NCBI GenBank assembly: GCA_003242035.1
Contig: QBMC01000020.1
Span: forward strand, 1 to 42,513
DNA length: 42,513 nucleotides
Direction of reading: 5' to 3'
Source: Nodosilinea foveolarum
GTDB taxonomy: Bacteria; Cyanobacteriota; Cyanobacteriia; Phormidesmidales; Phormidesmidaceae
The notes beneath the pieces were generated by a model. It was given only the letters and a program-made list of their open reading frames with translations, was not told the origin of the DNA and did no database searches. Below are positions 1 to 42,513 of the stretch, one piece after another. Both the position numbers and the translations under genes were made by a program. Numbering within the stretch: position 1 is the stretch's first letter; every line of letters begins with the position of its first letter.

Positions 1-34
1 CTATTCAGATGGCGATCTCAGGTCAATCTCTCTT

Positions 35-346
35 TCAACCGGGTTGAGCAATTACCAGAAATTTAGCATCTTTTTTACGGGGATTATGCCGGGATGGTGA
101 CGCTGTCTGCTCTTTAGCGCCTGAGTCTCTAGCGCCTGAGATAAACGCTTCGCAAGCGCGCACCTTTTTCCCTTTGGTGATCGCCCGATAATAAATAGTA
201 TCGCCAACCTGCGGACGGCGAGTGGACGTCTTCAATACAGAAATATGCAAAAAAACATCTTGGCCGCCGTCCGCAGGTTGAATAAATCCAAACCCCCGTT
301 CATCTTTCCAGATGGTTAGCTGGCCTCTCTTTAACGTGGGGTTCAT
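35..346 (-). CDS. Cold-shock-domain protein, 103 aa
   Basis: A single-stranded nucleic-acid-binding cold-shock domain fills the first ~65 residues. The RNP1-like stretch KDERGFGFI and the RNP2-like VFLHIS are both visible. The rest is a short basic tail rich in Arg, Lys and Ser. Many cyanobacterial proteins with this N-terminus continue into a DUF1294 membrane domain; here a TGA at 35-37 ends the protein right after the basic linker, and I see no membrane segment in the remaining 34 bases. It could be a natural stand-alone form or a shortened CSD-DUF1294 protein. It starts 52 bases after inrS on the same strand and may be read through from that operon. The domain call is firm; its role (RNA chaperone or regulator) is inferred from the family. 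Confidence 0.85.
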   Translation of the reverse strand: MNPTLKRGQLTIWKDERGFGFIQPADGGQDVFLHISVLKTSTRRPQVGDTIYYRAITKGKKVRACEAFISGARDSGAKEQTASPSRHNPRKKDAKFLVIAQPG

Positions 347-398
347 GGCATCAGTTCTTTAGGGATTTGCCCGCTCCAACTATGCCCACTCTAACTGT

Positions 399-764
399 TT
401 AGATAAATCGGTCGAGCGCCGCTTTTAAGGCTTCTACTTCTACCTCAATATTGCCTTTGTCAACCGCCCTGGTAATGCATTCGCTCAAATGCTCGTCTAA
501 GATCAGTCGGGCCACTCGATCTAAGCCGCCTCGCACCGCCGCAATTTGAATTAAAACATCTGGGCAAGGTCGGTCGTCCTGCACCATGGTTTTAATCCCG
601 CGCAGGTGTCCTTCAATGCGAGAGAGACGGTTAACAATCCGCTTTTGCGACGCTTCGCTGTGGACGTGATCGGCGCTCTGCTCGTGCTCATGGTCGTGGG
701 TATGGCTACCTGCTAAAGACTCGTGCGGATGTAAATCAGAATCGTGCAAACTAGACGCGGGCAT
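399..764 (-). CDS. inrS: CsoR/RcnR-family nickel-sensing repressor, InrS type
   Basis: This is an all-helical DUF156 metal-responsive repressor of 121 aa from the ATG at 764. I chose that start because it lies 11 bases past the cbiO stop; a longer reading would run back through cbiO. The N-terminus is His-rich (about nine His in the first 35 residues). The DNA-binding core NRLSRIEGHLRGIK follows. The metal-site residues are Cys67, His92 and Cys96, with His35 in register with the fourth ligand. These match the spacing of Synechocystis InrS (His21, Cys53, His78, Cys82), which releases DNA on binding Ni(II). As last gene of the nickel/cobalt uptake operon it could repress that operon itself, although in Synechocystis InrS controls nickel export. 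The metal could also be Co(II) or Cu(I), but the ligand set favours nickel. Confidence 0.87.
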   Translation of the reverse strand: MPASSLHDSDLHPHESLAGSHTHDHEHEQSADHVHSEASQKRIVNRLSRIEGHLRGIKTMVQDDRPCPDVLIQIAAVRGGLDRVARLILDEHLSECITRAVDKGNIEVEVEALKAALDRFI

Positions 765-775
765 TGGAGTAAGGG

Positions 776-1615
776 TCACTGAGCAACTTTGAATGAAGAA
801 ACATAGGGATTCTCTGCTAGCGTAGCGCTGATGAATCTTGGTGGCGAGGTATCCGGCGCATGATCGAGCTGGCAGTAAGGGCGAGCGTAACAAAGCGGCG
901 GCTCTAGCGAATGCTGACGCAGAAATTCTGGGTTGCCCAATACCTGCTCGGTGGGGCCAGAAAAGACCACGCTACCTCGCCCTAAAACAATCGTGGAGCT
1001 GCATAGCTCTAGCGCCATGTCTAGATCGTGGGTGGCGATGAGCTGAGTGATCGGGAGGCTTTGCAGTAGCTCGATGAGCTGCCGACGGGAGGCTGGATCG
1101 AGCTGGGCTGAGGGTTCGTCGAGTACTAATACCTGGGGCTGCATGGCTAAGACACCGGCGATCGCGACCCGCTTTTGCTCTCCGCCTGAGAGGTTGCTGG
1201 CGGCGCGCTCTGCATAGCGATCAAAGTCTAGGCCAACCGCTGCCATTGATCGCTTTACTCGGTCGGTGAGGGCTGGTTCTGCGAGGCCCTGGTTGAGTGG
1301 GCCAAAGGCGACATCTTCCCATACGGTCGGCATAAATAGCTGATCGTCTGGGTTTTGAAAGACTAGGCCCACGAAGTTACGGATCTGCGTTAGGGTTTCG
1401 GGCGCGATCGCCTGCTCGCCCACCACAATGCGTCCTTTCTGAGCGAGCAAAATTCCGTTTAGGTGCCGCAACAGCGTTGATTTGCCTGATCCGTTAGCAC
1501 CGATCAGGGCAACTCGTTCGGTTGCTTTAATTTCAAGATTAATCTCATGTAACGCCTGAGTGCCGTCTGCATAGTCGTAGCTCAAGTTGGTAACAGAGAT
1601 AGGATTATGATGCAT
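776..1615 (-). CDS. cbiO: ECF-type nickel/cobalt transporter ATPase (A component)
   Basis: ATP-hydrolysing subunit of an energy-coupling-factor importer, 279 aa, acting on the cytoplasmic face of the plasma membrane. Walker A GANGSGKST is at residues 39-47. The Q-loop VFQNPDDQLF (typical of the CbiO/EcfA family), the signature LSGGEQKRVAIAG and the Walker B VLVLDEP follow in order, with an H-loop in IATHDLDMAL. The length is normal for CbiO. It lies 40 bases behind cbiQ and 11 bases ahead of inrS, so it is part of the cbiM-N-Q-O-inrS transcription unit. Metal specificity is not set by this subunit. Recognition as CbiO/NikO is firm because M, N and Q partners are adjacent. Confidence 0.93.
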   Translation of the reverse strand: MHHNPISVTNLSYDYADGTQALHEINLEIKATERVALIGANGSGKSTLLRHLNGILLAQKGRIVVGEQAIAPETLTQIRNFVGLVFQNPDDQLFMPTVWEDVAFGPLNQGLAEPALTDRVKRSMAAVGLDFDRYAERAASNLSGGEQKRVAIAGVLAMQPQVLVLDEPSAQLDPASRRQLIELLQSLPITQLIATHDLDMALELCSSTIVLGRGSVVFSGPTEQVLGNPEFLRQHSLEPPLCYARPYCQLDHAPDTSPPRFISATLAENPYVSSFKVAQ

Positions 1616-1655
1616 GAATACCTATTTGTCTGGGGCTTGGGGGCTGTCTTAAATC

Positions 1656-2456
1656 TTATGATAACTGCGATAAGAACCTGGGTAGATAGAGGGCTTGCCC
1701 GAGGATAGCGATTAGGGCGATCGCACTCAGCGTCCAAACATCTCTAGCCCCCCCCGTCGGCAAATCCTTAATATGTGGTATGCCCGTATAGCCCCGCGAT
1801 ACCATTGCCTGATGAACCCGTTCTCCGCGCTCGTAGGTGCGAATAAACAACGCGCCAAACATATTGCCAATTACAGCCCGTTGCCGCCGCCTTGGAGCGA
1901 TCGCCAAATTTCGCGAGGCAGCGGCCTGACGCATGGCCTTCAGTTCGTCAATCAAAATCCCGACATAGCGGTACATAGAGGCCAGAATAGCCACCAACAG
2001 GGGCGGCACTCGAAGCTGGACTAAAGACTGAAGTAAGGCGGAAATAGGTGTGGTTAGCGTGAGCAGATTCAGCACCAGCAGACAGAGCACCGACTTGAGG
2101 GTAACGCTGCCTAAGACAATCAGTCCTTCACTGGTGATCCGCAATAGGCCCCACTGCCACACCACCTCGCCGCCGTCATGAAACAACGTGCCAAGTAACA
2201 CTGTGGCGATAAAGGCAAATTCAACGGCGACTCTTTTTAACAGCACAGTCCAGGTAATGCGGCTGATTAGCATCAGATATAATAGCACCGTGCTATAAAC
2301 CGCCCAAGTCCACCAGTGAGCATTAGGCGTGAAGGCGATCGCCATCACCAGCAATGCCGCGCACAGAACCCGAGTACGCGGTGCTAATGTTTGCCAGAAA
2401 GTCGCCTTTTGGCTGTCGATATCAAAGCGGAAGCCCGCGATGTGCAGTAGTGCCAT
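1656..2456 (-). CDS. cbiQ: ECF-type nickel/cobalt transporter transmembrane T component
   Basis: Integral-membrane coupling subunit that joins the substrate-capture protein CbiM to the ATPase CbiO. About five or six hydrophobic helices are visible. The two Ala-Arg-type coupling motifs are present late in the protein, the first in QAAASRNLA and the second in QAMVSRGYTG; these grip the ATPase. I start it at the ATG at 2456 (266 aa); an in-frame TTG at 2477 would add seven residues with no clear benefit. Neither start has a strong Shine-Dalgarno sequence, though GAAGG lies ~14 bases before the ATG. It follows the PDGLE gene and precedes cbiO by 40 bases. Confidence 0.9.
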   Translation of the reverse strand: MALLHIAGFRFDIDSQKATFWQTLAPRTRVLCAALLVMAIAFTPNAHWWTWAVYSTVLLYLMLISRITWTVLLKRVAVEFAFIATVLLGTLFHDGGEVVWQWGLLRITSEGLIVLGSVTLKSVLCLLVLNLLTLTTPISALLQSLVQLRVPPLLVAILASMYRYVGILIDELKAMRQAAASRNLAIAPRRRQRAVIGNMFGALFIRTYERGERVHQAMVSRGYTGIPHIKDLPTGGARDVWTLSAIALIAILGQALYLPRFLSQLS

Positions 2457-2499
2457 TGAGTAACGCTGTACCTTCAAAGAGAGAACTTAATCAAACGCC

Positions 2500-2868
2500 C
2501 TAATCACGGGTTTCAAAATCATCAATCTGCGTGTTAGATGACGGGCTAGGCTTGCGAATGAGTAACTTTCCAGCGACCCAGGCCACGCCAAACGCAGCCA
2601 GTGCGCCCACTACTCCCGCAACGGGTGTAGCCACTACAGCGGGTGCGCCTCGAAGCGCATAGCCATCAAAGACGCTTGCAAAGGGCAGCTTTTTGGCCAG
2701 CGGTTCCGGGTGCTCTCTGTCGATAAATCCTAAGTCCTCTGCAACTCGCTCTAATCCGTCTGGATTGGAGCTAGCGAAGGGAGAAACCACAGCGGCAATG
2801 ATCAGCGCTACGCCTAACCCAATCAGAAAGAACTTGCCATACTGCATCTGAGAAGAACGGTTGCTCAT
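2500..2868 (-). CDS. PDGLE-domain small membrane subunit (CbiN/NikN-like)
   Basis: A 122-aa protein with one hydrophobic helix near residues 13-30, the defining motif NPDGLERVAEDLGF just after it, and a second hydrophobic helix near residues 78-102. This is the PDGLE-domain arrangement of NikN-type accessory subunits of nickel/cobalt ECF transporters, in which a small two-helix protein helps CbiM/NikM capture the metal. In the family the PDGLE form goes more with nickel systems than classical CbiN does, which agrees with the InrS-type sensor. The ATG overlaps the cbiM stop as ATGA (2865-2868), indicating translational coupling. The exact subunit name (CbiN or NikN) is not settled by sequence alone. 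Confidence 0.85.
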   Translation of the reverse strand: MSNRSSQMQYGKFFLIGLGVALIIAAVVSPFASSNPDGLERVAEDLGFIDREHPEPLAKKLPFASVFDGYALRGAPAVVATPVAGVVGALAAFGVAWVAGKLLIRKPSPSSNTQIDDFETRD

Positions 2869-3620
2869 GTGTATTGATCTCTAGAAAGAGGATCTTGACG
2901 TTTACGGGGCGAATCGAATAGCAAATCGGGACGGGTGCGCCAAACATAGCCCACTGCCGCCACCGTAATCAGCGCCTCGCCAATGCCGATGAGGGCGTGC
3001 CAGCCAGCCATCGCGATTAATGCCACCCCAAGCGGAACGGTGCCAGAGAGCGCCAGCATAACGGCCACAATCACGGCGGCAGCTTCTACGCTTACCCAGG
3101 AGGCGATCGCCAAACCCACCGCAGCGCCTGTCCAGCTATCGCGACCGATAGCAAAGCGAATTGCGCGGTAAAGGTAATAGCCGCCAAAGGTGCCAATTAA
3201 GCCCATGACGAAAATGTTGGGGCCAAGCACGGTTAGTCCGCCGTCTTGAAACAGCACGGCCTGCACAATGAAGACAGCGCTCATCACGAGTGAAGCCGCC
3301 CAGGGGCCGAGCAGCGCACCTGCTAAGGTGCCGCCTAGCAAGTGCCCAGAGGTGCCCCCTGGAATGGGAAAGTTAATCATTTGAGCGGCGAAAATGAAGG
3401 CGGCACAAACGCCCATGAGGGAGACGGTGCGATCGCCATACACAGACTCTACTTTTTTGAGCGAAATCCCAATGAAGACCACTGCGATGATCCAACCGAA
3501 CAGGCTAATGGGCAGGCTCAAAAAGCCATCGGGAATGTGTAAGCCCAAGTAGGGAAGCAGGCGAGGATGCAGCGGGCCGTTGAGGGCGATCGCCGACTGG
3601 AAAGTCCCTTGAAACAACAT
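2865..3620 (-). CDS. cbiM: ECF-type nickel/cobalt transporter substrate-capture protein
   Basis: Membrane S component that binds Ni(II) or Co(II), 251 aa, with about six or seven hydrophobic helices. The family signature HIPDGFL is present, as is the second ligand region INFPIPGGTSGHLLGG. In characterised NikM/CbiM the protein begins Met-His and the free N-terminal amine plus His2 bind the metal. Here the equivalent His is residue 28, preceded by Leu27 coded by TTA, which cannot start translation. So this protein has a 26-residue leader (MLFQG...LLPYLG) that would have to be cleaved to expose an N-terminus beside His28. The leader is not a classical signal peptide because it lacks an Arg/Lys-rich n-region. 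It is the first gene of the operon. Family assignment is firm; the N-terminal processing is inference. Confidence 0.92.
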   Translation of the reverse strand: MLFQGTFQSAIALNGPLHPRLLPYLGLHIPDGFLSLPISLFGWIIAVVFIGISLKKVESVYGDRTVSLMGVCAAFIFAAQMINFPIPGGTSGHLLGGTLAGALLGPWAASLVMSAVFIVQAVLFQDGGLTVLGPNIFVMGLIGTFGGYYLYRAIRFAIGRDSWTGAAVGLAIASWVSVEAAAVIVAVMLALSGTVPLGVALIAMAGWHALIGIGEALITVAAVGYVWRTRPDLLFDSPRKRQDPLSRDQYT

Positions 3621-3834
3621 AAATATTAGGTACAGGCGAAGGGGGCGAACGGAGCAGTCGTTATTTTTTAAGTTACTTTTTAAAGCTGCTTACTACCAAT
3701 AGCTAACGCTGCGTCGGGCGGTCTGCGTTTAGCGTAAGTAAAATTACCCTACCGCCAACAGCCGTTCAAATCAATCCGGGGGGAGGGGATACTGAGCACA
3801 TCGAAATATAGGCAGATTTCTACGAGATAATACG
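3621..3834 (-). promoter_or_regulatory. Upstream region of the cbiM operon with a G-tract operator candidate
   Basis: This 214-base gap between the operon and the 3' end of the gene at 3835-5991 must hold the operon promoter. At 3774-3790 a run of six G and a run of four G, separated by A, are flanked by ATCC and AT. Long G/C tracts between AT-rich ends are what CsoR/RcnR-family repressors recognise, so this could be an InrS operator. At 3734-3747 there is a perfect GTA-N8-TAC, the core of an NtcA site, though such a match also occurs by chance about once in 4 kb. I found no cobalamin (B12) box. Confidence is for a regulatory region, not for either specific site. Confidence 0.4.
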
Positions 3835-5991
3835 TTATTCAGCCGTTACCAGGTTTTTGGCCTTTAGTGAGTCTTCAATCGGGTTGGCCGCGCCGACTAA
3901 AGAAAGCAGTGGCCCCATTTGTTCTTGGCCGGTTAGTGCCAAATCGCTGTGGCACAGAAAAACCCGCTCTTTTGTCCGCCCTAGCAAATCTCGCAAGGTT
4001 CGGCTGAGCTGCGCTTCGTTGGCAACTTCAGTTTCGGCTAGCGTAATCGGTCGGCCCTGCCAGTTTTGCTGAAAGATAGCCGCACCGAACATTTCACCGC
4101 TGCTCATGCCCCACAGTGGCGATCCGGCATCTAGCCAAAACTGCCAGCGGTGGCTCAGGCGCTGGGCGCGATATTGGTAAATCGTTGAAAGCGTGACGCC
4201 CTGTCGCTCTGTAGAGAGTGGCTTAACCGGATAGGGATTGGCAGAAACGGTGCCCTTTTGAAGAAGCTGAATGAAGCGGCCTACGTCGCTATCGGATTTA
4301 TCGGGAGCGGGATTACTGGCGATCGCTGAATAGAGCCGGATACGATTTTCTACTTCCCAAAAATACTGGGCCGTTTCCATCAGTTCGCGTAGGGTGGCGA
4401 GCTGGTCGTAAGGGAGATGATTGCCGCGCCAGAGAAAGTCTTGAACGATGCGGTCGATGGTGATGACGGGACTGGAGGTGAGGCGCTGGCGGCGAAGCTG
4501 CTTTTGGTCTTCGATCCATTTTAAGATCCGGCTGTAGGCGTTGACGGCCTGATGCCCGAGCCGATCCCAGCGGTCGAAGGTTTCGGCGGGCAGCAGGTGC
4601 GGATGCTCAATGTTGGTGATGAAGCAGGTATCGGCGATCAGTTCGGCGCGAACCGGATCGATGGCGACGAGGTCGAACCAGGGGATAGCGGCAGGTGCAA
4701 TAGGTTGAGGCTGAGTGTTTGGACTGGAGGCGGCGGATAGTCCTGAGGGGCTTTGGCTAAGGACGACTAGCATTTCGGCGATCGCATCTTGATCAACCAA
4801 CCTTCCTAACCCCGGATAAATCAGCGCCAGCAAAGACAATAAGGCCCGCACCATCGGCGAACTAACCAGCGGCCTCTGATCATTTAGCGACTCGATAGTA
4901 ATCCCACGATTGCCTAAAATTTCAATCAGGCTGTAGCGGCCAATGGCATCAAGGCCGGGGCCGATCACGGCAATCTCGTGAGGCTTTGCCTGCTCGGTCT
5001 CAATCGCATAGGCAATTACTTCCGCCGTTGTTCGCAGCATATGACCGCGCGAGGTTTCTTGAATCAGTGAAACCGGCTCGGGTAAGTCGGGCATCGCTAG
5101 CGGATCTTCGACCCATTCGGCAAAGCGGTTGCCATACATGCCTAGCGAGTCTTTTTGAGGGATGGCCAGCTCTAAGGTTTTTTCACACTGGTTGGCTAGG
5201 GGTCGCAATGCGGCAGGGTCTGCGCCGAGTCCGAGACGAATTTTGCCCTGTGGATTGAAGGTGAATAGACAGGGGCGCTTGGCGTTTAGGAAAACGGAGA
5301 ATAGCGGGTGGGCGATCGCGGGATATTCATCGACATCGTCTGCGAGCAGTCCGCTAAACCTTGAAAGTAGCTGGGCCTGATATTTTTCCATTGGCAGCAA
5401 ATGCCGCCAGTAGAGTGTACTGATAATGCCGTAGGTGAGCAGCCCGCGCTCCAGGCACCAGTCTTGCCATTCGCCTAGCGCTGCACTGACGGTCTCCCAA
5501 AGCGAAGCAGGCGCGATTGAACCTGGCATTCCTGCTTTCAATCGGCTGGAGATCTCTTCTAAGGGAATGCAGCCCTGTGCAGCTAGCTGCAAAAAGTCCA
5601 GGCTGCGGCGCACCATGCGCTGTTCTCGCCAGCCGTCTATCTGGAGGGTGGCATCGTCGAGGCGCGATCGCCAAAGCTGAGTGGCTAACGTCTGTTCGTT
5701 TTCGGGCCGCAGCTTAAGTGGGAACTGCGCTTTGAGGCCCATGGACTGCACGAGCAGAGGCCAGAAAAGGATCACTTCGTCTTGGATAAATCCAGCGGGA
5801 GTGGTGGTGAGGGTGGCGGTGCGATCGCTCAGCTCATCGGTCAGCCGATTGGCCAGCAGGATGCGATTGTCGCCATTGGCCGCGAACACAATAAACGGAT
5901 GACGCTGAGCCGCGCCTGTGTTTTGCGCAAAGGTGATAAGCTGCTGCGTTTTGCCGCTGCGAGTCGGGCCAGATACCCAAAAGGATGCCAT
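3835..5991 (-). CDS. Degenerate UvrD/AddB-like ATPase, cyanobacterial family
   Basis: A 718-aa protein beginning with a clear Walker A, GPTRSGKT at residues 8-15. A Walker-B-like LLADDVDEYP lies near residue 240. The middle has a UvrD-domain-like stretch (HEIAVIGPG, then RPLVSSPMVRALLSLLAL), and a helicase-motif-V-like GVTLSTIYQYRA occurs near residue 610. This order fits a superfamily I helicase fold as in RecB/AddB/UvrD. Other motifs are weak, and the AddB C-terminal nuclease motif and Fe-S cysteines are not seen. It is probably a cyanobacterial family often named only as recombinase or helicase-like. No partner nuclease or addA is adjacent. A role in DNA repair is inferred from fold only. 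Confidence 0.6.
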   Translation of the reverse strand: MASFWVSGPTRSGKTQQLITFAQNTGAAQRHPFIVFAANGDNRILLANRLTDELSDRTATLTTTPAGFIQDEVILFWPLLVQSMGLKAQFPLKLRPENEQTLATQLWRSRLDDATLQIDGWREQRMVRRSLDFLQLAAQGCIPLEEISSRLKAGMPGSIAPASLWETVSAALGEWQDWCLERGLLTYGIISTLYWRHLLPMEKYQAQLLSRFSGLLADDVDEYPAIAHPLFSVFLNAKRPCLFTFNPQGKIRLGLGADPAALRPLANQCEKTLELAIPQKDSLGMYGNRFAEWVEDPLAMPDLPEPVSLIQETSRGHMLRTTAEVIAYAIETEQAKPHEIAVIGPGLDAIGRYSLIEILGNRGITIESLNDQRPLVSSPMVRALLSLLALIYPGLGRLVDQDAIAEMLVVLSQSPSGLSAASSPNTQPQPIAPAAIPWFDLVAIDPVRAELIADTCFITNIEHPHLLPAETFDRWDRLGHQAVNAYSRILKWIEDQKQLRRQRLTSSPVITIDRIVQDFLWRGNHLPYDQLATLRELMETAQYFWEVENRIRLYSAIASNPAPDKSDSDVGRFIQLLQKGTVSANPYPVKPLSTERQGVTLSTIYQYRAQRLSHRWQFWLDAGSPLWGMSSGEMFGAAIFQQNWQGRPITLAETEVANEAQLSRTLRDLLGRTKERVFLCHSDLALTGQEQMGPLLSLVGAANPIEDSLKAKNLVTAE

Positions 5992-6164
5992 TTAAGGACG
6001 CCGTTCTAAGATTGATACATCTGCACTCTTTTTAGTCTATCGCTTCATCTATGGCTAGTGGCTACGACAAAAGATGCTGGCTCAATGCTCAGTGTTGTTA
6101 CGCAAAAGCCCACCAAACGAAACGAATGGCAGGCTTTGATGAATCGGCGATAGCGATGCTTTGA

Positions 6165-6335
6165 CTAGGAAACGACAGCGGCGATCGCAAACAAACCCAC
6201 TACCAAACTAGCCGCAACGCTACCTAAAATAATGTAGTTGCGCTTTTCTTTGCCCGTGGGTTCTTCTGCTTCGTACATCTTGGGTTCGACAGCAAAGTTG
6301 TTTAACAAGCCAGTTTCGTCTTCTGTGTAACGCAT
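6165..6335 (-). CDS. psb34: Psb34 / ssl1498-family photosystem II assembly protein, 56 aa
   Basis: This 56-codon gene reads MRYTEDETGLLNNFAVEPKM, then a Glu/Pro-rich stretch, EKRNYIILG, and one C-terminal hydrophobic helix of about 18 residues. The MRYT...LNNFA.EP pattern and the single helix match the small ssl1498-type protein now called Psb34, which binds CP47-containing photosystem II assembly intermediates in the thylakoid membrane. The ATG at 6335 is preceded by AGAGGC as a ribosome site, with an AT-rich possible -10 (TAATAT) further up. It stands alone between the AddB-like gene (173 bases) and thiOG (136 bases). I am confident of the family; the length matches its usual ~56-60 residues. 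Confidence 0.88.
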   Translation of the reverse strand: MRYTEDETGLLNNFAVEPKMYEAEEPTGKEKRNYIILGSVAASLVVGLFAIAAVVS

Positions 6336-6471
6336 TTAATAGTGCCTCTTTTTTCTTTGTAAACTTATATTAACAAAACCCGCGAAACTTTACCAGTGCC
6401 TAACGCCAATTTAAACCCATGTCTGCCGAAGGAAAGATATCTGTTCTCTGGGCTGTGCTTTAGGAGATTAG

Positions 6472-8466
6472 CTAGCTGTTGATGGTTCCGGTTGTTGGAG
6501 AGCTGGCGCTGGCGTAGGCTTTGATAGGAATGCGGCCAGACTGGTAAGCTAGGCGACCGGCTTTAGTGGCCATGTTCATCGCCTGACCCATTGCAATCGG
6601 ATTTTTGGCGAGGGCGATCGCGCTATTCACCAGCAGCGCATCAGCGCCTAACTCCATCGCATAAGCGGCTTCACTAGGCGTTCCAATTCCGGCATCGACG
6701 ACGACGGGAATGTTTGCGTTCTCGATAATGATTTTAATATTGGCCGCGTTGCGAATGCCTTGCCCGGAGCCAATCGGAGAGCCTAATGGCATGACGGTGG
6801 CACAACCCACTTCTTCTAACCGCTTGGCCAGTAGCGGATCGGCGTTGATATAGGGCAATACGGCAAAGCCTTCTTTCACGAGTTGCTCAGCGGCTTTTAA
6901 CGTGTCTATGGGGTCGGGCAGCAGATATTTCGTATCTGGAATTACCTCTAGCTTTACGAAGTTATTGTCTTCTTGCCCCAGCAGCTTGGCCATTTCACGA
7001 CCTAGTCTGGCGACGCGAATGGCTTCCTCAGCATTTGTGCAGCCTGCGGTGTTCGGTAGCATCCAGATTTTTTGCCAGTCGATGGCTTCGGCTAAGCCTT
7101 CGTGTCCGGGGGCGTTGGTTTGTACCCGGCGAACGGCCACGGTGACGATTTCGCTCTCGCTGGCGGCAAAGCTTTGGCGCATGGTCTCTAGGCTATTAAA
7201 CTTGCCAGTGCCGGTCATCAGCCGAGAGCGAAAGGTTTTGCCAGCAATCACTAGCACGTCTTTCTCGTTGCTGATGGCAGGGTTAGCAGGCGCGTCGGGG
7301 GAATAGCGAGTGGCGGATAGCGGCGTGTCGATAAGTTGCATAGGGGGGGCGGAATGAGTGTGTAGAGGGATAGCGGGTGCTGATATTGGATCTGCGTGAG
7401 GTTTTGGCTCTCGGAAGCGTTGATAGCTGAAGGCATTGAGGAGAGGGTCTGCGTTGCCCTGAACTTGAGCGGCGATGAGCTTGGCAGTGATAGGAGCAAG
7501 CAGAACGCCGTTGCGATAGTGACCGGTGGCGAGAGTGAGATTTTCGCAGGGGCCAGCGCCTAGTATCGGCAGTTCGTCGGGGGTAGAGGGCCGAAAGCCC
7601 CACCATTGTTCTTCGATGGGGAAGGTTTGTAAGGGTGGATAGAGAGCGATCGCCGCGTTCAAAAGCTGAGCAATACCAGCGGGCGTATTGTGCGGCGTAA
7701 AGCCGACATCTTCTACCGTTGCGCCAATGACAATGCGGCCTTCTTGTCGCGGCACAATGTAGACCTTTTCTCCAAAAAGCACTCGTCTTAGCGGCTGGCG
7801 CTGCCCATAGCCTACGGGCACTCGCACCGACAGCATTTGTCCTTTGCGCGGTAAAACTGGCACGGGCAATAATTCACCCGACCACGCGCCGGTAGCCAGT
7901 ACGTAGTGGGCAGCTTGCCTTTCGCCGGCGGATGTTCGCAGGTGCGTCACCTTGCCGTGCTGTTGCACAAACCCTTCAACGGCGACACCAGTTTGAAGAT
8001 CAATATCGGACTCTTGCACCGCGAGCTGAAGCGCCTGCATCAGCGCTCGATTGTCCACCTGGGCGTCTTCTGGGTAAAAGTGCCCACCGACTACATCTGC
8101 GCCAAGCCCGGCTTGGTAGCTGCGGATAGTCTGAGCATTTAGGCCGCTCTTTGATAGTGGAGTATCGGTAGCTAAATGAGGGGCGAGAATGCCGCAAGGC
8201 CAATAGCCGCTGTTGAGGCCCGTCAGGTTTTCTAGTTTGCCGACCCAATTAGGATAAAGCTCCAGACTGCGCAGACACAGATCTTTCATCGGGCCAGCGG
8301 GAATTTGCTCGGCGCTAGGTGCTAGCATCCCCGCCGCCGCATTCCCCGCCGCCGCTGCAAAATCTTGGGTAAGCAGAGTAACCTGGACGCCTTGCTGGTG
8401 AAGTTCTAGGGCGATCGCTAGCCCAATTAGTCCACCGCCTACGATTAATACGTCTGAGCGCCCCAT
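6472..8466 (-). CDS. thiOG: Fused glycine oxidase ThiO and thiazole synthase ThiG
   Basis: Bifunctional thiamine-pathway enzyme of 664 aa. The N-terminal ~360 residues are an FAD-dependent glycine oxidase ([17 protein letters not shown] dinucleotide fold at residues 6-22), which makes dehydroglycine. A Pro/Ala-rich linker of ~45 residues follows. From about residue 405 the ThiG domain runs from [19 protein letters not shown] through [15 protein letters not shown], which holds the Schiff-base lysine, to [14 protein letters not shown]; it condenses dehydroglycine, thiocarboxylated ThiS and deoxyxylulose phosphate into the thiazole. The fusion is well known in cyanobacteria and channels an unstable intermediate. 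No TPP riboswitch (THI box) is visible in the 60 bases upstream available before the start. No thiS is adjacent. Confidence 0.95.
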
Positions 8467-8527
8467 AAATAAATTGATGAGCTAAGTTAATGTCGTTGAA
8501 AGGTTAAGGCTGAGGGCTAATAGGCCA

Positions 8528-9013
8528 TTACCACAGCGCTGGTACTGCGGGCGACGTCGCTGGCGTGGTATCAGTAGTGCTAGTGGTTTCGGACTGATCG
8601 GTGGTAGTCGTATCACCCTGGGCAGATGTGGGAGTGCTATCGGCTATTGAGCTATCAGCGACGGCCACAACGCTGACTTCTGTGTCCGATACGGTTGAAT
8701 CTTCTTCAATGCGCTGCTGTCTTTGGATGAACGTACCGGCGGTTTGCAACGGTGTGAATTCCAGCTCGCCTGCTTCGTTGCGAGTACGAGGGTCAGGTAT
8801 CTGCGCGTCGTCCTGCGCGTCGTTTTGGTTAGCGGTTCGACTGCTAGCCTCAGGTTCGTTGGAGTCCGTAAACGCGTCTACTCTCGACGACTCTATGCGC
8901 TCTTCTGGAGCATTGCCCGTCAGCGAGCGAAAGGCTCTGCTGACGCCGAAGATGGACAGCAGCAGGATGGCCAATATCACGCTGCCGACTGTGAACCTAG
9001 TGTTCAACCCCAT
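8528..9013 (-). CDS. Membrane-anchored low-complexity protein, unknown function
   Basis: A 161-aa protein that I do not recognise. One hydrophobic helix (residues ~7-26, VGSVILAILLLSIFGVS) forms an N-terminal anchor, with RAFRSL just after. The rest is hydrophilic, rich in Asp, Glu, Ser and Thr. The last ~35 residues are almost all Thr, Ser, Ala, Asp and Pro and end PALW. It lies 61 bases before thiOG and 84 bases after the ferredoxin gene on the same strand. The acidic, disordered tail suggests an exported or periplasmic segment, but orientation is not certain. It has long open reading and cyanobacteria-like codon use, so I take it as a real gene. Confidence 0.65.
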   Translation of the reverse strand: MGLNTRFTVGSVILAILLLSIFGVSRAFRSLTGNAPEERIESSRVDAFTDSNEPEASSRTANQNDAQDDAQIPDPRTRNEAGELEFTPLQTAGTFIQRQQRIEEDSTVSDTEVSVVAVADSSIADSTPTSAQGDTTTTDQSETTSTTDTTPATSPAVPALW

Positions 9014-9097
9014 TGGTTTTATTTGTTCCGTCTACTATCTTCCTGATTCTACCCGGTCTGATCGCGACCGGACGATTTATCAGGCACTTTCTGACGG

Positions 9098-9478
9098 CTA
9101 ATCTGACAATGAAGCTTTGCCTTCGGGCGTCCAAGCCACTGCCAGTTGATGTCCCCAGAATCCTTTATATTTGGTGATTTTTATGTCTCTTAGGACTTGG
9201 GTTTGGCAAGCTAAGCGCAGGGGTTTGCTGGGATTGTGAGGCGGGAGCGATCGCCGGACCGTATCTCGCCAGTTCACTTGAGATATCGCGCCTGCATTGT
9301 TAGCGTCTTCAGCAGCCTCAATTTCGGCTGCGCAAGTGCCGCAGGTGCCAATCCCCATGCAGTTAACGTAGTTGGCTTTTGGACTATAGAGATCGATGCC
9401 GTTTTCCATCAGCACCTGACGGAGATTTGCGCCGGTTTTACAGTGAAATGTTTTGCCTTGAGCTGTAACAGTGGGCAT
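9098..9478 (-). CDS. Plant-type 2Fe-2S ferredoxin-like protein
   Basis: Small electron carrier of 126 aa. Cys40, Cys46 and Cys49 form the C-x5-C-x2-C loop (NCMGIGTCGTC) and Cys91 in LACQT gives the fourth ligand, so a [2Fe-2S] cluster should bind. The loop differs from photosynthetic ferredoxin (C-x4-C-x2-C) by one residue. A C-terminal extension of ~30 residues (ITKYKGFWGHQ...) follows the last cysteine. This form occurs throughout cyanobacteria and in chloroplast ferredoxin-like proteins. The redox partner is unknown. It starts 92 bases from, and is divergent to, pgeF. An inverted repeat CCGGTC/GACCGG lies just past its stop at 9053-9071 but lacks a T tract. Confidence 0.87.
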   Translation of the reverse strand: MPTVTAQGKTFHCKTGANLRQVLMENGIDLYSPKANYVNCMGIGTCGTCAAEIEAAEDANNAGAISQVNWRDTVRRSLPPHNPSKPLRLACQTQVLRDIKITKYKGFWGHQLAVAWTPEGKASLSD

Positions 9479-9570
9479 CGGTTTTACCGGGTGTATTGCA
9501 CAATTCAGCGGAGCGTTGCGTCAAAAGAATATGCTATCTGGTTACGTCTCGTCACTTTTTTCGAACCTTT

Positions 9571-10386
9571 ATGCAACTGTGGACATGGAAAACTGCTCAG
9601 GCACACTCCTTTTTAACCTGCGATCTAATTCCGATGGCGCATGGGTTTTTTACCCAACATTCTTACCCTCTAGGGCCTGAAGACTTGGTAGCGGCGATCG
9701 CCAATCGCGATTCTCCACCCGTCGCTGTCTATCGAGTCCAGCAGGTGCACAGCGGCGATGTGCTAAGGACGACCGAAATTGAAAGGGTTGCCTTAGCTGG
9801 ATTACCTCAGCTTGAGGATGGCAGTTTAGCTCCGTTTCCTCTGGCCGACGGAATTGTGACGAAGCAGCCTGGGCAGTCAGTGTGGACCTGTTCGGCAGAC
9901 TGTACGCCAGCGTTAGTTACCGATGTTAAGACGGGGCAGGTGGCAGCGGTTCACGCGGGGTGGCGGGGAACGGCGCAGAAAATTCTACCGGCTGCGGTGT
10001 CGAAAATGCGGGCCGATGGCAGTGCGCTAGCCGATTTGCGAGTGGCTTTAGGGCCTGCCATTGACGGGTCTGTTTATCAGGTTAAGCGGGCGGTGGCGGC
10101 TGAGGTGGGGGCGACGGTATTGCCTGCTGATCAAGCATTTTCTGAGGATGAGGCGATCGCGCATCTCCTATCCATAGAAACCCCACCGCTGCTAAATGAT
10201 CCAGATGAGGGCCGGGTGCGCTTAGATGTCCGACGGATTAATCAAATGCAGTTGGTACAGATGGGACTTGATGAGGAGTGTATAGCGATCGCGCCTCACT
10301 GTACCTATCAAGAACCCGAGAACTTTTTCTCTTACCGCCGTACGCAAGAGAAAAAAGTTCAGTGGGCAGGCATTATCAGCACTTAA
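9571..10386 (+). CDS. pgeF: PgeF/YfiH-family (laccase-domain, DUF152) protein
   Basis: Family of zinc-dependent purine-nucleoside/polyphenol oxidoreductase-like enzymes, linked in E. coli to removing mis-incorporated residues from peptidoglycan precursors. The protein is 271 aa from the ATG at 9571; an upstream in-frame ATG at 9496 adds a Cys/Arg-rich stretch not like the family. HGFFTQ marks the N-terminal core. The conserved metal residues are His60 (VQQVHSGDV), Cys111 (CSADCTPAL) and His128 (VHAGWRG). The C-terminus FFSYRR...QWAGII is typical. It is divergent from the ferredoxin and converges on psb32. Which substrate it uses here cannot be told from sequence. Confidence 0.9.
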   Translation: MQLWTWKTAQAHSFLTCDLIPMAHGFFTQHSYPLGPEDLVAAIANRDSPPVAVYRVQQVHSGDVLRTTEIERVALAGLPQLEDGSLAPFPLADGIVTKQPGQSVWTCSADCTPALVTDVKTGQVAAVHAGWRGTAQKILPAAVSKMRADGSALADLRVALGPAIDGSVYQVKRAVAAEVGATVLPADQAFSEDEAIAHLLSIETPPLLNDPDEGRVRLDVRRINQMQLVQMGLDEECIAIAPHCTYQEPENFFSYRRTQEKKVQWAGIIST

Positions 10387-10413
10387 TCTTTCTATCAATC
10401 AATTCGCTGGCTC

Positions 10414-10441
10414 CGTAGGCTGAGCGTAGTCGAAGCCTACG
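10414..10441. repeat. Hairpin repeat between convergent pgeF and psb32
   Basis: CGTAGGCT at 10414-10421 is the exact reverse complement of AGCCTACG at 10434-10441, with a 12-base loop. The core TGAGCGTAGTCGAA is a perfect match to the arms of the inverted repeat at 37834-37888. The right arm contains the psb32 stop codon (10437-10439). It may act as a bidirectional terminator for two convergent genes, or be a dispersed intergenic repeat. Confidence 0.7.
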
Positions 10442-11246
10442 CCTTGTCATCTGCTGGCGGCGGACTGCCAAACACAGGCGTTAAGAACGCTACGATCAGG
10501 CCGATTAAAAAGCCCGAGACGTTGCGAATAACCGGTAGCAACTCAGGTGTGCGCGTGACCACTGGCCCCAGTCCGAAGGCAAAAAAGAGAATGCCCCACA
10601 GCGGAGAAAAAAGCAGCGCCCACTGCCACGCAATGCCCTCGCCTTCTTTTCTAGGCTGAGCCGCAAAGCCGCAAATTACGCCGCCCAAAATAGACGTAAT
10701 CAGCGTCAAAATCCACTGCTCGCGGGGCAGACCGGGCACCACGCCACAGCCGCCGCGATTGAGACAGGTTTCGAGGGTGCTAATAGACTGAAGCACCGCG
10801 CTATCTTCGCCGTTGTCGCGGACGAAGAACTGGTTGCCAAAGCGGGTTTGCAGCTCAATCCAGAAGGTGCGGGGCAGCAGTGGGAAGACATCGTCGCCAA
10901 CGCTGAAGTTGAGGAGATTACCGCCCCTGGGATCAGCGACCAGCATGATGCTTTTCTTATCTAGGCCCCAAAAATCCTTCACTGCCCGTCCAGGCGTTTG
11001 GTCGAACTGAGTGAGCACTCTTAGCTTCCAACCGGTTTCAGCTTCAAAAGCAGGCAGACTTTCGTTGAGGTATTCCTCTTGAGCAGTATTGAGAATACGG
11101 GCTAAATCGATCACGACGGTTGGCTCGTCGGGCAGCAGTTCTGGATGGCTAACCGCCTGTGCCGGTGCCATCGGCGACCAGGATAGCAGCACCACGCAGC
11201 AGAGTATCGCCAGTTGTCTGAACACGGTTTGGAAGCGCATTTTCAT
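10437..11246 (-). CDS. psb32: TPM-domain photosystem II repair protein, Psb32/TLP18.3 type
   Basis: Membrane protein of 269 aa. A signal peptide (KMRFQTVFRQ, then a hydrophobic stretch, SPMAPAQA) is predicted to be cut near residue 31. The TPM domain follows at about residues 40-165, with ETGWKLRVLTQFDQTPGRAV and WGLDKKSIMLVADPRGGN as family hallmarks. Three hydrophobic helices follow between about residues 170 and 260, starting at LPREQWILTLITSI. Homologues (plant TLP18.3, Synechocystis Psb32) help repair and protect photosystem II under high light, with the TPM domain in the thylakoid lumen. The stop codon lies in a repeat hairpin shared with the end of pgeF. A tandem 10-base repeat sits ~35 bases upstream of the start. 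Confidence 0.88.
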   Translation of the reverse strand: MKMRFQTVFRQLAILCCVVLLSWSPMAPAQAVSHPELLPDEPTVVIDLARILNTAQEEYLNESLPAFEAETGWKLRVLTQFDQTPGRAVKDFWGLDKKSIMLVADPRGGNLLNFSVGDDVFPLLPRTFWIELQTRFGNQFFVRDNGEDSAVLQSISTLETCLNRGGCGVVPGLPREQWILTLITSILGGVICGFAAQPRKEGEGIAWQWALLFSPLWGILFFAFGLGPVVTRTPELLPVIRNVSGFLIGLIVAFLTPVFGSPPPADDKA

Positions 11247-11280
11247 AAGGTCGGGCTAAAGGCAATAACGCCTAATGTTT

Positions 11281-11300
11281 ACAGTTGTTTACAGTTGTTT
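11281..11300. repeat. Tandem 10-base repeat upstream of psb32
   Basis: ACAGTTGTTT occurs twice head to tail at 11281-11290 and 11291-11300, with a partial third unit (GTTT) before it. It lies 34 bases before the psb32 start on the side expected for its promoter. It could be an operator pair or only slippage. Confidence 0.6.
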
Positions 11301-11333
11301 ACCTAATTTTAAGATACCAGACGCTTCGCAAAG

Positions 11334-11876
11334 CTATTCGCTCATAAGAGATGAGTTTGCTTCAGTTGCCGCATCTTGGGTTGATAGGTCTGGCTGCTTA
11401 AGCTGTGCTTTATTGAGGTCTATCTGTGTGCTTGAGGGCTTGCTGTAAGCAGAGTTTTTGGCGATTGGCGGCGTGGGTGGATGGCGACGGCGACGATTAG
11501 GGGAACGCCGATGGGGGGTACTCAGCACTCGAAAAGCAGCGATCGCTCCGGCCAAAAGGCTACGAGTAGTGACCTGTGCTTTTTGCGCTTGGGCTTTGGT
11601 GGCTAAAAGGCTCTGGTCAACCTGCTGGGCTACGCTGCGAGCGCTTTGCACACCGCCGCTGACTTCTTCTGAGAGTTCTGAGAGTTCTTTGCTGGTGAGT
11701 CGCAGGTCGTGAAGGGTGGTCGGGAGTTCGCGGTTGAGAGTGTCGAACAGCTTTTCGGCGCTGCGAGCGGCCCGAGCCAGTTCTTGCAAGACCAAAATTG
11801 CCACGGTTAGCAGCGCCATCAAGCTGATGGCGACTAGCAGAATAGAGATGCCAAGCCAGAAGAAAGGAGAGTTCAC
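11334..11876 (-). CDS. DUF948-like single-helix membrane protein
   Basis: A 180-aa protein with an N-terminal membrane helix (residues ~5-31) followed by a long amphipathic, probably coiled-coil region (residues ~32-110: ARAARSAEKLFDTLNRELP, then LTSKELSELSEEVSGGV). The C-terminal ~70 residues are basic, then polar and look disordered (HRRSPNRRRRHPP). This layout is that of DUF948 proteins, which often sit beside YtxH. The start is GTG at 11876, 13 bases after the ytxH stop, so the two form an operon. Function is unknown; a role in envelope organisation or stress is only suggested by the pairing. Confidence 0.72.
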   Translation of the reverse strand: MNSPFFWLGISILLVAISLMALLTVAILVLQELARAARSAEKLFDTLNRELPTTLHDLRLTSKELSELSEEVSGGVQSARSVAQQVDQSLLATKAQAQKAQVTTRSLLAGAIAAFRVLSTPHRRSPNRRRRHPPTPPIAKNSAYSKPSSTQIDLNKAQLKQPDLSTQDAATEANSSLMSE

Positions 11877-11889
11877 GAGGGTTTTGAGT

Positions 11890-12303
11890 CTACTTTTCTA
11901 AGTGCTGGGTCGATGCTGACGGCTGTGTGGCGATTTCGGCAGTGACGACTTCTGCTGGAACGGGGCTGTATGCTCCCTCAGAATACTGAGTGTCTTGGGT
12001 TTGATCGGTCGCGACCTGTTGCCATTCCTGGCGGCTGGCCACTTGTCCAGCGGCGATCGCTTCCCTCAGTCTTTCCAGGGTTTCTTCCCAATTGCCTAGC
12101 GCATTAGCAGAGAGGCGATCAGCTTGAAACTGAACGCTGGTAGCTAAGTCTTCGGCTAGTTCGGGCAGGGCGTCGGCTGATTTTCTTAAGACACTCCGAG
12201 TTTCTTTGCCGGTGCGCGGGGCGGCCAAAACGCCCGCGATCGCGCCAATTGCCGTGCCGATGAGAATACCGCTAAGAAGTCCACCTGATTTGTTATCTGA
12301 CAT
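11890..12303 (-). CDS. YtxH-family small membrane protein
   Basis: A 137-aa protein whose N-terminus has the YtxH hallmark: a Gly/Ala-rich helix (GGLLSGILIGTAIGAIAGVL) followed at once by AAPRTGKETR. The next ~60 residues are helical and amphipathic, and the tail from residue ~100 is polar and Thr/Ser/Gln-rich. YtxH proteins are widespread single-helix proteins linked to general stress in Bacillus, with no known biochemical activity. It is the first gene of a two-gene unit with the DUF948-like gene. The ATG at 12303 follows an AT-rich stretch that may hold the promoter. Confidence 0.82.
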   Translation of the reverse strand: MSDNKSGGLLSGILIGTAIGAIAGVLAAPRTGKETRSVLRKSADALPELAEDLATSVQFQADRLSANALGNWEETLERLREAIAAGQVASRQEWQQVATDQTQDTQYSEGAYSPVPAEVVTAEIATQPSASTQHLEK

Positions 12304-12429
12304 GACGGGTTGATGTCCTATATTTCTTTTTGTATGTCTTTTTTGAATGAGTTTAACGCGTTGAAATTAATTGAAGCTAAAAAATGTGTGATTAAAAGAT
12401 GGACGCTACTGAGATCATTTTTTAAGATC

Positions 12430-12711
12430 TCAATGCCTGCGATATCGTAGAACGCTCTGGAGCATTCTGATCGTTCTTAGGGTCTGAATCATTTGCTGCG
12501 ATCGCGTTTGAATTTGAGCCAGCGTCAGTCGAGTTTGAGCAATCTGCGCTCGCTTGAGCATCAGGCCGTACCCAGCCGCTTGCGGAGATATCGACGTTTG
12601 CCTTAGCGCCTGATTTAGCGAAATTAGATAATTGCGCCATCGCCACAGGCGGTAGGCCAGCCACCAGACGGCTGCGGCTATCATAGCGTTCAAGCTGGCG
12701 GCAACGATCAT
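12430..12711 (-). CDS. Small membrane protein, unknown, coupled to the 577-aa gene
   Basis: A 93-aa protein from the ATG at 12711. That ATG overlaps the stop of the upstream gene as ATGA (12708-12711), so translational coupling decides the start; an in-frame TTG at 12726 is less likely. One hydrophobic helix (IVAASLNAMIAAAVWWLAYR) is followed by WRWRNYLISLN and a long basic, amphipathic helix rich in Gln, Arg and Leu to the end. I do not recognise the family. The helix orientation is probably N-out by the positive-inside rule. A shadow frame over the same bases lacks such structure. Confidence 0.65.
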   Translation of the reverse strand: MIVAASLNAMIAAAVWWLAYRLWRWRNYLISLNQALRQTSISPQAAGYGLMLKRAQIAQTRLTLAQIQTRSQQMIQTLRTIRMLQSVLRYRRH

Positions 12712-14441
12712 TCTGGTTGATCCCAATCGACGGCATAGCTCATGACCAGAGGCACAAGGCCAATTTCTTCAGGTTGGCGATCGCGCAATTCAAAAAAGGC
12801 GATAACTTCTTTGCCCGTGGGTCTCCCTCGCTTAGACCCCGAAGCACCTGTGGCAATAATGCATCCACCACAGCGATTGTTCTGTTCGCTCGCTTTCTGC
12901 CACCGATCTAGCGCCTGATTGTCGCTTGAGCTATCGACTTCGTATTCGTTAAAGAGGTGTAAATGGCCCAACGCAGTTTGCAGCAGCCCGACCTGAAAAA
13001 TTTGGCCACTAACCGGATCGCTACCGGCATTAAAGCAGATGGCCTGGAGTCCGCCCTCTTGTTGAATCTGCTGGACTAGCTGATGAGCTTTAGGGCGGGT
13101 GGCTTGAATGGTTAGCACTGGCCAGTGGGCTTTGGCTTTAGGCAGTTTGTCGGGAGGGATGAGAAAGCTTTGATAGTGGATGCGATCGCTTTTCCTCAAC
13201 GGCTCGAGCTTTTTGTTCGGGTGGCTCCCAATCATAATCAATGCGCCTTCGGGCACGCTGTCGTCAATTAGAGGCGCGGTGTCTTCGCTGACGACTTCAC
13301 CCAACGGCGCTTCACCCAATGGTCCAATGACTGATAAATCGGGTTCGACGGTTTCTGCTAGGAAAGCAGCCGATACCTCTGGGACGGTAAAGATTTTGAC
13401 GCTAACGGTCTCTGAGACGCTGCCTGCGGCTTGTTTCGTCTGACGTGACGGATTGGGAATGCGAAATCGACTGTTGACCGGGCCTAGCGCAAATTCTGGC
13501 GTACTGATGTCGTGCTTCTTTAGAAATCGGTGAAGCGCCTCTAGGACGACGATCAGGCTTAAGGCTTCTTCTTCTACAATTTGCGATCGCAGCCCTTCAA
13601 GCGGATGGATGCTGCCAAATTCGCAATCAACGATGGACGATTGATGAGCCGGGTTACCGCCTGCCGCCTGTGGGGTGCGAATCGGAATTACATCCTCGGC
13701 GAGGTGAAAGTTTAAAAACAGACAGTTTTGCTCTAAAAATGCCTGCTGCATCCCCTTCGAAAAGTCTTCGCGCTGCCTAAGCTGGTGGCGAAACTGCCGC
13801 AGCGATTTTAAGTCTCTGTAAAACAGCAGACCGTAGTCTATTCCGGCAATACCCAGTATCGACAGGTATAGGGTGTCAATGTCCCAGCAGTTTAGCTCAA
13901 TGGCCAGAATCTCCTGCTCGCTCAAATGTTGCCAGGGCGCATCTTGCCAAAGCCGATTAGATTTATCAAACAGCAGTTCCTCAGTCGCTGCCGACAAGCT
14001 TTTGCTTTGGGCTTCAGCGGCCTGTAGCTTTTCAAAAACTTGATCGACAGCGGGCAGCTCGAACGCATACTCTACGTCGATATCTAAGTCCTGAAGGGCA
14101 CCGCGCAGGAAAAACTGAATTTCGCGGTTGCAGACGACAACTTTTCGAGGGCGAGCTGGGTTTGCGTTGCCCTGCGGCGACTCTATAGCCTGTAGCAAGG
14201 CTCTAACAACGGCTTCGTGCCCGGTTTCTTTGGGGACTACGCTCAGCCCTCTCACCATGCCTTGAAGGGTATCTACCCATAGAATGCAGTCGCCTTGCTC
14301 GCTATTTTTGCTGGCGGTGGGGTCGTGCGCTGAGATCGCTTGGGCGTAGGCTTCCAAAGAACGGCGATCGCACTCCCAAACGCTGGTTAGCCGAGGTAGC
14401 TGACCTAAGCGGCGACATGTAAATGGGCTGAGTGGATGCAT
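12708..14441 (-). CDS. Conserved cyanobacterial-type protein of unknown function, 577 aa
   Basis: A soluble protein with no signal peptide or membrane helix. The N-terminal half has LGQLPRLTSVWECDRRSLEA, then VVCNREIQFFLRGALQDLDIDVEY, and FDKSNRLWQDAPWQHLSEQE, which suggest mixed alpha/beta folds. The C-terminal third (from about residue 430, HYQSFLIPPDKLPKAKAHWP) contains CGGCIIATGASGSKRGRP near residue 525, a loop with two cysteines. A linker (~340-410) is Pro/Glu/Ser-rich. I cannot name the family. It overlaps the 93-aa membrane protein by four bases, so the two products probably act together. It is divergent from the SufA-like gene. Confidence 0.75.
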   Translation of the reverse strand: MHPLSPFTCRRLGQLPRLTSVWECDRRSLEAYAQAISAHDPTASKNSEQGDCILWVDTLQGMVRGLSVVPKETGHEAVVRALLQAIESPQGNANPARPRKVVVCNREIQFFLRGALQDLDIDVEYAFELPAVDQVFEKLQAAEAQSKSLSAATEELLFDKSNRLWQDAPWQHLSEQEILAIELNCWDIDTLYLSILGIAGIDYGLLFYRDLKSLRQFRHQLRQREDFSKGMQQAFLEQNCLFLNFHLAEDVIPIRTPQAAGGNPAHQSSIVDCEFGSIHPLEGLRSQIVEEEALSLIVVLEALHRFLKKHDISTPEFALGPVNSRFRIPNPSRQTKQAAGSVSETVSVKIFTVPEVSAAFLAETVEPDLSVIGPLGEAPLGEVVSEDTAPLIDDSVPEGALIMIGSHPNKKLEPLRKSDRIHYQSFLIPPDKLPKAKAHWPVLTIQATRPKAHQLVQQIQQEGGLQAICFNAGSDPVSGQIFQVGLLQTALGHLHLFNEYEVDSSSDNQALDRWQKASEQNNRCGGCIIATGASGSKRGRPTGKEVIAFFELRDRQPEEIGLVPLVMSYAVDWDQPE

Positions 14442-14538
14442 GGGTGAGGTAAAAGGACAGGAGCGCTCTTTAAAATTCTAGGGTTTTAAGGGCTTTTATG
14501 GGCATTAACCTTTGTAGGCATCAATATTCAATCGCGAG

Positions 14539-14571
14539 CGCATGGGCATCTAATAGAGAGAGACCCATGCG
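14539..14571. promoter_or_regulatory. Inverted repeat upstream of the SufA-like gene
   Basis: CGCATGGG at 14539-14546 is a perfect reverse complement of CCCATGCG at 14564-14571, with a 17-base spacer. It ends 37 bases before the ATG of the SufA-like gene at 14609 in the divergent gap between it and the 577-aa gene. It could be an operator or form an RNA hairpin. It does not resemble the CAAC-N6-GTTG site of the cyanobacterial repressor SufR. Confidence 0.5.
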
Positions 14572-14608
14572 TTAGACTAAAACCAACGTTATCCACCCCT
14601 TTATTCCT

Positions 14609-15013
14609 ATGACCCAAGCGATTTCTTCTATTGATGTTCAGACGCCGGAAGCGGCTGCCGAAGCGGTTCGAGCGAATGGCGATCGCGGCATTCTCATGTC
14701 GGAGACTGCCCTGACTCACGTGATGGCACTCCGGGACAAGCAGGGCAGCGACCTGTGTTTGCGGGTAGGCGTTCGTCAGGGTGGCTGCTCTGGGATGTCT
14801 TACATGATGGATTTTGAAGACATTGGCAACGTGGGCGAGCATGACGAGGTGTACGACTACGATGGCTTTAAGGTTGTGTGCGATCGCAAAAGCCTGCTAT
14901 ACCTATACGGCCTGATGCTCGACTATAGCGACGCGCTCATTGGCGGTGGTTTTCAGTTTACCAACCCCAACGCCAGCCAAACCTGCGGCTGCGGCAAATC
15001 ATTTGGTACGTAA
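14609..15013 (+). CDS. A-type iron-sulfur cluster assembly protein (SufA/IscA family)
   Basis: A 134-aa HesB/IscA-domain protein that can carry or deliver Fe-S clusters. The three conserved cysteines are present: one in [14 protein letters not shown] and two in QTCGCGKSF near the C-terminus. The first ~30 residues ([20 protein letters not shown]) are an extension before the domain, longer than in E. coli SufA. Cyanobacteria have both SufA- and IscA-like proteins; the loop before the first Cys does not let me say which. No other suf gene lies nearby, as is usual for these genes in cyanobacteria. The TPR gene follows 34 bases later and may be cotranscribed. Confidence 0.88.
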
Positions 15014-15041
15014 TTCATCACTCATCATTCATCACTCATAA
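15014..15041 (+). repeat. Tandem 14-base repeat between the SufA-like and TPR genes
   Basis: TTCATCACTCATCA (15014-15027) is repeated as TTCATCACTCATAA (15028-15041), immediately after the SufA-like stop. Short tandem repeats built from CATCACT-type units are common between cyanobacterial genes. A weak relative, TTCATTATTCATCATC, occurs before the antiporter gene near 39529. Confidence 0.7.
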
Positions 15042-15047
15042 TTTCAC

Positions 15048-15476
15048 ATGCAGACTTTAGAAACTCAGTTCGAAGAGGGGATCGCCCGCTACAAAGACGG
15101 TACAGATGCGGCTGAACTGTTGCCGACCTTTAAAGAGATCTGTCAGCAAGCGCCGAAGAATAGCGCGGCGCAGACCTGTCTCGCTTGGCTTTATTTGCTA
15201 GCGGATAAGCCAAACGCTGCTTTTAAGGTGGCTCAGCGGGCGGTGAAGCTGGCTCCTCGCGATCCTCAGGCGCGGGTGAATTTGGCGATCGCCATGCTAG
15301 AAACGGGCAAAAGCGGCGTGCGCGAGCAGGTTGATCAGGTGGGGCAGGTTTTGTTTGCGGTAGATGAACTAAAAGCCGAAATTCAGGAGAATTTTGAAGA
15401 AGGATTAAGAAGACGCCCAGATTGGAAAAGTCTAAAGCGAATCCAAGCCTGGCTGTTTGAAGGCCAGACCAACTGA
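15048..15476 (+). CDS. Tetratricopeptide-repeat protein, 142 aa
   Basis: Two to three TPR-like helical pairs are visible: residues ~1-32 (EEGIARYKDGTDAAELLPTF), ~35-64 (PKNSAAQTCLAWLYLLADKP) and ~66-98 (AFKVAQRAVKLAPRDPQARV). The C-terminal part (GLRRRPDWKSLKRIQAWLFE) is also helical. No signal peptide is present. TPR proteins scaffold protein-protein contacts; the partner cannot be told. It follows the SufA-like gene and ends before a strong terminator, so these two form a likely transcription unit. Confidence 0.82.
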   Translation: MQTLETQFEEGIARYKDGTDAAELLPTFKEICQQAPKNSAAQTCLAWLYLLADKPNAAFKVAQRAVKLAPRDPQARVNLAIAMLETGKSGVREQVDQVGQVLFAVDELKAEIQENFEEGLRRRPDWKSLKRIQAWLFEGQTN

Positions 15477-15558
15477 TGTATCAGGCTTTTAGCTGACTCT
15501 TGGCTAAAAATCGCTTAGTCTAACTTCATGAAGTATTAAAACAAAAACTCATTCAGCA

Positions 15559-15600
15559 AAAGCGGGGATCGGCCTAAAAAGCGATCCCCGCTTTTTTTGT
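15559..15600 (+). terminator. Strong rho-independent terminator after the TPR gene
   Basis: AGCGGGGATCG (15561-15571) pairs perfectly with CGATCCCCGCT (15582-15592) around a 10-base loop, with flanking A/T pairs, and a run of seven T follows. It ends the SufA-like/TPR unit on the plus strand. The A tract on the left could also serve the minus strand. Confidence 0.93.
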
Positions 15601-15825
15601 TCGAGGCTTTTGTAGTGGGGGTTTGAAGCTTCTTAAAGACATTTTTTCTGAGCCGTAGAAATTACGTAGAGAGCTGCAAACCCCGGTGAATAACTTAATG
15701 AGCGATCCCCAATGCGACTGATAAACTTAGGTGAAGAACGCAAGCAGCCTGACTCAAACTATCGTTTTGTCAGCTAGCTTCTACCCCACTTGTTAACGAC
15801 TAAACTAAACTTAGGAGCCGCCACC
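15601..15825 (+). other. Intergenic gap with the 5' leader of the 64-aa gene
   Basis: The gap from the TPR gene to the next start is 349 bases, of which the terminator takes part. In the rest I see no open frame of note. A weak -35-like TTGTCA lies near 15767 and AT-rich TAAACTAAAC near 15801, upstream of a good ribosome site TAGGAG (15812-15817). No known RNA motif was recognised. Confidence 0.3.
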
Positions 15826-16020
15826 ATGAACACTAAACCTGTTGGAATCAAGCCCGAAACTCGCAATCACAAAGGATTTTTTGTCCAGAACGCTGCCTAT
15901 ACTTTCGTCGAGATCGATAAGTCTGGCTGGGCGCTGATCTGTGTCGATGATGCCGTTTGTCACTATGTTGATCCCGACAACTTGCTGGGCGCTAACATTG
16001 ATGGCATCCAAGCCATGTAG
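15826..16020 (+). CDS. Small conserved-looking protein of unknown function, 64 aa
   Basis: The ATG at 15826 follows TTAGGAG with good spacing, which decides the start over an in-frame TTG at 15790. The protein is soluble, with an N-terminal polar stretch (NTKPVGIKPETRNHKGFF) and then what looks like a small beta-barrel fold (YTFVEIDKSGWALICVDD), ending in VDPDNLLGANIDGIQAM. I do not recognise a family. It stands alone, with its own leader and a terminator 78 bases after the stop, which supports a real monocistronic gene. The pattern of strands and a conserved-looking Trp suggests a small SH3-like or RNA-binding fold, but this is speculation. Confidence 0.7.
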   Translation: MNTKPVGIKPETRNHKGFFVQNAAYTFVEIDKSGWALICVDDAVCHYVDPDNLLGANIDGIQAM

Positions 16021-16097
16021 GCTTTGATGTCCCTGACGTCTCCTAGTTTTTCTGGGCAGATAGAAGGGTTGTGATTGAATGGAATATAACCTGATAA

Positions 16098-16134
16098 ATG
16101 GCTGCTTCTCCGATGAGGCAGCCATCTTTTGTTT
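16098..16134 (+). terminator. Rho-independent terminator after the 64-aa gene
   Basis: ATGGCTGC (16098-16105) pairs with GCAGCCAT (16118-16125), extended inward by a G-T pair, and the run CTTTTGTTT follows. It terminates the plus-strand small gene. Confidence 0.85.
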
Positions 16135-16206
16135 GAAGCCACTTTTGGATAAGTTGCTTCTGCTAGGCTAGTTGCCTACACTAATTGTTTCTGATGCTAA
16201 TGGGTT

Positions 16207-16461
16207 ATGAAAGAGCGTTTGCTTAAAGGGTTGAATACGGCACTGATGCTCAACCTGTTTTTTGTACTGTTTTGCTTTGTCTGGTTTGCGATCGCGCTAA
16301 TCGGTCGTTCTACTAACGTCAACTTAGGCTTCGATACCTGGTACAGCCTTTGGAACCCCGTGATTATGCCTGCGATTGGAATTCTCATGGCTGGAGCGTT
16401 AATCAGCGGTATTTCTAGCTGGGTGCGTAATAGGTTTTTGAAGGGAAGCGAGGCTTCTTAG
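16207..16461 (+). CDS. Two-helix small membrane protein, unknown function
   Basis: An 84-aa protein with two clear hydrophobic helices, residues ~12-33 (LMLNLFFVLFCFVWFAIALI) and ~49-69 (PVIMPAIGILMAGALISGIS), joined by GRSTNVNLGFDTWYSLWN. Basic residues flank both ends (KERLLKG, VRNRFLKG), so both termini are predicted to be in the cytoplasm. I do not recognise the family. It is preceded by a terminator, so it has its own promoter, and it converges on yvcK with 40 bases between the stops. Confidence 0.7.
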   Translation: MKERLLKGLNTALMLNLFFVLFCFVWFAIALIGRSTNVNLGFDTWYSLWNPVIMPAIGILMAGALISGISSWVRNRFLKGSEAS

Positions 16462-16501
16462 ATTAGAAAACAAAGACTAGAAAACAAAAAGCTTTCCTTG
16501 T

Positions 16502-17863
16502 CTACCAGTTCCCTCTTGTCCGCTCATACCACTTCACCAGCACTCTAGCAAGTCGTTTGGGATCGTGGCGAACGGTAGTATTATTTTCGCTCATGACGTT
16601 GGCAATGACGATTCGTCTGCCTGCTTCGATGACGGTTTTGCGGTCGAGTAGAACTGGGGTGGAGCCTTCTTTTTGGTAGCGGGCGATCGCGGCTTCTGAA
16701 GGCAGCTTTTTTTGAATAAGAACAGCGTCAAATAAGTACTTGCCGCAGGCTCTGTCAATTGCTTCGATATGTTCGGCGACGCCGTAGCCCTGGGTTTCGC
16801 CCGGTTCGGTCATGATGTTGCAGATGTAGATGCGCGGAACTTTTCGAGCGGCGATCGCCTCAACTAGCTCTGGCACCAGCAGATTTGGGATAATGCTGGT
16901 GTACAGACTACCCGGCCCCATGATGATGTAGTCGGCTCCTTTAATGGCTTCAAGGGCTTGTGGTAGCGCGGGCGGATCTACTGGGACGCAGCCAATTTTT
17001 GAAATGGCCCCTCGGGCCTTGGTAATGTTCGACTCGCCTTCGATGTATCGACCGTCTTCTAAACTAGCCCAGAGGCTGACATCGCTGAGCGTAGAGGGCA
17101 ATACGCGGCCACGAATAGCTAGCACCTGAGAACTGGCTGCGATCGCCCGCTCCCAGTCGCCGGTAATCTCATTCATCGCCGACAAAAATAAATTACCAAA
17201 GCTGTGACCGCTGAGTCCAGTCCCCGCTTCAAACCGATACTGAAATAGCTCTGTCAGCAGCTTTTCCTCATCGGCTAAGGCCGTAAGACAGTTGCGAATG
17301 TCGCCCGGTGGAATGCCACCCATTTCCCGTCTGAGTCGCCCAGAAGACCCGCCATCGTCTGCAACGGTGACAATGGCCGTAATATTCGCGCTGTAATGCT
17401 TAAGGCCGCGCAACAGGGTCGATAGGCCGGTGCCGCCGCCAATCACGACGATGCGGGGGCCTTTGCGCAGGCGACGATGGGTGGCGATCGCATCCCACAA
17501 ATTATCTTCGCTGTTAGCCGGTAGCAAAACTTCGGTAATAGCCCCCAAGGTGCGAGACTGCGCCCAAACGATCAGCAGCAAACCGCCGAGGATAGCCAGT
17601 GGGCCGCTGACGTAGTTAGGCACTAGCCGGGTGATCAGGTTCAGCAGGCTACCGACAAACTTAACCGTATAAAAGACGGGCGTTAGCCTCAGCCAGACCA
17701 GCGCACCTAGAATGAGCGAGACAATGCCAACTGTACTTAGTAATAGCCAACGTTTGACAAACAGTCCTGGCGTTAGCCACCGCATCCAGCGAGGGGGTTT
17801 AGCATATAACCTTTTACGATTTGGGCGCATGACGGTGGCTGTAGGCATATGCCTAAGGGACAT
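16502..17863 (-). CDS. yvcK: YvcK/CofD-like gluconeogenesis factor with N-terminal membrane segment
   Basis: Nucleotide-sugar-binding protein needed in Bacillus for growth on gluconeogenic carbon and for cell shape. The YvcK domain starts near residue 138 with [20 protein letters not shown], then [33 protein letters not shown] and [16 protein letters not shown]. It continues through [18 protein letters not shown] and [14 protein letters not shown] to the C-terminus. Ahead of it are two or three hydrophobic helices (about residues 39-60 and 85-105), a form common in cyanobacteria and not in Bacillus YvcK. I start at the ATG at 17863; a GTG just before it is possible, and Met at MRPNRKR could also serve. 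It is divergent from mlaF. Confidence 0.92.
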
Positions 17864-17918
17864 CACTGAAGTTGGAGCCGAGACAGTTAGAGCCGAGACT
17901 CTGCTGAGGAATCTCGCA

Positions 17919-17954
17919 GTTCAACTAGGATATAGGTTCAATTAGGATATATAG
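17919..17954. repeat. Direct repeat in the yvcK-mlaF divergent promoter region
   Basis: GTTCAACTAGGATATAG (17919-17935) is followed directly by GTTCAATTAGGATATATAG (17936-17954), differing by one base and an AT insertion. Just before it AGCCGAGAC also occurs twice (near 17875 and 17890). These doubled sequences lie 55-116 bases from the yvcK start and 82-117 bases from the mlaF start, where an operator would be. Confidence 0.6.
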
Positions 17955-18035
17955 AGGTCGCTGATAGAAATCTACGATAGATAGACCACAATACGGATAG
18001 AGCATACCCCCCAAGAGGACTAGCGTCAGTTTCTG

Positions 18036-18899
18036 ATGTTTAATTTCGATCCATTACAGGCTGAGGGTTCAGCGGCAGGTCGCTCAGTTGCTTCGTCACC
18101 CGCTTTGTCACCCTGTGAGAGTGATGAACCGCTAGTGATGCTAAAAGGAATTTCTAAGCAGTTTGGTGAGAACTGCGTACTTGATCACATCGACTTTACC
18201 CTCAATCCGGGAGAGGCGATCGCCATTATTGGCCCCTCGGGAACTGGCAAGTCTACTATTTTACGAATTATTGCGGGACTGCTCGCGCCCGATGAAGGCG
18301 AGATTTGGATTGCGGGCCAAAAAAGAATTGGCCTAATTGAAGACTCGCCCGATCCGCTAGGGGTCGGGATGGTTTTTCAGCAGGCGGCTTTATTCGACTC
18401 GCTAACAGTGGCCGAAAACGTAGGATTTTTGCTCTATCAGCACTCTAATTTGAAGTCCCGAGAGATTCGCAAGCTGGTGTCTGATGCCCTGGCCATGGTC
18501 GGCTTGCCAGATATTACCGATCAGTACCCAGCGGAACTTTCGGGCGGTATGCGTAAGCGAGTGAGCTTTGCTAGAGCGGTGATGTCTAACCCGCACAATC
18601 CGACTGATAGACCCAGTCTGCTACTGTACGATGAGCCAACCGCCGGACTCGATCCGATTGCATCGACCGTGATTGAAGATCTAATTCGGGAGATCCATAC
18701 TGGGCAAGCCTGTAGCGCTTATCTGATTGTGACTCATCAGGAGAGTACAATCAGGCGAACGGCAGACCGCGTGGTCTTTTTGCATGGTGGCCAGGTTCAA
18801 TGGATAGGTAGTGTGGCCGATATTGACTCGACCGAAAATCCGTTTGTCCGACAGTTCTTTAGCGCCAAAATTGACGGGCCTATTCACGTCACGGGCTAG
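18036..18899 (+). CDS. mlaF: MlaF-type lipid-transport ABC ATPase
   Basis: ATPase of an MCE-family lipid transporter (Mla / chloroplast TGD3 type), 287 aa. An N-terminal ~30-residue polar extension precedes the domain. Walker A GPSGTGKST is at 67-74, the Q-loop GMVFQQAALF follows, then the signature LSGGMRKRVSFARAV and Walker B LLLYDEPTAGLDP, and the H-loop in IVTHQEST. The C-terminal VQWIGSVADIDSTENPFVRQF is typical of MlaF/TGD3. It is followed after 206 bases by the MCE gene mlaD, which supports the substrate. The permease MlaE is not in the window. It takes lipids between envelope or thylakoid membranes by analogy; direction is not known. Confidence 0.9.
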   Translation: MFNFDPLQAEGSAAGRSVASSPALSPCESDEPLVMLKGISKQFGENCVLDHIDFTLNPGEAIAIIGPSGTGKSTILRIIAGLLAPDEGEIWIAGQKRIGLIEDSPDPLGVGMVFQQAALFDSLTVAENVGFLLYQHSNLKSREIRKLVSDALAMVGLPDITDQYPAELSGGMRKRVSFARAVMSNPHNPTDRPSLLLYDEPTAGLDPIASTVIEDLIREIHTGQACSAYLIVTHQESTIRRTADRVVFLHGGQVQWIGSVADIDSTENPFVRQFFSAKIDGPIHVTG

Positions 18900-18947
18900 C
18901 GAGCACAAAATTCTCATAGCGCCTTCAGACTGATTCTGCTTTGGTCA

Positions 18948-18986
18948 CTAAACTGGATAGTTTAGACTGACGTATAGCGCTACGTC
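18948..18986 (+). repeat. Two adjacent hairpins between mlaF and mlaD
   Basis: CTAAACT/AGTTTAG (18948-18954 and 18959-18965, 4-base loop) is followed at once by GACGTA/TACGTC (18969-18974 and 18981-18986). TTATTG follows the second one. The pair could weaken or stop mlaF transcripts so that mlaD is expressed separately; the T tract is too short for a firm terminator call. Confidence 0.45.
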
Positions 18987-19105
18987 TTATTGCCTATTCT
19001 GTGTCGGTCTATTTAGCAGCGTTAGTCAGTGTCGATTTAATCGCGTAGAATGACGCTGGCAGGCGGCATCGGAAGCAGGCGCGGACTCATCAACTTAGGA
19101 AATTC

Positions 19106-20560
19106 ATGCGGGCACGAACAATTCGAGAAGGTTCTGTGGGGCTGCTGATCCTGTTGGGGATCGGTTTGTTTGGTGGATTGGTACTCTGGCTGCGGGGGTT
19201 TAACCCGACGAATCGGCCTTATGAACTGACCGCCGAGTTTGAGGACACCATGGGCGTGCAGCTAGGAACCGCTGTGATGTATCGAGGCGTACCAGTAGGG
19301 CGGGTGGTGTCTTTAACGCCACTGTCTAACAAGGTAGAGGTGGGTCTAGAAATTACTCAAAAAGATTTGCGAATGCCTAGCGAGGTGATTGTCGAAACGG
19401 TGGAGTCGGGACTCATTGGCGAGATGTCGATTGAGATTACGCCTTTGACTAAGCTAGACGTGAGTGCGCTTGACATGAGCGCGACGGGTAAAGGCTGTGA
19501 CAGTAGTTTGATTTTGTGCGATGGCGATCGCCTAGTAGGGGTAGCTGGCCCTAGCTACGAAGCACTGCTGCGTTCAGCGGGGGAAGTCGCCGATTTACTA
19601 GCCGATCCTGAACTGATTGCTCAGCTAAAAACAGTATTAGATAACGTTTCTACGACGACGCAAGGTGCGGGTGTGCTGGCCCAAGAAGCGATTGGCCTAG
19701 CCAAAGATGCCAGAGCGGAAATTGCGCCGCTATCAGCTTCTGCTCAGGCCGCTACGGTAACCGCAACACGGGCGGCAAATCAGGTTGGGATGGCGGCTGA
19801 GCAGTTTTCAGTGACGGCCTCTGATATTGACAGTCTGATTGGAGAGAATCGCGGTGTCCTAGTGGATACGTTAGGCAATTTGCAGGCGTCTAGTTTGCAG
19901 CTACGGACTACGGCAGATGCGATTGGGCCGACTTTTCAAAGTGGGGAGTTAGTTAGAAACTTAGAAGTACTGGTAGGTAATACGTCAGCGGCGTCGGCAG
20001 ATTTGCAAGCGGTCACGGCTTCACTCAATACGCCCGCGAACTTAGTCTTGCTCCAGCAAACGCTAGAATCGGCTCGAGATGCGCTCTCTAGCGCTCAAAA
20101 AGTAATGGCTGATGTGGACGAGATTACGGGTGACCCGGCGGTGCGCAATCAGCTACGCGAGCTAATTAACGGGTTGGGGGCGCTGGTTTCTTCTACTCAA
20201 ACATTAGAGCGGGAGTCTGAAGTGGCCCGAGTGCTGGCTCCTTTGGGCGCACAGGCCAACGCACAGGCCAACAGCTCTATTCGCGCTCAGATGAACAATC
20301 CGGCGGCGACGCGTACAAGTTTGAGTCCGCGAGCGGCCCAGTCCGAGGCGAGTCGTATTTTGATGAAAGGGGCGCAGCGTAATCGTACTGCTCAAATTGA
20401 GCGGCTTCGCCAACGCCCGCAGTTGGTATTCGATGGTGAAAGATACATTTTGCGACCTGGCGACCAGTTAGCCGAACAAGGTTTAGTTGAGCGGAGCCTA
20501 GCTGAACAAAAACCTAAAGCTGGGGGGCAGGATCTAAAAACGCCCCTGCCAAAAAGGTAA
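19106..20560 (+). CDS. mlaD: MlaD/TGD2-type MCE-domain lipid-binding protein
   Basis: Periplasmic, membrane-anchored subunit of 484 aa. A single anchor helix is at residues ~9-29 (VGLLILLGIGLFGGLVLWL). The MCE domain follows at ~38-115 (RPYELTAEFEDTMGVQLG, VMYRGVPVGRVVSLTP, ESGLIGEMSIEITPL). The next ~260 residues are long amphipathic helices (many Ala, Gln, Thr), which in other MCE proteins form a hydrophobic channel across the periplasm. The last ~90 residues are polar and may be disordered. The length is about twice that of E. coli MlaD and is like cyanobacterial MCE proteins. mlaF is upstream; a separate promoter is possible because of the 206-base gap with hairpins. Confidence 0.9.
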   Translation: MRARTIREGSVGLLILLGIGLFGGLVLWLRGFNPTNRPYELTAEFEDTMGVQLGTAVMYRGVPVGRVVSLTPLSNKVEVGLEITQKDLRMPSEVIVETVESGLIGEMSIEITPLTKLDVSALDMSATGKGCDSSLILCDGDRLVGVAGPSYEALLRSAGEVADLLADPELIAQLKTVLDNVSTTTQGAGVLAQEAIGLAKDARAEIAPLSASAQAATVTATRAANQVGMAAEQFSVTASDIDSLIGENRGVLVDTLGNLQASSLQLRTTADAIGPTFQSGELVRNLEVLVGNTSAASADLQAVTASLNTPANLVLLQQTLESARDALSSAQKVMADVDEITGDPAVRNQLRELINGLGALVSSTQTLERESEVARVLAPLGAQANAQANSSIRAQMNNPAATRTSLSPRAAQSEASRILMKGAQRNRTAQIERLRQRPQLVFDGERYILRPGDQLAEQGLVERSLAEQKPKAGGQDLKTPLPKR

Positions 20561-20705
20561 AATCTTCTGTGCGTCCGGCTATTAAGGACTGAGCTTTTCC
20601 AAGGGGGGTCTCTGGTGCGATCTCAGTCATACCAGCTTTTGCGGGAACATTGATGGCATCATTGTCAAGTTTTCTCTACCTTGTGTATGCGAGGTACGCT
20701 TCAGG

Positions 20706-22679
20706 GTGACCTATTCTCCGCTGCTTTCTTCTACTCAACGCTCAGATCCATCAGATGATTTGCCTGTTCAGGCGTGGTCAGCTTCATTGCTAGGCCAGAT
20801 TAGCTGTTTGTTGCAATGCCCCATTGATACGCCTCAGCTCTGGTCTAAGGTGCTGCTGCTTTTGGGCCGTACGCTGTCTTGTTCGGTTCATTTGTCCTGG
20901 CGAACAGCGCTAGGCAGCGGTATCGATGAACAGCACTGTTGGGGAATGCCGCCTTTATCGACGGATGCTTCGACCCGGCTGTGGCAGCATCTGGGCATCG
21001 ATTTGCCTAGCGAAGAGGCTACTTTGTGGCAAATTCAGCCGGATGAGCTAAAGGCGCAGTTGTCGGCGTTGGTTTTTGAGGGCTGCTTTAAGCTAACCGA
21101 TACGCGCGTTTATGAACGGGACTGTTGGCCTGCTGATGTGGTGGCGGCGCTAGGGCCAAGTGCAGGCCAGTCGGTTGCTTTGCTGCCGCTTTGTTGCGAT
21201 CTCCAGGGTGTCGGTGTTTTAGCATTACTAAGACGAGCTGACCAAGAGATCTGGCAGCCCAACGAGATCGAATTACTCGAAGCGGTGGGTCGCCAGATCT
21301 ATTTGTCTATTCGGCGATCGCACATCGAGCACGTTAACCGTAACCGCAGCGCCTACGACCCGCTCACTCAGCTCCCTGATCGCGTTTTGTTCAACCAGCA
21401 GTTGAGTCGGGCGATCGCTATTTCTAATGCCAAAGAGGTGATGCTAGGCGTGGCTTTTCTGGATTTGGATCGATTCAAAAACATCAACGACACGCTGGGC
21501 TATGAGGTCGGCGACTGTCTGCTACAGCAGGTTGCAGAGCGATTGCAGAATAGTTTGCGGGACTATGACGTGGTGGCTCGCTGGGGGGGCGACGAGTTTA
21601 CTTTGATGCTGCCAGGATTGCGCTGCGCCGAAGATATTACCCGAATTGCCGAGCGCATTTTGAAACGGCTGGCGGCTCCTTTTCAGGTGAAAGGCCAGGA
21701 GTTATTTGTCACGGCTAGTTTGGGTATTGCGCTCTTGCCTTACGATGGCAAAGACGGGCAAACGCTCTTGCGAAACGCTGATGCGGCGATGTATCAGGCC
21801 AAGGCTCGGGGGCGGAATAACTTCCAAGTCTACTTTGAGGAGATTAACGCCAATGCGCGAACTCAGCTCAATTTGGAAACGGACCTGCGCAAGGCGCTAG
21901 ATAACCACGAGCTGTTTTTGTGCTATCAGCCTCAGGTGGATTTGGCGACCGGCGAGTGGATTGGGCTAGAGGCGCTGATTCGCTGGCAGCATCCGGTGTT
22001 GGGGCTAATTCCACCTAGTAGATTTATTTCGATTGCCGAAGAAACTGGGTTGATTGAGCCGATTGGTCAGTGGGTGCTGGAGGAGGCTTGCGCTCAGTAT
22101 GGGCGATGGCGGCGACGAGGCTTTCCGGCGCTGAGGCTGGCAGTAAACCTGTCGGCGCAGCAGTTTCAGCGCAGCAGTCTGGCGCGTTCGATTATGCAAA
22201 CTCTAGAATCTACAGGCTTTGACCCTCGTTGTTTAGAACTAGAGGTGACGGAAAGTGCGGCGATGCATGACGTAAAGTATGCCGTTAATATTCTTAAGAA
22301 GCTTTCGCACGCGGGCATTCAAATTGCCATGGACGACTTTGGCACCGGCTACTCGTCCTTGAGCGTGCTGAAGCACTTTCCGCTGGACACGATTAAGATT
22401 GATCGCTCTTTTGTAATGGATCTAGTGGATAGTCCAAGTGATGCGGCGATCGCCTCCACCATTATCGCGCTCGCCAAGGGCCTGAACTTTAAGGTTCTAG
22501 CAGAAGGAATTGAGACCGCCGAGCAAATTGCTGTGCTCAGTGAGATGGGCTGCGACTATGCGCAGGGCTACTGGTATAGCCGTCCTCTGACCGTAGCGCA
22601 AATGGACGTTTTGCTAGAAGACGGCACTTTTTATCAGGTGGCTAAACTGCAACCGCCGAGCAGAGATCTGGTTGGTTGA
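20706..22679 (+). CDS. GAF-like, GGDEF and EAL domain cyclic-di-GMP protein
   Basis: A 657-aa protein that could both make and degrade cyclic di-GMP. An N-terminal GAF-like sensor is at ~35-210. The GGDEF domain (~215-370) begins YDPLTQLPDRVLFNQQL and has an intact active site RWGGDEF near residue 294, with the inhibitory RxxD motif (RDYD) five residues before it. The EAL domain (~395-640) has an intact E-A-L near 421 (GLEALIRWQHP), plus LEVTESAAM, MDDFGTGYSSLSVLKHF and LAEGIETAEQ. All catalytic residues I can check are present, so activity in either direction is possible. Start is GTG at 20706; no good ribosome site is visible. The adjacent genes give no clue to what it controls. Confidence 0.9.
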   Translation: MTYSPLLSSTQRSDPSDDLPVQAWSASLLGQISCLLQCPIDTPQLWSKVLLLLGRTLSCSVHLSWRTALGSGIDEQHCWGMPPLSTDASTRLWQHLGIDLPSEEATLWQIQPDELKAQLSALVFEGCFKLTDTRVYERDCWPADVVAALGPSAGQSVALLPLCCDLQGVGVLALLRRADQEIWQPNEIELLEAVGRQIYLSIRRSHIEHVNRNRSAYDPLTQLPDRVLFNQQLSRAIAISNAKEVMLGVAFLDLDRFKNINDTLGYEVGDCLLQQVAERLQNSLRDYDVVARWGGDEFTLMLPGLRCAEDITRIAERILKRLAAPFQVKGQELFVTASLGIALLPYDGKDGQTLLRNADAAMYQAKARGRNNFQVYFEEINANARTQLNLETDLRKALDNHELFLCYQPQVDLATGEWIGLEALIRWQHPVLGLIPPSRFISIAEETGLIEPIGQWVLEEACAQYGRWRRRGFPALRLAVNLSAQQFQRSSLARSIMQTLESTGFDPRCLELEVTESAAMHDVKYAVNILKKLSHAGIQIAMDDFGTGYSSLSVLKHFPLDTIKIDRSFVMDLVDSPSDAAIASTIIALAKGLNFKVLAEGIETAEQIAVLSEMGCDYAQGYWYSRPLTVAQMDVLLEDGTFYQVAKLQPPSRDLVG

Positions 22680-22691
22680 GCGATGCTAAAT

Positions 22692-23441
22692 TTAGCAAGG
22701 TTCGCCGGTAGCGGGCACGGTGCGCATATCCCAGGGCACGACTGAGAAGAAGAAGAGCGTTAGGGCCATGACTAGGCCGCTGGCGAGAAATTGCCAGGAG
22801 GGAACCAGGGAAACGCTGAGGGTGCTGATGCCGTGAATGAGGGCAGCGGCGGTGAAGCTGTGTGATCGCATCCGAACGCCCATAATGCTGTAGCCCACTG
22901 TGCAGAGTCCCAACCATAGGGGACAGAGATTGATCAAAATAGAGCTGACGCCGCAGAATATACCGTAGGCCGTGAGTGCCATGCCGCCTGCCATCAGAAT
23001 GGCCCAGAGGAAAATAATCCAGCGGAGATTTTCGGCTTTGGCAATCTGCCAGGTGAGGCCAGCGGTGGAGGCGATACAAGCGCCGGTAATGGCTGCGTCT
23101 ATTACAGCTTGAGTTGCCCAGCTAAGTAGGGAGAACTGCGCTATGGAAAATATGAGCGCCGAAGCCAGACCCCATAAGATAAAGGCTTGGTCAATAGACG
23201 TAAAACACACCTTTTCAGCGATGTTTTCGATGAGTCCTTCAGCAATAATATTGCCTTGAGCTACCCACTCGCCTGCTAAAAACCTTAGGTGAGCTTTGGC
23301 CAACCCGACCGGATCTCGCATTCCATCCGCTTTAGCCGAATAGATAGCCGAATAATTAACTGAATGATTATTTGGGCGCGAGCTTGAGTATTGAATGAAA
23401 GTAGGCGATGCGGCAGATTCGCTGATATCAAAAGAAGTCAT
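22692..23441 (-). CDS. Polytopic membrane protein of unknown function
   Basis: About 249 aa from the ATG at 23441; a GTG at 23480 would add 13 residues. After a hydrophilic N-terminus of ~75 residues (containing GLAKAHLRFLAGEWVAQG) there are five or six hydrophobic helices: QAFILWGLASALIFSIAQF, DAAITGACIASTAGLTW, LRWIIFLWAILMAGGMALTA, CGVSSILINLCPLWLGLCTV and SGLVMALTLFFFSVV are clear. I do not recognise the family. It converges on the GGDEF-EAL gene with only 12 bases between the stops. It is divergent from the ABC exporter genes. An AT-rich promoter-like stretch lies upstream at ~23525-23570. Confidence 0.65.
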   Translation of the reverse strand: MTSFDISESAASPTFIQYSSSRPNNHSVNYSAIYSAKADGMRDPVGLAKAHLRFLAGEWVAQGNIIAEGLIENIAEKVCFTSIDQAFILWGLASALIFSIAQFSLLSWATQAVIDAAITGACIASTAGLTWQIAKAENLRWIIFLWAILMAGGMALTAYGIFCGVSSILINLCPLWLGLCTVGYSIMGVRMRSHSFTAAALIHGISTLSVSLVPSWQFLASGLVMALTLFFFSVVPWDMRTVPATGEPC

Positions 23442-23744
23442 GCTGACTGTGATTAAGGATGGCCCCGACGCTCGATTCACCTGAGTTTTTCTAGGTGAAA
23501 GTGAGGCTCTTGCTAGGATAATTGCGAGGTTGTAACTAAATATTAACTTATTCTTATATATTTGTTAAGTTTAGGTGATGACATCTTTCTTTGGGTGGGG
23601 GTAGTCTGCCCTGTGGACTTTAATGAGCGTTTTATCTAGCCGGTTCTTAGCCAACCCCAAGGCTTCGCGCTAACCGGTGAACAAGCGCGTTACGATAGTG
23701 CTCAAGTTTTGTCTGTATTTTGTTTTGAGCGCTGCTAAGTTTTG

Positions 23745-24821
23745 ATGCCGAATGATAGTTTGTCTCCTAACGTGTCTGCTCCGTTTGCCCTTGAGTCTAA
23801 GGATCTGCGCAAGTCTTATGGTCGGGGCAAGCGTCGGTTTGAGGCGGTTCGCGGGGTGTCTTTAAGCCTTTGTCCGGGTGAGGTACTGGCTTTTTTGGGG
23901 CCAAACGGCGCTGGGAAGACCACGACGATTAAGATGATTGCCGGGTTAATTTATCCGGACGCGGGATGGGTGCGGATTTCTGGGAAAGATCCGCATCGGC
24001 AGCCGGATGCTTTGCGAGGAGTGGGGGCGGTTCTAGAAGGCAATCGCAACCTGTATTGGCGGCTGACGGCGCTGGAGAATTTGGAGTATTTTGGGGTGCT
24101 TAGAAAGCTGTCTCGGCGGGTGGCTCGGCAGCGTGGACTGGAGCTGTTAGCGCGCTTTGAGCTGATGGATAAGCAGAAGGAGCCGGTGCGGAAGCTGTCG
24201 CGCGGGATGCAGCAGAAAATTGCGATCGCCGTTGCATTAATCCACGAACCTAAGCTGTTGCTATTGGACGAACCTACTCTGGGCCTGGACGTAGAATCGG
24301 GCGAGACGGTGAAGACGCTGATTCGACAGGTGGCGGCTTCGGGTTGTGCAATTTTGCTAACGACCCATCAGCTCAACGTGGCTGAGGAGCTATCAGACCG
24401 GGTGGCGGTGATTCGGCGCGGGGAAATTGTGGCTGAAAAGCCTACTCAGGAGCTGATTCGACAGTTTTCGGATCGCTCAGCCTATCAAATTGAAGTGGAA
24501 GGCGGGCTAGATATTTCTCGCAAGCTGGCGTTGGAGAAGTTGGGCGCTCAGGTGACCGGTCAGGTGGTTCGTTTTGTGCCGCCTGCTACGAAGCATCAAG
24601 ATGGCTTAAGAAATGGCCTCAGCGGGTTGGCGGTCAAACGCTCTGCCAACCTCTATCAGATCTTCAATATCCTCGATCCGCTGCCTTTAGTAGATGTGCG
24701 GCAAGATAAGGCTGATTTGACGGATGCCTTTTTGCGACTGGTGCAGTCTGAAAGGCCGACGGATACGAAAGGCGACTCTGTAAAACCTCTCCCCCCAGAC
24801 TTGGAAGCTCAGCATGGTTGA
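23745..24821 (+). CDS. ABC exporter ATPase, DrrA/ABC-2 type
   Basis: ATPase of an efflux system, 358 aa from the ATG at 23745 (a TTG directly before it is in frame). Walker A GPNGAGKTTTIK, the signature LSRGMQQKIAIAVAL (LSRGM instead of LSGGQ) and Walker B LLLLDEPTLGLD are present, and the H-loop TTHQL. After the nucleotide-binding domain (about residues 15-235) there is a C-terminal domain (~235-359) as in DrrA-type exporters. The permease gene overlaps by eight bases (24814-24821). Substrates of this group include antibiotics, polysaccharides and lipids; nothing nearby tells which. Confidence 0.88.
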   Translation: MPNDSLSPNVSAPFALESKDLRKSYGRGKRRFEAVRGVSLSLCPGEVLAFLGPNGAGKTTTIKMIAGLIYPDAGWVRISGKDPHRQPDALRGVGAVLEGNRNLYWRLTALENLEYFGVLRKLSRRVARQRGLELLARFELMDKQKEPVRKLSRGMQQKIAIAVALIHEPKLLLLDEPTLGLDVESGETVKTLIRQVAASGCAILLTTHQLNVAEELSDRVAVIRRGEIVAEKPTQELIRQFSDRSAYQIEVEGGLDISRKLALEKLGAQVTGQVVRFVPPATKHQDGLRNGLSGLAVKRSANLYQIFNILDPLPLVDVRQDKADLTDAFLRLVQSERPTDTKGDSVKPLPPDLEAQHG

Positions 24822-25587
24822 TTTGTTTATTGGCGAATTCAAAAGAACCTGGCTTCAGACGCTGCGCTATCCTACCGAGGCCATTGGTGGCGTTGTGATT
24901 TTGACGGCGGTGTTTTACGGCATCTTTTTTAGTACGCAGTATATGGCTGGGTCTGCGAGTGCTTTTGGCGATCGCCTAGACTCGCTAGTGGTGGGCTACG
25001 TCACCTGGACTTTGGTGCTTTATATTTTGAATGACACGGCGACTAGCCTTCAGATGGAGTCGCAGACGGGGACGCTAGAGCAGGTATTTTTGTCGCCTTT
25101 TGGCGCGTTTAAGGTATTTTTAGTCAGATCCGTCGCCAGTTTGACCCTGCGGCTGCTTTTAATTCTGGTGGTGCTAGGACTGATTTTGTGGATCACCGGT
25201 AGCCAGCTAGCGTTTCCTTCTCTGCTTTTTTTACCGCTGCTGACGCTGATTTTGGCGGCTTCGGGATTAGCTTTTCTAGCGGGTTCACTGGCCTTGGTAT
25301 TTAAGCGAGTGCAGCAATTACTGGGCCTGTTTCAGTTTGTGCTGCTGTTTTTGCTAGCTACGCCTACTGAAGATTGGACGGGGACGGCGCGAACGGTGGC
25401 TAACATGCTGCCGATTTTGCCCAGCATTGGTCTGTTAAGAGGATTGATGGCTAAGGGCGAGGCTTTGGACTGGGGACTGTGGGCGATCGCGCTAGCCAAT
25501 GGATTGATTTACTTTGCGCTAGGCGTGACGGTCTTTCGCTGGGCCGAGCGCAAGGTAAAAAAACAAGGTACTTTGGGTGGATATTGA
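24814..25587 (+). CDS. ABC-2-type exporter permease
   Basis: A 257-aa membrane protein with six hydrophobic helices (GGVVILTAVFYGIFF, SLVVGYVTWTLVLYIL, LTLRLLLILVVLGLILWI, LLFLPLLTLILAASGLAF, LLGLFQFVLLFLLAT and GLWAIALANGLIYFALGV). The loop GTLEQVFLSPFGAFKVF is typical of the ABC-2 family. The start codon lies inside the end of the ATPase gene, so the two are translated together as an exporter. A bidirectional terminator at 25627-25660 follows. The substrate is unknown. Confidence 0.88.
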   Translation: MVDLFIGEFKRTWLQTLRYPTEAIGGVVILTAVFYGIFFSTQYMAGSASAFGDRLDSLVVGYVTWTLVLYILNDTATSLQMESQTGTLEQVFLSPFGAFKVFLVRSVASLTLRLLLILVVLGLILWITGSQLAFPSLLFLPLLTLILAASGLAFLAGSLALVFKRVQQLLGLFQFVLLFLLATPTEDWTGTARTVANMLPILPSIGLLRGLMAKGEALDWGLWAIALANGLIYFALGVTVFRWAERKVKKQGTLGGY

Positions 25588-25626
25588 AGCTGGGTCGGAC
25601 GACCTGCACTGAATTTAGGCATAAAG

Positions 25627-25660
25627 AAAACCCCAATGCGGTTTAGAGCACTAGGGTTTT
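25627..25660. terminator. Bidirectional terminator between the exporter and the binding protein
   Basis: AAAACCC (25627-25633) pairs with GGGTTTT (25654-25660), with an inner TGC/GCA pairing. It lies between two convergent genes and has A and T tracts on both sides, so it can serve both strands. Confidence 0.7.
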
Positions 25661-25683
25661 GAAGGCGTCTATCTTGGAAGGAT

Positions 25684-26979
25684 CTACCGATTATTCCACT
25701 CGTTAGCGGCATCGATAACGGCCTGATCGACCGTTTTCGTTCCCAACATGGAAGCCTGCAAATTGTTGTAGACAATCTTTTGCAGTTCTTTAACATCCGC
25801 CATCGCTGGAATCAGAACTTCTGCGTTGCCCAACTGAGCGGCACTCACCGAGCGAGCGACTTCGACCGGTGAGGCCGAATCGGACACTTCACTAAAGTAA
25901 CTATCGCTAGCGGCCTTAACCGTAGACGGTAAAACGTTTGCGGCTTTGGCAAACTCAAGCTGGTTGGCGTCGTTGGTGACATAGGTGGCGAAGGCGATCG
26001 CCGCTTCAGGGGCGTCTGTCGCCTGCGGAATCACCAAATCCATTGCAGCGACGTTTTTCTTACCGGTGCTGCCGGTAATTTGAGGCGCGCTTTTAGTGAC
26101 TTCGGCAATCGTCGGTGCGTTCTGCGCGATGCTGTCTAGCTTTTCTGCGCCCGATGCCAAAATAGCCGTTTGGCCAGATTCGTATAGCTGAATAGCCTGC
26201 GCATGTCCCTGAGTTAGCACCTCTTGGGGCATCAGTTCCTGTTGGTACAGATCCGTCCAGTATTGAAATACTTTTTTCCCTTCTGGGGTATTAAACGCCG
26301 CCTTACCAGACTCGTCTACCAACGGGACGCCCATCTGGATAAAAGACTGAAGTACGTCGGCGGCATCTTCAGGTACAAAGCTGATGAAGAAGGCGTACTT
26401 ACCCGTTTTTTCTTTGACTTGTTTGGCTACTTCAGCGAGCGCTTCGAAGGTGGCGGGTGGCTCGCTAATGCCTGCCGCTTTCAACAGCTCAGTGTTGTAC
26501 AAAGTCACTCTAGTAGTGAGATACCAGGGAAACCCAAAGCTGTTGCCGTTGAGCTGAGTGGCCTGCCAAATGCCGGGTAAATAGACAGCTTGCTCTGACT
26601 CAGAGAGCTTGTCATCTAACGATAGCCACGCCCCTTTGGTGGCTAGCTGCGAGGCAAAGTCGGGGTTGAGGTTGACGACATCGGGCGCATTGTTGGCCGA
26701 AACTGCCGCGAGAATTTTTTTCTCCATGTCGGCCCAGGGGACATCAAGCCAGTTGACCGCGATGTCTGGGTTTTCGGCTTCGAAGTTGGCAATTAGGGTG
26801 TTGAAATAGTCGTCGTAGTCGGGGGAGAGCTGCATCGTCCAGAACTCGACTTCGGTTTTGCCAGCGTTATCAGATGAGGTGGCCGTCTCGTTGGCGCTGC
26901 CGCAACTAATCAGCCAGCTAGAGAACAGACCAATGAGGGCAAAGGTGAAGAACCGTTTCCAATGGCGGATGAAGAACAT
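25684..26979 (-). CDS. Sugar-type ABC solute-binding lipoprotein (orphan)
   Basis: A 431-aa family 1 extracellular solute-binding protein (UgpB/MalE fold). A lipoprotein signal peptide with lipobox L-I-S-C puts the lipidated Cys at residue 26, followed by a Ser/Thr-rich linker. The core starts EVEFWTMQLSPDYDDYF and has AENPDIAVNWLDVPWADMEK and PDVVNLNPDFAS, typical of polyol or oligosaccharide binding proteins. No permease or ATPase gene is near: the ABC genes at 23745-25587 are ABC-2 exporters on the other strand and are not partners. Such orphan binding proteins occur in cyanobacteria, with the permeases elsewhere. The ligand cannot be told. Confidence 0.88.
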   Translation of the reverse strand: MFFIRHWKRFFTFALIGLFSSWLISCGSANETATSSDNAGKTEVEFWTMQLSPDYDDYFNTLIANFEAENPDIAVNWLDVPWADMEKKILAAVSANNAPDVVNLNPDFASQLATKGAWLSLDDKLSESEQAVYLPGIWQATQLNGNSFGFPWYLTTRVTLYNTELLKAAGISEPPATFEALAEVAKQVKEKTGKYAFFISFVPEDAADVLQSFIQMGVPLVDESGKAAFNTPEGKKVFQYWTDLYQQELMPQEVLTQGHAQAIQLYESGQTAILASGAEKLDSIAQNAPTIAEVTKSAPQITGSTGKKNVAAMDLVIPQATDAPEAAIAFATYVTNDANQLEFAKAANVLPSTVKAASDSYFSEVSDSASPVEVARSVSAAQLGNAEVLIPAMADVKELQKIVYNNLQASMLGTKTVDQAVIDAANEWNNR

Positions 26980-27014
26980 GGTTAAGGGCTTGTATTAACA
27001 GCAGTCGTGATGGC

Positions 27015-27155
27015 TTATGACTTTACAGCACTGGCTGATGGTTTTGGGGCAGCGGTAGACAGATCGTTGGATCGCGATCGCCCCATCGCAATCATCAGTA
27101 GAAGGACGCGCTCATCAAGACTGTTTGTTACATCGTTGGGCTGGGCAAACTGCAT
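27015..27155 (-). CDS. Possible 46-aa small protein upstream of the binding-protein gene
   Basis: From the ATG at 27155 an open frame runs to TAA at 27015: MQFAQPNDVTNSLDERVLLL, then MIAMGRSRSNDL and a Ser/Ala/Pro tail. The frame stays open for about 44 further codons upstream of the ATG (Ser/Thr-rich), without a clear start. A short helix rich in Leu/Met (ERVLLLMIAMGR) looks protein-like. A 55-codon frame on the other strand covers the same bases, so neither is secure. I list it only as a candidate. Confidence 0.22.
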   Translation of the reverse strand: MQFAQPNDVTNSLDERVLLLMIAMGRSRSNDLSTAAPKPSASAVKS

Positions 27156-27578
27156 TGTCAGCGCATTTTCGTAAGTACTGTCGCGATCTGAGGTTGTCTT
27201 TGTCTGAGCTTGATGTTTGCGGGTTGGTACATTCTCGGGGCCTGAAGGGTTGAGTTGTGAGCTGCGATCGCTAGTCCTTGAAATAACCTACCGGTTTGAT
27301 TCGGCTAGCTGAGAGCTTGATAGGCTGTGCTTCCTCGGGTGTGACCTTTTTGCAGATATTTTAGCCGACGTAAAACGGCGAAAAATGACGCTCATAGGGC
27401 GGCTTAAAACGCGGGTTGATTAGCGAATAGAAGCGTGATCTGCCAGAGGATAAGTACTCAAGTTCGTTCGGGTTAAATGTAATTTTTTTGTTGGAATTTG
27501 GGCAATCTAGAGTTCGAATCCGGACGTTATTACTCAGTCGTTATTCCTTAGTCGTTATATAAGCGGGCGATCGCAATT
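27156..27578 (+). promoter_or_regulatory. Leader region of the pilM operon
   Basis: About 420 bases between the candidate small ORF and pilM. I saw no RNA gene: a stretch GAGTTCGAATCC near 27511 looks like a tRNA T-loop, but it has no matching stem. AGTCGTTAT occurs twice (near 27535 and 27549), and the second is followed by TATATAAG, a good candidate -10 about 25 bases before the GTG. A poly-T run and TTGGAA sit upstream (~27485-27498). The promoter of the pilus operon is expected here; the exact start is a guess. Confidence 0.35.
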
Positions 27579-28670
27579 GTGAATAGGCTCAAGTCTTTAT
27601 TTTCTAAAAAGTCGTCGGGCGTTGGTATTGAGCTAACCCCTGAGCGAATTAACATTGCCCGCCTCAAAAAGCAGGGACAAAAACTCAAGTTGCAGACCTT
27701 AGCCACCACTGAAATTCCTGAAGGAGTTTTTGAGGAAGGTCAGATTATGGATAGTCCGACGATGGCTGAGATTATTCAATCGACCTTAGCCGAAGGCAAA
27801 ATTAAGGCAACTCAGGTGGCGGCGGCTGTGCCAGGGCGAGCGGTCACGCGCGTTATTCCGGTGCCTGCCGAGCTAGACGACGCCGAGCTACGCGAAATGG
27901 TACTGAATCAAGAGGCGAGCCTGTATCTGCCGTTCCCGCGCGATGAGGCCGACGTGGACTACCAAAAGCTAGGCTTTTTTGTCGATGACGATGGCATTGA
28001 AAAGGTACAGGTGCTTTTAGTCGCGGTTAAAAAAGATATCACTGATAGCTACGCTGAAACCTTTGCCCAGGCAGGTCTGAACCTAAGCGTTTTAGAAACC
28101 AGCAGCTTTGCCTTAATTCGAACTATTCGCGAGCAATTGCGGCAGTTCACCTCACAAGAAGCGGCAGCAATTGTGGATATTCAGTACGAGAGCACGGAGA
28201 TTTCAATCGTGGTGGATGGCATTCCTCACTTTTCAAGAACGGTGCCGCTAGGAACTTCCCAAATTCAGAATGCGCTGAGCCGAGCAATGAACCTGCCGCC
28301 CTCGCGCAACGCCGATTTGCTTCAGGGCATGTCTGTACCAGCGGGGCCAATGACAGGTGGGCCTAAGGGCGGGATGAATCCAGGAACAGCGGCGATGCTG
28401 CGAGTGCTCAGCGATTTGTCCGACGAACTGCGGCGTTCAATTGACTTTTACCTGAACCAGGGAGAAGACATGGAAGTCGCTCAGCTTTTGCTGGCCGGAC
28501 CGGGTAGCGCTATCGGCAACCTGGATGAGTTTTTCTCTCAGCGGCTAGGATTGCCCGCTAGCTCGGTCGATCCGGTGGAGGCGCTGGCGATTGAGACCGA
28601 TGAGGAGCTTTCTCCGGCCCAGCGCTCGGGGCTAGCGACGGTGCTCGGTTTGGGATTAAGGGAGATTTAA
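27579..28670 (+). CDS. pilM: Type IV pilus assembly protein PilM
   Basis: Cytoplasmic actin-like protein that binds the N-terminal tail of PilN and helps align the pilus machine, 363 aa. It starts SGVGIELTPERINIARLKKQ, then VAAAVPGRAVTRVIPVP, and has the actin-fold phosphate loops AAAIVDIQYESTEISIVVDG and LLLAGPGSAIGNLDEF. An insertion near 250-270 (SVPAGPMTGGPKGGMNPG) is Gly/Pro-rich. The start is GTG at 27579, within a few bases of a HIP1-like GCGATCGC. It is the first gene of pilM-N-O-Q, with 3 bases to pilN. In cyanobacteria pili serve twitching motility and DNA uptake. Confidence 0.95.
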   Translation: MNRLKSLFSKKSSGVGIELTPERINIARLKKQGQKLKLQTLATTEIPEGVFEEGQIMDSPTMAEIIQSTLAEGKIKATQVAAAVPGRAVTRVIPVPAELDDAELREMVLNQEASLYLPFPRDEADVDYQKLGFFVDDDGIEKVQVLLVAVKKDITDSYAETFAQAGLNLSVLETSSFALIRTIREQLRQFTSQEAAAIVDIQYESTEISIVVDGIPHFSRTVPLGTSQIQNALSRAMNLPPSRNADLLQGMSVPAGPMTGGPKGGMNPGTAAMLRVLSDLSDELRRSIDFYLNQGEDMEVAQLLLAGPGSAIGNLDEFFSQRLGLPASSVDPVEALAIETDEELSPAQRSGLATVLGLGLREI

Positions 28671-28673
28671 GAC

Positions 28674-29489
28674 ATGTACGGCATTGACATTAACTTTCTC
28701 AATGATCGCAAGGATCGTCCGGTGGAGGCGATTGTGCCAACCGCGAAGGGGCGTTCGGCTCCGAGTGCGGCTAAGTTACCTTTGCTGATTGGAGTGGGGG
28801 TGGCGATCGCAGGTTTAGCGGGCGTCGGCGGCTACTGGGCAATTTTGCAAAGCCAGCAAAAAGGACTCATGGCTCAGCAAACCGACCTAGATTCACGGCT
28901 CGCCGAACTTCAGCAAAAGCTGGCTCAAGCCGATACTGTCCGGCAGCAAACAGTGGCTATCGACTCAGAAATTACCGCGCTAGCAGGCGTGTTCGAGCGC
29001 ATCCGTCCCTGGTCGGCCATCGTTCGAGACGTGCAAGGCAGAACGCCCAGTCGGACGCAAATTTCTCAGCTAACGCAAACCGCAGCGGCTGAGGAAGGGG
29101 CCACCGCAGCCGCTGCAACCGCCCCAGCGACCCCAACGACCCCAACGGCGGCAGCTCCGGTCTCTTCTGCGGCAGGCGGATTAGAGCTATCGGGCAACGC
29201 CTGCTCGTTCGATGACGTTAACGACTTCATGCTGACGCTGAAGAATTCTCCTTTCTTAGAGGCTGAGTCGGTCGAAATTACTAAAGCCGATTTGGGTGAA
29301 ATTGTGCCGGGACGCTGTCCGGGAGATCCGGATACTGGCGAGCCTTTAGCGCTAGTGAGCTACACCATTGCTAGCGACATCAAGAGTATTCCGGCCACGG
29401 AATTGCTCGATGAGCTAAACCGTCAGCAAGAATCTACCGGACTTGCTGCTAGAATCCGCGCCCTTCAAGAAACAGGAGCAATACAGTAA
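28674..29489 (+). CDS. pilN: Type IV pilus assembly protein PilN
   Basis: Inner-membrane alignment protein of 271 aa. The cytoplasmic N-terminal motif YGIDINFLNDRKDRP is the PilM-binding segment. One membrane helix is at ~37-58 (LLIGVGVAIAGLAGVGGYWAI). A coiled coil follows (~60-105), and an Ala/Thr/Pro-rich stretch of ~25 residues (near 140-165) before the C-terminal ferredoxin-like domain, which is longer than in proteobacterial PilN. The stop TAA shares one base with the pilO ATG at 29489. Confidence 0.93.
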   Translation: MYGIDINFLNDRKDRPVEAIVPTAKGRSAPSAAKLPLLIGVGVAIAGLAGVGGYWAILQSQQKGLMAQQTDLDSRLAELQQKLAQADTVRQQTVAIDSEITALAGVFERIRPWSAIVRDVQGRTPSRTQISQLTQTAAAEEGATAAAATAPATPTTPTAAAPVSSAAGGLELSGNACSFDDVNDFMLTLKNSPFLEAESVEITKADLGEIVPGRCPGDPDTGEPLALVSYTIASDIKSIPATELLDELNRQQESTGLAARIRALQETGAIQ

Positions 29490-30337
29490 TGGCTGCCGCA
29501 GGAGATTTTATTTCACCAAACGACGCTGATTTTATTGACGAACCCATTAATCCGGTGGTGTTTGGCATTGAACTATCGCCTCAGATTATTGGGGCGGTGA
29601 TTGCAATTTTGGGCTTGGCGGGCGTGGGTTACCTGTTTGTTAAGTTGGTTCAGCCGGTGGCGGCAACCAATGCGACGTTACGCGCAGACATTGCGACCAA
29701 AGAGGGTCAGCTCGTCTCTCAGGCTCAGGAGCTACAGAATATTGCCAAGCTGGAAGCTGACCTGGAAGCCGCGATGCAGAGGCGACGAAATGTTTACTCG
29801 CTCTTTGCCAGCGAGAAGACGATGGACACGCTGTTGCTAGACATCAACCAGCGAATTGAAAGCAGCAATGCTTCTTTAGGCGGCGTTCGCAGCCAAGTCA
29901 CCAGCCGAGGCATCCCGGCCATTTTGGTAGATGCTCAGTTGAGATCGTTTACCCCAGGCGAAAAAACGGTTGTAGAAGATGGCTCTTTGGGCGAGGGCGT
30001 CAATGGCAAAGTGCGTCGAGAAACCTATTCTGTGGAGTTTTCTGGAGACTTTGCTCAGACCCAGTCGATTTTACGCAACTTAGAGCGATTGGAGCCGCTG
30101 CTGATGGTGCGCGACTTCAAAATTCAGAGCGGCGAGGTGGTTCTAGAGACGGTGATTGGGGCGGGCGGTCAGGTAGTGATTCAGCCCAAAACGCCGATTA
30201 CAACTTCGTTTCAAATAGATGCGCTGATGCCAACTGCCGACGCCGATGTGCCGCCCGATGTGTCTGCGCCGGTAGTCGAGGCAGCTCCGGTTGAGGGGGC
30301 AGCTCCGGCTGAAGGGGAGGCTGTGGAAAGTGAATAA
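29489..30337 (+). CDS. pilO: Type IV pilus assembly protein PilO
   Basis: Partner of PilN, 282 aa. A single membrane helix is at ~33-55 (IIGAVIAILGLAGVGYLFVK), a coiled coil at ~60-110 (ATKEGQLVSQAQELQNIAKL), and a periplasmic ferredoxin-like fold to ~245, with EFSGDFAQTQSILRNLERLE clear. The C-terminal ~35 residues are acidic and Pro/Ala-rich and probably disordered. Cyanobacteria lack PilP, and no pilP lies here; PilO tail and PilQ may make direct contact instead, which is only a suggestion. 87 bases separate it from pilQ. Confidence 0.92.
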   Translation: MAAAGDFISPNDADFIDEPINPVVFGIELSPQIIGAVIAILGLAGVGYLFVKLVQPVAATNATLRADIATKEGQLVSQAQELQNIAKLEADLEAAMQRRRNVYSLFASEKTMDTLLLDINQRIESSNASLGGVRSQVTSRGIPAILVDAQLRSFTPGEKTVVEDGSLGEGVNGKVRRETYSVEFSGDFAQTQSILRNLERLEPLLMVRDFKIQSGEVVLETVIGAGGQVVIQPKTPITTSFQIDALMPTADADVPPDVSAPVVEAAPVEGAAPAEGEAVESE

Positions 30338-30424
30338 CTAGCTTTTCTATTGTCTTAACTCTCAGCGTCCGGTTAAGTCTTTTTTCCATCCTTTTTTTCC
30401 TAGTTTGTCCTCAAGGAGTGATCT

Positions 30425-32572
30425 GTGAAACGTCGTCTTAATTTTAGAAGCCTGATGATTAGTGGTGCCTTAGCCGCTGTCACCGGCCCTCTAGCTATGG
30501 CTTCATCTGCTAGTGCCAAGACCGTCGTGGAAGGTGTGAACCTGAGAAAGACGCGGGCAGGATTGTCTCTAACGCTCAAAACGTCTGGAGATACGCCTCA
30601 AGTGGTCACGGCGCGATCTGGGGAAACCCTGCGGGCCGATATTGCTCATGCTCAGTTGGATCTAGCTGAGGGCGAAAGTTTTACTCAAAAACATCCTTCT
30701 CCAGGGATTGAGTCGGTGACGTTGAAGTCGCTGGGCGCTGATAAGGTGCGTCTGACGGTAAAAGGTGACGATAAAGCGCCGATTAGCAAGATTGAGAGCA
30801 CGTCTAAGGCGGGTGTGAAGCTCTCTTTTGATACTCGCGCGGGTGCTAAAGCAGTACCGTCTGTGCTGCCAGAAACGATTGAGACGGTGCCCGGTGAAGC
30901 TGAAGCCGCTGCTCCAACTGTGGTGGAACCGTTTAAGCTGGCTCAGCGGAATGAAGAAGTGCCTGATATTTTGGTGCCTAATCCAGAGGTCATTATCGAC
31001 GGTACGCCCGTAGCTGCGCCCTCGCTGAATGCTGCGCCGCCCTTTTTGCCTAGAGCAGTTGCGCCGCCAGTGGGTGACCTTTCCGTTTCCGATATTGACG
31101 CTACTTTGGACGTGATTGATTTGGGGACGGCTGAGCGGGTTCCCCGGTTAGTTTTACGAGATGCGTCCGCGCGTGAGGTGCTGTCTCTATTGGCGCGGGC
31201 GGCTGGGCTAAACCTGGCGTTTACCAGTGCTGTAGAGGGCGAAGAGGCGGAAGATATCCGGGTTTCTTTAGATATTGAAAATGAGCCGGTTCAGAACGTC
31301 TTCAATTATGTGCTTCAGCTTTCTGGACTAGAAGCTAACAAGGTTGGGCGCACTATATTCGCTGGGCCTAAGCTGCCAAACAGTGCCCGTAATGTTTTGG
31401 TTCGCAGCGTTCGGCTAAATCAGGTGGACGTAGGGGTTGCGCTTAATTTCTTGGTGGCGATGGGGGCGGAGACGGCGGTTTCTCGCGATCGCCTAGTCAC
31501 TAGCGTCAATGCCGTAGCTGTGGGTGATGGTACGGATGTTACCGAAACTCAGTCCACAACCGAATCGAGAGTAGAAAACCAGAGAGCTGAATTTGAAGAT
31601 TCTAATCCGCTGCTAAGAGGATTGCAGGTGATTGGAGATGAGCGGACGAATTCTCTAACGCTAGTTGGGACACCCCGTCAGATCGAAATCGCCTCGGCTC
31701 AGCTAATTCAGCTCGACTTGCGCCGCCGTCAGGTAGCAGTTAACCTGCGCGTGATTGACGTTAATTTAAATGCACTAGATGCTTTTGGTACTAGCTTCTC
31801 GTTTGGCGCTGGTAACACAAGCGTGACGCAAACAGGTGGACTAGGTCTAATCAACCTTGGCGATTCGATTCCCAACTTCACAGGACTCAACCCAACTCAA
31901 GTAGGTCGTAGTTTGGCGGGTATTGCTAGTGGCGGTGCGCTCAATTTAGCACAGCAGTTCTTAGCACAGCTCCAGGCTGTTGTCACTAATGGCCAAGCAA
32001 AAATCGTAACCGATCCAACTTTGGTCGTTCAAGAAGGGCAAACCGCCGCTGTACAGCTTACTCAGGAGGTCATTACCAACATTACTATCGACCGAGAGAC
32101 AACCGATGCTGGCATTTTGACAACCACCACGTTTGAAAAAGCTGACGCAGGCTTAAACCTACAGGTGCAAATCGATCAAATTGATGACAACGGCTTTGTC
32201 AACTTGTCCGTAGCGCCCTCTATCTCTGCGCCGACAGATGAATTTCAAATTGGCGATGAAGGGACAGCTATTTTACTCTCAAAGCGGCAGCTTACTTCAG
32301 GGCAGGTACGTGTAAGAGACGGCCAAACGCTTGTGCTCTCAGGAATTATTCAGGAGTCCGATAGAGTAACCACTTCTAAAGTCCCCTTACTAGGAGATAT
32401 CCCATTATTAGGTGCGCTGTTTAGAAGCACTAGTAAAAACAATGAGCGGCGCGAGCTGATTGTGTTGCTGACTCCTCAAATATTGGATGACTCTGATGCG
32501 AGTGTGTATGGCTATAGCTATCAGCCGGGTGAGGATGTGCAGCAGCTTCTAGAGGACAGAAGGGCTGAATAA
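30425..32572 (+). CDS. pilQ: Type IV pilus secretin PilQ with AMIN domain
   Basis: Outer-membrane channel for the pilus, 715 aa. A signal peptide is at 1-32 (KRRLNFRSLMISG, hydrophobic core, SSASAKT). An AMIN domain (peptidoglycan binding) is at ~33-125. A Pro-rich linker leads to the secretin N-domains (~230-400: RLVLRDASAREVLSLLARAA). The secretin core is at ~410-690 (LLRGLQVIGDERTNSLTLVG, LLGDIPLLGALFRSTSK). The start is GTG at 30425 after AAGGAGTGATCT, a good ribosome site. A terminator follows 42 bases later, so it is the last gene of the operon. Confidence 0.95.
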   Translation: MKRRLNFRSLMISGALAAVTGPLAMASSASAKTVVEGVNLRKTRAGLSLTLKTSGDTPQVVTARSGETLRADIAHAQLDLAEGESFTQKHPSPGIESVTLKSLGADKVRLTVKGDDKAPISKIESTSKAGVKLSFDTRAGAKAVPSVLPETIETVPGEAEAAAPTVVEPFKLAQRNEEVPDILVPNPEVIIDGTPVAAPSLNAAPPFLPRAVAPPVGDLSVSDIDATLDVIDLGTAERVPRLVLRDASAREVLSLLARAAGLNLAFTSAVEGEEAEDIRVSLDIENEPVQNVFNYVLQLSGLEANKVGRTIFAGPKLPNSARNVLVRSVRLNQVDVGVALNFLVAMGAETAVSRDRLVTSVNAVAVGDGTDVTETQSTTESRVENQRAEFEDSNPLLRGLQVIGDERTNSLTLVGTPRQIEIASAQLIQLDLRRRQVAVNLRVIDVNLNALDAFGTSFSFGAGNTSVTQTGGLGLINLGDSIPNFTGLNPTQVGRSLAGIASGGALNLAQQFLAQLQAVVTNGQAKIVTDPTLVVQEGQTAAVQLTQEVITNITIDRETTDAGILTTTTFEKADAGLNLQVQIDQIDDNGFVNLSVAPSISAPTDEFQIGDEGTAILLSKRQLTSGQVRVRDGQTLVLSGIIQESDRVTTSKVPLLGDIPLLGALFRSTSKNNERRELIVLLTPQILDDSDASVYGYSYQPGEDVQQLLEDRRAE

Positions 32573-32614
32573 AAGCCACTCTAGATAATCTCGTCGAATA
32601 AATAGACTAATTAG

Positions 32615-32655
32615 AGCCAATATTTTCTGATTTTTCAGGAAGTGTTGGCTTTTTG
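32615..32655 (+). terminator. Terminator after pilQ
   Basis: AGCCAA (32615-32620) pairs with TTGGCT (32645-32650), with imperfect pairing continuing inward (TTTTCTG with CAGGAA), then TTTTG. It ends the pil operon. Confidence 0.75.
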
Positions 32656-32928
32656 TCAAGTCAGAATACTTAAATTTTCTCTCAAGAACTATGAACTTTC
32701 TTGAAAATCCCTGAAATCCATACAAATTAAAGGTTTTCTCTGTTCAGATGACCCAAGTACCCCTTAAAATGGGGCAGTAAAAATCATGAGGTTTCAAGGG
32801 TTTCAGCGGTCGCTGTTTTCCTTGCCTTCACCCTCTGACGGGTGCCTCATGAAAAGTTTAAATTTGCCATTGGGCAATGTGTAGTCCACTTAAATCTAAG
32901 TACTCAATCACTCTCCAAGGAGATAAGC
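32656..32928 (+). promoter_or_regulatory. Long leader of the HU gene
   Basis: About 270 bases between the pilQ terminator and the HU start, with no protein-like frame. It holds several small dyads: ACCCC/GGGG near 32758-32774, CACCC/GGGTG at 32829-32844 and an ATTGGGCAAT-type dyad near 32872. CAAGGAG at 32916-32922 is the ribosome site. A long structured 5' leader is possible; no known riboswitch was recognised. Confidence 0.4.
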
Positions 32929-33216
32929 ATGAATAAAGGTGAACTCGTTGATACCGTTGCAGAGAAGTCTTCGGTCACGAAGAAACAGGCGGATGCCGTC
33001 ATCTCAGCAGCCGTAGAATCCATTATGGAAGCCGTGTCCAAAGGCGAAAAGGTAACGTTGGTGGGCTTTGGCTCATTCGAACCTCGCGCTCGCAAAGAAC
33101 GTGAGGGCCGCAACCCCAAAACTGGCGATACCATGGTGATTCCGGCAACCACTGTGCCTGCATTCTCTGCGGGCAAACAGTTTAAGGAAATGGTTGCCGG
33201 TAAAAAGAAGAAGTAG
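32929..33216 (+). CDS. hup: HU-type DNA-binding protein
   Basis: Nucleoid protein of 95 aa. The ATG at 32929 is fixed by CAAGGAG seven bases before it; the in-frame upstream ATG-less extension is not used. The HU pattern MNKGELVDTVAEKSSVTKKQ, VTLVGFGSFEPRARKER, GRNPKTGDTMVIPATTVPAF and FSAGKQFKEMV is complete, including the Pro in the DNA-intercalating arm tip (NPKTG). Strongly basic end KKKK. It sits alone, with the CobD-like gene starting 22 bases after the stop. Confidence 0.96.
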   Translation: MNKGELVDTVAEKSSVTKKQADAVISAAVESIMEAVSKGEKVTLVGFGSFEPRARKEREGRNPKTGDTMVIPATTVPAFSAGKQFKEMVAGKKKK

Positions 33217-33238
33217 ATCTTCGTTTATTGGTTTCCTG

Positions 33239-34333
33239 ATGATGTCTAGACCGGTTCATGGGGGCAATTTGGCTTGGGCCGCTGGCCTAGCGCACTGTGC
33301 TCCCGCTGAACTGCTGGACTTTTCAGCTAGTATTAGTCCGCTGGGGCCACCTCGTTCTGTACGCGCGGCGGTTCAGGCGGATTTTTTGTCGGTGCGAGAT
33401 TATCCCGATCCGGCGTATGGAGATTTGAGACGGGCGATCGCTCACCATCACAAAGTCCCCATCGAATCCGTCATGCCCGGTAACGGCGCGGCAGAATTAC
33501 TCACCTGGGCGGCGAGAGATTTGGCCCAAATGGAAACTTGTTTTTGCCTATCGCCGGGATTCAGCGATTACGATCGCGCGTTGCAAGCTTTCGGCTGCGT
33601 CTCGACTAAGCTTCCTTGCTTTAACGCATCGAACTGGCAAGAAAGCCTTTTAGGTCAATCTTTAGACCTGGAGCAGTGCGGCCTTTTGCTGAATAATCCT
33701 CATAATCCAACCGGGATGCTGTTTGATAGAGAACAAATACGGTCTGTTCTTTCTCGCGTAGGTTTGGTGGTTGTAGACGAAGCGTTTATGGATTTTTTGC
33801 CGCCTGAGCGATCGCAAAGCGTTATTGACTGGATAAGTGAGTTTGAGAATTTGGTGGTGATTCGCTCGCTAACGAAGTTTTATAGTATGCCGGGGTTGAG
33901 GTTGGGCTATGCGATCGCCCAACCCAAAACACTAAAGCGCTGGCAAACCTGGCGAGATCCCTGGTCTGTCAACACGCTGGCAATCTCAGCGGGAATAGCC
34001 GCTTTGCAAGATACTAAGTTCCAACGGCAAACGTGGGACTGGCTGGCGGCGGCGAATCGGCAGATGTACAAATCGCTTGCCGCAATTCCAGAACTGTCGC
34101 CTTTACCCGGCTGCGTCAATTTCTTTCTAGTGGCCTGCGAGAAGTCTGTGACGGCTTTGCAAGAAAATCTGCTAAAGCGCCATCGGATTTATATTCGCGA
34201 CTGTATGAGCTTTGAGGGGTTGGGCGATCGCTATTTTCGAGTAGCGGTAAAGATGCAGGACGAGAATTTGCGGTTGGTGAGGGCGATCGCCGACGTATTA
34301 CCCCATTTGCCTGAGGCCAGCGATGTCATCTGA
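33239..34333 (+). CDS. cobD: CobD-like PLP enzyme (threonine-phosphate decarboxylase / HisC family)
   Basis: Pyridoxal-phosphate fold-type I enzyme. The ATG at 33239 (or the next at 33242) is taken as the start; the frame opens further up inside the HU gene. The N-terminal VHGGNLAWAAGLAHCAPAEL and LDFSASISPLGPP are typical of CobD/CobC, which makes aminopropanol phosphate for the cobalamin side chain. The PLP lysine is in SLTKFYSMPGLRLGY, and LLNNPHNPTG and VVVDEAF are other cofactor residues. Histidinol-phosphate aminotransferase is the main alternative. It overlaps the next gene by 11 bases (34323-34333). Confidence 0.85.
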   Translation: MMSRPVHGGNLAWAAGLAHCAPAELLDFSASISPLGPPRSVRAAVQADFLSVRDYPDPAYGDLRRAIAHHHKVPIESVMPGNGAAELLTWAARDLAQMETCFCLSPGFSDYDRALQAFGCVSTKLPCFNASNWQESLLGQSLDLEQCGLLLNNPHNPTGMLFDREQIRSVLSRVGLVVVDEAFMDFLPPERSQSVIDWISEFENLVVIRSLTKFYSMPGLRLGYAIAQPKTLKRWQTWRDPWSVNTLAISAGIAALQDTKFQRQTWDWLAAANRQMYKSLAAIPELSPLPGCVNFFLVACEKSVTALQENLLKRHRIYIRDCMSFEGLGDRYFRVAVKMQDENLRLVRAIADVLPHLPEASDVI

Positions 34334-35621
34334 CTACGATCTGGTCGTCTTGGGCGGTGGACTAGAAGGTAGAATTGCGGCAATAACAGCAGTAGGCTAC
34401 GGCGCTAGGGTGGCGTTGGTAGAACCACCGGGACTTTTTGACAACGGACAGCGACAACGGTTCTTGCTATCGGGTTTGCAACAGTTGGCTCAGGTCAGGC
34501 AACGGCAGGCGGTCGGTGAATGGTTTGGCGATAAAACGTCTATAGGAGCCTTAGATTGGCCCGCGTTGATTGCCTGGAGTCGCATTGCGGCTGAGTCTGC
34601 GGCTGCGAGGCTTTCTGTGGGGATGATGAGCGCTAGCGGCGTAGACGTAGTGTTAGAGCGGCCAGAGCGCCTATCGCGTCATATGGTCGTGACAACAGGG
34701 CGCAGGCGACTGAGTGCTCGGGGCGTTTTGGCGGCTTATGGGCGCGTTCCCTTTGCCATGCCGTTGCTAAAGGCGGCTGCGTTGCCTGAATCAGCGGATG
34801 TGGTGGGCGGTTCTATTTTGGCGATCGCTTGGGCCGAAGCGCTGGCAGTCATGGGTGTGGAGGTGCGGTTAATCGCTGCGCGGGTGCTACCGGGAGCGGA
34901 TGAGGACGTGAGGCGGTTGGTGCGATCGCAGCTCATCGCGGCAGGCATCGAAATTACAACTATTGCTAGCGGTGACCGCGTCACTTTGAACGTAGATCCA
35001 GGAGAACCAGCCTTGACGCTGCCTGATTTTGCCAGCGATCCGTTAACTAAATCTCCTTACTTGCGCGTCAATCGCAAATTACAAACGGCTCATCTTCGCC
35101 TATTTGCCTGCGGTTCAGCGATGGCTGGGTCTACAAATATGCGTTTGGCTGAGTATGAGGCTCGGATTGCCGTCAAGAATGCGCTATTTTCGCCCAATAG
35201 AAGCGTGGATTACCGGGCTGTTGTGCAAGGAAACGAACGTTATGCGCGCGTGGGACTGACTGAGGCTGAGGCTATGCGTCGATATGGCGTCGTCGTACAG
35301 GTGCAAACAGCGAGCAATGCGGGAAGTGCTGATTTGAGCCGGGTTGCGCCGCTGCCGATGTATTGCAAATTGGTTTTGGTGGGCGATCGCTTAGCGGGCG
35401 TTCATCTCTTGGGCGAAGGAGCCGAAGGGCTAGCTTGTTTGCTCTCGAAGTGGATGGGCAAGCCGATGGCGGACTTGGATGATGGCAGCTTGAGCGGGCA
35501 AGGATTGGTATGGTTGGTGTTTGAGTGTGTGTGGCGATCGCGACAGTCTCGCTGGCAAGTGGGGCACTGGCGGCGAGACTGGGCCGAAAACTGGTTCAAC
35601 TGGCGGCGTAGTCGGGGCTGA
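34323..35621 (+). CDS. Flavoprotein resembling dihydrolipoamide dehydrogenase without its redox disulfide
   Basis: A 432-aa member of the pyridine-nucleotide disulfide oxidoreductase fold. The FAD dinucleotide fold is at 5-33 (YDLVVLGGGLEGRIAAITAV). The NAD-domain GGS motif follows near 162 (VVGGSILAIAWAEALAVMG), then the second FAD segment LRLFACGSAMAGSTNMRLA, and a dimerisation domain (CKLVLVGDRLAGVHLLGEGA). The active-site CxxxxC, normally about residue 40-50 (GGTCVNxGCVPSK type), is missing: that stretch is DNGQRQRFLLSGLQQLA with no Cys. The C-terminal His-Pro/Glu active-site pair is also not seen. So it cannot carry out the usual disulfide exchange. It is coupled to cobD by overlap. Its reaction is unknown. 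Confidence 0.78.
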   Translation: MSSDYDLVVLGGGLEGRIAAITAVGYGARVALVEPPGLFDNGQRQRFLLSGLQQLAQVRQRQAVGEWFGDKTSIGALDWPALIAWSRIAAESAAARLSVGMMSASGVDVVLERPERLSRHMVVTTGRRRLSARGVLAAYGRVPFAMPLLKAAALPESADVVGGSILAIAWAEALAVMGVEVRLIAARVLPGADEDVRRLVRSQLIAAGIEITTIASGDRVTLNVDPGEPALTLPDFASDPLTKSPYLRVNRKLQTAHLRLFACGSAMAGSTNMRLAEYEARIAVKNALFSPNRSVDYRAVVQGNERYARVGLTEAEAMRRYGVVVQVQTASNAGSADLSRVAPLPMYCKLVLVGDRLAGVHLLGEGAEGLACLLSKWMGKPMADLDDGSLSGQGLVWLVFECVWRSRQSRWQVGHWRRDWAENWFNWRRSRG

Positions 35622-35666
35622 TTTTGTGAGCGATCGCGTAGCTTTTCTACAGGTACACTATGTACA

Positions 35667-36266
35667 TTATATGCGAGCAATTGTGACTGCCTCTGGCTGG
35701 TCTTGATATTTACCGCGTCGAGTTTCGTAGCTCACCTGGCAGGGTTCGCCTTCTAAGAAGAGAAGCTGAACGACACCTTCGTTTGCATAGATGCGGCAGT
35801 CGGCGCTGGAGGAATTTGAGAATTCTAGGGTCAAATAGCCGCGCCATCCGGCTTCGGCGGGGGTGAGGTTGGCAATGATGCCGCAGCGGGCGTAGGTGCT
35901 TTTGCCAATGCAGATGGTGGTGATGTTGTTGGGCATTTGCAGACGCTCTAGGGCGACGCCAAGGCCATAGGAGTGGGCAGGCAAGATAAAGTAGCTGCCG
36001 TTTTCGTCTTTTCTTAGGTCGCTGGGTTCCAGGTTTTCGGGGTTGAAGTTTTTGGGGTCGATGACGGTGCCGGGGACGTGGCGGAAGATGCGGAATTCTT
36101 TGGACGATAGGCGGATGTCGTAGCCGTAGGAAGAGAGGCCGTAGCTGATGACGGGCGTTTCGTGGCCGTGGGTGGGAAGCTGTACTCGGCGGATAAGGGA
36201 AGGCTCGAAGGGTTCGATTAAGCCTTTGCTGGCGGCTTGTTTGATCCAGGCGTCATTCTTGATCAT
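35667..36266 (-). CDS. dcd: dCTP deaminase
   Basis: Nucleotide metabolism enzyme of 199 aa of the dUTPase/dCTP deaminase fold, which converts dCTP to dUTP for thymidylate synthesis. The family features are visible: SSYGYDIRLSSKEFRIF at ~45-62, then PAHSYGLGVALERLQMP, CIGKSTYARCGIIANLTPAE with the catalytic Glu (AEAGWRGYLTLEFSNSS), and VQLLFLEGEPCQVSY. It begins 3 bases after the CobA-like gene's stop and is cotranscribed with it. A bifunctional dCTP deaminase-dUTPase form is possible but not shown. Its stop lies just past a GTACA/TGTAC dyad. Confidence 0.94.
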   Translation of the reverse strand: MIKNDAWIKQAASKGLIEPFEPSLIRRVQLPTHGHETPVISYGLSSYGYDIRLSSKEFRIFRHVPGTVIDPKNFNPENLEPSDLRKDENGSYFILPAHSYGLGVALERLQMPNNITTICIGKSTYARCGIIANLTPAEAGWRGYLTLEFSNSSSADCRIYANEGVVQLLFLEGEPCQVSYETRRGKYQDQPEAVTIARI

Positions 36267-36269
36267 GGG

Positions 36270-36821
36270 TTATACAACGAAGTTACGGCGGAATTCTGTG
36301 ACCTGGTCGGCTACGTCTAGCAGAGACTCTGGCATTTGTGGCCCGGTGAAGATGATGTCTACGTGAGATGGACGGTCTTTTAGCATGTTTAAGACTTCGT
36401 TTTCTTGGATGAGGCCGAAGTCTACAGCCAGACTCAATTCGTCTAAAACAATCAGGCCGTAGGTGCCGCTTTTAACGGCTAGCTGTGTGTGTTCCCAAAG
36501 CTTTTTTAAGGCGGCTTTGGTTTTGTCGCTGACGTCTGGATTGCTGATGCATTCGGGCGCGTCGAAGCGAATCCAGGAGAGGTTTTGACCCATTTGCGTT
36601 GGGTGTTCTGGCCCCTGGTTGAGTCCGCCCTTGAGAAATTGTACGACTAGAACGGGTAGGCCCTGCTCTGCGACCCGGATAGACTGCACCATAACGTTGG
36701 TGAAAAAGGTGCGGTGCGGCGAGGTGAAAATTTGCACGGTGCCTTCTATAGCACGAAGCAAAGGGTGCCGAATAGCAGGGATAATGGGGCTGCCAGGAAG
36801 CGTTCGGAGCTGGGAAACCAT
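36270..36821 (-). CDS. CobA/BtuR-like protein lacking the Walker A P-loop
   Basis: A 183-aa homologue of cob(I)alamin adenosyltransferase of the CobA type. The framework is clear: EGTVQIFT at 26-33, then AEQGLPVLVVQFLKGG at 51-66, FDAPECISNP, YGLIVLDELSLAVDFGLI (Walker-B-like), and VDIIFTGPQMPESLLDVADQ near the end. In CobA the first strand is followed by GNGKGKT; here it is SPHRTFFTN (34-42), with no Lys-Thr. So the ATP-binding loop is lost and normal adenosyltransferase activity is unlikely. Such P-loop-family proteins may have another use in cyanobacteria. It forms an operon with dcd. Direct repeats lie upstream of the start. Confidence 0.75.
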   Translation of the reverse strand: MVSQLRTLPGSPIIPAIRHPLLRAIEGTVQIFTSPHRTFFTNVMVQSIRVAEQGLPVLVVQFLKGGLNQGPEHPTQMGQNLSWIRFDAPECISNPDVSDKTKAALKKLWEHTQLAVKSGTYGLIVLDELSLAVDFGLIQENEVLNMLKDRPSHVDIIFTGPQMPESLLDVADQVTEFRRNFVV

Positions 36822-36833
36822 AGGATACGGTTG

Positions 36834-36860
36834 ACAATATCTAGTAACAATATATCTAGT
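36834..36860 (-). repeat. Direct repeat at the promoter of the CobA-like gene
   Basis: ACAATATCTAGT (36834-36845) and ACAATATATCTAGT (36847-36860) lie 13-39 bases before the start at 36821. They could be two operator half-sites or -10-like boxes for the operon with dcd. Confidence 0.5.
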
Positions 36861-37080
36861 TAGACGCTAAAGGTAGTGTAGTAGCTGCCATCCGATCAGA
36901 ATAATACGCTATATGTCTGAAGATTGAAATCTGTTCTGAGCTGAGATTTGGCCGGTAGATTGGGAAGTGGCGTGTCGGTTAAGCAGGTCAGATGAGTTAG
37001 TGAGATGGGTAAATGCTGTAGTCTGAGGCTTGGATTATGCCTGACTTGGATTGGGTGTTGTATTTAGGTGGGTTTGAGCG

Positions 37081-37794
37081 ATGTGGGAACGTCCGGATGG
37101 TCGGAAGGCGGATGAGCTGCGGCCTGTGAAGTTTGAGCGAGGGTTTACTCGCTATGCGGCAGGGTCGGTGCTGGCGCACTGTGGGAATACGCGGGTGCTG
37201 TGTACGGCGTCGGTGAGTGAGGAGGTGCCGCGCTGGATGAAGGGCAAGGGGAAGGGCTGGCTGACGGCGGAGTATCGGATGCTGCCGGGGGCGACGCATA
37301 CGCGCAAGTCGCGGGAGCTGATGCAGCTATCGGGGCGGACGCAGGAGATTCAGCGGTTGATTGGGCGGAGTTTGCGAGCGGCGCTAGATATGGAGGCGTT
37401 GGGCGAGCGGATGATTACGATTGATGCGGATGTGTTGCAGGCGGATGGCGGGACGCGGACGACTTCGATTACGGGGGCGTATGTGGCGCTAGAGGAGGCG
37501 ATCGCTTACCTAACTGCACAAGGCCACCTCACCACTTCACCCATTCGCCACCAAATCGCCGCTATTTCTGTCGGCTTGCTTGAAGGCAATCCGTATTTAG
37601 ACCTTAACTATCCCGAAGACTTCGCGGCAGATACCGACTTTAACGTGGTGATGAACGAGAAAATGGAGTTTGTGGAGATGCAGGGAACGGCGGAAGCTGG
37701 GAGCTTTACGCGATCGCAGCTCAACGGCCTGTTGGACTACGCCGAAAAAGGCATTGGCGAGCTAATGAGGTTGCAAAAAGCGGTACGTTCATAG
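37081..37794 (+). CDS. rph: Ribonuclease PH
   Basis: Phosphorolytic 3'-5' exoribonuclease that trims tRNA 3' ends, 237 aa, the normal length. It starts [20 protein letters not shown]; then [49 protein letters not shown], and near the end [20 protein letters not shown]. These are the RNase PH motifs with the phosphate-binding Arg pairs. It is divergent from the CobA-like gene and is followed by a strong inverted repeat. Confidence 0.97.
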
Positions 37795-37833
37795 TCGAAT
37801 AAGTAAGTGAACGAAATCGCTTATAGAGCGCAT

Positions 37834-37888
37834 TTCGACTACGCTCAATGCTCGGCGGCTCGCAATTTGAGGGCTGAGCGTAGTCGAA
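37834..37888. repeat. 14-base inverted repeat after rph (dispersed-repeat pair)
   Basis: TTCGACTACGCTCA (37834-37847) is an exact reverse complement of TGAGCGTAGTCGAA (37875-37888), with a 27-base loop. A third copy of the TGAGCGTAGTCGAA arm lies at 10421-10434. The arrangement resembles a REP doublet. It may help terminate rph transcripts or protect their 3' end. No T tract follows, so it is not a classical terminator. Confidence 0.85.
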
Positions 37889-37966
37889 GTCCGGCAACTA
37901 AAGTGAGCGATCGCCGACGAGAAGTGTTAAATTCCCTGATAGTTATCGGTTAAAGCGCTTCTCATT

Positions 37967-39478
37967 ATGGCCAAGGATCTACGAGATTTTCTGAAAAAGG
38001 TGAAGGCCAGAGGGCAACTGCGCAGTGTGTCGGCGCTGGTAGATCCAAATTTGGAGATTGCTGAAATTTCTAATCGGCTGTTGCAGTCCGGCGGGCCAGC
38101 GGTACTGTTTGAGAATGTGAAAGGTTCGCCCTATCCGGTGGTGGTGAACTTGCTGGGAACGGTGGAGCGGGTTTGCTGGTCGATGGGCATGGAGCATCCC
38201 GAAGAGCTGGAGGTTCTGGGCAAAAAGCTGGGGATGTTGCAGCAGCCGAAGCCGCCAAAGACTTTTTCTCAGGCGATTGATCTGGGGAAGGTGCTGTTTG
38301 ACGTGGTGAAGGCGAAGCCCTCGCGAGACTGGCTACCGGCTTGTCAGCAGGTGGTGAAGCTAGATGATCAGGTTGATTTGACCAAAATTCCGATGATTCG
38401 CCCTTACCCTAAAGATGGCGGGAAGGTGGTGACGCTGGGACTGGTGATTACCAAGGATGTCGATACGGGCGTGCCGAATGTGGGCGTGTATCGGTTGCAG
38501 CTTCAGGGTCGCAATACGATGTCGGTGCAGTGGCTGTCGGTGCGGGGCGGGGCGCGGCATTTGCGCAAGGCGGCGGAGCGGGGGAAGAGTTTGGAGATTG
38601 CGATCGCCATCGGTGTAGATCCCTTAATCATCCTGGCCGCAGCCACTCCCATCCCAGTAGATCTCTCAGAATGGCTGTTTGCTGGACTTTATGCTGGTAA
38701 AGGCGTTTCGCTGGCCAAGTGCAAAACCGTTGACCTAGAAGTGCCTTCAATGTCGGAGTTTGTGCTAGAAGGCACGATTACGCCTGGTGAGACGGCGACC
38801 GACGGGCCGTTTGGCGACCATATGGGCTATTACGGCGGCGTAAATCCAGACGCGCCTTTGATTCGTTTTCACTGTATGACGCACCGAAAGTCGCCGGTTT
38901 ATTTGACAACGTTTAGCGGGCGTCCGCCAAAAGAAGAAGCGATGATGGCGATCGCCCTCAACCGCATCTACACCCCCATCCTCCGCCAGCAAGTAACTGA
39001 AATTGTTGACTTCTTTCTCCCGATGGAAGCGCTCAGCTATAAGGCGGCCATCATCTCAATCGACAAATCCTATCCAGGCCAAGCGCGTCGGGCGGCAATG
39101 GCGTTTTGGACGGCGCTGCCACAGTTTACCTACACCAAATTTGTGATTGTTGTAGACAAAGACATCAACATTCGCGATCCGCGTCAGGTCGTATGGGCAG
39201 TGACTTCCAAGGTCGATCCGATTCGCGACGTGTTCATCTTGCCAGACAATCCTTTTGACTCATTGGACTTTGCAAATGAGCGACTAGGTTTAGGCAGTCG
39301 AATGGGCATTGACGCAACCACTAAGATCGCACCTGAAACTGAGCACGAATGGGGCGAACAGCTAGAGTCTGACCCAGACGTAGCGGCTTTGGTCGAACGG
39401 CGCTGGCAGGAGTACGGACTAGGCGACATTGTGATGGGAGAGGCGAATGCAAACGTATTCGGCTATGACATTCGTTAA
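37967..39478 (+). CDS. ubiD: UbiD-family prenylated-FMN decarboxylase
   Basis: Decarboxylase of 503 aa of the UbiD type, which uses prenylated FMN made by UbiX. It starts AKDLRDFLKKVKARGQLRSV; the middle has IPMIRPYPKDGGKVVTLGLV and GVYRLQLQGRNTMSVQWL. The cofactor and catalytic region is EFVLEGTITPGETATDGPFG, then DHMGYYGGVNPDAPLI and the conserved FSGRPPKEEAMM. The C-terminus WGEQLESDPDVAALVERRW is usual. In cyanobacteria it is thought to act in plastoquinone synthesis on 4-hydroxybenzoate-type substrates. UbiX is not in the window. Confidence 0.93.
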   Translation: MAKDLRDFLKKVKARGQLRSVSALVDPNLEIAEISNRLLQSGGPAVLFENVKGSPYPVVVNLLGTVERVCWSMGMEHPEELEVLGKKLGMLQQPKPPKTFSQAIDLGKVLFDVVKAKPSRDWLPACQQVVKLDDQVDLTKIPMIRPYPKDGGKVVTLGLVITKDVDTGVPNVGVYRLQLQGRNTMSVQWLSVRGGARHLRKAAERGKSLEIAIAIGVDPLIILAAATPIPVDLSEWLFAGLYAGKGVSLAKCKTVDLEVPSMSEFVLEGTITPGETATDGPFGDHMGYYGGVNPDAPLIRFHCMTHRKSPVYLTTFSGRPPKEEAMMAIALNRIYTPILRQQVTEIVDFFLPMEALSYKAAIISIDKSYPGQARRAAMAFWTALPQFTYTKFVIVVDKDINIRDPRQVVWAVTSKVDPIRDVFILPDNPFDSLDFANERLGLGSRMGIDATTKIAPETEHEWGEQLESDPDVAALVERRWQEYGLGDIVMGEANANVFGYDIR

Positions 39479-39557
39479 CTTATCTTCATAGATCTGTTCT
39501 GAGGAAGAGAGAAAATCCATCGAAGTCGTTCATTATTCATCATCGGAACTTCAACGG

Positions 39558-39592
39558 ATTAGCCACAGCTTTGGCTAATTCACTCTCTTTTT
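39558..39592 (+). terminator. Hairpin with T tract in front of the antiporter gene
   Basis: ATTAGCCA (39558-39565) pairs with TGGCTAAT (39572-39579), a 6-base loop, then TCACTCTCTTTTT. It has the form of a terminator for ubiD but ends only ~10 bases before the ATG of the next gene, so a transcript starting upstream could be attenuated. Confidence 0.6.
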
Positions 39593-39601
39593 GAGGCCAC
39601 T

Positions 39602-40894
39602 ATGGATCCAAAGATAATTTTTTACGTCGTATTCGGTTCGGCGCTGCTCGGATTTACCTGGTTGCCAACGGTTCGAGGCGCTCGATTTATTAATGTGCCG
39701 CTGCTGTATTCTTTGCTGGCGGTTGTCTTATTTAGTCAGCTTACCGATCTGCCGCTGCTCGATCCGATTAACAATAAGACGCACACTATAGTGACGGAAT
39801 ATGTCACTGAGATTATTGTTATTATTTCGCTGGCAGGTGCAGGTCTGGCCATTGATCGGCGGTTTCGGTTTAGCACCTGGCAATCTACGCTGCGGCTGCT
39901 AGGCTTTTCGATGCCGATTTGTATTGCGGGTGCGGCCTTTCTCGGGCATTGGATTTTTGGTCTGTCATTGACCGATTCGGTTTTGCTAGGAGCCTGTTTA
40001 GCCCCTACCGACCCGGTGATGGCTCATAGCGTTCAGGTGGGGCCTCCGAACAAAGGGGGCGAAGATCCCACCCGGTTTGCGCTGACGACTGAGGCCGGAC
40101 TGAATGACGGGTTGGCTTTTCCCTTTGTTTACCTGGCGATCAGGCTCGCTGAGCACAACGGCACCTTTGGGAGTTGGTTAGTTGGCTGGGCGGCGTACGA
40201 TTTAGTATTTAGAGTGGTGATGGGAACGGTCGTCGGCGTTGTCATTGGCTTGCTGTTGGCTCACTATGCTTTTCGGGTATCGGATGAAACAGAGCGCGAA
40301 GAGACCAGCGAGGGATTGTTCATTATGGCGTCTATTTTCTTGGCGTACGGCGTTGGAGAAGCCCTGCATGGCTATGGATTTTTAGCGGTGTTTGCGGCGG
40401 CGGTGGCTACTCGACAGAATATTGAAAAGCATCACGAGTATTTCGCTAAGCCCTATCAATTTGCAACTCAGCTAGAGCGTATTTTGGCGGGGCTGTTATT
40501 AATTGCACTGGGCGGATTTATCGCCCGCGCGGATCTAGGGCTATTGACTTGGCAAAACTTTGCCTTCGCAGCGCTGTTTATGCTGTTGGTCAGGCCGATT
40601 TCTGGACTGCTTGCTTTGATGGGAACAAAGCTTTCCTTGCTGGAGAAGAGCGCGATCTCTTTTCTAGGCATTCGTGGCTTTGGTTCGTTTTACTATTTGG
40701 CGTATGCTCAAACTCATGCCACCTTCGAGAACGTCAATTTGCTCTGGAGCAAATTGACGCTGACGGTACTACTCTCTTTGCTGATTCACGGCAATTCAGC
40801 GACGATTGCTATGAACTGGATTGACGAGCAGCAGCGCAACCGGCGGAACTCGCGAGGGCGACGACGGAAAAAAGTCCGTCCAGAATCGTCGTAG
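39602..40894 (+). CDS. Na+/H+ antiporter, CPA1 family (NhaP-like)
   Basis: Integral membrane antiporter of 430 aa with about twelve hydrophobic helices. Ion-site motifs are visible: CLAPTDPVMAHSVQVG and TEAGLNDGLAFPFVYLAIRL, the latter with the conserved Asn-Asp pair. The end is a short basic cytoplasmic tail (RRNSRGRRRKKVRP). The role is sodium or potassium/proton exchange for pH and salt balance. The stop codon (40892-40894) abuts the stop of the convergent gene (40895-40897), with no base between. Confidence 0.92.
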   Translation: MDPKIIFYVVFGSALLGFTWLPTVRGARFINVPLLYSLLAVVLFSQLTDLPLLDPINNKTHTIVTEYVTEIIVIISLAGAGLAIDRRFRFSTWQSTLRLLGFSMPICIAGAAFLGHWIFGLSLTDSVLLGACLAPTDPVMAHSVQVGPPNKGGEDPTRFALTTEAGLNDGLAFPFVYLAIRLAEHNGTFGSWLVGWAAYDLVFRVVMGTVVGVVIGLLLAHYAFRVSDETEREETSEGLFIMASIFLAYGVGEALHGYGFLAVFAAAVATRQNIEKHHEYFAKPYQFATQLERILAGLLLIALGGFIARADLGLLTWQNFAFAALFMLLVRPISGLLALMGTKLSLLEKSAISFLGIRGFGSFYYLAYAQTHATFENVNLLWSKLTLTVLLSLLIHGNSATIAMNWIDEQQRNRRNSRGRRRKKVRPESS

Positions 40895-41581
40895 CTAGGT
40901 CATACGGCTAGCGACTAGCGTTTGATTCTGTTCTAGTGAGAGCTGCAAGTCTGAAAGCTGAGTGAGGTAGTCTTTAATCTTTTTAGCTTCTTTTTGCGCA
41001 GTGACTTGGCGATGAAGGGCGGCTCTAGCTAGGTCTTCTCGGTCTTTTGCTAATGCTTTTTGCGCGACCCGGTGCCAAGTAAAGGCGTCTTCGGTGGCCT
41101 GATTATATTGAGGTAAGAGGGTTTGAGTGGCGATCGCGATATTACTCAGCGCCTCTTGAAAAAGCCGCATAGTTTTCGCCGGAGACTCGTTCTGCGCAGC
41201 GCGATTGGCTAAGTCTGAAACCTGGGGCTGCCTAATTTGGTCTAGCCGTAGGCCAAAGTTATCGAGCTGTTCGCAATCGCTGTCTCCGGTCTTGCACCAG
41301 TTGGCAAAGTGCTCGCAGTTGTTAAAAAATAAATCGTACTGGCGCTCGCCCAAGCGACTTTCGGCCCGATCTATCACAATATCTGCAATAAAGGCCGTTG
41401 GCTGGCTTTTGGTGTATACCCGACCGCCCCTAGCAAAAGAATCTCTTGAGGTTCGCGCAATTGCCGCCTCGCCCGACTTGCTGTAGTGAATCACCGTACT
41501 ATCGCCGCAGTCTATGCCGTGGTGCTCGTAGGGAATGCCCATAATTTCTCGAATGGCATATATCTGATCTCCTCTGGCCAT
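40895..41581 (-). CDS. LRAT-domain protein with PspA-like C-terminal helices
   Basis: A 228-aa protein with two parts. Residues 1-98 are an LRAT/NlpC-P60-type acyltransferase or hydrolase: catalytic His20 (EHHGIDCGD), His32 (VIHYSK) and Cys89 in the signature NNCEHFANWC, all present. Residues ~166-228 are a charged coiled coil (HRVAQKALAKDREDLARAAL, HRQVTAQKEAKKIKDYL) that resembles the PspA/IM30 helical repeat, where AL.KG.EDLARAAL is a hallmark. The middle (100-165) is helical. It is last in a minus-strand cluster behind two FHA genes, 74 bases apart. LRAT proteins act on lipids; together with PspA-like helices this suggests a membrane-lipid target. That is an inference. Confidence 0.82.
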   Translation of the reverse strand: MARGDQIYAIREIMGIPYEHHGIDCGDSTVIHYSKSGEAAIARTSRDSFARGGRVYTKSQPTAFIADIVIDRAESRLGERQYDLFFNNCEHFANWCKTGDSDCEQLDNFGLRLDQIRQPQVSDLANRAAQNESPAKTMRLFQEALSNIAIATQTLLPQYNQATEDAFTWHRVAQKALAKDREDLARAALHRQVTAQKEAKKIKDYLTQLSDLQLSLEQNQTLVASRMT

Positions 41582-41655
41582 AGGTTTCGCGAAATGCAGT
41601 TGGCTCTAAGCGTATCCTACGCACCGGCCTTTCGATATCGCTCTGAGGGCTTTTT

Positions 41656-42057
41656 CTAAGCGTTTTCCTTAACAACCGCTCTGCCCCGTGCCTGCTGTTT
41701 AGCGATCAGCGCATGGATAGAGGACATGCCTTTGGTTTGCTGTACTACGTTGATTTGAATATTGGGGCCAGAGCGAGCGAGACGAATGACTAAGCCGTCC
41801 TGCACAGGCTTACTTTCGATCCGTTCTCCGGCTAAAAAGGTGCCGTTGGTGCCGGTGTTATGAATCTCCCAGCCGTCTTCGGTTTGCCGTAGCTCTACGT
41901 GATGGCGAGAGACTACGGCGCTGTAAAGCACCACATCGTTATTGACCGAGCGCCCGATGCGAACGATGGGTTCTTCTTCAAAAGTCCAGCTTTGCACGGG
42001 CGTTTTGTCGATGGGATGGAGCAAAGAGAGGGTGATGACGTTATTTAATGTGGACAC
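41656..42057 (-). CDS. FHA-domain protein, 133 aa
   Basis: A phosphothreonine-binding forkhead-associated domain at ~25-105. The core motifs are present: RIGRSVNNDVVL (Gly-Arg), VSRHHVEL (Ser and His) and the NTGTNGTFLAG loop (Asn-Gly). A C-terminal helix with IHALIAKQQARGR follows. The start is GTG at 42057; no ATG is near. It lies 73 bases after the first FHA gene and 74 before the LRAT gene, all on the same strand. FHA proteins read Ser/Thr kinase marks; the kinase is not in the window. Confidence 0.88.
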   Translation of the reverse strand: MSTLNNVITLSLLHPIDKTPVQSWTFEEEPIVRIGRSVNNDVVLYSAVVSRHHVELRQTEDGWEIHNTGTNGTFLAGERIESKPVQDGLVIRLARSGPNIQINVVQQTKGMSSIHALIAKQQARGRAVVKENA

Positions 42058-42130
42058 AGCACAACACCAGAGAGGGGTTACAACGGCAGTCTGGCTTTAT
42101 TGGGTGAAGTGCCTGCCATTGTTAGACCCT

Positions 42131-42513
42131 TTAGCTGGCGGCTTCGAAAATAAAACTGACTTTATCGCCTTTGCCAAGAGCAATGCGATCGCCTGGACGC
42201 AGCCGATGCCGATTACCCGCTGGAAGGGGTAATCCATTGACGTAGGTTCCGTTGGAGCTGCCAACATCTTCTATATAGTAGACATCGCCTTCTACGCGAA
42301 GGTTGGCATGTGTCCGGGAAACAATCTCTGAGTCTGGAAATCCAGACACGTCAATGTCGGGCGGCGTTTGATCATTAGGTTTCCCAATCCGGACTACAGA
42401 TAGCTGCCTGGGAAGCTCGATAGGCGTATCGGTTTGGACATGGCGCAGGCGAACGCTAAGGGTTTGAAGCTGGGTGACCATGGGCCGCGCTGCCGGGGGT
42501 GGTTGAACAGCGG
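42131..42513 (-). CDS. FHA-domain protein, 5' end beyond the window
   Basis: At least 116 aa: an FHA domain with RIGKPNDQ, SRTHANLRVEG and SSNGTYVNGLPLP, and RLRPGDRIALGKGDKVSF. An ATG at 42481 opens the frame, but the frame stays open upstream to the window edge (AVQPPPAARPMVTQ), a Pro/Ala-rich linker in frame. So the true protein is probably longer and the part seen is its C-terminal domain. Zinc-ribbon plus Pro-rich linker plus FHA is a known cyanobacterial form; the zinc ribbon would lie outside. It is the first gene seen of the FHA-FHA-LRAT cluster. Confidence 0.85.
   Translation of the reverse strand, partial: AVQPPPAARPMVTQLQTLSVRLRHVQTDTPIELPRQLSVVRIGKPNDQTPPDIDVSGFPDSEIVSRTHANLRVEGDVYYIEDVGSSNGTYVNGLPLPAGNRHRLRPGDRIALGKGDKVSFIFEAAS

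Follow-up and report, generated by a model that had tools for sequence, protein, structure and literature searches.

The end of this contig of Nodosilinea foveolarum raises the question of whether three neighbouring genes, two for FHA-domain proteins (here FHA1 and FHA2) and one for an LRAT-type enzyme with a PspA/Vipp1-like part, belong to one pathway, and whether a kinase controls it. The window, meaning the whole stretch of DNA analysed (42,513 nt), corresponds to C122 among the 299 contigs of the genome, and its terminus is a contig end. ORF calling places three minus-strand ORFs there, at 40895–41581, 41656–42057 and 42131 to beyond 42511, separated by gaps of 74 bases (41582–41655) and 73 bases (42058–42130); the same-strand arrangement and the spacing agree with the original description, as does everything else that it states about the sequence. 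A CPA1-type cation/proton antiporter gene (39602–40894) converges on the LRAT gene, the two stop codons directly abutting (40892–40894 and 40895–40897). The features of the locus are as follows.

40895–41581, minus strand: gene for the LRAT/Vipp1-hairpin hybrid, 228 aa (ORF, Pfam, conservation, AF2 model)
41279–41581, minus strand: LRAT domain of the hybrid, residues 1–101 (PF04970, 2.3e-23)
41522–41524, 41486–41488 and 41315–41317, minus strand: predicted catalytic His20, His32 and Cys89 (NCEHF motif), respectively (conservation, HRASLS2 alignment)
40901–41182, minus strand: hairpin of Vipp1 alpha1-alpha2 type, two long helices, residues 134–178 and 182–227 (profile, AF2 model)
41656–42057, minus strand: FHA2, stand-alone FHA protein, 133 aa, GTG start (ORF, Pfam)
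41779–41964, minus strand: FHA domain of FHA2, residues 32–93 (PF00498, 1.3e-17)
42131–42513, minus strand: C-terminal part of FHA1, FraH-type; its zinc ribbons and Pro-rich linker lie on C169 at 4087–4589 (profile, joined contigs)
42173–42391, minus strand: FHA domain of FHA1 (PF00498, 4.4e-18); the ‘GR’ Arg is Lys, codon 42380–42382
42498–42513, no strand assigned: contig-end overlap of 16 bp, reading CCGCTGTTCAACCACC on the minus strand, common only to the window and the end of C169, the contig that carries pgl and the FHA1 N-terminus

The cluster had been expected to run off the window, and it does. A search of the same genome with a full-length relative of FHA1 located the N-terminus on contig C169, which is 4589 bases long and terminates inside FHA1. 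The last 16 bases of C169 are those of the window end, and genome-wide this 16-mer occurs at those two ends only. The joined FHA1 is one protein of 289 aa with two zinc ribbons, a Pro/Ala-rich linker and an FHA domain. The gene that precedes it on C169 is pgl, encoding 6-phosphogluconolactonase (PF01182, 1.9e-71; TIGR01198), with its stop 96 bases upstream of FHA1. The suggestion that kinase or phosphatase genes lie upstream was not borne out: pgl occupies the position directly upstream of FHA1, which rules out a kinase, PP2C or PspA gene there. As read from the joined contigs, the completed row is pgl, the FraH-type protein, FHA2 and the LRAT/Vipp1-hairpin hybrid, and the window holds its distal part. 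pgl is probably a housekeeping neighbour, an unrelated gene that leads the row. Promoters or terminators of individual genes within the two gaps would have spoken against a single unit; a consensus scan found no minus-strand site in them, a weak result because the counts equal the shuffled background.

FraH (Alr1603) of Anabaena sp. PCC 7120 consists of a double zinc ribbon, a Pro-rich linker and a C-terminal FHA domain, and FHA1 of the window has this architecture. A homologue at locus L003 matches DZR (4.3e-12) and FHA (5.4e-17) in Pfam. The context is also shared in part: Nostoc-like genomes and Calothrix brevissima NIES-22 have pgl directly upstream of FraH; in these, however, neither FHA2 nor LRAT follows downstream, and in three of them an M50B peptidase is next. 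Architecture and pgl context thus fit FraH, and FHA1 is described here as FraH-type, a putative orthologue. In Anabaena, FraH is required for the reorganisation of internal membranes in heterocysts; the fraH null mutant lacks the honeycomb thylakoid membranes, and overexpression leads to condensed thylakoids (PMC11500504). The zinc-ribbon N-terminus of a FraH-type protein (L003:6665–6838) matches the N-terminus of the NCBIfam Ser/Thr phosphatase model PRK14559 (E 3e-7), hinting at a module shared with that model.

Both FHA proteins had been called phosphothreonine readers, and the description holds for one of them by its residues. FHA2 has the canonical phosphothreonine-binding residues G35, R36, S50, R51, H53, N71 and G72 in 52 of 52 aligned sequences. 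In FHA1 the arginine of ‘GR’ is replaced by Lys in all 55 relatives, with Ser-Arg-x-His and Asn-Gly-Thr retained. Given this invariant Lys, FHA1 is at most a candidate phosphothreonine reader; it may not be an ordinary one, as the Arg-to-Lys change could weaken binding. The FHA domains are alignable to GarA, OdhI and Rv1747, but the small FHA regulators of the GarA/OdhI/FhaA type have other partners and another architecture, and FHA1 departs from them in having Lys for the conserved Arg.

The PF04970 match of the enzyme scores 83.2 bits against a curated cut-off of 24.3, and the three residues that it was said to keep, His20, His32 and Cys89, vary in none of the 70 relatives. In an alignment with HRASLS2 (PLAAT) they fall on its two histidines and on the cysteine of its NCEHF motif. 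An AF2 model (mean pLDDT 80; pTM 0.55, at which the relative placement of PLAAT domain and hairpin is not confident) gives the N-terminus a permuted papain-like fold, with Z 13.8 and rmsd 1.8 over 94 residues to 4dot. The hybrid thus shares fold, His-His-Cys triad and NCEHF motif with the PLAAT/HRASLS phospholipase A/acyltransferases. It differs from them in its C-terminus, a Vipp1-type helical hairpin instead of the PLAAT C-terminal region, and in its occurrence in cyanobacteria, whose main lipids are MGDG, DGDG, SQDG and PG. Phosphatidylcholine is generally absent from cyanobacteria, which makes PG or glycolipids likelier substrates. The hybrid is predicted to be a lipid-modifying, PLAAT-like Cys/His thiol enzyme, with both activity and substrate putative. 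No other LRAT gene was found in this genome. An LRAT domain with a different partner, a GUN4-like tetrapyrrole-binding domain, is found in the heterocystous Calothrix brevissima NIES-22 (L019:8001–8990). The Euglena respiratory complex I subunit NDUEG7 (8iuf chain E7) equals the PLAATs in its match to the LRAT domain (Z 13.9).

The PspA/Vipp1-like part predicted in the LRAT gene was confirmed as a hairpin: the family profile of the hybrid matches Vipp1 residues 23–128 with an E-value of 5e-11. In the AF2 model, two helices of about 45 residues each align to 7o3w with Z 10.0 (VIA-align), a value that is common for long helices, so that this match would be weak by itself. PspA_IM30 (PF04012) scores 26.2 bits in the window hybrid, below its cut-off of 33.9, and 36.4 bits, above it, in the relative at L067. 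Ring and rod assembly by Vipp1/PspA needs the amphipathic N-terminal alpha0 as well as alpha4-6. The hybrid has LRAT in place of alpha0 and stops after the hairpin, helix 2 ending at residue 227 of 228, so that alpha4-6 are also absent; it is therefore homologous to Vipp1 over the hairpin but is not itself a Vipp1/PspA, and two true PspA/Vipp1 genes lie elsewhere in the genome. Across genomes the hybrid has pgl, FHA genes and lineage-specific genes as neighbours. Among the selected neighbours scanned against Pfam, none of the classical partners of a Psp operon (PspB/PspC/PspF, Lia, toastrack) was seen; anti-phage defence was set aside, with no PADLOC match. A PspA_IM30-NlpC/P60 fusion reported in 2024, AFZ52345.1, apparently has the same two-domain architecture, and lipid modification was predicted for it too (PMC11237479). 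That report differs in leaving FHA unmentioned, in drawing no link to FraH or a pseudokinase, and in naming phosphatidylcholine as the predicted target, which is unlikely in cyanobacteria.

The reading favoured here, which we consider about evenly poised between right and wrong, is that the row encodes a membrane-remodelling module around FraH in which a lipid-modifying thiol enzyme is brought into position; phospho-input, if any, would come from kinases at other loci. The Vipp1-derived hairpin would dock the hybrid on Vipp1/PspA assemblies or on membranes shaped by them, and the two true PspA/Vipp1 genes of this genome could supply its partners. As scaffolds, the FraH-type protein and FHA2 would position the enzyme at membrane sites or gate it there, FHA2 possibly by reading a phosphothreonine that a kinase from another locus has produced. 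The hybrid would form an acyl-thioester and deacylate or transacylate membrane glycerolipids, so that the module may change curvature and lipid make-up locally while internal membranes are remodelled, for which Anabaena heterocysts need FraH. The basis for this proposal is at the sequence level: gene order, domains, conservation of the triad, homology of the hairpin and the repeated degeneration or absence of the kinase. Against it, enzyme activity, lipid substrate and protein contacts are all predictions and the LRAT-FraH linkage is partial. Vipp1 is a thylakoid membrane-remodelling relative of ESCRT-III, and in a more specific and rather doubtful version the FHA scaffolds, one of a family often fused to a pseudokinase, would bring an acyl-transferase on an ESCRT-III/Vipp1 hairpin to the thylakoid or plasma membrane, where it would co-assemble with Vipp1 and edit lipids within the polymer.

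Comparison of gene order bore out the expectation of conserved linkage among the three families, as the row recurs across cyanobacterial families. In the family of the window, nearly all rows read pgl, FHA1, FHA2, LRAT. This order is also found in families f3, f24 and f25 with an extra C-terminal domain on FHA2, and likewise in f4 with no visible pgl. Median gaps are 82 bp between FHA1 and FHA2 and 44 bp between FHA2 and LRAT. Recurrence of orthologous gene order in many genomes excludes a chance arrangement. FHA1 and LRAT lie within 5 kb of each other in 42 of the 70 genomes where both are listed, and are distant or on separate contigs in the other 28. Of 388 genomes at class level, 277 have a FraH-type protein and 190 an LRAT match, some of the latter to the LRAT part only.

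Conservation of the row could also mean co-transcription with no shared function. The strongest alternative, plausible though unlikely, is that the genes are simply co-transcribed behind pgl, the hybrid being a lone lipid-repair or turnover enzyme and the FHA proteins serving other partners. LRAT-hybrid homologues do occur outside the row in many families, and the pgl-FHA1 adjacency is broader than the link to LRAT, extending to the f32 genomes and to Calothrix brevissima NIES-22 (L138). LRAT is absent from the FraH row in the Nostoc-like genomes examined (L138, L150–L152), so FraH does not need LRAT there, and it is in this very group that the function of FraH has been investigated. However, the linkage is repeated in the distant families f1, f3, f4, f24 and f25, FHA2 and LRAT stand together by themselves in f7 and f17, and pgl-FHA2-LRAT occurs with no FHA1 at L016 and L018. 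The repeated linkage and the rows lacking FHA1 suggest that the FHA2-LRAT pair is kept together. Around these rows, an M50B-type peptidase gene (L106:7161–7931, L150:6648–7388, L096 and L122) adjoins FraH in f32 genomes and lies between FHA2(-kinase) and LRAT in some f24 and f3 genomes; it is a possible further member of the module. In genus g13 of family f1, some 20 or more genomes have the LRAT hybrid and no FraH-type match.

A second and quite improbable alternative is that the LRAT domain works as an amidase, a peptidase or a lipoprotein N-acyltransferase of the LnsA/YiiX-like permuted NlpC/P60 kind, acting on proteins or acylated proteins and not on bulk lipids. Permuted NlpC/P60 enzymes are diverse in function; LnsA N-acylates lipoproteins (PMC7387801), and YiiX/BcPPNE have been proposed to cleave fatty-acid amides (PMC3142127). 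The nearest solved structures by both profile and fold are nevertheless PLAAT phospholipases, the Vipp1 hairpin points to membranes, and no partner transporter was seen.

FHA2 bears on the original prediction of a kinase-controlled pathway. In seven other families (f3, f4, f6, f15, f24, f25 and f26) FHA2 continues into a Hanks-type Ser/Thr kinase domain (at L062, PF00069 1.8e-30), so a kinase connection does exist in the wider group, but the domain is mostly degenerate and is missing from FHA2 in the family of the window. The fusion was compared in 33 distinct genomes, after removal of two duplicates from 35 rows: all three catalytic residues (beta3 Lys, HRD Asp and DFG Asp) persist in 10, and one or more is gone in the other 23. 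An impression from 15 members that the fused kinase is always a pseudokinase is ruled out by those 10. Degenerate kinases make up 14 of the 15 beside an LRAT gene, these 14 having lost the HRD or DFG aspartate, versus 9 of 18 elsewhere (Fisher p 0.009, only suggestive because related genomes are non-independent). The tree, which is unrooted, needs at least five gains or losses of the kinase domain. In f24, rows lacking the kinase branch from within rows that have it, which favours some losses. Genome G028 apparently has two FHA2 genes (contigs C14 and C19; L064 and L179), a kinase-fused one that adjoins FHA1 and has all catalytic residues, and a lone one that adjoins LRAT. Active kinase, pseudokinase and FHA alone in one syntenic gene make a clean case in which to study the decay or loss of a kinase domain within an operon.

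With the fused kinase degenerate in most lineages and absent here, local kinase control is unsupported in this genome, and a stress pathway with a dedicated kinase phosphorylating the components and the FHA proteins as switches of the enzyme is decidedly unlikely, given 14 of 15 LRAT-linked kinases with a lost aspartate and no kinase on FHA2 or upstream of the row in the family of the window, even though the fusion occurs in seven families and 10 of 33 genomes keep all three catalytic residues. Elsewhere in the genome, 19 kinase domains score over the Pfam family cut-off, all outside the cluster, and phosphorylation in trans is therefore still possible under the favoured reading of a FraH module that positions a lipid-modifying enzyme.

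Each of the protein families is known, and the hybrid architecture is apparently known too (PMC11237479). No description of the conserved FraH, FHA(-pseudokinase) and LRAT/Vipp1-hairpin row was found in the openly licensed literature, which is weak evidence of absence because only such papers were covered. Many filamentous cyanobacteria have a conserved row of a FraH-type protein, FHA2 (in other families joined to a kinase that is mostly dead) and the hybrid. The locus supplies candidate partners for FraH: an FHA-(pseudo)kinase, and a lipid enzyme that carries part of Vipp1. Three possible elements of the mode of action of FraH, namely co-assembly, lipid editing and phospho-gating, are thereby open to direct tests.
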